Source of the DNA: Liolophura sinensis
Taxonomy: Eukaryota; Mollusca; Polyplacophora; Chitonida; Chitonidae
Length of the DNA stretch: 64,000 nucleotides
Assembly (NCBI RefSeq): GCF_032854445.1
Contig: NC_088300.1
Coordinates: 79,846,101 to 79,910,100, forward strand
Reading direction: 5' to 3'
Part shown: positions 1 to 64,000 of the stretch, in pieces
Numbering within the stretch: the stretch's first letter is position 1
Layout of the letters: every line of letters begins with the position of its first letter
Notes under the pieces: model-generated
What the model was told of the DNA's origin: nothing
Databases searched by the model: none
The model's input: only the letters and a program-made list of their open reading frames with translations
Translations under genes and position numbers: made by a program

Positions 1-2350
1 GCAGTAGGCATGATGCCTTGTGATGGCAGTAGGTATGATGCCATGTGATGGCAGTAGGTATGACGCCATGTGATGGCAGTAGGTATGATGCCATGTGATG
101 GCAGTAGGTATGATGCCTTGTGATGGCAGTAGGGCAGTAGGTATGATGCCTTGTGATGGCAGTAGGTATGATGCCTTGTGATGGCAGTAGGTATGATGCC
201 TTGTGATGGCAGTAGGTATGATGCCATGTGAGGGCAGTAGGTATGATACCTTGTGATGGCAGTAGGTATGATGCCTTGTGATGGCAGTAGGGCAGTATGT
301 ATGATGCCATGTGATGGCAGTAGGCATGATGCCTTGTGATGGCAGTAGGTATGATGCCATGTGATGGCAGTAGGTATGACGCCATGTGATGGCAGTAGGT
401 ATGATGCCATGTGATGGCAGTAGGTATTACGCCTTGTGATGGCAGTAGGCATGATGCCTTGTGATGGCAGTAGGCATGATGCCTTGTGATGGCAGTAGGC
501 ATGATGCCTTGTGATGGCAGTAGGTATGACGCCATGTGATGGCAGCAGGTATGACGCCTTGTGATGGCAGTAGGTATGACGCCTTGTGATGGCAGTAGGT
601 ATGATGCCTTGTGATGGCAGTAGGGCAGTAGGTATGACGCCATGTGTTGGCAGTAGGTATGACGTCATGTGATGGCAGTAGGTATGACGCCATGTGATGG
701 CAGTAGGTATGACGCCTTGTGATGGCAGTAGGTATGACGCCATGTGATGGCAGTAGGTATGACGCCATGTGATGGCAGTAGGTATGACGCCATGTGATGG
801 CAGTAGGTATGATGCCATATGATGGCAGTAGGTATGATGCCATGTGATGGCAGTAGGTATGACGCCATGTGATGGCAGTAGGTATGATGCCATGTGATGG
901 CAGTAGGTATGATGCCTTGTGATGGCAGTAGGTATGATGCCATGTGATGGCAGTAGGTATGATGCCATGTGATGGCAGTAGATGGCAGTAGGTATGATGC
1001 CATGTGATGGCAGTAGGTATGATGCCATGTGATGGTAGTAGGTATGATGCCATGTGATGGCAGTAGGTATGACGCCTTGTGATGGCAGTAGGTATGATGC
1101 CATGTGATGGCAGTAGGTATGACGCCATGTGATGGCAGTAGGTATGATGCCATGTGATGGCAGTAGGTATGATGCCTTGTGATGGCAGTAGGTATGATGC
1201 CATGTGATGGCAGTAGGTATGATGCCATGTGATGGCAGTAGGTATGATGCCTTGTGATGGCAGTAGGTATGATGACTTGTGATGGCAGTAGGTATGATGC
1301 CATGTGATGGCAGTAGGTATGATGCCATGTGATGGCAGTAGGTATGATGCCATGTGATGGCAGTAGGCATGATGCCTTGTGATGGCAGTAGGTATGATAC
1401 CATGTGATGGCAGTAGGTATGATGCCTTGTGATGGCAGTAGGTATGATGCCATGTGATGGCAGTAGGGCAGTAGGTATGATGCCATGTGATGGCAGTAGG
1501 TATGATGCCATGTGATGGCAGTAGGGCAGTAGGTATGATGCCATGTGATGGCAGTAGGTATGACGCCATGTGATGGCAGTAGGTATGACGCCATGTGATG
1601 GCAGTAGGTATGATGCCTTGTGATGGCAGTAGGTATGATTCCTTGTGATGGCAGTAGGGCAGTAGGTATGATGCCTTGTGATGGCAGTAGGCATGATGCC
1701 TTGTGATGGCAGTAGGCATGATGCCATGTGATGGCAGTAGGTATGATGCCTTGTGATGGCAGTAGGTATGATGCCATGTGATGGCAGTAGTGCAGTAGGT
1801 ATGATGCCATGTGATGGCAGTAGGTATGATGCCATGTGATGGCAGTAGGTATGATGCCATTTGATGGCAGTAGGTATGATGCCATTTGATGGCAGTAGGT
1901 ATGATGCCATGTGATGGCAGTAGGTATGATGCCATGTGATGGCAGTAGGGCAGTAGGTATGATGCCTTGTGATGGCAGTAGGCATGATGCCTTGTGATGG
2001 CAGTAGGCATGATGCCATGTGATGGCAGTAGGTATGACGCCATGTGATGGCAGTAGGTATGACGCCTTGTGATGGCAGTAGGTATGATGCCATGTGATGG
2101 CAGTAGGTATGATGCCTTGTGATGGCAGTAGGGCAGTAGGTATGATGCCATGTGATGGCAGTAGGTATGATGCCATATGATGGCAGTAGGTATGACGCCT
2201 TGTGATGGCAGTAGGTATGACGCCATGTGATGGCAGTAGGTATGATGCCTTGTGATGGCAGTAGGTATGATGCCATGTGAGGGCAGTAGGTATGATGCCT
2301 TGTGATGGCAGTAGGTATGATGCCATGTGATGGCAGTAGGTATGATGCAT
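1..2350. repeat. 25-bp minisatellite, about 93 copies, cut by the window edge
   Basis: The unit is close to GGCAGTAGGTATGATGCC plus ATGTGAT, with C/T and A/T variants and occasional shortened copies in which GGCAGTAG is repeated. The array runs off the left edge and breaks up near 2350. Because 25 is not a multiple of three, all three minus frames cycle through the same peptides, which explains two overlapping minus ORFs of about 600 residues. No exon is visible inside. It probably lies in an upstream intron of the catenin gene or 5' of it. Confidence 0.97.
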
Positions 2351-2974
2351 GTACCTTGGGTTGGATGATGAGCTGTGAGGTTAAGTGTTGTTATTACAGC
2401 GCCATGTAGAGGAGGGACACTACGAGCATGTAAGGATCAAGTACATGTATGTGTATTCATGAAATGGCGATATTTGCACCGACTCAGTGACTCAAAAGAT
2501 GCCCAGAGGGAGATCATGACAATAGAGTTGCTGTAAAAGAAGCCATACATGATCAAGATTCACCAAAGAGTTGGAATTGAGGAAATATGTTAAAATGAAC
2601 ATATATACAATTAAACAGTGTAACACAACACCCTAAACAGGTAAACAGGTAAATTGAGCTGCAGTATCGGACATTAATAAGAATAAAATCTTACTGAAGG
2701 TCAAACAATATCGTGAGCATGCATTTACATGACTGATAAGATATAAGTATCAATAATAGCATCAGGCATGTAGCCATAGGATGATGTGACAGTCACAGAT
2801 AATACATCATAAGGTGATATGACTAAGAGATTCGCTCAAAGAAGTCAAATATTTGGGGGGGGGGGGCAGCGTCTTCAACAGAAGCTCCGATATACCTTTC
2901 AAAGCAGGATGAGGACCAACATCCCAGGTGCTTAATCATATGATCTTTAATTCCCATGAACACACACATAGGAG
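2351..2974. other. Non-coding spacer
   Basis: AT-rich unique sequence with no credible exon, splice pair or long ORF. It contains a run of ten or more G near 2857-2867. Confidence 0.6.
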
Positions 2975-2981
2975 CTGCCCC

Positions 2982-3325
2982 TATTGACGTAGTAGCTGCC
3001 CCTGTTCACGTAGTATGTGCCCCTATTCACATAGTAGCTGCCCCTATTCACATAGTAGCTGCTCTATTCACATAGTAGCTGCCCCTATTCAAGTAGTAGC
3101 TGCCCCTTTTCACCTAGTAGCTGCCCCTATTCACATAGTAGCTGCCCCTATTCATGTAGTAGCTGCCCCTATTCACCTAGTAGCTGCCCCTATTCACATA
3201 GTAGCTGCCCCTATTCACGTAGTATCTGCCCCTTTTCACCTAGTAGCTGCCCCTATTCACATAGTAGCTGCCCCTATTCACGTAGTATGTGCCCCTATTC
3301 ACCTAGTAGCTGCCCCTATTCTAAA
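2982..3325. repeat. 21-bp minisatellite, about 16 copies
   Basis: The unit is GTAGCTGCCCCTATTCACAT plus A, with variants at the CACATA/CACGTA/CACCTA positions. The plus-strand ORF through it reads as a seven-residue repeat (VAAPIHI) and is a by-product of the 21-bp period. Confidence 0.95.
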
Positions 3326-3357
3326 GAAATGACCTGAATATTTTGACTGATCATATG

Positions 3358-4236
3358 TTAACAAAGTATTTCTGTAACATAGGACAAAAAGGTTGCGTGT
3401 GTCGACTGCCTGCTGCTATTTACAATAAACAAAGGTTCCTTAGCAGAAACTCCAGATTTTTTCCTCGTTAGGTATCTTTCCAAAAATGTGCAAGTTTGCA
3501 ATTTGGAACGAGATAAAGCATCAGCCAGAATCTTATGTTTCCTGGCACATGTGAAGTCGATTTGCAAAAATTGTTTATAGCATGTGAGTTTGCATATTAA
3601 TTTCATCACCATTGGGGGTGGAGACCGAACCATCCTATTGATGCGCACAACAGGCACATTATCACAGTTAAACCAAATGCGCTTAGACTTCCAGCTGCAA
3701 CCCAAAAGTACACAAGCCACAACAATGGGTACGACTCCAGCAGGGTAAAAGAGAGTGAATTGACCTGCATCTCCTGGGGCCATGGCCCGTGAAACCACAG
3801 GCATCTGTAAAATCCACTGAAACCAAGCCCTAAAGCGTCTGTAAATAGCTCGAGGTCTGCTGCATCAGTAATTTTATTTTCCCAAAACAATGAAATTACA
3901 TTCCCATTCTGTAGGAATTTAAACCACATTTGCAGGTCCAAGCGGCAGTCGTGACAAATGGTGACCCTGTGATGAAGCTCTTTCATAGAGACACTTCAGA
4001 AATTGTTCTTTTGGTGCATGTCCGTTGGAACGTGATAGTATTAATTAGCTCCACAGGACGAACCACCTTCTCGCATAGCTTCTGTATCAAGAGTGATGTC
4101 AAGATATTCCAGCTCTGTCACTCTGTCCTAATGTTTTCTTTTGGGAGAGGGGAATGGCGAGTTTGTTAAACAGTACCGACAGGAGAGCCATGGTCCTCTT
4201 AGCACACACATCACTGCTAGCTATCACTGCTTAAGA
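3358..4236 (-). mobile_element. Degenerate DIRS-like retroelement: end of reverse transcriptase and RNase H
   Basis: Read on the minus strand, broken frames carry, in order, an RT-like segment near 4060-4200 (IPLSQKKT, then LEYLDITLDTEAM), an RNase H-like start (LELFTDA, about 3850), a second RNase H block (CDNVPVVRIN, about 3640) and a terminal ILADALSR (about 3510). This order and these residues resemble the RT/RNase H of DIRS-type (tyrosine-recombinase) retrotransposons. The frames shift at least twice and there are internal stops, so it is dead. The family assignment is from memory of motifs; another RT/RNase H element is possible. Confidence 0.7.
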
Positions 4237-5300
4237 ACTCATCGAAAAGATGTAACAAATGTTTTATACTGTAGTTGTTTTGTACAATCCAGTAAATTGC
4301 CTCAGATAACATGTCAAATAATTTGGAACCAGAGCGTGATCCAAATACAAGAGGCTGGTAGAAGTAGTATTGAGAACTCCATTTGATTCCATGCAAACAT
4401 AGAAATTTGACTTACTTCGGTTGGTGTCATTGGTGATTGATAAGCAAAATTTGACAAGTGGTCTAAAGCTTGACAAAAGCCACCGCGCTTTGATGCCTGT
4501 GAACAGCCTTGTGAAGAGTGCATTGTCCCTTGTAGCCCTGTTGATCCTTTTATTGAAATTGTCTAGAACTGCTGCTGATCTTGCTGAGAAAGCTTTATGT
4601 TATGTGCAGAAAGTGGTCCCTCCAAACTGACTAGATCATTTAAGATCTGGACGAGCGATGTGGTTCACGATCTGGTCCGGCTTGAGGTTATTGGAATTGG
4701 ATGACAGTCCAATAACCCTGCCATGAAAACCAGCATCATCTCGAGGGAAGAGTAGACTTGCAAGGCTTATGTCCTTACCTGCAATATAATTTGTCTCTCT
4801 TAACATGGCAGGGATGGTACGTCTTGAGACGCATAACCCATGTCTCTCAATGAACCGGCTGCAGACGAAGGTGGAATTGATGCGGCACGCAGCATGAAGG
4901 GTGAATTTCCACAGTTGTTTGTGTTTGTCGTAGGATTTGAATGGTGGACATTGAGAGGCCTGTAGACGTAGTAGAACCATGTAGGGATGAGACACCGGCA
5001 CGGTATTTGCCTACATTGTGGACTGAAATTGCCCTAGCAGAAGCAGTGTTACTGTCGTGAGCCTGTTGAATATTCATGGTCGGGGGATACTGCGGCTGCA
5101 TCAGGCGAAGTTCGCCTATTGATGTTTGCAGAAATTTCTGATGGAACAGAAATATTAATGTCCTGGAGCTTGCATTTAAGCTCTGTGGTGGACCAGTTCT
5201 GTGGCAGATTGTTATCTGGCTGGTGCTGGCATTGCTAGTATTACCACCAGTAGTCATGAAAATGCAGAAGGCGGACTGGTAGGATAGAAACACCAGTATT
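4237..5300 (-). pseudogene. Possible upstream remains of the same retroelement
   Basis: Several short minus-strand ORFs lie in a row (about 4264-4523, 4636-5001, 4847-5293), in the orientation expected for sequence 5' of the RT remnant. None has a motif I recognise and the frames overlap and break. Treated as decayed element or unique spacer. Confidence 0.3.
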
Positions 5301-5375
5301 GTTACGTTTACAAGTCATACTCATAGTCCTAAAGCAAATCGTAGGTATCTGACAATGCCAGTGGTGACCAGTTGA

Positions 5376-5744
5376 GTGAGTGAGTGAGTGAGTGCTTGGG
5401 GTTTAACGTCGTACTCAACAATTTTTCAGTCATATGACGACGAAGGAATCATTAGGGTGCCTTTACGTGTAATGTGCCTCCATGTTGCAGGACGGATTTC
5501 CACCGCTCTTTTATTTAGTGCTGCTTCACTGAGATGACTTACCGAAGGCAAGTAAGCCGCCCCGCCCAAGCCATTATACTGATACGGGTCAACCAGTCGT
5601 TGCACTATCCCCTTCATGCTGAACGCCAAGCGAGGAAGTTACAACTTTCTCTTTTAAAGTCTTAGGTGTGACTCGATCAAGGATTGATCCTGGATCTACC
5701 GGTCCCGAAGCAGATGCTGTACCAGCTATGCTAATCGGGCCGGT
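5376..5744 (-). mobile_element. tRNA-derived SINE (family 2), intact with target-site duplications
   Basis: The element starts with a GTGA microsatellite tail (GAGTGAGTGAGTGAGTGC) and ends in a tRNA-like part whose reverse complement includes an A-box-like stretch and CGGTAGATCC. It is flanked by a perfect 12-bp direct repeat GTGACCAGTTGA at 5364-5375 and 5745-5756. A second, opposite-oriented copy is at 13668-14029. ORFs within it are not genes. Confidence 0.9.
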
Positions 5745-5756
5745 GTGACCAGTTGA

Positions 5757-6261
5757 TGCTTGACATGTAAGATTGGATGAGGTTGTAGAAACTTGATGGT
5801 GAAGCAACAAGATGGTGGCATCCACACTGAAGCATGAATCAGGACTGATGACATATAGCTGCTACGTAACATGACACATACAGTATGATGCCATCGGAAG
5901 ACATGCTGTTTTTGTGGCATTAACTCTGAGCACAAGAAGTGACGACTTTTGGATTAAGAATTACTGTGGAGCATGCTACAGTCTTACTCTACAGCATAAG
6001 CACATTGCTTACTGAATTCACATTATTTTGGATTCACATGATCCAATCCATCTCGTATTCAAGTATTTGGTGTTGACATGAAAATGTGGGTACCACAGAA
6101 CCGTATGTCTGGTCAGTACTTCCTTACCCAGCTCAGCACAGTGCTCTTCTATATACCATAGTACTGTTGACAAAGGCTAATTATGTAAAGTAAAAGATAC
6201 AAATCAAGATGGATTACTAGTGTGTTTCATGGGACACCTGATGTCTGGTTGTATTGTACAG
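5757..6261. other. Intron upstream of the first visible catenin exon
   Basis: Unique sequence without a recognised exon. It ends in the acceptor TATTGTACAG at 6252-6261. Confidence 0.6.
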
Positions 6262-6378
6262 AAGGCAATCCGTAGCTGTGGGGGAATCCCGTGTCTGGTG
6301 AGACTACTGAGGCGCCCCCTTGATGATGAGGTCAAGGACTTGGTGACTGGGGTGCTCTGGAATATGTCCTCCTCAGAG
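6262..6378 (+). CDS. CTNND-like: Catenin exon (first visible), armadillo repeat
   Basis: 117 bases, phase 0 to 0, between acceptor TTGTACAG and donor GAG|GTAGGT. It encodes 39 residues including [14 protein letters not shown] and VLWNMSSSE, which match the second armadillo repeat region of p120 proteins. Confidence 0.93.
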
Positions 6379-9300
6379 GTAGGTCATTACACCAAACAAT
6401 ACATATCTGTGATGTAAGCAATATCAGAGAATTAAGCAGAATTTAGGAAATATGCAGTATCAGAGAATTAAGCAATGTCAGAGAAGTGAACAACACGAGA
6501 GAAATAAGCAATATCAGAGAAGTGAGTAGTATCAGAGAAATAAACAGTGTCAGGGAAATGAACATCAGAGAAGTGAGCATTATCAGAGAAATAAGCAATA
6601 TCAGAAGTGAGCATTATTACAGAAATAAGCAATATCAGAGAAGTGAGCAGTATCACAGAAATGATAGAGAAATAAGCAATATCAGAGGAAATAAACAATA
6701 TCAGAGAAATTAGCAGTATCACTGAAATGAGAAATATCAGAGAAATGAGCAATATCAGAGAAATTGGCAGTATCAGAGAAGTGAGCAATATCAGAATTAG
6801 GCCATATCAGAGAAGTGAGCAGTATTACAGAAATGATAGAGAAATAAGCAATATCAGAGAAAATAAACAATATCAGAGAAAATAAACAATATCAGAGAAA
6901 TTAGCAGTATCACTGAAATGAGAAATATCAGAGAAATGAGAAATATCAGAGAAATTGGCAGTATCAGAGAAGTGAGCAATATCAGAAATAGGCCATATCA
7001 GAGAAGTGAGCAGTATTACAGAAATAAGCAATATCAGAGCAGTATCACAGAAATGATAGAGAAATAAGCAATATCAGAGAAAATAACAATATCAGAGAAA
7101 TTAGCAGTATCACTGAAATGAGAAATATCAGAGAAATGAGCAATATCAGAGAAATTGGCAGTATCAGAGAAGTGAGCAATATCAGAATTAGGCCATATCA
7201 GAGAAGTGAGAAGTATTACAGAAATAAGCAATATCAGAGAAGTGAGCAGTATCACAGAAATGATAGAGAAATAAGCAATATCAGAGAAATGAGCAATATC
7301 GGAGAAATTGGCAGTATCAGAGAAGTGAGCAGTATCAGAAATAAGCAATATCAGAGAAGTGAGCAGTATCAGAGAAGAGAGCAATATTGGAGACATAAGC
7401 AGTATCGGAGGACTAAGCAGTATCGGAGAAACATACAGATACAGTTTGATTGATTTATGTCCTTCTAGCCATTAGCAATGTAACTATTCATTCAGCACAC
7501 TCATCAAATTGCATAATCAGTGTCTAACTCGTGTACATGTATGTGTCTAAAAATCAATCGGACTGTGTGTGAGTTTGCCAGTTACCTGCCAAAGGGCAGT
7601 GGTTTAATCTGGACACTCTTCCAGTCATAGACCTCACTGCCGTTATGCAAGTAAAGCATTGTTTAGAAAATAAATTCAAACACCAGTGAAATAATATACT
7701 TATTATTATTCCTCTTTGCAGGATCTGAAAAAGCCAATAATAGACGAGACATTAGTGGTGCTTGTGAACTTTGTGATCATTCCACCGGCGGGCTGGGACC
7801 ACAGATACCCTCCCTCCTCCCAGAAAATTCCTGTCAATGTACACTGGACCACGGACCTACGCAATGCCACAGGAGTGCTCAGGTCAGCACCACTGGATAA
7901 CCAGTGGCAAATATGTAACCTTCCACAGGAGTCTGTTTGCCTGTCCATTCCTTTTGTTAACACACCATCTGTTAGGCAGTTGTAGCCAAGCCAATCACAC
8001 TTTTATCACATGTACACTTACATGTATGCTTTTAGGAGGAACCCAATTCATTTACTGCACCTTTTTTTATTTTTAAAATATGTATTATGAAAATATTTAG
8101 GTGTCCAAAATCACTGTATGGAATTGGCCCCTGTGTCTGGTTCCCTCCACATCCAGGGCAATCCTCCAAAATGAGAGGGACGTACAATGTGCATGTTAAA
8201 GCATGTATTGCTCAGAGGCAGTGTTCATGCATGCACCTGTGTACAGGGAGAAACCCATTCATTTTCGGTGAGCTCTTTTTTTTTTGTAACAAAATATGTA
8301 TGGTATTTTGAGGTTTTATATTTAGTTTAAAGTTTAAAGTCATTACTTTAAGTAATAATTGAATCAACCCCTACAGTATTTCATTTCCTCCACCCATAAC
8401 GCAATCTTCCATATCCTGAGGAGAGAAGGTTAAGCAGTGTGATTGGACCAAGCATGTACTGCTCAGTCATCATTCATGTATGTATGGATGGTGTGGTGTA
8501 GTGAAGCACAAGTAAGCTGCCCCCAATTTGTAACACGTAAACACCCGTGTTCATTGACCCACTTTTACACTCTGTCTGTTACGTATGTCTCACCAGGAAC
8601 GTGAGTTCTCACGGGTTTGAGGCGAGGAAGAAGTTGCGGGAGTGCCAGGGACTGGTGGATTCATTAGTGCTATATCTGAGGGCGGCCCTGGAGCAGCATG
8701 TCTATGACAACAAGTGTGTGGAAAACTGTGTGTGTATCATGAGAAACCTGTCCTTCCGCTGTCAAGAGGTCATCGACCCGGACTTTCACAAAAAACGGGC
8801 CACGCTACGCCGACAGCCAGTCCCAGAGAAAGGTACGGGGTGTAGACAGGGGTGGTGCGTGAAAAGCGGAAAGGAAATATTAGGCAATGGTTTGTACCGT
8901 CCCAGACAAAGGTTTGGATTACAGACTTAGGGTGGCAGAGATTGGGGCTGAGAGATCACATGAATACTGGAAATGTGAGGCAATGGTTTGTTCTGTCAGA
9001 GACAAAGGTTTGGGTTACAGGCTTAGGCTGGGTAGACATGATGAAGGGGAGATCACACGAGTACTGGAAAGGAAATGTAGGGCAATGGTTTGTTCTGTCA
9101 GAGACAAAGGTTTGGGTTACAGGCTTAGACTGGGTAGACATGATGATGGGGAGATCACACGAGTACTGGAAAGGAAATGTGGGGCAATGGTTTGTTCTGT
9201 CAGAGACAAAGGTTTGGGTTACAGGCTTAGGCTGGGTAGACATGATGATGGGGAGATCACACGAGTACTGGAAAGGAAATGTAGGGCAATGGTTTGTACT

Positions 9301-12300
9301 GTCAGAGACAAAGGTTTGGGTTACAGGCTTAGGCTGGGTAGGCATGATGATGGGGAGATCACATGTGTACTGGAAAGGAAATGTGGGGCAATGGTTTGTA
9401 CTGTCTGAGACAAAGGTTTGGGTTACAGGCTTAGACTGGGTAGACATGATGATGGGGAGATCACACGAGTACTGGAAAGGAAATGTGGGGCAATGGTTTG
9501 TTCTGTCAGAGACAAAGGTTTGGGTTACAGGCTTAGGCTGGGTAGACATGCATTAATATGTGGGTACATAGGTGGGAAGAAAACATGAAAACAGCTAGAG
9601 AAATGTGGGGCAATGGGTTATGATGTCTCCAACAAAGATGTGGATTATGGGCGCTTGCTGGGCAGACATTGAGGTGGGGGGAAATACAAGGGTATGATTT
9701 TGTATGTGTAATAGGATGAGTGTGGGATAGGTAGGTAACACAAAAACATGCAGCATTTGGATTTCGTGACCTGTTTGCCCTTAATTGTTGTAAAATATTT
9801 GGTTTCATGAGGGGTTTTGGGGAATAAGGTATTGAAAGTTGTTGCTGGATGTAGGACCTTCACAATGTGCCCAGTCCAGTGCTGGGCTCAGTAACCATGA
9901 CCATCAGTGTGTTTGTGGTCTTATTTCAGGAGAACAGGCAGGCTGTTTTGGAGGAGGAGGGAAGAAAAAGAAGGCCGGAGGGAAGTATGATCCCAAGAAG
10001 CCTGACATAATGAGTCAGGGGTGAGTGTTTGTGTGTTTGTATGTTTGGTGTTTGCATGTTTGGTGTTTGTATGTTTGGTGTTTGTGTGTTTGGTGTTTGT
10101 ATGTTGGGTGTTTGTATGTTGGGTGTTTATATGTTTGATGTTTGTATGTTTGGTGTTTGTATGTTTGGTGTTTGTATGTTTGATGATTGTATGTTTGGTG
10201 TTTGTATGTTTGGTGATTGTATGTTTGGTGATTGTATGTTTGGTGTTTGTATGTTTGGTGATTGTATGTTTGGTGTTTGTATGTTTGGTGATTGTATGTT
10301 TGGTGTTTGTATGTTGGTGATTGTATGTTTGGTGATTGTATTGTAGGTGTGATGTGTCTGTGGGTTTGATCTATTTAAAGGGATACAGATTCAATTCTGA
10401 ATCGGTGATGTGTGAGATAGGCAAGTCCAGACTATACCTTGAATGTGCTGAATTTTAGGTATGATACACTTATTCAAGCCTGCCAGATTTAACCCAGAAA
10501 ATCCTATCTCCATTGTCACCCAATCAGTTTCGATTCTGTTTCCCTTTAAGGTTTGAGGTATAAAATTGCTTCTTAAGTGTCCCTAAGCGCAGTGAAAAAG
10601 AGTCTATATTCTGACTAGAGGAAGTGGGTATGGTGTGTTAAAAGAAAGAGAAGAACAGTAGTACAAACAATATGCTTAAAGAAAAACCAGTAATTTTCCT
10701 CTCCTGCATGACGCAATCTATCGATGCCATTGACCTTGTTTTCCAGTGAAACGATGACCCCGAACGCCCCACGCCCGGGAATGGAGCAGCTGTGGCACCC
10801 GGAGATTGTGCAGGTGTACAAGGAATTTATGGTGGAGTCTAGTAACCCAGTCACTCTGGAGGCACTGGCCGGCGCCACACAGAACATAGCAGCCTGTGAC
10901 TGGATGGTGAGACAGGGCTGATCACAGCTTCATACATTACACCTCACAGTCTTCTGAAGATGTAATATAGTAAATGTTTTGTACATCATAGATTTGAAGA
11001 GATCAGGTGGTACAAGACCAGATGCTGATTGGACAGGATAATACATGTTTGCAATATGTGCACCATTCTTCACATAGACTCCTGATATGTGTAGGTTAAA
11101 CAACCTGGCCACACTGATGTTTTGTATAAAGGAAAATATTCCTGGGTACAGAAAAACTTCAGTCTAACAATATATTAATTGTGGCTTTGTACAATACTAT
11201 TTCAGGGAACATCTCTCAAGTACAGTAAGTTATCTCATTCATAACTTAACAGGATTTTTCACTGTGGAATTTCTCACCAACATTTCTCATTACTCTGCAA
11301 ACCAGTAATGATGATTAGCTGGTGAAAAAACAAAGAAATGCTAGGTGATTTACCATGCTTCAGGAGCATGGTTAAGGCTTGTCACAACTCTGGTGTTTTG
11401 TTCTGTACAGCCTTCAGTGGAGTTCCGGGCTGCTGTAAGAAAAGCCAAGATGTTGCCGGTGATTGTGGACCTGCTGAGGATGGAATCTGACAGAGTGGTC
11501 TGTGCTGCTGGTATCGCACTCAGAAATCTGGCCATAGATGAGAAGAACAAAGAGCTTATCGGTATGTCGTCTAGAATCTCTACCAGCCAGGCAGGAGAAC
11601 TACATGTAGTACCTAACCCTCGGAATTTCTCCTTTCTGATTACATTCTTTGTGTTGTTTATATATATATATATATATATGTATGTGTTTTCCGAGACATA
11701 ATAAATACATGTTTGTTTTTTCAGGAAAGTATGCTATGCAGAGGTTGGTTTCCAAATTGCCAGCCCCAAATGTGAAATCTACGTCCCCTGATGACACGAT
11801 ATGTGCCATATTGGCCACCCTGCATGAGGTCATCAAGGATCATGCAGACTTCGCATTGTAAGTTTACTACTTACTGTATTCACATGTGCTGTGTATATTC
11901 TACATTTATTTCGCTGTCCTGTATTTTCCAGTAGTTTGGTAAAATATCCTACATGTCTTATATCTTGTCGCTTATTTTCTCCAATACTTTCCTGTGTTGT
12001 GGGGGGCCTCCATGGCTGGGTGGCTAGTGTGCTACATGTGGTGCAGCGCAATGACCCAGGCTCATGCTGCATTCCTCTCCGGCCGAACATTGGCTCTGTA
12101 TGGTTTCTTGCCGCATTAATGCTGGCCAGCCATCATACAGGTGAAATATTCTTGGGTACAGCATAGAACACCAATCAAATGAATAACTAATCAGGTATAT
12201 TTCATACCTCTTTTTGCTTGTCTTGTCCTATGCTCTCCTGTATTTGGCCAGTTCCTTTCTTCTGTGTGCAAGTATTTGTGTTCCAGGTACTTACAATGTT

Positions 12301-15300
12301 TTCTGTTTTCACACTTTCTATTGTCTGGAAGATTGTGTACATGCTATTCATGGGATTTGATATAGTGCGTTTTGGGGATAGAGTAGCCCTTAGAATCATG
12401 TTTTTGTGTGGGAATCATATGAATGCATGAAATTTTTACCTGTGTTGCAGATTTTTGTTCCGAGAATCGGGTGTTCCACCGCTGAGGGACATAGCTCAGT
12501 CCAGACATCGGTACACAGCCAGAACCATCAAGTTTGCCTCATCGGTAAGTGACACTCATAACAAGGGACATTGTCTATAATTAGTTTGACCTATCGCATC
12601 ATGATTTACCATTGGTTGTCTCACAGTGTGTGTGTAGAACTTGACCAGATGCATTGGTTTGCAGCTTTATTACTGCTATGTACAAACACTGTTTACAGCC
12701 TGATTACCTTTATGTACAAGCATTGTTTACAGCCTGATTACCTCTATGTACAAGCACTGTTTACAGCCTCATTACCTCTATGTACAAGCATTGTTTACAG
12801 TCTCATTACCTCTATGTTCAAGCATTGTTTACAGTCTCATTACCTTTATGTACAAGCACTATTTATAGCCTTATTGCCTGTATGTACGGGCACTTTTTAC
12901 AGCCTTATTATCTCTATGTACAAGCACGGTTTACAGCTTTATTACCTCTATGTATGATCACTATTTACAACGTGTGTTAAGTCATCTTGAGCCATTGGTT
13001 TACAGCTTTATTACCACTGTGTACAAGCATTGTTTACAGCCTGATTAACTCAATGTACGAGCGCTGTTTACAGCCTGATTACCTCTGTACGAGCACTGTT
13101 TACAGGTGGATTACCTCTATGTACAAGCACTGTTTACAGCATTATTAGCCCTATGTACAATCCCTGTTTGAACGTGTGTTAGGTCATCTTGAGCCATTGG
13201 TTTACAGCCTTACTACCTCTATGTACAAGCACTGTTTACAGCTTTATTACCTCTATGTTCAAGCACTGTTTACACCCTGATTACCTCTATGTACGAGCAC
13301 TGTTTACAGCCTCATTACGTCTATGCACAAGCACTGTTTACAGCCTCATTACTGCTGTACAAGCACTGTTTACACCCTGATTACCTCTATGTACAAGCAC
13401 TGTTTACAGCTTCATTACATCTATGCACAAGCGCTGTTTACAGCCTCACTACCTCTATGTACAAGTACTGTTTACAGCCTCATTAGCTTTGTGTACCATC
13501 ACTGTTTACAGCCTGATTACCTGTATGTACAACCACTGCTTACAGCCTCATTACCTCTGTGTATGAGCACTGTTTACAGCCTCATTACAGTTATGTACAA
13601 GCACTGTTTACAGCCTGATTGCCTCTATGTACAAGCACTGTTTACAGCCTTGTTTCCTCTATGTACATACCGGGCCCGATAGCATAGTTGGTAGAGTGTC
13701 CGCTTCGGGAGCAGTAGATTTAAGGTCAAAGCTGGGTTGAGTCACACCTTAGACTTTAAAAGAGGAAGTTGTAATTTCCTCACTTGGTGTTCAGCATGAA
13801 GGGGACAATGCAACAACTGGTTGACCCGTATCAGTATAATGGCTCGGGCGGGGCGACTTACTTTGCCACTGGTAAGGCGTCTCAGTGAAGCAGCACTAGA
13901 CAAAAGGGCAGTGGAAATCTGTTCTGCAACAAGGAAGCATATTACATACACTCTAAGGATTCCTTCATCTTCATATAGCTGAAAAATTGTTAAGAACGAC
14001 GTTACACCCCAAGCACTCACTCACACTAATCTATGTACAAGCACTGTTTACAGCCTCATTACCTCTATGTACAAGCACTGTTTACAGCCTCATTACCTCT
14101 ATGTACAAGCACTGTTTATAGCCTGTTTACCTCTATTTACAAGCATAGTTTACACTTTATTACCTCAATGTAAAAGCACTGTTTACAGCTTCATTACCTC
14201 TATGTACAAGCACTGTTTACAGCCTCATTACCTCAATGTACAAGCACTGTTTACAGCCTGATTACCTCAATGTACAAGCACTGTTTACAGCCTGATTACC
14301 TCAATGTACATGCACTGTTTACAGCCTTATTACCTCTATGGTTGATCACTATTTACAACATTTGTGTCAAGACATCTTGAGCCATTGGTTTACAGCTTTA
14401 TTACCCTTATGTATGAGCACTGTTTACAGCCTAATTACCTCCATGTACAAGCACTGTTTACAGCCTAATTACCTTTATGTACAAGCACTGTTTACAGCCT
14501 CATTACATATGTGTACAAGCACTGTTTACAGCCTCATTACCTCTATGTACCAGCACTGTTTACAGCCTCATTACCTCTATGTACCAGCACTGTTTACAGC
14601 CTTATTACCTCCATGTACAATCACTGTTCATAGCCTGATTACCTCTATGTTCACGCACTGTTTACAACATGTGTTAAATCATCACAGTGTGTATATTTAT
14701 TTATTTGATTGGTGTTCTACACCATAGTCAAGAATCTTGACTTATAAAACGACCACCAACATCATGGTGGTAGGAAAGCGGGCAGTGCCAAGGGAAACCC
14801 ACGACCATCCGCAGGTGGTTGGCAGACCTTCCCGCCAGGAAAGAAACCGGCATGAGCTGGATTGAACTGACAACGACCGCTTTGGTGAGAGGCTCCTGGG
14901 TCATTGCGCCACAGTGGCATGCTAACTCCCTCGGCCATGGAGTCCTCCAGCGTGTATGAAGCAGCAAGTAAAAAATATAAACAAATAAATTAGAATATCC
15001 TGAAGTTGATGGCCTCAGTATTGGCCTTTACTGGTTGATTGGTTTGAGTGTCTCTCTGGCTGCGGCAGATCATTCCTTGAAGGATTAGGCTGCGGCAGAT
15101 CATTCTTTGAAGGATTGGGCTGCGGCAGATCATTCCCTGAAGATTAGGCTGTGGCAGACCAGTCCTTGAAGGATTAGGCTGCGGCAGATCAGTCCGTGAA
15201 GGATTAGGCTGCGGCAGATCAGCCCTTGAAGGATTAGGCTGTGGCAGATCAGCCCTTGAAGGATTAGGCTGCGGCAGATCAGTCCTCGAAGGATTATGCT

Positions 15301-18300
15301 GCGGCAGATCAGTCCTTGAAGATTAGGCTGCGGCAGATCAGCCCTCGAAGGATTAGGCTGCGGCAGATCAGTCTTTGAAGGATTAGGCTGCGGCAGATCA
15401 GCCCTTGAAGGATTAGGCTGCGGCAGATCAGCCCTTGAAGGATTAGGCTGCGGCAGATCAGTCCTCGAAGGATTATGCTGCGGCAGATCAGTCCTTGAAG
15501 GATTAGGCTGCGGCAGATCAGTCCGTGAAGGATTAGGCAGCAGATCAGTCCTTGAAGGATTAGGCTGCGGCAGATCAGTCCTTGAAGGATTAGGCTGCGG
15601 CAGATCAGTCCTTGAAGGATTAGGCTGCGGCAGATCAGCCCTTAAAGGATTAAGCTGCGGCAGATCAGCCCTTGAAAGATTACGCTGCGGCAGATCATTC
15701 CGTGAAGGATTACGCTGCGGCAGATCATTCTTTGAAGGATTAGGCTGTGGCAGATCAGTCCTTGAAGGATTAGGCTGCGGCAGATCAGTCCGTGAAGGAT
15801 TAGGCTGCGGCAGATCAGTCCTTAAAGGATTAGGCTGCGGCAGATCAGCCCTTGAAGGATTAGGCTGCGGCAGATCAGCCCTTGAAGGGTTAGGCTGCGG
15901 CAGATCAGTCCTTGAAGGATTAGGCTGCGGCAGATCAGTCCTTGAAGGATTACGCTGCGGCAGATCAGCCCTTGAAGGATTACACTGCGGCAGATCAGCC
16001 CGCGAAGGATTACGCTGCGGCAGATCAGTCCGCGAAGGATTACGCTGCGGCAGATCAGCCCTTGAAGGATTAGGCTGCGGCAGATCAGCCCTTGAAGGAT
16101 TAGGCTGCGGCAGATCAGTCCTCGAAGGATTACGCTGCGGCAGATCAGTCCTTGAAGGATTAGGCTGCGGCAGATCAGTCCGTGAAGGATTAGGCAGCAG
16201 ATCAGTCCTTGAAGGATTAGGCTGCGGCAGATCAGTCCGTGAAGGATTAGGCAGCAGATCAGTCCTTGAAGGATTAGGCTGCGGCAGATCAGTCCTTGAA
16301 GGATTAGGCTGCGGCAGATCAGCCCTTGAAGGATTACGCTGCGGCAGATCAGCCCTCGAAGAATTAGGCTGCGGCAGATCAGTCCTTGAAGGATTAGGCT
16401 GCGGCAGATCAGCCCTTGAAGGATTAGGCTGCGGCAGATCAGCCCTTGAAGGATTACGCTGCGGCAGATCAGCCCTCGAAGGATTAGGCTGCGGCAGATC
16501 AGCCCTCGAAGGATTAGCCTGTGGCAGATCAGCCCTCGAAGGATTAGGCTGCGGCAGATCAGCCCTTGAAGGATTAGGCTGCGGCAGATCAGCCCTTGAA
16601 GGATTAGGCTGCGGCAGATCAGTCCTCGAAGGATTAGGTGGCATATCAGTCCTCGAAGGATTAGGCTACTCATCAGTCCTTAAAGGATTTGGTCACATTG
16701 TCAGCTGTAACTTTAAGTCAGGAGATTTGTCAAGAAGCTGACAAAGGCAGCTCCATCCACCCATCAACCTGACTGCCAATGTTTTACAGCACCAGTTATT
16801 CATCATCCTGCGGAGGGATGTGGGTTTTCTTCCACTGTAATGATGGCCTCCGTGATAATAAATAAAAACAAAAAACTGTGTTATAAAACTGTTTAATGCA
16901 GTAACATTGCATATTAATCATTTTGGAGGAACAGTTATATAAATGATTCTCTGCTCTGATAGGTGTTGAGGACAATGTGGCAGTTCCGTGAGTTACAGTC
17001 CGTATACAAGAGAGAAGGTTACACAGACAGAGATTTCCTGACAGTCTCCACAATGGCCAGGTATGTACACAGGTAACACCTCACCAGACCTCTGGATCAG
17101 CGCTCCTCTACCTCCTGTGTACAACAGGTAAATGTGCTCATTATTTCATCATATAACCTTGGCCACTGAGAAAGGCATGCTGCAGCTGTGTACAGGCAGT
17201 ATGGTGTGGTCAGTACAGAGGGTGTGGTCAGTACAGAGGGTGTGGTCAGTACAGAGGGTGTGGTCAGTACAGTGGGTGTGGCCAGTACAGAGGGTGTGGC
17301 CAGTACAGAGAGCTCATAATGCGAGGTAGATTCAGTGTCGAGTCATTCTGGATATAATACTACAATGGCTTCAAAGAACAGCTCTCAGGTGTTAAAAGGT
17401 ATGCTGAATACACATGGGATACTTAGTACACTGTGTACTATGAAAAATTATTGTTTGTCTGCAAAATTTATGTTTAAGTGACAGTGTATTTTTTACAGGC
17501 CCGAGTCTGCCACCAGCCCTCCCCCTAGCAACGTGAACACACCGTACAACACACTGAGTCGACCCATATCTAACCAGGGCTATGACGACACCACGCTTAG
17601 CTCTCCTTACTCAGTCTCGAAGGCCAATCACCATGCTAACCATGGCCATAAGATGGCCACAGGTCGGATGATGGGCTACAGCAACCCTGCCCACCTGCAC
17701 GCTCCTGATACAGGTGAGAAACTGGCTGGTGGGTGACGAGTTATAGGACTGAGAGGGAGGTGGAAGATGACGAGTAGGCTAAATGTTAGCTCATTCGGTG
17801 TCCTGAGATTCTGTGTACTATAATTATTGCACACATTTGTATTTATACTTGATAAACCATTTAGCTAACAACATTGTTTTTTGTAAGTAAGAACAACTCT
17901 TGTGAGATAACAGGTTGATGTAAAATCAGCTGAGAGAGGAGGTGCAGGTTTGGTGTCTCCACAGTGTTAGCAGAACTTCCTATGGCCCACAGGACATTGC
18001 CACAGGACATTGCCACATACATGACCTGAATGTTTCCAGGAATATTGTGAACGATTTTGGACAAGAACATTTTGCCCCTGTTCCATACCATTTTGCTTCA
18101 TCCTGCTTAATGATGTGCTCATTCTTTTGTTTTTCTGTAGATCGTTATGGAAATAGAGAGAGACAGGATCACAAGGTTAGTGACACGGTTTACTGAATTG
18201 AAACAAATTTCAGGGTAACGGTGTAAATTCATTTACATGTCTGTGTAAGATGTTTAGCGGTAATATGACTTTTCCTGATGGTTGCACATGGTAATTTGAT

Positions 18301-19135
18301 AAGCTGTTATTGTCTTCCCCAGCAACCAGAGCAGCATATCCCAATGCGCGAGATAGGATCTGGCTATGCAGCAGTGGAGGATCACCCCCCGAGTTATAAC
18401 GATTATAAACGCTCAAAACCACCAGTAGGGGGTGTCCCACTCTTCCCCAATTTGGAACCGGTAAGTAAGACAGAATGTGAATACCTCTGGCTTTTGTATG
18501 ACCTGAGTATCAAGCTTGGAGAGATTCTCTGGTGTTTCTGTGAAGAAGGAAACTGGTATATTGGTGTCCTGTGGATTTGTTGGCCTCTGCACTACAGCTC
18601 TGCTCAAGTCTTTATTAACCAGTTGCAATATTTCTCGGCTTGTCTCACAGTATAGGTTTTGTTTTATGACTGGTGTGCGCCCAGTAGTGAATTGGACAGC
18701 GCAAAAATAGTTCAAGGCACCATATTTCTTCATAGTTGAATTTGGGTTTTGAGCAGAGCGGTTCCATGTCTTTTGATACTAGCACAGAGGCTGTTAATAT
18801 TTTAGAGTGAACAGCTGCATTCTGTAGTTCTAACAACACACCTGTAAAGCTTCAGGTTGAAGTTACCTGTAAATCATTTTCTTCTGAGAGTGAATATTCA
18901 AGTATGAGGACAAAGTAAAGTTAATAAAGTTGAAAAGGTAAAACCTGGCCAGTTCTGTTTCTGATCCTGACTTTCTTGATTCTCCCAGGGTGCGTCCGTG
19001 CCAGAGGAGCCCAGGGAGCCTTTGTATGCCCAGGTAAACAAAAGTGGGCGTCGCCGACCAGAGGAAGGTGGTGCACCTGCTCACCTGATGTTAGAGGGAG
19101 GAGCAGGTCAGGGTGGTGCCGACTCGTGGGTCTAA
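6262..19135 (+). CDS. CTNND-like: Delta-catenin/p120-catenin family armadillo protein, C-terminal 591 residues (13 exons)
   Basis: Joined exons are 6262-6378, 7722-7882, 8597-8832, 9930-10020, 10747-10906, 11411-11561, 11725-11857, 12451-12544, 16963-17060, 17499-17713, 18141-18175, 18323-18460 and 18989-19135. They total 1776 bases with every phase matching. The protein holds armadillo repeats ([29 protein letters not shown]) interrupted by a lysine-rich insert ([12 protein letters not shown]), as in p120 catenins, then a low-complexity tail with PPSY and a C-terminal DSWV. In this family the armadillo domain binds the cadherin juxtamembrane segment and controls cadherin stability and Rho GTPases; DSWV, shared with ARVCF and delta-catenin, binds PDZ proteins. 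The N-terminal coiled coil and first armadillo repeats lie outside the window. Nearly every intron is filled with minisatellites or SINEs. Confidence 0.95.
6415..7440. repeat. 18-bp minisatellite in a catenin intron
   Basis: The unit is near AATATCAGAGAAATGAGC, about 55 copies with many indels. Blocks of roughly 200 bp recur three to four times (the run through TATTACAGAAATGATAGAG), showing higher-order duplication. It begins about 40 bases after the exon donor at 6379. ORFs on both strands (NIREMS or SDIAHF repeats) are spurious. Confidence 0.93.
7722..7882 (+). CDS. CTNND-like: Catenin exon, armadillo repeat
   Basis: 161 bases, phase 0 in, two bases over at the end. Acceptor CCTCTTTGCAG, donor CTCAG|GTCAGC. 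It encodes 53 residues including [10 protein letters not shown] and NATGVL, the loop-and-repeat segment matching p120 VIIPHSGW. Confidence 0.95.
7883..8596. other. Catenin intron
   Basis: Unique AT-rich intron between two armadillo exons, with short T-runs. No further exon is needed because the phases on each side already join (AG + G). Confidence 0.7.
8597..8832 (+). CDS. CTNND-like: Catenin exon, armadillo repeat with conserved cysteines
   Basis: 236 bases; AG+G completes an Arg codon. It encodes 78 residues including [15 protein letters not shown] and [13 protein letters not shown], strongly p120-like. The donor is GAGAAAG|GTACGG. The final about 20 exon bases and the donor are echoed in the tandem array that follows. 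Confidence 0.95.
8848..9690. repeat. 102-bp tandem array carrying a copy of the preceding exon-donor junction
   Basis: About seven copies of a 102-bp unit, with a decayed copy at each end. The early unit contains GTCCCAGACAAAG|GTTTGG near 8900, which lines up with the real exon end GTCCCAGAGAAAG|GTACGG at 8820-8838; similarity continues into the intron (AGAC then GGGTGG). Later units keep CAGAGACAAAGGTTTGG. Long ORFs on both strands result from the period being a multiple of three. Confidence 0.93.
9930..10020 (+). CDS. CTNND-like: Catenin exon, lysine-rich insert
   Basis: 91 bases between TTATTTCAG and CAGGG|GTGAGT. It encodes 29 residues with a glycine/lysine run ([12 protein letters not shown]), matching the basic insertion loop of p120 catenins that binds GTPases or nucleic acid and can act as a nuclear signal. 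Confidence 0.92.
10021..10345. repeat. 15-bp G/T-rich array starting exactly at a splice donor
   Basis: The unit is ATGTTTGGTGTTTGT, about 21 copies. The first degenerate copy is the donor itself (GTGAGTGTTTGTGTG). On the transcript this is a UG/GU-rich intronic stretch beside the 5' splice site. The MFGVC-type ORFs are not genes. Confidence 0.93.
10747..10906 (+). CDS. CTNND-like: Catenin exon, armadillo repeat
   Basis: 160 bases; GG+T completes Gly. It encodes 53 residues including [14 protein letters not shown] and [13 protein letters not shown], corresponding to the post-insert armadillo repeat. Acceptor GTTTTCCAG, donor GGATG|GTGAGA. Confidence 0.95.
11411..11561 (+). CDS. CTNND-like: Catenin exon, armadillo repeat
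   Basis: 151 bases after TTCTGTACAG. It encodes 50 residues including [12 protein letters not shown] and [15 protein letters not shown], followed by G that is completed in the next exon. Confidence 0.95.
11725..11857 (+). CDS. CTNND-like: Catenin exon, armadillo repeat
   Basis: 133 bases; G+GA completes Gly. It encodes 43 residues including RLVSKLPAP and [12 protein letters not shown]. Donor GCATT|GTAAGT. Confidence 0.94.
12001..12190 (+). mobile_element. SINE family 1, degenerate plus-oriented copy
   Basis: It starts GGGGGGCCTCCATGGCTGGG (tRNA-like head) and ends ACACCAATCAAATGAATAA, the reverse complement of the heads seen at 14695 and 27116. The middle is shortened. No clear target-site duplication. 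Confidence 0.8.
12451..12544 (+). CDS. CTNND-like: Catenin exon, end of the armadillo domain
   Basis: 94 bases; TT+A completes Leu. It encodes 31 residues ([14 protein letters not shown], then [10 protein letters not shown]). Acceptor GTGTTGCAG, donor TCATCG|GTAAGT. The next intron is 4.4 kb and almost wholly repeats. Confidence 0.92.
12640..14680. repeat. 34-bp minisatellite split by a SINE
   Basis: The unit is TTTACAGCCTCATTACCTCT plus ATGTACAAGCACTG, about 48 copies in two blocks (12640-13667 and 14030-14680). Each unit carries GTTTACAG|C, a weak acceptor-like motif. The ORFs ([10 protein letters not shown] type) cycle over 34 residues because 34 is not a multiple of three. Confidence 0.95.
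13668..14029 (+). mobile_element. SINE family 2 nested inside the 34-bp array
   Basis: Starts CGGGCCCGATAGCATAGTTG (tRNA-like A-box region) and ends CAAGCACTCACTCACACTAA, the reverse orientation of the copy at 5376-5744. It is flanked by TCTATGTACA at 13658-13667 and 14030-14039; this matches the array unit itself, so the duplication is expected but cannot be told from array sequence. The insertion postdates the array. Confidence 0.9.
14695..14947 (-). mobile_element. SINE family 1 with near-perfect target-site duplications
   Basis: Begins TTTATTTATTTGATTGGTGT and ends in the tRNA-like head (reverse complement GGACTCCATGGCCGAGG). It is flanked by CAGTGTGTAT at 14685-14694 and CAGCGTGTAT at 14948-14957. 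Confidence 0.9.
15045..16690. repeat. 30-bp minisatellite, about 54 copies
   Basis: The unit is GGATTAGGCTGCGGCAGATC plus AGTCCTTGAA. Variation is mostly AGTCC/AGCCC and TTGAA/CTCGAA/CGTGAA; a 27-bp short form recurs (AGGCAGCAGATC). The 504-residue minus ORF of [10 protein letters not shown] repeats has no start context, splice partner or expression sign, and a second minus frame is also open. Confidence 0.96.
16796..16866 (+). mobile_element. Short SINE family 1 remnant
   Basis: CATCCTGCGGAGGGATGTGG then a diverged TAATGATGGCCTCCGTGATAA resemble the body and tail of family 1. Heavily decayed. Confidence 0.45.
16963..17060 (+). CDS. CTNND-like: Catenin exon, post-armadillo
   Basis: 98 bases between GCTCTGATAG and GCCAG|GTATGT. 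It encodes [17 protein letters not shown] and DFLTVSTMA plus AG. This corresponds to the p120 segment LQTIWGYKELRKPLEKEGW that closes the armadillo domain. Confidence 0.93.
17205..17312. repeat. 18-bp minisatellite, six copies
   Basis: The unit is GGTGTGGTCAGTACAGAG, short and nearly uniform, within the intron after 17060. Confidence 0.93.
17499..17713 (+). CDS. CTNND-like: Catenin exon, C-terminal tail
   Basis: 215 bases; AG+G completes Arg. It encodes 71 residues, Ser/Pro/His rich, with [10 protein letters not shown] and GYDDTTLSS, the latter matching the SYDDSTLP segment of p120 proteins. Confidence 0.92.
18141..18175 (+). CDS. CTNND-like: Catenin micro-exon
   Basis: 35 bases between TTTCTGTAG and CAAG|GTTAGT. 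G+AT gives Asp, then [11 protein letters not shown]. Its small size and phase (two bases in, none out) fit; skipping it would break the frame. Confidence 0.85.
18323..18460 (+). CDS. CTNND-like: Catenin exon with PPSY motif
   Basis: 138 bases, phase 0 to 0, so it could be skipped in frame. It encodes 46 residues including [10 protein letters not shown], a WW-domain-type PPxY ligand. Acceptor TCTTCCCCAG, donor GAACCG|GTAAGT. Confidence 0.9.
18989..19135 (+). CDS. CTNND-like: Catenin terminal exon ending in a PDZ ligand
   Basis: 147 bases after GATTCTCCCAG. It encodes [18 protein letters not shown], a Gly-rich stretch and the C-terminus GADSWV, then TAA at 19133-19135. DSWV is the class of PDZ ligand seen on ARVCF and delta-catenin, so this gene is closer to those than to CTNND1 in its tail. 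Confidence 0.93.
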   Translation, partial: GASVPEEPREPLYAQVNKSGRRRPEEGGAPAHLMLEGGAGQGGADSWV

Positions 19136-20095
19136 GACCTCTTCACACAAACAACTGTTGCTATGTGTCTGCGATCATCATCTGTTTAGCTCTCAGACAG
19201 TAGCTATCGAAAGTGTTAAAAAGCGCTAACCAAACCGGACCAAATGCATATATTGTGAGAGTTGAGCCCAGGTGACACTGAAAACTGGATGCTTACCTCC
19301 TCTTCAGCACTCTGAACTGATCAAATGACAGTCCAAAGAGGGAAATAGATACATAGTATGTCACTGCATACAAGTACATTGTATCAGAATTGTTCTTATT
19401 TTATTCTCCATGTGAGCAAAGAACAGTAATATCATTGGATGTAAAATATTGACAGACTTACGGTTCATCCAATCACCTGTGTTCTTGTACTTCATCAAGA
19501 GCTTTGTGCTAAGCAGTGGCTTTTAGAACTTTATGCAGTAAAGTATCTGTGACTGTGTTATATCTGTCAGCTAGGAAGATGTTTCTGTTGGGAGCAGCAT
19601 TGTCTGTCCACGTCTGCGCTGTTTAGGCCTCTGCTGGCAGATTGACATTATGTACACCAGTGTTCAGCTTTTAGTCTAACACCTATAGAACTATATTATT
19701 TTTGTACTTTTTGACAGCTACATGTAGTACATATGATTTCACAAAGTCACAAATGTAGATGAAATCTAAGTATGTACAGCTTTAGTGAACAGAACTTTGG
19801 GGTAAGTGAGCCTATTTTGTGCTTTCCTGTTTGTATTCTGTGTGGACTGTCCATGATATGGTACATCAGCATAGTGAAGATCATCATTGATCACAGGTAA
19901 TACAGGTAAACTGGCTGGTACCAGCTTGATAGCAGTTTTTAACCCAAAGATGATTATTTCTTTAATACAGACAATTATAGGTATTATATTAGTGATATGG
20001 AATGAAAACTGGTCTGTATCACCTGAGATCGGAAGTTGATCAGTTTTAGTCTATTATTCACATTTGATACAGTTAGATCAGTGTGTGATTGCATG
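19136..20095 (+). other. CTNND-like: Probable catenin 3' untranslated region
   Basis: AT-rich unique sequence directly downstream of the stop, with no exon or ORF of note. The polyadenylation site is not certain. Confidence 0.5.
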
Positions 20096-20099
20096 ATGC

Positions 20100-20850
20100 A
20101 ATATGTACAGGTGGTGGCAGAGTAATCATCTACCTGTACATAGACAACATTACCCCTGTGTTAGGTGTTATTACAACATGATGCAGGTATGCACAGGCAG
20201 TGGCAGAGTAATCACCTACCTGTACATAGACAACATTACCCCTGTGTTAGGTGTTATTACAACATGATGCAGGTATGCACAGGTGGTGGCAGAGTAATCA
20301 CCTACCTGTACATAGACAACATTACCCCTGTGTTAGGTGTTATTACAACATGATGCAGGTATGCACAGGTGGTGGCAGAGTAATCACCTACCTGTACATA
20401 GACAACATTACCCCTGTGTTAGGTGTTATTACAACATGATGCAGGTATTCACAGGTGGTGGCAGAGTAATCACCTACCTGTACATAGACAACATTACCCC
20501 TGTTTTAGGTGTTATTACAACATGATGCAGGTATGCACAGGTGGTGGCAGAGTAATCATCTACCTGTACATAGACAACATTACCCCTGTGTTAGGTGTTA
20601 TTACAACATGATGCAGGTATGCACAGGTGGTGGCAGAGTAATCATCTACCTGTACATAGACAACATTACCCCTGTTTTAGGTGTTATTACAACATGATGC
20701 AGGTATGTACATGTGGTGGCAGAGTAATCATCTACCTGTACATAGACAACATTACCCCTGTGTTAGGTGTTATTACAACATGATGCAGGTATGCACAGGT
20801 GGTGGCAGAGTAATCATCTACCTGTACATAGGCAACATCACACCTGTGTG
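20100..20850. repeat. 86-bp tandem array, about nine near-identical copies
   Basis: Each unit has GATGCAGGTATGCACAGGTG, CACCTACCTGTACATAGACA and CATTACCCCTGTGTTAGG. Copies differ at only a few sites, implying recent amplification or homogenisation. It lies about 1 kb after the catenin stop, possibly inside the 3' UTR. Repeated 62-residue ORFs are period artefacts. Confidence 0.96.
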
Positions 20851-22125
20851 AAACAAGTATGATGCTGGCTGTGTACTGTTACCAAATGTCATCTGTGTTG
20901 TCTCAGGTGTGATACTGATTGTTGTGTTTTCATCTGTTAACATCGTGTGATACCAGCTACCATCCTGTCAATGGCCTGAAACTGGCTCATACTGCAAGCA
21001 CAAATGTGATCACCCACCTGCCTTCAAGTTCCTACATTATTCACAGGTGGTCACAGGCGCCCAGAAAGGACCAGGTGGAAAAGACATCTAAACACATGTG
21101 ATCTATGATCACAACATCATCTGATCAAGTGTAATCAACATACCCCTACACGTGCCTAGAGTTCATACCATGCATAGCGGAATTTGGATTTGATTGAAAA
21201 TGACCATTTTTGGAACAGTAGAGGCATGATAAAGCTGTACCTACCAGATGTACTGTCATATTGGGAGGGAAGTGTCGTTCAGGCGCTGCAGTCATTGTTA
21301 CATGGACATTTATCTACTTTATATTCTGGTGACATTAAAGACTACATTTTGTGTTTATCTGCTCAGATTCTCTGGGCTTCATATGCATAACATATTTTTC
21401 CCCTGTTTTGTACACTACATGATGCTTATACATTATTGTTATTATTACATACCTATACATAACTATATAATTACGCATGTGTCAGTTTGTCACTGTACAT
21501 ATCATAATGGTTGTGGAACTGTGCACTTGATGTACAGTTACTTTGATACTTTAGGTATAGGCCTATCATGCAGGCAAACATAGGCTTACATGTAGCTTTT
21601 TAAATATTTGCCAATGTTCTAGTGGTCCATCATTGAATCTGGTAAGGAGAACATTCTGTATTTCTTCAAGCTCATATCAATTTGTACATCACTGACATTA
21701 AAACCTTGTTTGTTGATTTTGTTTTCTTTTTTTTTTTCATATACTTACATATCCAGTAAGGTTGTACATTTTGGCTTTGATCTTTTGTTGCAGTCATATC
21801 TAACATTTTATCATAATTAATTGAGGGCATGTCTTTATTTTTAGTATTTTATATTTTCTTTTTCACATAGAGAGAGTTTATTCACCAACAGTAAAAGAGC
21901 TTCCCAATAATTCAGCGTTTTAAATTTGTTTATCTCATTTTTTTATTATTATTATTTGATTTCATTAAATGCGGTCATGAAATGCCTAAAATTAAAAAGT
22001 GTTGCTTGTCTATTTTCTTTCTTTCTTGTCTGCAACAAAATTAGAATGAACTGTGTATTGTTTCAATGGAATTAAATGCTTCGTTTAAATAGAATATCAA
22101 GAATGAAAATGCAAGCCTTTCTTAA
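20851..22125. other. Non-coding, AT-rich
   Basis: No exon found. T-rich runs and several ATTAAA-like strings occur; the end of the catenin transcript may be here. Confidence 0.5.
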
Positions 22126-22129
22126 TACC

Positions 22130-25100
22130 ACACCATACCATGGAGTAGCTTTACTCATGGTACTGACCAAAGTGTAGTGAGCACCATGTAGACATGGAGT
22201 AGCTTTACTCATGGTACTGACCAAAGTGTAGTGAGCAACATATAGACATGGAGTAGGTTTACTCATGGTACTGACCAAAGTGTAGTGAACAACATGTAGA
22301 CATGGAGTGGGTTTACTCATTGTACTGACCAAAGTGTAGTGAGCATCATGTAGACATGGAGTGGGTTCACTCAAGGTACAGGCTAAAGTGTAGTGAGCAC
22401 CATGTAGACATGGAGTGGGTTTACTCATCGTACTGACCAAAGTGTAGTAAGCACCATGTAGACATGGGGTGGGTTTACTCAAGGTACAGGCCAAAGTGTA
22501 GTGAGCACCATGTAGACATGGAGTGGGTTTACTCATGGTACTGACCAAAGTGTAGTGAGCACCATGTAGACATGGAGTAGGTTTACTCATGGTACTGACC
22601 AAAGTGTAGTGAGCACCATGTAGTCATGGAGTGGGTTTGCTCAAGGTACAGGCCAAAGTGTAGTGAACAGCATATAGACATGGAGTAGATTTACTCATGG
22701 TACTGACCAAAGTGTACTGAACAACATACAGACATGGAGTAGGTTTACTCATGGTACTGACCAAAGTGTAGTGAACAACATGTAGACATGGAGTGGGTTT
22801 ACTCATGGCACTGACCAAAGTGTAGTGAACAACATATAGACATCTAGTGGGTTTACTCATCGTACTGACCAAAGTGTAGTGAGCATCATGTAGACATGGA
22901 GTGGGTTTACTCAAGGTACAGGCTAAAGTGTAGTGAGCACCATGTGGACATGGAGTGGGTTTACTCATCGTACTGACCAAAGTGTAGTGAGCACCATGCA
23001 GACATGGAGTGGGTTTACTCATGGCACTGACCAAAGTGTAGTGAGCACCATGTAGACATGGAGTGGGTTTACTCATGGTACTGACAGCGAACAACATGTA
23101 GATATGGAGTGTGTTCATTCATGGTACTGACCAAAGTGTAGTGAGCGCCATGTAGACATGGAGTAGGTTCACTCAAGGTACAGACCAAAGTGTAGTGAGC
23201 ACCATGTAGACATGGAGTGGGTTCACTCAAGGTACAGGCCAAAGTGTAGTGAACAACATATAGACATGGAGTAGGTTTACTCATGGTACTGACCAAAGTG
23301 TAGTGAACAACGTATAGACATGGAGTAGGTTTACTCATCGTACTGACCAAAGTGTAGTGAGCATCATGTAGACATGGAGTGAGTTCATTCATGGCACTGA
23401 CCAAAGTGTAGTGAGCACCATGTAGACATGGAGTGGGTTTACTCATGGTACTGACCAAAGTGTAGTGAACAACATGTAGACATGGAGTAGGTTTACTCAT
23501 GGCACTGACCAAAGTGTAGTGAACAACATGTAGACATGGAGTGGGTTTACTCATGGCACTGACCAAAGTGTAGTGAACAACATATAGACATCTAGTGGGT
23601 TTACTCATCGTACTGACCAAAGTGTAGTGAGCATCATGTAGACATGGAGTGGGTTTACTCAAGGTACAGGCTAAAGTGTAGTGAGCACCATGTGGACATG
23701 GAGTGGGTTTACTCATCGTACTGACCAAAGTGTAGTGAGCACCATGCAGACATGGAGTGGGTTTACTCATGGCACTGACCAAAGTGTAGTGAGCACCATG
23801 TAGACATGGAGTGGGTTTACTCATGGTACTGACAGCGAACAACATGTAGATATGGAGTGTGTTCATTCATGGTACTGACCAAAGTGTAGTGAGCGCCATG
23901 TAGACATGGAGTAGGTTCACTCAAGGTACAGACCAAAGTGTAGTGAGCACCATGTAGACATGGAGTGGGTTCACTCAAGGTACAGGCCAAAGTGTAGTGA
24001 ACAACATATAGACATGGAGTAGGTTTACTCATGGTACTGACCAAAGTGTAGTGAACAACGTATAGACATGGAGTAGGTTTACTCATCGTACTGACCAAAG
24101 TGTAGTGAGCATCATGTAGACATGGAGTGAGTTCACTCAAGGTACAGGCCAAAGTGTCGTGAGCACCATGTAGACATGGAGTGGGTTCATTCATGGCACT
24201 GACCAAAGTGTAGTGAGCACCATGTAGACATGGAGTGGGTTTACTCATGGTACTGACCAAAGTGTAGTGAACAACATGTAGACATGGAGTAGGTTTACTC
24301 ATGGCACTGACCAAAGTGTAGTGAACAACATGTAGACATGGAGTGGGTTTACTCATGGCACTGACCAAAGTGTAGTGAACAACATATAGACATCGAGTGG
24401 GTTTACTCATCGTACTGACCAAAGTGTAGTGAGCATCATGTAGACATGGAGTGGGTTCACTCAAGGTACAGGCTAAAGTGTAGTGAGCACCATGTAGACA
24501 TGGAGTGGGTTTACTCATCGTACTGACCAAAGTGTAGTGAGCACCATGCAGACATGGAGTGGGTTTACTCATGGCACTGACCAAAGTGTAGTGAGCACCA
24601 TGTAGACATGGAGTGGGTTTACTCATGGTACTGACAGCGAACAACATGTAGATATGGAGTGTGTTCATTCATGGTACTGACCAAAGTGTAGTGAGCGCCA
24701 TGTAGACATGGAGTGGGTTCACTCAAGGTACAGACCAAAGTGTAGTGAGCACCATGTAGACATGGAGTGGGTTTACTCATGGTACTGACCAAAGTGTAGT
24801 GAACAACATTTAGACATGGAGTGGGTTTACTCATGGTACTGACCAAAGTGTAGTGAGCACCATGTAGACATGGAGTGGGTTTACTCATTGTACTAACCAA
24901 AGTGTAGTGAGCATCATGTAGACATGGATTGGGTTCACTCAAGGTACAGGCCAATGTGTAGTGAGCACCATGTAGACATGGAGTAGGTTCATTCATGGTA
25001 CTGACCAAAGTGTAGTGAGCACCATACAGACATGGAGTGGGTTCATTCATGGTACTGACCAAAGTGTAGTGAGCAACATGTAGACATGGAGTGGGTTCAT

Positions 25101-26875
25101 TCATGGTACTGACCAAAGTGTAGTGAGCAACAACAAGTAGACATGGAGTGGGTTTACTCATGGTACTGACCAAAGTGTGGTGAACAACATGTAGACATGG
25201 AGTGGGTTTACTCATGGTACTGACCAAAGTGTAGTGAGCACCATGTGGACATGGAGTGGGTTCATCCATGGTACTGACCAAAGTGTAGTGAACAACATGT
25301 AGACATGGAGTAGGTTTACTCATGGTACTGACCAAAGTGTAGTGAACAACATGTAGACATGGAGTGGGTTTACTCATGGTACTGACCAAGGTGTAGTGAG
25401 CACCATGTGGACATGGAGTGGGTTTACTCATGGTACTGACAGTGAATAACATTTAGATATGGAGTGGGTTCATTTATGGTACTGACCAAAGTGTAATCAG
25501 CACCATGTAGACATAGAGTGAGTTCACTCAAGGTACACACCAAAGTGTAGTGAGCATCATGTAGACATGGAATGGGTTTACTCATCGTACTGACCAAAGT
25601 GTAGTGAGCATCATGTAGACATGGAGTAGGTTTACTCATGGTACTGACCAAAGTGTAGTGAGCACCATGTAGACATGGAATGGGTTTACTCATGGTACTG
25701 ACAGCGAGCAACATGTAGATATGGAGTGGGTTCATTCACGGTACTGACCAAAGTGTAGTGAGCGCCATGTAGACATGGAGTGGGGTCACTCAAGGTACAG
25801 ACCAAAGTGTAGTGAGCACCATGTAGACATGGAGTGGGTTTACTCATCGTACTGACCAAAGTGTAGTCAGCACCATGTAGACATGGAGTGGGTTTACTCA
25901 TGGTACTGACAGCGAATAACATGTAGATGTGGAGTGGGTTCATTTACGGTACTGACCAAAGTGTAGTCAGCACCATGTAGACATGGAGTGAGTTCACTCA
26001 AGGTACAGACCAAAGTGTAGTCAGCACCATGTAGACATGGAGTGGGTTTACTCATCGTACTGACCAAAGTGTAGTGAGCGCCATGTAGACATGGAGTGGG
26101 TTCACTCATGGTACTGACAGTGAACAACATGTAGATATGGAGTGGGTTCATTTACGGTACTGACTAAAGTGTAGTGAGCGCCATGTAGACATGGAGTGAG
26201 TTCACTCAAGGTACAGGCCAAAGTGTAGTGAGCACCATGTAGAGATGGAGTGGGTTTACTCATGGTACTGACCAAAGTGTAGTGAACAACATTTAGACAT
26301 GGAGTGGGTTTACTCATGGTACTGACCAAAGTGTAGTGAGCACCATGTAGACATGGAGTGGGTTTACTCATTGTACTAACTAAAGTGTAGTGAGCATCAT
26401 GTAGACATGGATTGGGTTCACTCAAGGTACAGGCCAATGTGTAGTGAGCACCATGTAGACATGGAGTGGGTTCATTCATGGTACTGACCAAAGTGTAGTG
26501 AGCACCATACAGACATGGAGTGGGTTCATTCATGGTACTGACCAAAGTGTAGTGAGCAACATGTAGACATGGAGTGGGTTCATTCATGGTACTGACCAAA
26601 GTGTAGTGAGCAACAACATGTAGACATGGAGTGGGTTTACTCATGGTACTGACCAAAGTGTAGTGAACAACATGTAGACATGGAGTGGGTTTACTCATGG
26701 TACTGACCAAAGTGTAGTGAGCACCATGTGGACATGGAGTGGGTTCATTCATGGTACTGACCAAAGTGTAGTGAACAACATGTAGACATGGAGTGGGTTC
26801 ACTCAAGGTACAGGTCAAAGTGTAGTGAGCAACAACATGTAGACATGGAGTGGGTTTACTCGTCGTGCGGGTCAA
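22130..26875. repeat. 54-bp satellite-like array of about 88 copies with higher-order structure
   Basis: The unit runs TACTGACCAAAGTGTAGTGA, GCACCATGTAGACATGGAGT, GGGTTTACTCATGG. A truncated monomer lacking CCAAAGTGTAGT recurs near 23085, 23835, 24635, 25440, 25710, 25910 and 26120, marking higher-order blocks of about 750-800 bp and then 208 bp. Whole blocks (22624-23118 and 23372-23866; about 24700-25440 and 26160-26870) are nearly identical. Minus ORFs of 85-283 residues (CLHGAHYTLVSTMSKPTP) come from the 54-bp period. Confidence 0.97.
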
Positions 26876-27115
26876 AGTGACGTAATCACATTAGGCTTCA
26901 GAGAGACTCCAAGGCTATCAGGCATGCTGTTGTCGAACAATGTATGCATGGATATCTGGTCATTTCCATCCGTCTCTGAGGACCACAAGCCCTCCAGCGA
27001 TGAAGTTCTCACAGGGCTAACTTATACAAATGTTAGTAAATTAATTTTTCGTACCACTCCTTACGGTGCTCTAACCTGGAGACGTCATCCAGGAAAAGGG
27101 CTTTCCGAGAAATGT

Positions 27116-27384
27116 TTATTTATTTATTTATTTGATTGGTGTTTTACGCCGTACTGAAGAATATTTCACTTATACGGCGGCGGCCAGCATTATGGCGGGA
27201 GAAAAGCGGGCAGAGCCCGGGGGGAAATCCACCACCATCCGCAGGTTTCCGCCTGACCTTCCTACGTACGGCCGGGAAGGAAGCCAGTATGGGCTGGACG
27301 AACTCACAACGACCGCATTGGTGAGAGGCTCCTAAGTCAGTACGCTGTTCTAGCGCGCTAACCAACTGAGCCAAGGAGGCCCCC
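27116..27384 (-). mobile_element. SINE family 1, full length with perfect target-site duplications
   Basis: Starts TTTATTTATTTGATTGGTGT; its reverse complement begins GGGGCCTCCTTGGCTCAGTT (tRNA-like A box). It is flanked by perfect 12-bp repeats TCCGAGAAATGT at 27104-27115 and 27385-27396. It is the least decayed copy in the window. Confidence 0.95.
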
Positions 27385-27429
27385 TCCGAGAAATGTGTAT
27401 TGCTAAATTTCGGAACAATGCGTCCGCCA

Positions 27430-27800
27430 AGGGTCGGCTACGACGGTGTGTCAGGAGAGTAGCCTTACACCGGTCGACGACAGACGGCAACTCACAGGAG
27501 AGTAACGCTACAACTGGCGACGACAGAAAGCAACTCACAGGAGAGTAGGCCTACACCTGGCGACGACAGGAGGCAACTCACAGGAGAATAACCCTAAACC
27601 TGGCGACGACAGATGGCAACTTACAGGAAAGTAGCCCTTCTCCTGACGACGACAGACGCCAACTCACAGGAGAGTAGCCCTACACCTGGCGACGACAGAC
27701 GGCAACTCACCGGAGAGTAGCCTTACGCCTGGTGACGACAGAAGGTAACTCACAGGAGAGTAGCCATACACCTGGCGACGACAGACGGCAACTCACCAAC
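27430..27800. repeat. 43-bp minisatellite, about eight copies
   Basis: The unit includes GGAGAGTAGCCCTACACCTG and GCGACGACAGACGGCAACTC, GC-richer than its surroundings. Confidence 0.93.
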
Positions 27801-28540
27801 GACAGTTCGAATATCCGAATATGACATTATTTAAACGCTTATTTCATGACTGTATGACATGAAACTGGGATTACATGAACTCTACAACAATTTGGACTTC
27901 TATGACCTTGTACAGGGCTTTGGTTTAATCTAAGACTTGCTTGGTGGAATGGGATCCCATATATCTGACGGTGATTTCCACTTCACTAGGTCACTTGGCT
28001 AGTTCCAGCTGTCGTGCTAAAGTTCAAAGAATCACAAGCTTTTGACTTATTAAGAACACCAAGCAGCTCTGTCTGACGTAATACCCATTTCATTATCCGT
28101 TGCTTTTGTTTACTTCATTCGGTACCCGTCTAGTTCCCTTAACAACCACCATGTCTCTCAACGTTTGCTCAGTATGTTTTTCTTTACCGAATATCGCTTT
28201 AATGTCAGTCCCTTGTATTCATAGGCTTCGAAACTCTGTGGTAAAGTCTGCATTAAGTAAAGTAACATTAGCGGCATGACAACTGTGGAGGATTACTACG
28301 GTCAGGGTGTGGTTCTCTTCGGTTACAAGACTTCTGGCTGTGAACTGTGCCCTCATGTTGTTTTTGGTGGAGATCCGGTATGTACGCAGTCAGAGCCACC
28401 TGTTCTTGTCGAGAACAAAACAAACCACGTAGTACTGTACATTAACCAGGAAACACGCATATTCCTAGTTAGCTAACCGATATTTCTGCAGCCATGTCTG
28501 CATGTTTGGCCTACAGCTGAAATTTTCATCTGTCTGGGTG
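27801..28540. other. Non-coding spacer
   Basis: Unique sequence. A 66-residue plus ORF at 28276-28476 has no recognisable motif or convincing splice site and is not called. Confidence 0.5.
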
Positions 28541-28544
28541 AATA

Positions 28545-28780
28545 ACACACTAGTTAAAATACAGCGATCCATGCTACGTTCACACCAAATGTTATACTAG
28601 TTAAAATACAGAGATCCATGCTACGTTCACACCAAACGTTATACTGGTTAAAATACAGCAATCCATGCTACGTTCACACCAAACATACCAGTTAAAATAC
28701 AGCGATCCATGCTACATTCACACCAAACATACTAGTTAAAATACAGCGATCTATGCTACGTTCACACCAAACGTTATGCT
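28545..28780. repeat. 44-47-bp minisatellite, five copies
   Basis: The unit includes ACTAGTTAAAATACAGCGAT and CCATGCTACGTTCACACCAA; some copies lack the GTTAT end. Confidence 0.92.
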
Positions 28781-29039
28781 CCATTGATTTACCTTTCCAT
28801 GAGTAATGTATAGCCATGAGCCATACATAGAGCTTACGTGTAAGATGATAAGACACCTTGTAGATTATTGTAGTTTCTAATGCTTTATGTTCTAAATTAA
28901 ACTATCGTTTTGTTCAAAAGTGGCCAAAAAGGCTAAAATTTTTCTGATAATTGACAGCTGGATTTATTAAAGTGTAAATTCCTAGTAGTTCCTCAGACAC
29001 CGTTTTCAGTTATAATGGTGCGAGGTTTAATTAAATGTT

Positions 29040-29375
29040 GAGAATAATACCGGTACGTAAACACAATATGTGGTTGGGTGCAGAGTGTAATACCGGTACG
29101 TAAACACCATATATGGTTGGGTGCAGAGTGTAATACCGGTAAGTAAACACAATATGTGGTTGGGTACAGAATGTAATACTGGTATGTAAACACAATATGT
29201 GGTTGGGTACAGAGTGTAATACCGGTACGTAAACACAATATGTTGTTGGGTGCAGAGTGTAATACCGGTAAGTAAACACAATATGTGGTTGGGTGCAGAG
29301 TGTAATACTGGTACCTAAACACAATATGTGGTTGGGTACAGAGTGTAATACCGGTACGTAAACACAATATGCGGT
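29040..29375. repeat. 43-bp minisatellite, about eight copies
   Basis: The unit includes AATACCGGTACGTAAACACA and ATATGTGGTTGGGTGCAGAG. Three minus frames are all open, giving the overlapping tyrosine-rich ORFs, which I reject as genes. Confidence 0.94.
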
Positions 29376-29491
29376 TGACCATTTATTATAATAAGCCACA
29401 GAGCTTGGTTATGCCTTAATTGTACATACTATATACGACAGCAGGATTAACAGTGAAAATCTTGAATAAGGGCTACCATTATAAATCAATC

Positions 29492-29785
29492 ATGGCTTTT
29501 GCTTTGCTGCTGTTACCTCTTGGAATCTCACATGCAAGCTTCATGGCTGTATCGGAGTACGGCCTGGTGACTATCAGTTATAAATATCGATCCCCTGTGG
29601 TAAACGCTGGCGCGCCTGATTGCCGTCGCTACGCTGACATGACTGGGTTAAACACTCAACTGCGTAACCACAAACTAGGCATTAATGCTGTGGTGTTTAA
29701 CACTCCGGCAGATAGGTGCCCGCAAAGGGGGTTGAATTCTGGAGGCTGGAAGCCAACTGGATATAACATGTGTAGTCCATTGTAA
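29492..29785 (+). CDS. Possible small secreted protein, or first exon of one (97 residues)
   Basis: The frame opens upstream at 29420, but the Met at 29492 begins a clear signal-peptide-like stretch (MAFALLLLPLGISHAS), so this start is preferred. The rest is non-repetitive, with cysteines at PDCRRY, DRCPQ and NMCSP, and ends in TAA. The block GLVTISYKYRS then KLGINAVVFN loosely recalls the ILEI/PANDER fold of FAM3-like proteins, but I cannot confirm this. It sits alone between minisatellites, with no recognised second exon or promoter. Confidence 0.3.
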   Translation: MAFALLLLPLGISHASFMAVSEYGLVTISYKYRSPVVNAGAPDCRRYADMTGLNTQLRNHKLGINAVVFNTPADRCPQRGLNSGGWKPTGYNMCSPL

Positions 29786-29959
29786 CAAATGAAGTTATAT
29801 AGACGTTTACACCTAATAGAGTTTATTTGTTGACTCATATCTGACCCTCCAAATCGTTATCCGCAATCTCTGACTAAACATGTTCACAGAAGATCAATCC
29901 ATAATAGATATTCGATTTGCGCCGAGGTTTGGCGAAGAATTTGGACACGATCTGTATTT

Positions 29960-30335
29960 GGATCATCGTGTTTTCATGCAACTCATGTTTGGTGATGAAT
30001 CCATGCAACTCACCCGCGCCCATGCGCGTTCGGTGATGAATTCATGAAACTCACTGGCATCAACGTTCAGTGATGAATTCGTGCAACTCGCTGGCGTCCA
30101 CGTTCGGTGATGTGCAACTCGTTGGCGTCCACGTTTGAAAGTGAATCCATATAGCTTGCTGGTGTCCACGTTTGCTGGCATCCACGTTTGGGGTTGAGTG
30201 CATGCAAATCGCTGGCGTCCACGTTTGGTGATGAATCCACGCAACTCACTCGCGTCCATGCGCTTTCGGTGATGAATCCATGAAACTCACTGGCATCCAC
30301 GTTTCAATTCGTGAAACTCGCCTGCGTCCACGTTC
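29960..30335. repeat. About 37-bp degenerate minisatellite, ten copies
   Basis: The unit includes GCAACTCGCTGGCGTCCACG and TTCGGTGATGAATCCAT. Copies vary in length and sequence, so it is an older array. Confidence 0.88.
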
Positions 30336-31890
30336 AGGGGTAAAATTTATTTGTCAATTTTTACATGTAAATTTATATAAATTTACAGTAAGGCATTTAT
30401 GGGATAAATAGAATATGAAATTTGTGACCCTCGATATCACTATTCATTTCCTCCGAGCCTCCGTCGAGTTTAATAAATTTGATATCTTCAGGTCACTTCA
30501 GGCCGCTTTATTATCCTGCCTGTTATTTGATCAGCATAGCCTGGCCTAACATTAACACATTCGTTATCCTCCAGAACCCTAGCTTTCTTTACGAATCTGG
30601 CGAAATGATTAGCTAAACCCTCATCTTTGGAGATCAGACATTTAGCGGCCCCCTGGGGATGAGTTGGTATCCACAAATAGCCTGCAGCCATATGGGCTAT
30701 TGTTCAACTGGATGGATTCCTGTTTAATTGTCTGTCTGTCGCAATGATCAGCGCTGAGACGTCCTAGCCTCCGAAGGTTAGCTCTAGCTATTTTTGCATT
30801 TAAGAGGGCAGGCCGAGAGTGATGTTCTCTCGTGAGCAAAGATGGTCTCCTATTGATCGGTGGGGGACCATACTACAGGGGAATGTCATGCCGGGGAGGA
30901 CTGAGACAGGGCTAGCTGGGTACTGACAAAATTACCCTAGGGAGAATGAGGAGTACAAATCAAATCTTGGTCACGCATCTTGTGTATTACAACGCATGCG
31001 CCGCCAGCTGTGCGCGCAATTCGGAGACTGCTCGATGGTGGACAGTACAAACACGTGGATATTACAGCCGTGTATGCCTGACGATATTAGGGTGGAGCCT
31101 AGGCCTATATGTAATCACAATACAATTGACAATTTTATAATTAGGCTTCTTCGTATGGACTGACAGATTATCGAAACCAGCCCCGGCATCTTTTACAGCA
31201 CTGTGGAGAAAGTAACACTTTGGTGGATCTTTGTGTAATATGCACTTGACATGATATATGATGTAAAATCCCTGCTAAATTTGATTGAAGGCAATGTCTG
31301 CCTTTATCACACGATCCTCGTGTTACATACTTGCCCACGTCGTTCCCATGTATTACCGATGATGCACACGACCGTGCATCCAACATCAGCCCAAATGTGA
31401 AACACGGTTAGCACGTTATATGGCTGTTGTTTTTCTTGAGTTAGATGTTACAGGTATAAGTCTATGGGATAAGCCTAACATCTGACAGCTTGAGAGTCCG
31501 TAGTATACTCCTGCACTATATACTTCTTCTCACTGCTAAGCTCTTAACTGTAGTCTTCACGTAAGTCTCTCTGATCTTGTGTGAGAAATAATTTGAAGCA
31601 ACAGCATTCCGAAAACCAGATGCTGTTTTACTTGATGAATAAGCCTGCGCTGAGGCCGGGGTGAAGCCTTATGATATTGTAACCCCCTTCTTATAAGTCA
31701 TCTATAGCTATATATCGGCAAACAATGGGATTGTTGTACTTACTGTTACTGTTGAATGACTATTAATGTGATCAAGCATTTAAAGCGGACCCTAACCGGA
31801 CGTCGGTGGATGGTGAGGGTGGAATAATTTGGGTAGAGCCTGACGGAAACATGGTGGCGTCATATAACGTTAGTGTATAATATAGATGTC
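30336..31890. other. Non-coding spacer
   Basis: Unique sequence. Short ORFs on both strands (for example 30488-30691 minus) show no family motif. Confidence 0.5.
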
Positions 31891-31894
31891 ACGA

Positions 31895-32745
31895 CTTCTT
31901 ATATACACTGGGCATCTACACCGGGCATTTACACTGGGCGTATACACTGGGCATCTACAAAAGGCATCTACACCGGGCATCTACACTGGGCGCCTACACT
32001 GGGCATTTAGGCCTACACTGTGCATTTACACCGGGCATCTACACCGGGCATCTACACTGGGCATGTACTCTAGGCATCTATATCGGGCATCTTCATTGGG
32101 TATGTACACTGGGCGTCTACACTGGGCATCTACACTGGGCATTTACACTGGGCATCTACACTGGGCATTTACACTGGGCATCTACACCGGGCATCTACAC
32201 CGGGCATCTACACTTGGCACCTTCACTAGGCATCTACACCGGGCATCTACACTGGGCATCCACACTGGGCCTCTACACCGGGCATCTACACTGGGCATCT
32301 ACACTAGGCGTATACAGTGGACCTCTATACCGGGCATCTACACTGGGCGTCTACACCGGGCATATGTTCTGGGTAACACTGGGCATCTACATTGGGCATA
32401 TATAAACAGTGGGCATATACACAGGGCATCTAAGCTGGGCATCTACACTGGATATATACACTGGGCATCTACATTGGGCATATATAAACAGTGGGCATAT
32501 ACACAGGGCATCTACACTGGATATACCGGGCATCTATATTGGGCATATATAAACAGTGGGCATATACACAGGGTATCTAAGCTGGGCATCTACACTGGAT
32601 ATATACACTGGGCATCTACACTGGGCATATATAAACAGTGGGCATATACACAGGGCATCTACACTGGATATACCGGGCATCTATATTGGGTATGTACACT
32701 GGACATTTAGACTGCATGGGCATCTACACTGGACATCTACACGGC
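31895..32745. repeat. 13-bp minisatellite with a larger block repeat at its right end
   Basis: The unit is GGGCATCTACACT, with CACT/CACC alternation, over about 60 copies. From about 32390, blocks of roughly 80-100 bp (TATATAAACAGTGGGCATAT) recur three times. The 274-residue plus ORF (GIYTGHLHWASTL) reads three units per 39 bases and is an artefact. Confidence 0.94.
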
Positions 32746-34045
32746 AACCGGAGTAGGCCTATTCCGGCTTTTAATTCATTGTTCTCGACACGATTTTAAT
32801 ATATAAAAAAAATTAATTCGTAAAGAACAGTACAAATAAACGACTATTTTAAGGAATTATACTGTGATTGGGTCATAATTGTGTTAGAACACATATATAG
32901 TAGACATATAGTAGCGGTAGCGATGTTCCAATATTATGACGTTTTGAGGAAACCTGTAATGGATTTACCGTTATAAGCTCGTATATTAGAGAGCTATCTG
33001 GGAGGAATATAAGATCTGTTATATTCGCCCCAGGATCTACTCTATATAGTTATGTAAGTCCATAAGGTTCTGTCTACCATTAATACAACTTACAAGCTAA
33101 CATGTAAATCTTATTTTCCTCCTTAATTTGTACATTCCAGACTTTGAATGGTCATATATATGCCGTTGATGTAGAGTATATTGTACAGGATTATAATGTT
33201 CCGTGTTATGCAGCTTCAGTAAATGATATCCAGGCCTAATTAATACACTTCCCTGCAGCTTATAACCATATACATGTACAGGTCTACTTCACACATGGTT
33301 AAATATGTAAATGTTCAAATTCAAGGAATTAACACAACGTGCACACGAGCCTTACAACGTCATTCGTCGCTTTAAGGATATGCAGTATACCGGTAGTCGG
33401 TATTTTGAAAACTAGCCAATGGAGTCTGCAGGAGGAGATTGGGGTATCGGGAATGTCAGTTCAAGTTATTGGTATTTGAAGACGTTATAGTCCACCAGTA
33501 CCCTTCTCCCATCGCCCAGACTGGGGAGGACTCGCCGCTCGATCTGACAGTAGCCTGCCTAATATCTTAAGGCAGCTCGGTAGAGCTGGCATTGTTAACT
33601 TCCGTACATTTGTCAGCAGTTTTCGCAGATCTCAGGACTTACATGTGGTGACTGTGGGAGTGGACACGACCTTGGCAGTTATCGGCGTATCTACTACTGT
33701 GAGCGCACAGAACTACAATGCTCGCGCAGTGGTGAATCTTTAATGGAGGCTGTAGTGAGGGCTGTACGAAGCGGACCAGGGCTATCCTATGAAAGAGGTC
33801 AGGCCTGTTTGCTGTAAGGAGAGGTACTGTGTATACGTACTCTACATATCGTGAGCGGCGACATTTCAATGTAGGACGGTGCTGTCCGTCAGTTATTAAC
33901 GCCAAACTGTACCTACTGCTACAGGGTGGGTGACATGAGCTGTTTACAGTGCTGATAGGACCAAGTGTGGCAGGGAGTTCAGAGGTCGGCACAGGGACAT
34001 GTATACTGGGATGTGCCAGTCTGGAACGCGTAACAGCTTTTACTG
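32746..34045. other. Non-coding spacer
   Basis: AT-rich unique DNA. The ORF at 33639-34139 on the minus strand has no recognised domain and runs into the next array. Confidence 0.5.
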
Positions 34046-34049
34046 AATG

Positions 34050-34510
34050 TATACGATAGAGTTCCTGGACCCCAGGGGACGCTGAATGTACACGAGAGAG
34101 TTCCTGGACCGGAAAAGACGCTACTGAATTAATGTACACGAGAGAGTGCCTGGACCGGAGGATACGTTACTGATTGTACACGAGAGAGTTCCTGGACCGG
34201 AGGAGACGTTACTGAATCTACACTAGAGAGTTCCTGGGGCGGGGGAGACGTTACTGTACGTACACGAGAGAGTTCCTGGACCGGAGGACACGTTACTGAA
34301 TGTACATGACCGAGTTCCGGAACCGGATCACACATTACTAAATGTACACGAGAGAGTTCCTGAGCCGGCGGAGACGTTCCTGTATGTACATGAGACAGTC
34401 CCTGGACCGGAGGAGGCGTTACTGTAAGTACACTAGAGAGTTCCTGGACCGGAGGACACGTTACTGAATGTACACAAGAGAGTTCCTGGACCGGAGGAGA
34501 CTTAACTGTA
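34050..34510. repeat. About 42-bp minisatellite, eleven copies
   Basis: The unit includes GTACACGAGAGAGTTCCTGG and ACCGGAGGAGACGTTACTGA, moderately diverged. Confidence 0.92.
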
Positions 34511-37500
34511 TGTATATATGTATAAACGTTGTGAATTCCTCTAACCCTGACGAAAGGCTTCAGTCAAAGCTGTAAACCACCCACCCACGTGGAGTCCCAC
34601 AACGTACACAGTGTCACGGAGCCTCTAAAGGTAAGAACTTTATATCCGTAATGTAGATCCGGTGACGTTATCATATACTGTGTGGTTTTAGCCAGCTAAG
34701 ATATGACAAAGTGTTCATAGGTTCACACATCATATGTCTATACTCTGTATTAATTAGGCTACGTATGTGTTAATTTAGCATTTGTCATGTACGTTCCTCG
34801 TGCAGTTATAGTTCTTTGGGGATGTAACAAATTCTCTTCACGTGAAGCTTGTGAAATGCCGTCAAACACAATCTAATGCAATCTATCACATATAATTGTA
34901 TAATGCTATCTTGAGACTTTTTTACTATTAAATTGATATGATGATACAATTAACACCTCATTAGTACACACGCATGAGACAATTACGTGAATGCACATTC
35001 TCTGTCTGCATGACTTATACCACAGATACATATGTATAATCGTATCAAATATGATGTCCAGATCGATCTTTTCATATTCATGTAAACATATTTACTTATT
35101 CATCGGATTGTTGGTCAAAGCGTTACGATGGTCAAGTGTATGGGAAACTGTGTGATCTGACAGGAAAGCACTGCACCGGTAGCGAGGCCCAATCTATATA
35201 TTGTTTGGATGCATTTCCAAGGCCAGATTATGTTTATGGTGGATAACGACTTGTGTTATGTTCTTTTTGTTTATCTAAGAACAGACGTTAGTATATCCAG
35301 TAAATCTACCATTCATGGAGTCTGCACAAATTCTATTCCAAATATGTAGTATGTACGTAAATTCGTATGTTTTTGAATATATGCACGTGAATGACGAAGG
35401 CCTAAAGAAAGGCGGGTTCTTGAGCCGTTCTGACTTGCACATACTGTGCCACGGTTTTTATGATGTCAGTTTATACATATCAAAATTAGTCCGATATCTA
35501 TAGCATCTGTTCCAGTTTGTATGGCCACGCCTTTCTCAGTACTTCTATTTGAATGAATGCGTACACTGTACATTCGGCAGATGACGACGATAACTGTGTT
35601 CTTCTGCTGTACACCGCTCTTACAGCTTCAGTTCACACACAACTCTTCACGCTTCACGCAACATCAACAACTAATTCATTTTCCATATTTCTTAAAATAT
35701 ATTATATCCAAAATATAAATTTCCATTTTCTCCCCAAATTTGGTATACAGACTAAAATGGGGATAAAATATTTCTACTTTAACCTCGAACTGAGTCGATC
35801 ACATTTCTGGTTTGTGAAGCAACCAACAGAAATTAGAGACACTTTTCGGACATAGAAAACTGCTGAATCCGCCGTTGGAATTATGTGTGTCACATTCACC
35901 TCTAAACGTACACCGATTGTTTCCAGTGCGTGCACTTATTGTTTCCTATGCATATGTCCATTAACATACACCGATTATGTTTTCTGGATTCATTCATTGT
36001 TGTATATACACACACTCATTGTTTGCCATATGTACAATCTCATGCTATTTGTACATTCATGATTTCGTATATGTACAATAGCAACATTTTTGCCATGCAA
36101 CCATGGTTTGCTATATGTACAATCATTGTGTGCTAAATGTATAGGTCCCGTTTTCCATATGCACATTCACCGTTTGCTTTATGTACAACCATTGTTTCTT
36201 TTTTGTACACTCAGTGTTTTCTGTACGTTTAGCCGTTTTGTTCATGAATTAAGATCACCCTATTTCTTCTAAAATTTTGGCTCCTGGTCTGCTCATTTTA
36301 GCCAATATATATATATATGTAATTCTAACAGGAATATTAAGTTTCTTTTCTTCACATGGCTATGCCATCTGATGAACATCATACTCATATCTTTACTTTT
36401 CCAAAAGGCTGGTAAAGAAATGTAATATTCTGCTTTCAGCACTACTAATATCTGTCCCAAATTTTAGAAGAATTAGTGTAAGTTTGTACATGTTCCCCGT
36501 ACTCGTTATATCCCATACCTTCAGCTCTGTCTTGAGACTGTGATGCACGGCAGCACTGAAATAGAGTACATACATGTATAGTTTGATCCTTCACCCATTT
36601 TGTCCTATACGCCGAGATAGCTGCTGGTGATGGTTTATAGCCTGATAGTATGAACACATAGTGTGTATGGACGAGGTATCACACATGTATAGGTCTACAC
36701 AATGTGTATTGCCACTCTACCTCGTTCAATGCATTTAGATTGAGAGAAGTTCTACCCCATATTGTTGCTTTGTGAACAAGTAGGAAGCATATGTGGAGGA
36801 GCTAACCCACTTTTCGCTTGCGTTAATAGAAAGTGAGGGGAGTGAGTTTCCTGGAGGAATGCTAAAGGTTTCACCTTTGACCAGTCTTGTCAGATTTGAT
36901 ATTCCTAGATGGGATGCACTGCCACATGGGTACAAGCCTATAAATACACAACAACCGCCTCAATTGGCTGGTGAGCGGTTTGTGATTGCTATAGGTGAGT
37001 GCTAGGTGAGCGCGTGGTGACGCGGGTGAGTGGGCTTGGGGTCACGTGCCACGTCTACTGAGAACGGCATTGACTGGTGAGGAGAAATACGTTACGGTGT
37101 GTTGCACACGGTGTGTGTGGGGGTGTTGGAGGGGGGGGGGAATTAAACATGTTAAAATTTTTATATGTGTCATAACTGAAACCACCGTGAACCACCGTTC
37201 CAGACAAATGACCAAATCGATTACCCTACCTCACTTTTTTGTTTCTAATAATATATAAGCCTATACGTGAATATTTTATTTTCTTGCCGCGGGCGCATAG
37301 AGTTAATGCATAGTTGAGGTTTGACGATACATTGGATATTAATATTGATTTCTCCAGGTCAGATGGGCTGGTTGTTAAAGTATTTTTCTTGTGTATCATG
37401 TATATTGTTACCGGAAGCAGTTTACGCACACGTGCTACTATTTTATGGAAGTCAATAATTAAACAGTTCAGATTATATCTTATAAGAAGTTGTATCTTTG

Positions 37501-38145
37501 AACTCTCTCCCTGCATTTCCGCGCCATTTATTTTTTTACAACTATGTTTCTGTGTTGCAGTGCAGGGCAAAACACCAATCAAATAAATAAAATTTAGTGT
37601 TGTATAGCCTGTCATACAATGTTTGGTGACATAATATTTCTTTGGAAGTTTCGAACAGTTTCGTGCATTTTTTCCAAGGTATACTACTGAAGCATGCAAC
37701 ATGGCGTTACTATGGCACGTTGCAGATCAAGTTCGAGTTTTCGCTCGTCTTGGTCATTTCCTACAAATTTATAACCGTTTTTTGTTCTGTTTTAGACTTT
37801 GATATACTGTCAAATAGCAGATGTGTATATTTTGGTACACAGGTATACCGTTTGGAACACATTACAGCATATGAAACTTTAAATAAATTTCTATAACATT
37901 AAAACTTCGTTCATGAAGGTGCCTATCTACATGTATTAAAGTGGTTCCAATGTCTTTGCAGTCCCGCAAATACGTTAATAATATCGGCGGCAAACCTCAC
38001 CACATGCAGCATAGTGAACTAAAGCATGCTGAGGTTCTGGTCAACTTTTCTGTTCACCAGTGGATCGTTGGCACCCCTACTCTTGGAACTGGTGACACTA
38101 TTGATAGGCTATATAGATCTAATAGTGAACTCAATAAGCCTATAA
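34511..38145. other. Long non-coding stretch
   Basis: No exon or family motif seen. It holds short AT microsatellites (near 36307), a G run near 37130 and the SINE-tail-like ACACCAATCAAATAAATAAA at 37571. The string CTAAAG|GTAAGAAC at 34625-34638 could be the donor of a non-coding first exon for a downstream gene, but nothing else supports this. Confidence 0.45.
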
Positions 38146-38147
38146 AC

Positions 38148-38280
38148 ACGCGGATGGTGGTGGATTTCCCCTTGGCTGAGCCCGGTTTCCTCCCACCACT
38201 GTGTCGGCGCCCGTCGTATTTATCAGTGAAATATTCTACAGTACGACTTAAAACACTGGTCAATCAAATAAAGAAATAAA
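38148..38280 (+). mobile_element. SINE family 1, 5'-truncated copy
   Basis: Carries GCGGATGGTGGTGGATTTCC, TTTCCTCCCACCA and a tail ending CAATCAAATAAAGAAATAAA. The tRNA-like head is missing. Confidence 0.8.
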
Positions 38281-38509
38281 TAAAGTAAACCTATAACAGG
38301 CAGACTGAGTATCACCAAGCAAATTTAGCATAGTCAGACAAATTTAGTATCGTCAGACAAATTGAGAATCGACAAAGTGAATTCAATAGGCAAACAATTC
38401 CATAGGCCTATATTTTAAAAGTCAAAAGGATAACCTAGGCAAATGTGGGGCTGAGCACATGCAAGGGGTGGCACATTTTTGACTGGATGGACCGGGAAGG
38501 GCCATTTAA

Positions 38510-38800
38510 TTTATAGGCCTACTTGTCAAAACATGCAAGCTAAAGCATAATGGTAACATATAATGGTCACACATAAAGGTCACAGGTAATGGTCACACAA
38601 TAATGATCACCTATAAATGGCACATATAATGATCACATAAAATAGTCACACATAATGGCCACAGGTAATGATCACGCAATAATGATCACCTATAAATGCC
38701 ATAAATATTGATCACACATAATGGTCACACCTAATGGACACACACAGTGGTCAGAAAACAATGGTCACCCATAAATGCCACACATAACGGTCACTCGTGC
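38510..38800. repeat. Degenerate 13-14-bp minisatellite
   Basis: The unit is near CACATAATGGTCA, about 20 irregular copies with ATAAATGCCA variants. Confidence 0.85.
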
Positions 38801-40810
38801 GTCATATGTTACTGTTAAAATACAATCTGTTCCTATAAATGATTATATATAATGCGTGGCATATTTCAAGTCCTCATGGCGCCGTGGCTTAAGCAGAAAT
38901 GAAATGTAGTGTTTGGTAATTTGAGATAAATTAGTAATATTCACTGTAACTCTTTAAAAAATCATCATATTTAAGTGTCTGAGCCATGCTTTCCATGGTC
39001 TCTCGATCCGATTTGGGGTGCAAGGAAATAACGCATGCCTGTGGTTGTGAATGACGTCACACAGGGGATGCACCGTGCAGGGGGAATTCCCGGATGTACT
39101 TCAACTGTTGAACCGCTGGTCTGGATGAAAACGACAAAAACTTGTAGGTTATCTACAGTCATTTTAGTTTGACGTCCTGTTGAGAGGGTGTCCGTGAAGC
39201 TTGTTGTCTATAAGGTAGGTTTGGTATTGTTACGCTCAGTCATAAATCATCAGAATTTTCAATTAGGAGATGTTCAACGGAACTGAATGGAGATGTTGAG
39301 GGTGCCGGTATAGGTGGACTATCCGAGTCCACCGTAAATGCCTTGGGGCAAGCGATACAGTGTCAGTAGCAGGCTCACCGGTTGACTTGTCCATGCTGTA
39401 ACATTTTTCACCGGTATTCGCTCTCGCCATCTTAGACAATCCTTCGTAGAATATCAGTAATCTGGTAATTAGCACAACCGACTCCGGGCAAGTCGGATAC
39501 GGCTTCGTTGTAACTGTGAGAATTCAGACGAAAGGTCGCTAGACCTACGCAAGTAATGTACACAAATAGCCTCCAGGCCCTTAGACCCACAGGCAGTGTA
39601 GGTAGTGTTCATTTTCACTGAAAAGAAAAAGCAGTGAATAATTTATAAAAGGTAGAGGACCTGTACCACAAAGAAAAGGCCAATATATAGCCATGAAAAT
39701 TGTTTGAACAAGGCGTTTATAAAGTCATGGAACGTCACAAATGTAGCCCAATCGGAGGCCTGGTATGAAAGGCTGTAGACATGAAGTGACGAACCGGACG
39801 CCAGTACACAGCTTTATCTCTCCCATACAGTGATGACATGAATACCACTGTTACCATATACAGCGTCAAATGCTTGCAACTTTTCATACCCGTGATGGGT
39901 GCCCCAAATCAGCTCATGTCCCCAAGAAAGCCCAAATTAAGATGAAGCTGAAATTGTAAAAATGTATTTACCTTGATTATTTTGATGTTGATAATGTATA
40001 ATATGTGAACATTACTTACCAATTACTTGTAGGGATTAACTGACATCATTGATTTTTTTACCTACAAATTATGCGACGGTTGTCAAATATAGCCCTACTT
40101 GGCTGGAGGAAATCCCAGAATAAGCCTAGAGACATGGAAGTGTAAACATGTATTCATCTAAAGTTTTGTCTTGTAGTATGGTGTACGCCACGCATGTGTT
40201 TTGTCTTGTTGTATGGTGTACGCCATACATGTATTTGTTGAAAATCCGCTAGGCCTGTTGGACTACTCTGTACTTTGTAAGCCCTATCATCGTGTTTGTT
40301 CACGTGTGCCTTTACATTTAGAGTTGCACAAATGGCTATAAGTGTTGGGTCTAACAAAACCTGATGGATGTGTAGGCCTGTGTGGCCTGATGTGTACCCT
40401 GGGCTGGGTGGGTCTGGTGGGTCCTGCGTGGGATCGCGTGTAGGACATCTGACGAATATTTGGTATATGACGGTGACGTGTTGAGAGACATGATACAGCC
40501 ATATTAACGATGATAAATGTGACAAGTGTGATCAGCTGTGTGTACAAGTGTCAACAATGGAAAAGACGAAATACTCTTACGGGGCGGAACTCGTCATGCA
40601 GGGCGTGCGAAGATCGCCCACGTGTCATGGTCCCATTCATTGTGTAACTTCACCTCCTCTCTAACTCTCCCTCAATGTACATATATATGGCTAGACAGAT
40701 TCTTCATCACCGTCAGCAAATCCTATTTGTGTTCATGTTTCATCTGACAAATCCATCTGGTCCCCGATGAGGTCAAAGGTTATCCGGAGTCTTGTCCCCA
40801 AAACTAATCA
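38801..40810. other. Non-coding spacer
   Basis: Unique sequence without a supported gene; short ORFs on both strands carry no motif I recognise. Confidence 0.5.
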
Positions 40811-40990
40811 TCTGATGATCACGTGTGACATAGTAGATAGTGGTACACATTACTCTGATGATCACGTGTGACATAGTTGATAGTGGTACACATTACTCTG
40901 ATGATCACGTGTGACATAGTTGATAGTGGTACACATTATTCTGATGATCACGTGTGACATAGTTGATAGTGGTACACATAACTCTGATGT
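40811..40990. repeat. 43-bp minisatellite, four copies
   Basis: The unit includes TCTGATGATCACGTGTGACA and TAGTTGATAGTGGTACACAT; the copies are almost identical. Confidence 0.95.
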
Positions 40991-42285
40991 GTGCGGTTTC
41001 TCTGAAATCGGAAGTAATGTTGATTGGTAGCATGATAATGATAAAAGTTGTTTGCGTTTCATAGCGTGAACCTTCAGGGTTAGAAGCACATGCCGCTTAT
41101 AACAGACCTGGGTGCAATGGATTCGCCTGTTATCATAGGCGTGTGTACAGACACTGACATGCCTGTCCTCAGTTTAGTATCATTTTCTCGAATTAACACA
41201 TTTATGTCTAGCTACACAATTGCCGTAGTGGGTGAACATGGAGTGAATAGAAGGCGTGCCGAATGTGACATAAATGGAACTATCACGTAGGCCTGTAGTG
41301 TTGTCGGGACAGGGTACATGTATATACGTGGCGAGTTTCGAGGGTGTATGTCTGGTATAGTGCTAATTGGTTGGTGATTTGAAATTTGGTATTGAAACAC
41401 ATGTAAATATAACCTAGAATGCGCTCTTAATGTATGACTACTCAGTGCTTGGTGTTTGAATGAGGGGTAGGCCCACGCGCAAGCCATCCAACCCTATACA
41501 ATCCAAACTTGACTCGCCGCAGATTTCAGTGCGACTAAAACAAACAGATGATTAAATTATATAAAAAGAAAAACAAGACCGACGAATATGTACATGTATG
41601 TACATCACATGCTCTGTATGTACAAAGTTAGCACAGGGCAATGCGCATGCATAGACAGTGCAAATAGTGCGCCTACTTGTTACAATCTTCGATATGGGCG
41701 AAGATATATGTGCGTTTAAAATATGGAATTCTGACTGCATAACAAACGATGGTACACTGAATCTGTCTGCTTCATGAATCCGACAAAAACAATCATAGCA
41801 GAATTATGCGCGTAATCTACTCAGACCAGTGACAAAGCCGGTTTTAACTACGAAAACAACGCTACAATCCACATCTCTGATCCACAGCGTCATTCATTTC
41901 TGTAAACTGTAGTCATTTCTTCACTATAGACACGGTGCAAAGTGGAAATGGCATATAACATAAATAGTCATGTAAGACCATGTAATGGAGTGGCGCTGCA
42001 GTTTGTAAATGCACTTGTCGCATGCATATAGGCATACAGAGATTTCCAGAATGACAATTGAGGTTAACACATTATTCTGGGAGGGACGTCCATATTTCCT
42101 TATTGCTACAGGACACGTGTAAGTTGCCACTTGGAGGGGGAATTGTGCAGCTCCCGCTCAGGCTAGATTAATAACTATGTATGTATTTTTATTTATTGAT
42201 TTAATCAATTTATTTTCATTCTTAATCAATTTATTTTCATTTTTAATTAGTTCATTTAATATTCGTGAAAACGTCTATTATTAGT
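40991..42285. other. Non-coding spacer
   Basis: Unique sequence upstream of the DRAM-like gene. No core promoter could be assigned. Confidence 0.5.
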
Positions 42286-42289
42286 CAAG

Positions 42290-42705
42290 TGTTTTACCTT
42301 CTCTTATATTAGGTGTATTAACAGCGCTTTTATTAGGTTTTTTAACAGCTCGGATGTTAGTTGTTTTTTAGCAACACTTACATTAGGTGTTTTAACAACA
42401 CTTATTTTAGGTGTCGTAACAGCACTTATATTAGGTGTTTAACACACTCATATTATTTGTTTTAAAATCTCGTATATTACGTGTCTTAACAACACTTATA
42501 TGAGGTGTTTAACAGCACTTGTATTATGTGTTTTAACACCTTAGATGTTTTAGCAACACTTATATTTGGTGTGCTAAGTGTTTAACAGCTCTTATTTTAG
42601 GCGCTTAAAAGCACTTATATTAGGCGTTTTAACATCTCTTATAATAAGGCGTATAATAGTACTTATATTACGTGTTTTAACAGCCCTTATTTTAGGTCAA
42701 TATAT
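42290..42705. repeat. About 23-25-bp degenerate minisatellite
   Basis: The unit is near TTATATTAGGTGTTTTAACA plus GCAC, about 17 copies, AT-rich and diverged. It ends about 140 bases before the DRAM-like start codon. Confidence 0.88.
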
Positions 42706-42841
42706 TGCTGATTATGACTTTCGGGTAGATCCGCCTCACTTTACTATCTCAGTCTGACCTTAGTTTATTTACTTAGGGGAAAATATCCTAGGTCACAGAA
42801 TAGAAATGACGCAACTCCGTTTGTCTTTCTGGCTTACAGTC

Positions 42842-42924
42842 ATGGTCTCCATCCAGATACAGAGGCGCTTGTTCCTGCTGCCTATCGTCAGTTTCATTTT
42901 CCTGCTGGCCTCTGTGTTCACCAC
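42842..42924 (+). CDS. DRAM-like: DRAM-like exon 1: start and first membrane helix
   Basis: 83 coding bases ending CACCAC|GTGAGT. It encodes MVSIQIQRRLFLLPIVSF and a hydrophobic run (IFLLASVFT) that fits the first transmembrane helix. An alternative in-frame ATG is at 42806. Confidence 0.85.
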
Positions 42925-45900
42925 GTGAGTAGATGCGCTTCAGAGCCACGCATACATGACTGATAACTCAAACAGAAAACAGAGTAAAACTGGTAAAATA
43001 ATAACTCAGACAGAACGCAATTAGACTAATGCAACAGGTAGAACAAAAGGTAAAGATATTAATGATGTAGGGAATACAATCAAACTGAAACAGAAACATT
43101 TCTGCAGAGATAGGGCGGGATATAGAATAAGTAAATTCTGTACAAAAAATTATGAATTTTACTTTTCACGTTTAAAATGTTCTTGATAAGACAATATATC
43201 TATAAAATTGTTATTTGTAGCCATAAGTGATCTGACAGGAGTATTTCTTCCAGCTAGTTGTGTGTGTGTGTCCGTCAAAAACATCAGTTGATCTTAGTCG
43301 CTGAAGAGGACAGTTAAAACGGATTTGTACGACAAGAGACTCATCGTTGACCATTGACTGGACACAAATGACCTCCATTAAACAATACATCCAATCAAAT
43401 AGGGTTTATCTTTATCCCAATCATCTGCCATCCTCTCATCAGTGTTGGAGGGGTTTCCATTTTCACGTAAGCTTCAGTTGATATTACTATAATTTATTTA
43501 TTTCCATATAACCGTAAAATGTTAGCTTTACATTGTCAATGTCTATAGGTATGGCGTGGCTGCTGGACTGGGGCATGTGAACCCGGGATTTCCTTACATA
43601 AGGTAAGATGTTATAGTCTTATATACTATATTGCTCAGAAAGCCTCATTACATTTACTAGTTCGCGAATCCAACTCTCACTTTTTGTCAAGTCAGAAGAT
43701 TTGCGAAAGGCTGTCATTTTATCAGGGATATGTGTGATGTCTTCATTTCATGTCTGTCACAAGCCCTGTCGCCTCACACAAGCCTCCCGACCTCTTGCAA
43801 GCCTTCTTCCCTCTAACAAACCTTCCCGCCTGCCACAAACATTCCCGCCAGCCACAAATCTTTCCGCCTCTAACAAATTTTCCCGCCTCTAACAAACCTT
43901 CCCGCCTGCCACAAACCTTCCCGTCTACCACAAACTTTCCCTTCTGCGTAAGTATGGTACTCTGCTCAATCTATTTTAAAGAATAGGCGTCGACTTAGTC
44001 TTTATAAATAGTAGAATTCTTTAATAATAATGAAGCATCACCAGTTTAAATAAATTAATATATTATGTATCCTTAATACATTAGCATGATGTGATTTCTA
44101 AACATAGTTTTTGTATTTGTTAAGCATGCATCTGAAGTGCGAACATATGGCGGAGACACTATTCGAGATGGTCAGTTATTGTCAGCAGTAGTTTCTGTTG
44201 TAATTTCACAGTTACACGGGTCTCAAAGTTCCTGAGCGTGGAATCTTCGGTCAGCTGCTCAATATGGGTGCCATTCTGCGTAAGTATGATACTCTGGTCA
44301 ATATGGGTGCCATTCTGCGTAAGTATGATACTCTGCTCAAGATGGGTGCCATTCTGCGTGAGTATGATAATCTGCTCAGTATGGGTGCCATTCTGCGTAA
44401 GTATGATACACTGCTCAGTATAGGTGCCATTCTGGGTAAGTATGATAATCTGCTCAATATAGGTGCCATTCTGTGTAAGTATGATGATCTGCTTAATATA
44501 GGTGCCATTCTGCGTAATTATGGTACGCTGCTCAGTGTAGGTACCATTCTGTGTAAGTATGATAATCTGCTCAATATAGGTGCCATTCTGCATAATTATG
44601 GTACGCTGCTCAGTGTAGGTGCCATTCTGGGTAAGTATGATACACTGCTCAATATAGGTGCCATTCTGCGTAAGTATGATAATCTGCTCAATATAGGTGC
44701 CATTCTGTGTAAGTATGATAATCTGCTCAATATAGGTGCCATTGTGCGTAATTATGGTACGCTGCTCAATGTAGGTGCCATTCTACGTAAGTATGATAAT
44801 CTGCTCAGTATGGGTGCCAATCTGCGTAAGCATGATACTCTGCTCAGTATGGATGCCATTGTGGGTAAGTATGGTACTCTGCTGAGTATGGGTGCCGTTC
44901 TGAGTGCCATTCTGCGTAAGTATGGTACTCTGCTCTCTATAGGTGCCATTCTGCGTAAGCATGATACTCTGCTCAGTATGGATGCCATTCTGGGTAAGTA
45001 TGATACTCTGCTCAGTATGGAGGCCATTCTGCGTAAGCATGATACTCTGCTCAATATAGGTGCCATTCTGGGTAAGTGTGATACTCTGCTCAGTATGGAT
45101 GCCATTCTGGGTAAGTATGATACTCTGCTCAGTATGGATGCCATTCTGGGTAAGTGTGATACTGTGCTCAATATAGGTGCCATTCTGGGTAAGTGTGATA
45201 CTCTGCTCAGTATGGATGCCATTCTGGGTAAGTATGATACTCTGCTCAGTATGGATGCCATTCTGAGTGCCATTCTGCGTAAGTATGGTACTCTGCTCTC
45301 TATAGGTGCCATTCTGCGTAAGCATGATACTCTGCTCAGTATGGATGCCATTCTGAGTGCCATTCTGGGTAAGTATGATACTCTGATCACTATAGGTGCC
45401 ATTCTGCGTAAGCATGATACTCTGCTCAATATAGGTGCCATTCTGGGTAAGTATGGTACTCTGCTCGGTATGGGTGCCATTCTGTGTAAGTATGGTACTC
45501 TACTGAACATCTGTGCTATTCTGGGCGTTATCCTGCGCAGGTACTGTACTCTAGCTGAAATGTGCTCTTGTCACTTAGATTTGTGGTCCTAGTCCGCATT
45601 TGATTATAGCAACCCATTTTTGTTGTTATTGAATTGCTTATATATGAGGAAATGTACCCTGTTCTGATTAGTGGAGTACATATATGACATCCACAAGAAC
45701 TTTGATTATGTATCATGTATAATATATTAATTGTTATCTAGGTTTGAATTGAAGGATAAAGATAAATATTTAAACATTGTGTTAAGAATGCGCATGCGCA
45801 TTACTACCGTGTGTGTGTATGGATTTACGAATTTGGTTGCAGCTGATGCTAAAAACAAGCTGATGCTTGTAAAACAGGTTTACATCACTAACACTGTTTC

Positions 45901-48900
45901 ATCTGATCACAGAAAAGGTTTATATAGATTCATGAAGCGTTTTTTTCGTTTTCAGTTGCCCTCAATGTGTGTGCGCGGTACCTCCGGGTGAAGGTGTACA
46001 ACACAGACGTGAGCTGCTTAAACAAAACCTGCCTCGTTCTCGGCTTGCTCTCCGCATTCGGCCAGACCATGGTGGCGAACTTCGAGGTAGGGCATCGTCT
46101 TGCGGAATTTCATTTTTCATCCGTTGAAACTATGGGCACAGTTGTTTTACTCCGATCAATTGTAATATCTGATGGTTCAACCGATTAATATGGGGATTTT
46201 GTTAATAACTACTATTCGATATTCCACGCACGGTGCCTTCAACTTTTGCTTTGCAAAATATTAAACACTTTGAGTGGTGTGACTTGAACGGACATAATTG
46301 CACAGCTGATCCAGCTATCTAAATTCGTTGTTACGTTTGGTTCCGGCATCAATATAACTTAACTATAGCTGTCGGCCTGTATTATACCGATTCCTGTCAT
46401 TGGGGATTGTGGCCAGTGGCGATATATGTCAGATGATTCAGGGGAGAAGAGGGACGGAACAGACAGGCGTAGTGATACTGCATTACCCCTGTGTGTGTGT
46501 GTGTTGTGGGAGGGGGGGGGGGCTGTTTTCATCTTCTCCAGGATACAAACCGTGCAGTCCTTATATTATTATCCTGTGTTATTTACAGACAGTAGTGATG
46601 CGCGGACCGCACTACGTGGGGGCTGCCCTAGGTTTTGGGGTGGGGGGCATCTACTGTTGGATACAGACCGTCCTATCCTGGAGACTTCGCCACGAGTCTC
46701 GGATCACACGACACCTGGTTTTCTGGTCACAACTGCTCATCAGCGTCCTCATCTCGGTGTTTGCCATCACCTGTATCCTTTGCCTTCCGTTTAACCTAGA
46801 TGTATAGAGATGCTCAGTTCCACCATTATGAAAGCTCGGGTAATTGTGAAATGTTGTACGACCCCACCACCCAATCGACATTACAGATGCAATGCTCAGC
46901 CATAAAGGCTATTCCAGGTCAGTTCTCTCATGAAGAGCTGTCAGAAGCGCTGCTTATTCCAGACTTATACCTCACAGAGAAACCACTGAACCTCACAGCC
47001 TTCACTCCAAGTTTAGTATTTCCACACTGAGAAAAATAAACGAGTTATAAGTTAGTCACGTAACTAACTGGAATTAGTCACACATAAATTATTCATGTAA
47101 TTCATGAATAATTAGTCAAAGTAATTTATTATTCATGTAAATTAGTCAAATGACTCACTTGTCATACCCTCACATGACGCATGTATCGGTGTTTCACAAG
47201 TTAGCTAGTGTAGCGGACGTCGTAAATTATTGAGTACAAACTCAAAAATAAAAAGAAAATCATAGGATCCTGTAAATTCTTTTTTAGAGGCGCACTTTTA
47301 AAGGTGGGCCTTTCCTAGTAGCAAATGTGTATTCTAAACGTGAATGGCGCCAGAGTTAAGGTTTCCATTTCACCTGACCACCATTTCATTATTTCTTTTC
47401 CTTGATTATGCAAACAGTTTCCGTTTCCAAAATTATTTTCAAAGGTTATAAAAATGATGAGGCGAAGAATGAAGAGGTACGTACATTAGAAATGCCTAGT
47501 CTAGTGGACTTAGATTATGTCTGAAACATTGCATGTGTGAGAAGTGTAGTTGTATGGTCGAACTTTCTCCAAGTTATGTGCTGATACCCCTTCAGTTCAT
47601 AGTCTGTAAAATTTGAGGTCGTTTTTGCAAATTTTGCGTAAATGTCATAAATTTCATTGGTACTTGGTGAGATACCGTTGTCGGTAGTCAGGCAGAATAC
47701 ATGGGAGTTACAAACAAATGCAAGAGTGGAAATACCAGGCCCAAGGGTCACGAAGCAGTCTGGTTCTTAGGCCAGACTTTCATAACAATTTACCTGGCTA
47801 AAATTATAAGTTACTTTAACAGAATTGATTTGATACTAAAACTTGTCTTGTACTTTCCTGACCAAACAGAAAATCAGCCTATAAATTTAAGTTCAGGCAT
47901 AATGCCACAAGTTACGACGAAGTGTGACTTCAGACTATGACAAGTTCGTAATCCTATGGCCAGATATTTGATTTGGTATTCTTGTTGCACAGGGCCCCGT
48001 GCGGACCGCATACCTGACATCCACAGTCGCAGAGTGGTTACTAGCCATCTCCATCATGTTCTTCCTCCTGACCTACGTCCCCGAGTTCAGAAACGTCACT
48101 GTCAAACCGCCTTGTGTGGAGTGCGACTCGGTAAGGCCGGAACAGAACGGGGGCCAGTAACGTCATTCTAAAACTCAAGTAAAAAAAAAAAAAAACAACC
48201 TTTACGGACTTCGTAATACTGTGGTTGTCCGATTTACATCCATATAGAACGCCGTGAACAGGGTGACTAAATTCGGATATAAGGCAGCGTTATTATTTAG
48301 AGATATCAGAAAAATCATGACAGTATTAATTAGCTACATAGTAGAGAATTGCATTCCAGAATTCTTGTAGTATTCTTGTTGATTCTTTCACCCGTAGTAT
48401 GTGAACCGCCGAGGTCTTTTGGCGAAAACCCATTAAGTATTTATATTATTATTATACGTTAGAATGTTTGAGGTATGTAACAGGTAGCTCTTGTCTTTTC
48501 CATATTCCAATTGTGTGAATGTAATGGTGTTGCTACATGCATGCTTGCTAGTTTATTTCTTCCGCTCCTTGTCCAAAGTTGTGTGTGTTTCTAACTAGAT
48601 AAGTGAATGACACTGCCTGGTGCTCTGTATGGATTGGTCCCGTAGTGGGCGGGGCAAGGAGAGGACGTCCTCTGAAAACAAGTCATGTATATGGCTGCCG
48701 AAATAACAGAGCCGGTCTACGTCAACAAAAACTTTCTGGATAATGGTTCCCGCGGGGTTTTAATGAAACCTGTTATAATGACGGTGGATGCCAGTTCCAC
48801 AAAGCTTTATAAGGATTACCTAGGTTTTGACCAGTTTGACCCCCATCTATGTGGAGGACGTGTCCTCAGATGCTGACAAACAGAATACGGAGAGTATTCA

Positions 48901-49731
48901 ACGTCCTCGCGTCCAGGGTCTTACTTTGTGTTAAGTTCTTGCTTTGCATTCGGTTTTTGCTTTATATTCATTTTTAGCTTTAATTTATATTTGGTGTATT
49001 ACTTTCCCTGCATGTTTACCCCCAGCATCGCATGCTTACCCCCATGTTTACCCCCAGCATTGCATGCTTACCCCCAGCATTGCATGCTTACCCCCAACAT
49101 TGCATGCTTACCCCCAGCATCGCATGCTTACCCCCATGTTTACCCCCAGCATTGCATGCTTACCCCCAGCATTGCATGCTTAACCCAACATTGCATGTTT
49201 ACCTCCAACATTGCATGCTATCAGCAAGATAAACTTTGTATTTTCAGCATTGTTCATAGCTCTGCGGTCACTGGCAGGGAGCACACGCTGCGAAATATAC
49301 AGAGTGGAGCAAAAGTCTGGACCCATAGACAGTTTACTATATAACAATTCACAGTTTACAATAAGTGTTCGAACTAACTTCCACCTTCCTCCACGCACTT
49401 TCTTACCCAGGAGACACATGGTCTTTGCACGTTTCGAAGCATAGAGTTATTCCCTCTTATGGTTTTAATTTCTTGTGTGATGTTGTCTATTAGTGCTTTC
49501 ATTGTTCTTGGTTTGTTAGCATAAACCACAATTTCCTATGGGTCCAGACTTTTGCCCCCCCCCTGTATATCGCTGTTTGACGCTTTCACACCTCTTTATT
49601 TGCTGACAGTGTTGTTTATTGCTGTTTTGTTGTTGTTGTCGTTGTCCTAGGTGGGGAATGTAGCTGGTAGCAATAACAGATTGGACGTCGACTCTAAACT
49701 GATGGAGAAGAACGGAAATTCTAGTGTATGA
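42842..49731 (+). CDS. DRAM-like: DRAM-like autophagy-modulator membrane protein, complete eight-exon gene
   Basis: Exons are 42842-42924, 43549-43602, 44212-44279, 45956-46086, 46589-46772, 47418-47476, 47993-48130 and 49651-49731. Joined, they make a 265-residue protein; DRAM2 is about 266. All phases match. Recognisable blocks are GHVNPGFPYI, ERGIFGQLLN, LVLGLLSAFG followed by MVANFE, and TVAEWLLAISIMFF followed by LLTYVPEF, all in the order of the FRAG1/DRAM/Sfk1 family, with about six hydrophobic segments. Vertebrate DRAM1 and DRAM2 are lysosomal membrane proteins that promote autophagy. An in-frame Met at 42806 would add 12 residues, but GGCTTACAG before 42840 looks like an acceptor, so a 5' non-coding exon and the 42842 start are favoured. 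The exon 5 donor (CCT|GTATCC) is weak. Exon 3 is followed by an in-frame array of its own donor. Confidence 0.9.
43549..43602 (+). CDS. DRAM-like: DRAM-like exon 2
   Basis: 54 bases; AC+G completes Thr. It encodes YGVAAGLGHVNPGFPYI plus AG. HVNPxxPYI is a hallmark of DRAM proteins. Acceptor GTCTATAG, donor ATAAG|GTAAGA. Confidence 0.93.
43780..43941. repeat. 19-bp C-rich minisatellite in DRAM-like intron 2
   Basis: The unit is near ACCTTCCCGCCTGCCACAA, about nine copies with CTCTAACAA variants. It abuts an isolated exon-3-type repeat unit. Confidence 0.88.
43942..43970 (+). repeat. Orphan unit of the exon-3 splice-donor repeat, inside intron 2
   Basis: TTCTGCGTAAGTATGG then TACTCTGCTCAAT matches the 39-bp array unit found downstream of exon 3, including the GTAAGTATG donor. 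It lies about 240 bases upstream of exon 3 and fuses directly to the 19-bp array. Its exact limits at 43941 and 43970 are approximate. Confidence 0.85.
44212..44279 (+). CDS. DRAM-like: DRAM-like exon 3 (shortest form)
   Basis: 68 bases; AG+T completes Ser. It encodes YTGLKVPERGIFGQLLN and MGAIL plus C. Acceptor TAATTTCACAG, donor ATTCTGC|GTAAGTATG. With this donor the joined product LLNMGAILLALNVCARY aligns without a gap to the DRAM1 segment INFSAFLGAATMYTRY, so this is the ancestral exon end. Confidence 0.93.
44255..45545 (+). repeat. 39-bp array of exon-3 ends, each with its own splice donor
   Basis: The unit is CTGCTCAATATGGGTGCCAT, TCTGCGTAAGTATGATACT. By reading, 31 units: 23 keep GTAAGT or GTGAGT, five have GTAAGC, and three lost the site (TAATTATG). 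Three units carry an extra 12 bases (CTGAGTGCCATT), still a multiple of three. The exon 3 frame stays open from 44213 through the whole array to a stop at 45590-45592, reading MGAILRKYDTLLS per unit. Two minus frames are also open, so openness alone is not proof of coding use. Confidence 0.96.
45546..45955 (+). other. DRAM-like: Unique part of DRAM-like intron 3
   Basis: Contains the stop of the array frame at 45590 and ends in a T-rich tract with acceptor CGTTTTCAG. A short plus ORF at 45731-45991 overlaps exon 4 out of its frame. Confidence 0.6.
45956..46086 (+). CDS. DRAM-like: DRAM-like exon 4
   Basis: 131 bases; the incoming C completes CTT. It encodes ALNVCARYLRVKVYN, CLNKTCLVLGLLSAFG and MVANFE, matching DRAM LVLGLVGCFGMGIVANF. 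Donor TTCGAG|GTAGGG. Confidence 0.95.
46087..46588 (+). other. DRAM-like: DRAM-like intron 4
   Basis: Unique sequence with a GT run (about 46492-46504) beside a G run. Ends in the acceptor TTATTTACAG. Confidence 0.6.
46589..46772 (+). CDS. DRAM-like: DRAM-like exon 5
   Basis: 184 bases, phase 0 in, one base out. It encodes GPHYVGAALGFGVGGIYCWI and HLVFWSQLLISVLISVF, two hydrophobic segments. The donor T|GTATCC is weak but is the only one that keeps the phase to exon 6. Confidence 0.85.
46773..47417 (+). other. DRAM-like: DRAM-like intron 5
   Basis: AT-rich unique sequence; TTCATGTAATT-type short repeats near 47080-47150. No extra exon required by phase. Confidence 0.55.
47418..47476 (+). 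CDS. DRAM-like: DRAM-like exon 6
   Basis: 59 bases; T+TT gives Phe, then SVSKIIFKGYKNDEAKNEE. Donor GAAGAG|GTACGT. It fills the loop that precedes the VxxAxxEW helix in DRAM proteins. The loop is not conserved, so this rests on phase and splice sites. Confidence 0.75.
47993..48130 (+). CDS. DRAM-like: DRAM-like exon 7: last membrane helix
   Basis: 138 bases, phase 0 to 0. It encodes STVAEWLLAISIMFFLLTYV and PEFRNVTV, matching DRAM ICEWTVAFGFIFYFLTFIQDF. Acceptor GTTGCACAG, donor GACTCG|GTAAGG. Confidence 0.95.
48131..49009 (+). other. DRAM-like: DRAM-like intron 7, first part
   Basis: Contains GATTGGTCC and GGGCGGGGC near 48632-48657 (CCAAT-like and GC-box-like) just before a 63-residue ORF at 48685-48876 (MAAEITEPVYVNKNFLD). 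The ORF has no recognised family and may be chance. Confidence 0.4.
49010..49225. repeat. 20-bp minisatellite in DRAM-like intron 7
   Basis: The unit is ACCCCCAGCATTGCATGCTT, about ten copies. Each contains TTACCCCCAG, an acceptor-like motif on the transcript strand. Confidence 0.93.
49297..49568. mobile_element. Small non-autonomous DNA transposon (MITE), Tc1/mariner-like ends
   Basis: Left end TACAGAGTGGAGCAAAAGTC then TGGACCCATAG; the right end is its near-perfect inverted copy (CTATGGGTCCAGACTTTTGC then a C run and CTGTATA). The element is about 270 bp, has no transposase ORF, and TA dinucleotides flank both ends as expected for Tc1/mariner insertion. It sits in intron 7. Confidence 0.85.
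49651..49731 (+). CDS. DRAM-like: DRAM-like exon 8: cytoplasmic C-terminus and stop
   Basis: 81 bases after GTTGTCCTAG. It encodes VGNVAGSNNRLDVDSKLMEK and NGNSSV, then TGA at 49729-49731. Phase fits exon 7; the hydrophilic tail has no strong conservation. Confidence 0.82.
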   Translation: MGNVAGSNNRLDVDSKLMEKNGNSSV

Positions 49732-51282
49732 AATAAGACTGCCTCGGAGAGAAAAGCCATCTACCGTAGACTGCCAACACATGCCTAATTAGTTACAGTA
49801 ACGGTAGTCCACTCTCTGTTTGTTTACATTATAAGGGATTAATATATTTAACGTCTAAGGGATAGAAGTTTATTTATTGCTTTGAATGTGTTTTGTGTAT
49901 GTGCAAATTTTGCGTTTGTTCCATTTTGTAAAAAAAAAATATAAGGCTGAAAACGGAGAGAATATGGACATTGTCTCTGAAAATTGATTAGGTCGTGACA
50001 TGTTTTGGAATATCAGAGATTCAGATCATATTCGCCTGGATATTGACCTATATGTGATATTGACCTGTATGTATTAATCTGGGCCATACCTAGAGATCTG
50101 GCTTGAATATGCATATAGCTGAGATAGCTGGGTATAATTGGTAACGAGCAATGTGTTCAAATTGTTTACTTTGACGATGGATTATTTTCCTTTCATTTGA
50201 AATGCTATGCTTATTAGCTTCTGAACTACCTGGGTTTTATCTTGTTTAACAGTCGTGTGCACAGCTTCACTCTGTGTAAACCTTTATAACTGACCACCCA
50301 ATTCCACTATCATGTATTAACTCTCCCGTAAAAGGCGACAGTTCTCTGTGCTTTGTCGTTAGTCTCTTTTGCAGGATGGGCTTTTTTGGTATTGATTCAA
50401 CGTCGTTGAATCCTTGACCATATTCGGTATAGTTCCTATATTCTTGGCCTTTATATCTTTGTTCTGTCCTCCGGCCTGTGACACGTGTAAGTGGGTGGAG
50501 TGGGAGATTTACAACTTCAGAAATCAGGGCCGGGATTTTCTGCTAAACTAGAGCACATATTGGTGTTTCGTAGTGAATGAAAGTTACTTGCTCCATTGAC
50601 TGCACATGCCGTTAAGATTGTAACAAAACATAGAAATACGGAAAAGATAGGTTAAAATATATCTTCAATTTATTGCGCTCTCGATCCCACCATGGACAAA
50701 CATCAAAACATTGTATTTGTATACATATTTTGTGGTTTTCACCAATGTTTCATACATGTCATTTCCGTGTAATCAAACCACTGGTCATACATCATCAGTT
50801 TTATATTATTTGTACTCATTTCATGCGTTGTCTTTCTGTGGGAAAACTTGAAGTTTAGCGATTATTTAACCCGAATGTCTATGAATGGACGTTGCTCCTA
50901 TGTGATGACGTCAGCTCTATATAGTGCCATTTGTTTTTGTTAAACCAACTTTTAGTTTGCAGACAACGTGCATCAATTAATGTAATATTTTTAACTTTTA
51001 TGCTTTTAAACCCATGACAACCAACGCAATTCTGTCTCCAAAGGACAAAATGAAGTCACTATAAACATATTGCACATGGCATGACTTGCATCCAAGCGAA
51101 AGGAAAGATATGTATTTTGATAGAACAGTGGTTTTCTAAGAAAACTATATGGCGTTTGTGATTAGATCAGTGTATTTTGTATAACTTTGTTTGTATGTGG
51201 TTGTTTTGATAATTTGACTGAATGTCAACAGATTGATCGTTTAATATGTCATGTTATATGAAGTCATCTCATTTCAAGGGTG
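49732..51282 (+). other. Probable 3' UTR of the DRAM-like gene, then intergenic
   Basis: Unique AT-rich DNA with an A run at about 49930. The polyadenylation site is not resolved. Confidence 0.45.
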
Positions 51283-51388
51283 TGGTCGTGAGTTTTACCC
51301 GCTTTCCTCCCACCATAATGCTGGCCGCCGTCGTATAAGTGAAATATTCTTGAGTAAGGCGTAGAACATCAATCAAATAAATAAATAA
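51283..51388 (+). mobile_element. SINE family 1, 5'-truncated copy
   Basis: Carries TTTCCTCCCACCATAATGCT, GGCCGCCGTCGTATAAGTGA and a tail CAATCAAATAAATAAATAAG; only the 3' portion is present. Confidence 0.85.
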
Positions 51389-52380
51389 GTCGTTTCAAGA
51401 GTGCATGTGTATATTTATTACATACAAGAGCTATTCATTTGTATATTTGTATGGAGGTGTAGATGAGGGGTATAACCTGAACCAGACGTCCACTGTACGG
51501 CAGGTGTACGGCAGGTGTCGTGCACCTCACATGCATACAACATTGACCTACATTGTACTTACATGTCAGGAGTGCAGGGCCTACACGTCATGAACAACCA
51601 ATAAACCAAGTCTCATGCTCGAAATGAGTGCTGTTTCTGAGTCGTGCTTGTTTTGTTTTTTTTACTCGTATAGACTCTAACACTGAGCTCAAGATCGCCG
51701 AGGATAAACAGTTAATATTTATGCGTATAGAGTCAAAGGTCGAAGCAGTCGTCATATGACAGGCAGGCCGGTGATGCTAGCCAGAGTATAAACGGTGGCT
51801 CAGTACAGCTGAGCGGAATGCTGACGGACGGTTTACTGCGGGCTGACGTCTTCGTGCCCGGTATAATTAATGTTTAATTATAATAATCTGTGATAAACCA
51901 TTTTTTGTTGTAATTAAGTGTTTTGTTTTCGATATGCATGTATATGGAGATATCGAAAGATGTGTAATTATGTTAACAAAAATCGAACTTCAATCATTCA
52001 ATTTATATTCAACATTTGCTCTGACCAATATTCTACTCGAAGAGACATTTATAAAGGCTCAGCCTGTTTGGCAATCCAGCTGAATAATTAAAATTTGTTT
52101 GAATAAAATAATTAAGAAAAAAATCGGATAACATCTATTCCACACAACTTGTATAGCTTTTGGCGAAAATCAAAGAATTGAAAACACGTTAAGTGGCGGT
52201 CGCGACTTGGTGTGGTGACGCTCTGGCATAACCCGTAAGTGTCGCACTAGTATTTGCTGACACTTCTGAAAAGACGTGAACACTGACGAATTACGGCCCG
52301 ACACTGACGAATTACAGCCCGACGCCGCCATTAGTCTCGCCTCCGAACGTTATATTGTACACACAGTCGGAAAAAGTTCT
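51389..52380. other. Intergenic
   Basis: No supported gene or repeat. Confidence 0.5.
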
Positions 52381-52384
52381 AGTC

Positions 52385-52850
52385 AGACATCAGTGAGGTG
52401 TCCATCGTGTTGGTAGACCTGCCAAACATCAGTGAGGTGTCCATCGTGCTGGTACACTTGTCAAACATCAGTGAGGTGTCCATCGTGTTGGTAGACCTGT
52501 CAAACATCAGTGAGGTCTCCATCGTGTTGGTAGACCTGTCAAACATTAGTGAGGTGTCCATCGTGTTGGTAGACCTGTCAAACATCAGTGAGGTGTCCAT
52601 CGTGTTGATAGACCTGTCAAACATCAGTGAGGTGTCCATCGTGTTGGCAGACCTGCCAAACATCATTGAGGTGTCCATCGTGTTGATAGACCTGTCAAAC
52701 ATCAGTGAGGTGTCCATCGTGTTGGTAGACCTGTCAAACATCAGTGAGGCCTCCATCGTGTTGGTAGACCTGTCAAACATCAGTGAGGTGTCCATCGTGT
52801 TGGTAGACCTGTCAAACATCAGTGAGGTGTCCATCGTGTTGGTAGACCTG
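52385..52850. repeat. 39-bp minisatellite, twelve copies
   Basis: The unit is CATCAGTGAGGTGTCCATCG, TGTTGGTAGACCTGTCAAA. Both strands have open frames (VSIVLVDLSNISE and MDTSLMFDRSTNT). No exon context. Confidence 0.95.
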
Positions 52851-52954
52851 TATATAGAAGATAAGAACTTGGGGATCAGTGTGCACCAGACTCCACTGTG
52901 CGGGGATGCATGTCCTATATGAAGAGTGTTTGCATCAGCGTAAAGCTTTGTTCC

Positions 52955-53085
52955 ACGGACACGTCATTGCGTTTGTGATAGTCCAGACGAATGTCCCACG
53001 GACAAGTCATTGCGTTTGCGATAGTCCCGGCGAATGTTCCACGGACACGCCATTGCGTTTGTGATAGTCCAGGCGATTGTTCGAC
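52955..53085. repeat. 43-bp minisatellite, three copies
   Basis: The unit includes GCGTTTGTGATAGTCCAGAC and GAATGTTCCACGGACACGTC. Confidence 0.9.
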
Positions 53086-53259
53086 TCATTCGACTCTCAA
53101 AACACTGTGATCACCCATCAAAGAAACCGTACGGGTACTGGTATATGGACGATGAACTGCCTCATTTCAACGTGTATAATCATCTATAATGAAACGCAAG
53201 ATTTTCCGAAGGGCATGTAATTTAGTATTCACCCAAGCACCACACGGAACAACTTTTGC

Positions 53260-54215
53260 ACGGCTCAGCTTGTGAAAGTGTTCAGGCACCACACGCCGCT
53301 TTTGGTTTGTGAAGTGTACAGGCAGCTTTTGACCAGAGGAAGTGTACTGTGGCTTGTGGAAGTGTAGTGGTATATCCACGCAGGTTTTGGCTTGTGGATG
53401 TAGACAGCATCCTCCACGCAGCGTTTGAATTGTGGAAGTGTACTGGCAGTGGTACCTACACGCAGCGTTTGGCATGTGGAAGTACATAGCCTCCGCCATG
53501 CAGCGTTTGGCTTGTGGAAGTGGAAAGGCAGTGGTACCTACACGCAGGTTTTGGCTTGTGGATGTACACAGCCTCAGCCATGAAGCGTTTGATTTGTGGA
53601 AGTGTACAGGCAGTGGTTTGGCTTTTGGAAGTACATATCCTCCGACACGCAGCGTTTGGCTTGTGGAAGTGGAAAGGCAGTGGCACCATCACACAGCGTT
53701 TGATTTGTGGAAGTGTACAGGCACCTACACGCAGCGTTTGGTTTGTGGAAGTGTACAGGCTCTTCCACGCTTTTTTTGTGGATGTGTACAAGCACCTACA
53801 CGCAGCGTTTGGCTTGTGGAAGTGTACAAGCTCTTCCACACAGATTTTGGTTTGTGGAAGTGTATAGGCACCTACATGCAGCGTTTGGTTTGTAGAAGTG
53901 TACAGGCTCCTCCACGCAGATTTTGGTTCGTGGAAGTGTACAGGCACCTACACGCAGCGTTTGGCTTGTGGAAGTGTATGTACAGGCTCCTCCACGCAGA
54001 TTTTGGTTCGTGGAAGTGTACCGGCACCTACACGCAGCGTTTGGTTTGTGGAAGTGTACAGGCTCCTACACGCAGCGTTTGGTTTGTGGAAGTGTACATG
54101 CTCCTCAACATAGCGTTTGATTTGTGGAAGTGTACAGGCTCCTACATGCAGCCTTTGGTTTGTGAAAGTGTACAGCCTCCTACACGCAGCATTTGGTTTG
54201 TGGAAGTGTACATAC
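53260..54215. repeat. About 37-bp minisatellite, roughly 24 irregular copies
   Basis: The unit includes TTTGGTTTGTGGAAGTGTAC and AGGCTCCTACACGCAGCG. Unit length varies (35-45), and ORFs shift among frames on both strands. Confidence 0.92.
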
Positions 54216-54518
54216 TCAAACGCACACAAACTAATATCAAATACTGTGTTTATTTTACAATTAAACATGTGTTTCTTAACCATAACATAGTATCAGTTTA
54301 GAGTTGAAACAGATATAACATGTGAGCATTTGAAATGCTATAATAGAAACATTGTGCACTATTCGATGTCACAAATAACACGTAAAATTGCATAACCCAT
54401 AATACCATACATTAAGGCAGAAGTTAGTATCAGATTACACGTGAAAATCACAGAATCAACAAATTTCTCACATAAGCGTAATGATATAAATGCAAATGAC
54501 TAGATTTTACCAAGAACT

Positions 54519-54552
<34 letters not shown>

Positions 54553-54690
54553 ATTACCACATAGTGTTTCAAATAGTTGTTTAATTGCCAAGTGTACGCT
54601 ATATATCAGGTATGCTGTATCAGGTATCACTCTACTGGCTGTATTCAGATTTGGACCTCTGCTATAAAGATTGTGTTTATCAAGCTGAGC
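54216..54690. other. Non-coding, with a 31-base A run
   Basis: AT-rich sequence; uninterrupted A at 54520-54550. No retrogene body or target-site duplication was found next to it. Confidence 0.6.
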
Positions 54691-54694
54691 ATGC

Positions 54695-57475
54695 AAGTCC
54701 CAGACGTATTCCTGTGCTGTGAATGCTTCCAAAATGCCACGCACAGCACAGGAATACGTCTGGGAATTGTAGACCTGTCTGTGTGCTTAGCTTGATGGAA
54801 GTATTCTCTGCACAGGAATACGTCTGGGACTTGTAGATCTGTCTGTATGCTTAGCTTGATGGAAGTATTCTCTGCACAGGAATACGTTTGGGACTTGTAG
54901 ATCTGTCGGTATGCTTAGCTTGATGGGAGCATTCTCTGTACAGGAATACGTCTGGGACTTGTAGATCTGTCTGTATGCTTAGCTTGATGGGAGCATTCTC
55001 TGCACACAAATACGTCTGGGACTTGTAGATCTGTCTGTATGCTTAGCTTGATGGAAGTATTCTCTGCACACGAATATGTTTGGGACTTGTAGATCCGTCC
55101 GTATGCTTAGCTTGATGGAAGTATTCTCTGCGTGGGAATACGTCTGGGAATTGTAGACCTGTCTGTATGCTTTGCTTGATGGGAGCATTCTCTGCACAAG
55201 AATACGTCTGGGACATGTAGGCCTGTCTGTATGCTTAGCTTGATGGAAGTATTCTCTGCACAGGAATACGTCTGGGAATTACAGACTTGTCTGTATGCTT
55301 AGCTTGATGGGAGCATTCTCTGCACACGAATACGTCTGGGACTTGTAGACCTTTCTGTATGCTTTGCTTGATGGGAGCATTCTCTGCACACGAATACGTC
55401 TGGGACTTGTAGACCTGTCTGTATGCTTAGCTTGATGGAAGCATTCTCTGCACACGAATACGTCTGGGACTTGTAGACCTGTCTGTATGCTTAACTTGAT
55501 GGAAGTATTCTCTGCACAGGAATACGTCTGGGACTTGTAGACCTGTCTGTATGCTTAGCTTGATGGGAGCATTCTCTGCACAGGAACAGGTCTGGGAATT
55601 GTAGGCCTGTCTGTATGCTTAGCTTGATGGAAGTATTCTCTGCATGGGAATACGTCTGGGACTTGTAGATCTGTCTGTATGCTTAGCTTGATGGGAGCAT
55701 TCTCTGCACAGGAACAGGTCTGGGAATTGTAGGCCTGTCTGTATGCTTAGCTTGATGGAAGTATTCTCTGCATGGGAATACGTCTGGGACTTGTAGATCT
55801 GTCTGTATGCTTAGCTTGATGGGAGCATTCTCTGCACAGGAACAGGTCTGGGAATTGTAGGCCTGTCTGTATGCTTAGCTTGATGGAAGTATTCTCTGCA
55901 TGGGAATACGTCTGGGAATTGTAGACCTGTCTGTATGCTTTGCTTGATGGGAGCATTCTTTGCACAGGAATACGTCTGGGACTTGTAGACCTGTCTGTAT
56001 GCTTAGCTTGATGGAAGTATTCTCTGCACACGAATATGTCTGGGACTTGTAGATCTGTCTGTATGCTTAGCTTGATGGAAGTATTCACAACACAGGAATA
56101 CGTCTGGGACTTGTAGATCTGTCTGTATGCTTAGCTTGATGGAAGTATTCTCTGCACAGGAATACGTCTGGGAATTACAGACTTGTCTGTATGCTTAGCT
56201 TGATGGGAGCATTCTCTGCACACGAATACGTCTGGGACTTGTAGGCCTGTCTGTATGCTTAGCTTGATGGGAGCATTCTCTGCACAGGAATACGTCTGGG
56301 AATTACAGACTTGTCTGTATGCTTAGCTTGATAGAAGTATTCTCTGCATGGGAATACGTCTGGGAATTGTAGGCCTGTCTGTATGCTTAGCTTGATGGAA
56401 GCATTCTCTGCACACGAATACGTCTGGGACTTGTAGACCTGTCTGTATGCTTAGCTTGATGGGAGCATTCTCTGCACAGGAATACGTCTGGGAATTGTAG
56501 GCCTGTCTGTATGCTTAGCTTGATGGAAGTATTCTCTGCATGGGAATACGTCTGGGACTTGTAGACCTTTCTGTATGTTTTGCTTGATGGGAGCATTCTC
56601 TGCACACGAATACGTCTGGGAATTGTAGACCTGTCTGTATGCTTAGCTTGATGGAAGTATTCTCTGCACACGAATATGTCTGGGACTTGTAGATCTGTCT
56701 GTATGCTTAGCTTGATGGAAGTATTCACAACACAGGAATACGTCTGGGACTTGTAGATCTGTCTGTATGCTTAGCTTGATGGGAGCATTCTCTGCACACG
56801 AATACGTCTGGGACTTGTAGACCTGTCTGTATGCTTTGCTTGATGGGAGCATTCTCTGCACACGAATACGTCTGGGAATTGTAGACCTGTCTGTATGCTT
56901 AGCTTGATGGAAACATTCTCTGCACACGAATACGTCTGGGACTTGTAGACCTGTCTGTATGCTTAGCTTGATGGGAGCATTCTCTGCACAGGAATACGTC
57001 TGGGAATTGTAGGCCTGTCTGTATGCTTAGCTTGATGGAAGTATTCTCTGTATGGGAATACGTCTGGGACTTGTAGACCTTTCTGTATGTTTTGCTTGAT
57101 GGGAGCATTCTCTGCACACGAATACGTCTGGGAATTGTAGACCTGTCTGTATGCTTAGCTTGATGGAAGTATTCTCTGCACACGAATATGTCTGGGACTT
57201 GTAGATCTGTCTGTATGCTTAGCTTGATGGAAGTATTCACAACACAGGAATACGTCTGGGACTTGTAGATCTGTCTGTATGCTTAGCTTGATGGGAGCAT
57301 TCTCTGCACACGAATACGTCTGGGACTTGTAGACCTGTCTGTATGCTTAGCTTGATGGGAGCATTCTCTGCACAGGAACAGGTCTGGGAATTGTAGGCCT
57401 GTCTGTATGCTTAGCTTGATGGAAGTATTCTCTGCATGGGAATACGTCTGGGACTTGTAGATCTGTCTGTATGCT
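54695..57475. repeat. 64-bp satellite-like array, about 43 copies, with higher-order blocks
   Basis: The unit includes CACAGGAATACGTCTGGGAC, TTGTAGATCTGTCTGTATGC, TTAGCTTGATGGAAGTATTC. The subtype with CACAACACAGGAATACG recurs near 56088, 56728 and 57240, spacings of 640 and 512 bp (ten and eight units); blocks 56387-56728 and 56899-57240 are nearly identical. Minus ORFs of 113 residues are artefacts. Confidence 0.97.
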
Positions 57476-57479
57476 AAGT

Positions 57480-57620
57480 TTTGAGTCCATGACACAAACT
57501 GTTTTGAGCCCGTGAGAGAGGATTCAGACTTTTTTGAACCCGTGACACAGGATTTCAGACAGTTGGGCCCATGACACAGGATTCAGACTGTTTTGAGCGC
57601 CTGACACAGGACTTCAGCCA
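57480..57620. repeat. About 37-bp short array, four degenerate copies
   Basis: The unit is near GAGCCCGTGACACAGGATTC plus AGACTGTTTT, bordering the 64-bp array. Confidence 0.8.
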
Positions 57621-59543
57621 ATTTAACAAAGAGATAAACATACATGGCACAACTATATAATAGGTGTTAACCACCTGAACTTCAATGGACTGTATACACA
57701 ACATTCAAATAAAATAAATCTGGTGAATGAGCTGGTTATTATGGTCATGCACGCATACTGGGAAAGGTACAAATTTCAAACTATTACATCCGAACTTCGG
57801 GCTGCAACTGTACACAAACCGCCTGTCCTATTTTCATTTTGTTCCAGGACACCTGCCATACTAAAGTATATAAACACGCACTGTACTTTGGTAACAACAA
57901 ATGTTATTCCATCATGTAACAGTTTATCTCTAGGGTACAACATAATGAGGACCTCATATACTGAAATGCAGTGATCTATGAAGCGTGAACAGTGTATAAT
58001 AAGAGTGCTATCACTTTGAATTCCCTGTGCACTATGGCTGGATACCTTTGTGAAATGTCACATAACAATATATGTATGAGGTGTCTTTACTACCACCCTG
58101 TTCTCTGTACAACCTATGATTACACATGATATGCTCCTGTATTCATACATCCCGGGATACACGTATAATGACTGCAGGAATCGACTGGCCTCTTGGAAAT
58201 CCTAACAGCAGCAATAGAAGCTCCAGAATGTTGTCAACAATTAGCTATGCGTGTCTTTACATGTCCTTTCCAAAACTGATCACAGTTGAACATACGCTCT
58301 AGTATACTACTGTCACGTGTCACTTCTTGTATGCTGAGCACGGAAGGAAGCACAGTTCAGCTCTGGCAGTACAGGTACCTGTATATGACACTGACCGATA
58401 AATTACCTGCACAATACAATGACCACAACTGTTACCTTACTATCTGTGTCCAATGTGCATGAACAGACAACCTAGTCATTTGGAGGTGATTCTTCTCAAC
58501 CGGTGTCAGTGAGTTGTAGTTACCCATGGAAACAAGCTTACAGACAGCAGCTCCAGGAAACAGCACACCTACTTGTGATCAAAGAAACCCATGAAAAATA
58601 CTTCAAAGAAAAACACTGTTGAAAATGATGGTGATTTAAATACACACTATGGCTGCAATTTGATAAAACTTCATTATCAATTTAATCTAAAAATTTCTAG
58701 CCATACTGAAAAAAAAAATGAGTGAAAAATTTATAAATACAAGTATTATATAAACTACAAATTTGTTCACCCAAAAAAACACAATATGCGCTGACATGAA
58801 TGTAAATGTAGGAAATTACCAGTCAATCTTCATGTAAGTACTGTTATCCTTTAGCGGACATATTTCATGAAAATATCTCAACACAAGATCCAGCTTTAAG
58901 CAATTTATGTATTTCATGATATGCAAACTAAATCTTTCAACCATTTCATCAAACTGTTTGATTAACAAAGTCCATTTTCATAGTAATGAACCATACGTTT
59001 TAAATCGTCCATCATCATATATCCATTATAATTCAAACACATACATGTATTTCTTGCTCACTTGATGCATGTACCTCCAATAAACAAATAATGACATCAG
59101 TGCTCTTTGTTCTATACAGTCAAAGGAGGTCCTCAAATCAGCTTTTGGCAAAAAACTGATAAGCTCACAATACAAAATTTAATACTTCAGCAGAGCAAAA
59201 CTTATTATAGCAGCAAAAATAAGGTATTTATTATGTTACAGTTTGTGTTCAATCTTTGTCTCACATCTTTGTACATGATACAAGCAACAATGAACAAGTC
59301 CAGCCATCACCAACTAAATGTGAAACGTTTCACAAAACCTCCTCACCCTCTTGCTGGGATGTGTGTCAAAGATCTCGCCAACCGCAGTGGAACTCTTTCC
59401 ACTTACATGGTGATACCTCAACTTCTTCACTATTATCAATAACTTTCCTTGTGGCTATGAGTCTAAAGCAGTATATACGATACAATACGTCAATCTACAG
59501 GATAAAATATAATGACTACCTCTAATTAGTTACAGAACTTGTC
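57621..59543 (-). other. Probable 3' UTR and downstream flank of the TBC gene
   Basis: AT-rich unique sequence directly after the minus-strand stop at 59544. No other gene is supported; plus ORFs at 57723 and 59107 carry no recognised motif. Confidence 0.5.
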
Positions 59544-60182
59544 TTATTTCTCAGAGAATGAGGTGCTTGTCTGACGGGTGTAAAGTTTCTGACTCCTCAT
59601 ACGCTCTATCACAGCAATAATCTTCGCCTCTTTTTCAAAGAATCGCACAATTGGCTCCTCAATTAACATGGAGGCTAAATACTGCTCAAAAGTGACGGAC
59701 CAGTCCACATCATACTTGGTCGAATTGCTGCTCCCTGACTCTGCCAAAGATGGCTGACTCAGGCTGGAGGGGATAGGATTGGAGAGATCCCCACCGCCAG
59801 CTCTGTCACTCGCCTCATTCGTCCCCTGGTCCCCAACACCATCTCCAGGCCCATCCTGCTCGCTGCTGTCTCCTGTCCCCTCGGCTTTAGTTGTTATGGC
59901 ATCAGAATCTGCAGCAGTGCCCTCTATCTTCAGGCTCTTTTCCAGAGTGGAGGCAATTTGTGCGTCCACCTCTGTGATGCCGTCCAGCGAAAGCATGAGC
60001 TCTGATTCAGGTGTCCTGGGGTTCTCCTCTGACAGTTGTCTCATCATCTGGATCTTCTTTCCTGCCTCTCCGATCTCCTGAAGCAGCATACCCACTGTGG
60101 CGATGGAGTGATACAGCTGTTGCTCCTCGGGGTGGTCAGCAAACAGGTTATACAGCGTCTTCCACAGCTGGATAAACTGCTC
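59544..60182 (-). CDS. TBC1D9-like: TBC1D9-like terminal exon
   Basis: 639 bases on the minus strand after the acceptor TCTTACCCCAG. It begins EQFIQLWKTLYNLFADHP in phase 0 and ends SFSEK then stop at 59544. A GTG-initiated ORF reported from 60095 is only part of this exon. Confidence 0.88.
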   Translation of the reverse strand, partial: EQFIQLWKTLYNLFADHPEEQQLYHSIATVGMLLQEIGEAGKKIQMMRQLSEENPRTPESELMLSLDGITEVDAQIASTLEKSLKIEGTAADSDAITTKAEGTGDSSEQDGPGDGVGDQGTNEASDRAGGGDLSNPIPSSLSQPSLAESGSSNSTKYDVDWSVTFEQYLASMLIEEPIVRFFEKEAKIIAVIERMRSQKLYTRQTSTSFSEK

Positions 60183-63116
60183 CTGGGGTAAGACAGAGGA
60201 GACAAGTCAGTTATACTGCATAGAACATGGGGGAGGGGAGACCCACCCACCAGCCTGGGATGTGACAAGCACAGTAGTTTGGGATATGACAAGCACAATA
60301 GCTTGGGATGTGACAAACACATGAGTTTGGGATGTGACAAGCACCATAACATGGGATGTGAGAAGTACACTAGTTTGGAATATGACAAGCACACTAGCTT
60401 GGGATGTGACAAATGCAGTATTTAGGGATGTGACAAGCACACTAGCTTGGGATGTGACAAGCACAGTGGTTTGGAATGTGACAAGCACCCTAACATGGGA
60501 TGTGAGAAGCACACGAGTTTGGAATATGACAAGCACACTAGCTTGGGATGTGACAAATGCAGTAGTTAGGGATGTAACAAGCACGCTAGCTTGGGATGTG
60601 ACAAGCACAGTAGTTTGGGATGCGACAAGTGCAGTAGTTTGGGATGTGACAAACACAATAGCTTGGAATGTGACAAGCACAGTAGTTTGGGATGTTACAG
60701 GCACACTAGCTTGGGATGTGACAAGCACAGTAGTTTGGAATATGACAAGTACACTAGCTTGGGATGTGACAAATGCAGTAGTTAGGGATGTGACAAGCAC
60801 ACTAGTTTGGGATGTGACAAGCACAGTAGTTTGGGATGCGACAATAGCAGTAGTTTGGGATGTGACAAGAGCGGTAGTTTGGGATGTTATGAGCACACTA
60901 GCTTGGAATGTGACAAACACAGTAGTTTGGGATGTGAGAAGCACAGTGGTTTGGGATGTGACAAGCACCCTAACATGGGATGTGAGAAGTACACTAGTTT
61001 GGAATATGACAAGTACACTAGCTTGGGATGTGACAAATGCAGTAGTTAGGGATGTGACAAGCACACTAGCTTGGGACGTGACAAGCACAGTAGTTTGGGA
61101 TGCGACAATAGCAGTAGTTTGGGATGTGACAAGAGCAGTAGTTTGGGATGTTATGAGCACACTAGCTTGGAATGTGACAAGCACAGTAGTTTGGGATGTT
61201 ACAGGCACACTAGCTTGGGATGTGACAAGCACAGTAGTTTGGGATGTGACAAGTGCACTAGTTTGGGATGTGACAAGTGCAGTAGTTTGGGATGTTATAA
61301 GCACACTAACTTGGGATGTGAGAAGCAAAGTAGTCTGGGATGTTACAAGCGCACTAGCTTGGGATGTGAGAATCACACTAGTTTGGAATGTGACAAACAC
61401 ACTAAGCTGAGCAGTGAAAAAAACACAACTTGTCCCTCCATAACTTTGTACACAGCCCCATCTACTGGTTGTGATGATAACAAGCCAACTGGCTCCAGTG
61501 ATCTCTTCACAAATCCAGCAAAGGGGCATTAAACACCAATCATACATTTACAATTTCTGGACATGAAAAAACTTTTCTTCAAAATTAATATGATGTCAAT
61601 TAGTATCATGTGTAGGTAATTATAAAGTGCCATATCTTGGGTACTGCAGGTAAACTCTGATTGTTGTATAATGCCATACTCACCTGAAGCAATTTCTCAT
61701 TTAATGCCATACTCACCTGAAGCAAATTTCTCATTTAATGCCATACTCACCTGAAACAATTTCTCATTTAATGCCATACTCACCTGAAGCAATTTCTCAT
61801 TTAGTGCCATACTCACCTGAAGCAATTTCTCATTTAATGCCATACTCACCTGAAGCAATTTACCACTTAATGCCACACTCACCTGAAGCAATTCACCATT
61901 TAATGCCATACTCAAAACAATTTATCATTTATGCAGGTAACTAACGTACCCAAAGAAAACCACAAATTTTCAACCAGTTACAGTGGTGAATGTTTCTATT
62001 TGTGACATCTGTCCACATCCATATTTTGTAGATTTACTGAGATTTTGTAACCAATGTGTTTACTGACCTGGTTAAGTTTAGGAATGTTCAGGAACTCAGC
62101 TTTAGAATCTGACCTCTGTAACAGCAGCTCTGACCTCTTGAAACTGCCCATGGAGTGACCACTGGCCAAAAGGCTCTCTACATGAACAGGTCAAATATAC
62201 ACAAGGATCAGCATAGTAGGATCTGAACAAAAACAATCTTACCTTCGGCACATTTCACTTTGTCGCTTAAAACCAAACTTAAAAAATTAGCTGAACTTGA
62301 AAGAAACATAAAACTACAGCAGCAATGTAATATGGTAAATATATATGCATTTTGAAAATATAGCCCCTTCCTGTACTCTGAAGTTACTTACAAAACAAGC
62401 ATGCAAGATTTATTTCCCCTTGCACTCATTCTTCACATCATTTGATTCATTTACTTATTTATTTATTTGATTGGTGTTTTATGGCATACTCAAGAATATT
62501 TCAGTTATACGATGGTGGCCAGCATTAATGTGGGAGAAAAGGGGCAGAGCCCGCGGGAATCTTCACATCATGAAATGATATATAACAAAGATATAAAACA
62601 AATACAATGTACACAAACGAGCAAAGGTGTAAGATTTATATCCCTTTGCACTCATTCTTCACATCATGAAATGATATATAACAAAGATATAAAACAAATA
62701 CAATGTACACAAACGAGCAAACGTGTAAGATTTATATCCCTTTGCACTCATTCTTCGCATCATGAAATGATATATAACAAAGATATAAAACAAATACAAT
62801 GTACACAAACGAGCAAACGTGTAAGATTTATATCCCTTTGCACTCATTCTTCATACTATGGTCATACAACTAATACACTAACCTTGTAAGGAGTCAGAAG
62901 GAGTGCCTGGGCTTGTTGTGTCTACACTGAGAGTCAACTCAGATTCCAAGCTGACACTCCCTACTAACTCTTGGGCACTATCTGCCACATTGTTGGTCAA
63001 CTCAGGTGCACTCTGCTCTGTGCTTAGTTCCAGGGTTTTGGGGGGTGAGGAGGCTGGTCCATTCCCTTCTGTGGGGGGAATAGGTGGGGATATACCTGTA
63101 CTAGGAAGTTCCAGGT
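59544..63116 (-). CDS. TBC1D9-like: TBC1D8/TBC1D9-family Rab GTPase-activating protein, C-terminal 326 residues (last three exons)
   Basis: Minus-strand exons are 63116-62883, 62177-62068 and 60182-59544, with matching phases. The first is a Ser/Pro/Thr-rich linker. The second ends IPKLNQ and joins EQFIQLWKTLYNLF in the third, followed by EEQQLYHSIATVGMLLQEIG, which closely resembles the region after the TBC and EF-hand parts of TBC1D9. An acidic low-complexity stretch follows, then DWSVTFEQYLASML and VRFFEK, the conserved tail of the family. These proteins have GRAM and TBC domains and act as GAPs for Rab GTPases; those domains lie beyond the right edge. Both introns carry tandem arrays. Confidence 0.85.
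60235..61410. repeat. 24-bp minisatellite in the last TBC intron, about 49 copies
   Basis: The unit is near GTTTGGGATGTGACAAGCAC plus AGTA. Block duplication of about 260 bp is visible (around 60560-60800, 60760-61040 and 61030-61240). Both strands carry long open frames (446 and 358 residues), which are period artefacts. Confidence 0.95.
61411..61670 (-). other. Unique part of the last TBC intron
   Basis: Contains a short family-1-tail-like string (AAACACCAATCATAC at 61531-61545) and no exon. Confidence 0.5.
61675..61935 (-). repeat. 33-bp array with seven fused acceptor/donor-like sites on the gene strand
   Basis: On the minus strand each unit is GTGAGTATGGCATTAAATGA then GAAATTGCTTCAG. 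Each boundary therefore reads TTGCTTCAG|GTGAGTATGG. Seven of eight copies keep the CAG|GTGAGT core; the copy at the 61900 end has lost it. Confidence 0.93.
61936..62067 (-). other. Start of the last TBC intron
   Basis: Sequence directly following the exon donor CCAG|GTCAGT (minus strand). It also holds GTTAGTTACCTGCATAAATG near the array edge. No exon. Confidence 0.5.
62068..62177 (-). CDS. TBC1D9-like: TBC1D9-like penultimate exon
   Basis: 110 bases; the preceding G plus AG completes Glu. It encodes SLLASGHSMGSFKRSELLL and FLNIPKLNQ. Acceptor TTCATGTAG, donor AACCAG|GTCAGT. Confidence 0.85.
62395..62855. repeat. 96-bp tandem array, about 3.5 copies, interrupted by a SINE
   Basis: The unit includes ATGAAATGATATATAACAAA, GATATAAAACAAATACAATG and TATCCCTTTGCACTCATTCT. 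A partial unit lies left of the SINE at 62442. Three nearly identical copies follow from 62561. Confidence 0.93.
62442..62560 (-). mobile_element. SINE family 1, truncated, inserted in the 96-bp array
   Basis: TTATTTATTTGATTGGTGTT through GGGCAGAGCCCGCGGGAA; the tRNA-like head is absent. Flanked by CTTCACATCAT at 62431-62441 and 62561-62571, which is also the array's own sequence, so the repeat marks the insertion point. Confidence 0.88.
62883..63116 (-). CDS. TBC1D9-like: TBC1D9-like exon: Ser/Pro-rich linker
   Basis: 234 bases with two incoming and one outgoing base; 77 whole codons (LELPSTGISPPIPPTEGNG to SDSLQ). Acceptor AACTTTGCAG, donor TTACAAG|GTTAGT. Low-complexity, so the call rests on splice sites, phase and position. 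Confidence 0.8.
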
Positions 63117-64000
63117 CTGCAAAGTTACAACAGGACTACATATATTTATGATACTTTAGCCAAGTCTGGCCTGATACAATATGGACATATGTCTCAAAGC
63201 ATTTCAGTGTAAAAATAAAACTGCAAAGCACCTTTGGTCGAGGTCCGCGTCATTTGTTGTTGTAGTTATCAATCCACACTATCAGTTTCCATCTAACTCC
63301 ATGTTAAGCAATACGATTAACATCTATTTCTACACAAAAAATGATGTCAATTAAATGTTTCTACTCAGAAATTTATTTATTGTATCCATTCAAATCCATT
63401 GGCATACCATGGAAGGAGCATGTCTTGGTCTACAATTTGGTGTAAGTTTTACATTTGCAGCTCCCATAGTTCTCGACTTACAGGTCATTGAAATTACATA
63501 ACAAAATTTTAGTTTTTTAACAATGTTTCAAAAAGTTACTAAGATAGGCAAAAAGTAAAAGCAGATTCGGAATCAGTGGCTCAAAATACACCATAATATG
63601 TTAAAAAAAAGTTGAACTTTCAAAACTAACTGTGACGTCACAACTTCGACCAATGGCGAGCTTCCAAAGTTTTACTGGAAGTCAACGATTTTCTCAAACT
63701 TATTGTAACTACCAATGGTCTACATATCTGCATATCAGATTTCAAAACAATCGGTTCAGTGGTTCTTGAGATGGTGTTTAAACGATTTCATATAAAACGC
63801 AATATGGCAGCCAAACCATGTGACATAAAAAAAATCAGTCTCCCTGGTGCACAACTTCAGCCATCGAGGAATAAGACGGTAAAATTTCAATTCAATCAGT
63901 CAAGTGGTCTAGGCTGTAGGTGGCACACAAAATCGAATAAATGATAATAATAACAATAATAACTAGAATGGATCTGCGAATAGCAGATCCTAGGCCGGGA
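63117..64000 (-). other. TBC intron reaching the window edge
   Basis: AT-rich unique DNA; no further exon seen. Upstream exons with the TBC and GRAM domains should lie to the right. Confidence 0.55.

Follow-up and report, generated by a model that had tools for sequence, protein, structure and literature searches.

Minisatellites that span an exon-intron boundary have been described in amphioxus, where such 'mirage' minisatellites are reported in Adh3 and in the globin genes BflGb6 and BflGb9 (PMC3087553, PMC3902484), with troponin C and PGBD5 also named as cases (PMC3902484). These arrays are unstable in length, somatically so at Adh3, and the Adh3 data and globin RT-PCR suggest that they leave splicing undisturbed (PMC3087553, PMC3902484); the authors of the globin study saw a potential for the repeats to act as cryptic sites (PMC3087553). 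A second precedent is human IFI6 (6-16, G1P3), whose minisatellite supplies more than one splice donor (Turri et al., 1995, cited in PMC4526556); two of the downstream repeat units function as donors there, and three mRNA species are reported (PMC4526556). The minisatellites of earthworm metallothionein were also considered and set aside, as they are described as lying inside an intron, with no mention of repeats that cross the limit of an exon. Our literature search did not find a chiton or mollusc case of an exon-boundary minisatellite.

The array described here belongs to the chiton Liolophura sinensis and lies at 44255-45523 on the plus strand of the window, by which we mean the whole 64,000-base stretch of DNA that was analysed. 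It has two of the features by which the amphioxus mirages are recognised, namely a boundary-spanning unit, confirmed by comparison with two paralogues, and a splice signal in many of the repeats; in the amphioxus genes, the repeats likewise span the exon-intron boundary and repeat splice signals. The hosts there are cephalochordates, whereas the host here is a mollusc. The BflGb6 haplotypes are given as having six and three units at an acceptor, compared to 31 copies in the chiton, and BflGb9 as having a duplicate at a donor-side boundary. Unlike the amphioxus repeats, the chiton unit has a length that is in phase, so that each donor would join in frame. The IFI6 repeat unit, of 12 bp, is also in frame. 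The chiton array thus resembles IFI6 in being a minisatellite at an exon end with in-frame donors in successive units, but downstream repeat donors are used in the IFI6 mRNA, whereas those of the chiton are predicted from sequence. The chiton array is unusual in its number of in-frame donors and ordinary in its genome background.

The array-bearing gene is DRAM2-like, as judged from its translated exons. The product of exons 1-5 matched the Pfam family PF10277 (Frag1/DRAM/Sfk1) with an E-value of 2.2e-30 and a score of 106.3 bits (cut-off, 30.3). DRAM is described as an autophagy-related membrane protein. A search covering ∼5.8 billion proteins, of which 2573 candidates were scored, returned a single match at E ≤ 1e-3: a 265-aa protein (P0001) with 100% identity over 99% of the query, titled 'DNA damage-regulated autophagy modulator protein 2-like [Liolophura sinensis]'. 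All exons lie on the plus strand. The coding part of exon 1 occupies 83 nt (42842-42924, donor at 42925) and exon 2 a further 54 nt (43549-43602, donor at 43603). Exon 3 is 68 nt long (44212-44279), and the final 25 nt of it (44255-44279) also form the exonic portion of the first array unit. It is followed by the first donor, C|GTAAGTATG, at 44280-44288, and by intron 3 (44280-45955), which measures 1676 nt and consists of array for about three quarters of its length. Exon 4 (45956-46086, 131 nt) follows the acceptor TTTTCAG and has its donor at 46087. When joined through the first donor, exons 1-4 translate to the start of P0001. For exons 5 (46589-46772), 6 (47418-47476) and 7 (47993-48130), the limits come from comparison with P0001 by eye; the exons located do not include the last coding one. 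The genome used comprises 609.46 Mb in 632 contigs, and the published chiton assembly is given as ∼609 Mb (PMC11068029), under the species name L. japonica, which has since been corrected (PMC12441733). The scaffold C6 has 82,489,547 bases here, versus 82,493,220 for the contig bearing P0001, and the two may come from slightly different assembly versions.

TRF reported the array as having a period of 39, 31.6 copies and 81% matches. A unit is made up of 25 bases from the end of exon 3 followed by 14 bases of intron 3. Dividing the array in the donor register yields 31 units whose donor positions run from 44280 to 45486, and beyond it lies a degenerate 3' edge (45524-45592, plus strand) that contains a decayed unit 32, with GCAGGT at 45537, and ends in an in-frame TAG (45590-45592). 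GTRAG is found in 28 of the 31 units and GTRAGT in 23. The three that lack GTRAG are units 7 and 13, which have GTAATT, and unit 9, which has ATAATT and therefore, with AT in place of GT, no donor. The base at −1 is C in 16 units, G in 11 and T in four, so that the codon joined to exon 4 is CTT, GTT or TTT; when exons 1-4 were translated using each of the 31 donor positions in turn, the junction residue was L, V or F in every case and none of the translations met a stop. Successive donors add 13 residues, apart from three steps of 17, which correspond to 12-bp inserts in units 17, 26 and 28. All three inserts are in one register and so probably represent one event. The first-pass annotation of this DNA had described the unit as the end of exon 3 together with its donor, with the same counts of units, GTRAG and GTRAGT, a joined codon that is always hydrophobic and increments of 13 residues plus four where an insert occurs; the counts proved exact and the rest was confirmed.

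It had also noted that the frame of exon 3 remains open to 45590, which is correct as a description, the frame running up to the TAG. As evidence, this openness carries little information because the period is 39, the inserts share one register and random variants would leave the frame free of stops with a probability of 0.41-0.61. We rejected it as an indication of coding, given that 10 of the 26 other arrays in the window also have at least one stop-free frame. Eight Pfam hits of the array open reading frame were likewise dismissed as low-complexity noise, each falling below its curated cut-off.

The array was found at one locus. When the end of the exon together with the first unit served as query in a DNA search of one haploid assembly, with very common words skipped, there were 29 matches, all inside the array, and no copies outside it. 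The motif TATAGG occurs 13 times within 44280-45592; the units therefore offer AG sites too, and might form cryptic exons of ∼12 nt.

Comparison within the family identifies the first donor as the ancestral one. A Pfam family search of the chiton's own genome gave six exon matches, none of them to exons of the window itself. We compared two DRAM-type paralogues on the same scaffold, L008 (C6, 52.05 Mb) and L009 (C6, 54.87 Mb). In both, exon 3 is also 68 nt long and its phase-1 donor lies at the homologous codon, the exon ends reading ...CTA G|GTAGGT and ...CTA G|GTGAGT, versus ...CTG C|GTAAGT in the array gene, and TRF found no array across the exon 3 donor of either. Intron 3 of L008 does have repeats (1580-5132 and 5445-5762), in the form of a 37-bp array of ∼97 copies and a perfect 158-bp tandem duplication near the donor. 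The other three family matches (C8, 52.10-52.14 Mb) are more distant and were left out of the donor comparison; P0001 matched none of them at E ≤ 5. In two of these, L003 and L004, the profile range 35-120 is read through in one open frame, so intron 3 is probably absent from them. Outside the chiton, a search with P0001 that scored 7999 candidates had a sole other match at E ≤ 0.01, a 264-aa protein of the sea slug Plakobranchus ocellatus (P0002; 44% identity to P0001), and the two align without a gap from YTGLKVPERGIFGQLLNMGAIL to LALNVCARYL, spanning the junction. The family is thus without an array at this donor in two paralogues and without an insert in the sea-slug relative. The ends of exon 3 in the paralogues and the gap-free sea-slug alignment indicate that the 44279|44280 junction is ancestral within the DRAM type and that the array grew from this junction into the intron. 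The exon end itself (44255-44279) differs from the array consensus at only 2 of 25 bases, and the −1 base of the first donor is C whereas both paralogues have G. These observations suggest a possible exchange of bases between the coding end and the intron copies.

Arrays of this general kind are abundant in the genome. With a TRF score of at least 100, a period of 10-120 and at least four copies as criteria, the window contains 27 arrays covering 23,853 of its 64,000 bases (37.3%), the largest being at 22139-26861 (54 bp, 88 copies); a separate repeat search showed only another, larger array than the one described here. A genome sample of 20 random 10-kb stretches from two scaffolds contained 30 arrays, which were present in 11 of the stretches and covered 29,484 of 200,000 bases (14.7%). 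Extrapolation from these 30 arrays gives a rough figure of ∼91,000 arrays genome-wide. If that many arose blindly, roughly 0.7% of donors would be expected to lie inside a founder unit, which makes a single boundary array unsurprising.

Donor-bearing arrays were considered as a special feature of this genome, but this was rejected since they showed no enrichment over permuted hexamers or over the reversed pattern. Across the window and the sample, a density of 0.3 GTRAGT per unit or higher, counted on a single strand, is reached by 6 of 57 arrays. Two of the 57 are rich in GTAAGT, compared to a mean of 1.97 (sd 1.59) over the 90 permutations of this hexamer, 47 of which, GTAAGT itself included, reach two arrays. 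Over the whole genome, a pattern of three GTAAGT spaced by 30-60 bases has 10,423 matches (5611 + 4812) against 20,740 (9539 + 11201) for the reversed pattern, a comparison with one control in which matches overlap, with many per array. Within the window, a second donor-bearing array on the minus strand (61669-61914) has a 33-bp unit with CAG|GTGAGT and 0.94 GTRAGT per unit; by eye, it appears to be intronic, in a gene on the minus strand, and not derived from an exon end. A 43-bp array at 27452-27796, also on the minus strand, carries one GTRAGT per unit.

One suggestion is that the array is a device maintained by selection, either because it acts as a U1 sink or because it provides a tunable range of isoforms. 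The retention of GTRAGT in 23 of 31 units would agree with this, but several results speak against it, the missing enrichment of GTAAGT arrays being one. For the constraint tests, units were aligned after the three 12-bp inserts had been removed. The donor columns (+1 to +6) were not significantly more conserved than the rest, with a mean minor count of 1.67 vs 2.85 elsewhere (permutation p = 0.35) and similar outcomes for entropy (p = 0.35) and number of alleles (p = 0.48); columns +1 to +5 were nominally less variable, with p of 0.21-0.41. The comparison of synonymous and non-synonymous change between units, which the first-pass annotation had put forward as a check, gave 24 replacement, 6 silent and no stop variants among 30 distinct variants. 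As 21.3, 7.9 and 0.8, respectively, are expected under equal rates, and 20.3, 9.4 and 0.4 when transitions are favoured, replacement variants are not depleted. Minor counts were lowest at third codon positions (2.15 vs 2.62 and 3.23), the opposite of what coding constraint would produce, but in number of distinct alleles second positions were lowest (second 0.62, third 0.69, first 1.0), so that the codon positions give a mixed picture. We therefore detected no constraint on either the donors or the peptide, in tests that have low power because the 31 units are related by duplication. On the variant counts and the donor-column test, a selected ladder of isoforms was rejected as the main reading, the use of the first donor in P0001 also telling against it, and a maintained device of either sort appears very improbable.

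Donor strength raises a different question. Donors were scored with a generic matrix and by pairing with the U1 end. By the matrix, 22 of 31 units (the first included) at least equal the first donor, which scores just 4.1, versus 7.5-11.0 for the donors of exons 1, 2 and 4. By U1 pairing, 19 of 31 do so (again including the first), with −12.2 kcal/mol for the 11 units that have G at −1 and −7.6 for the first donor. Most array donors are thus predicted to be competent, and the better U1 pairing of these 11 units is the strongest point against exclusive use of the first donor. Where duplicated 5' splice sites are of equal strength, the intron-proximal one is preferred. Both donor strength and this preference would favour array donors. 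If U1 were to bind along the array and the last strong donors were to win, nine of the 11 TGG|GTAAGT units falling within units 16-31, the main protein would be longer by hundreds of residues. However, the first donor is the one used in the public model, the insert would reach 402 residues in a 265-aa protein, the variants appear unconstrained, and an array-bearing protein was not found when the array open reading frame was searched against the 8000 candidates sharing most words with it. We regard this outcome as highly unlikely.

The public model, the conserved length of the family and the amphioxus precedent stand for use of the first donor. P0001 is identical to the first-donor product over exons 1-4, although homology, and not RNA, may be the basis of its gene model; it is the one member of its cluster and bears an NCBI name without an isoform suffix. 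Three protein searches returned no insert-bearing isoforms within their respective reach. The search that returned P0001 would reveal lengths to ∼304 aa (0-3 inserts). Among the candidates that had most words in common with it, the search with P0001 as query would reveal lengths to ∼463 aa (0-15 inserts). The search with the array open reading frame missed P0001 too, and so says little on isoforms with few units.

The first-pass annotation had placed the variable insert within a transmembrane helix. This did not hold: each unit encodes, before its donor, a version of LLNMGAIL and thereby re-supplies a version of the helix start, so that the insert falls before transmembrane helix 2 rather than inside it. 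When the best 19-residue hydropathy window across the junction is taken for each donor, the first has a value of 1.76 and the remaining 30 have values of 1.02-2.20, and a charged residue (D, E or K) enters the rebuilt helix start in 9 of the 31 joins, counted by eye. Insertion would thus make the segment ahead of helix 2 longer and leave the helix unbroken, which should make the isoforms of a ladder less harmful than an insert within the helix.

These features bear on a further possibility, that the first donor is dominant and several array donors are also used, as in IFI6, giving a minor ladder of isoforms that is tolerated and not selected. Every join is in frame, most joins rebuild a hydrophobic helix 2, and the matrix and U1 scores place the majority of units at or above the first donor; downstream repeat units act as donors in human IFI6 (PMC4526556). 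Against this, no insert isoform was present among the public proteins found in searches limited by length and by candidates. Replacement variants are not depleted, but a tolerated ladder would need no such depletion. We consider this possibility unlikely on balance, while noting that the ladder put forward in the first-pass annotation survives to the extent that every join is in frame and most donors look competent; as a selected or functional ladder, it does not. It is rather improbable that array donors are used to an appreciable degree. If they were, the gene would make a ladder of DRAM-like proteins with 0-30 copies of a 13-residue repeat (approximately LLxxGAILRKYDT) before helix 2, the range would vary with the array length of the individual, and most rungs would keep a usable helix.

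The reading we favour, with a probability of about 0.68, is that the array is neutral, a mirage-type minisatellite at an exon boundary, and that splicing mostly takes it out as part of the intron. A short duplication would have captured the end of the DRAM exon 3 (25 bases) and the start of intron 3 (14 bases), and would then have grown to ∼31 copies, presumably via unequal exchange or slippage, in an array-rich genome. Most transcripts would be spliced from 44279|44280, with the array leaving in the intron, and the array donors would be at most minor, unselected alternatives, each adding 13 residues before helix 2.

An exon-boundary minisatellite of the amphioxus kind is now seen in a mollusc. 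It illustrates that the end of an exon can itself belong to a repeat array as one of its units, in which case coding bases might be exchanged with the copies in the intron. The 23 in-frame GTRAGT sites, spaced 39 nt or a few such steps apart, also constitute a natural experiment on donor choice: the ancestral donor comes first, yet by U1 pairing it is weaker than 11 later units, and preference for the first-transcribed, the strongest or the acceptor-nearest donor would make differing predictions, with differing product sizes.
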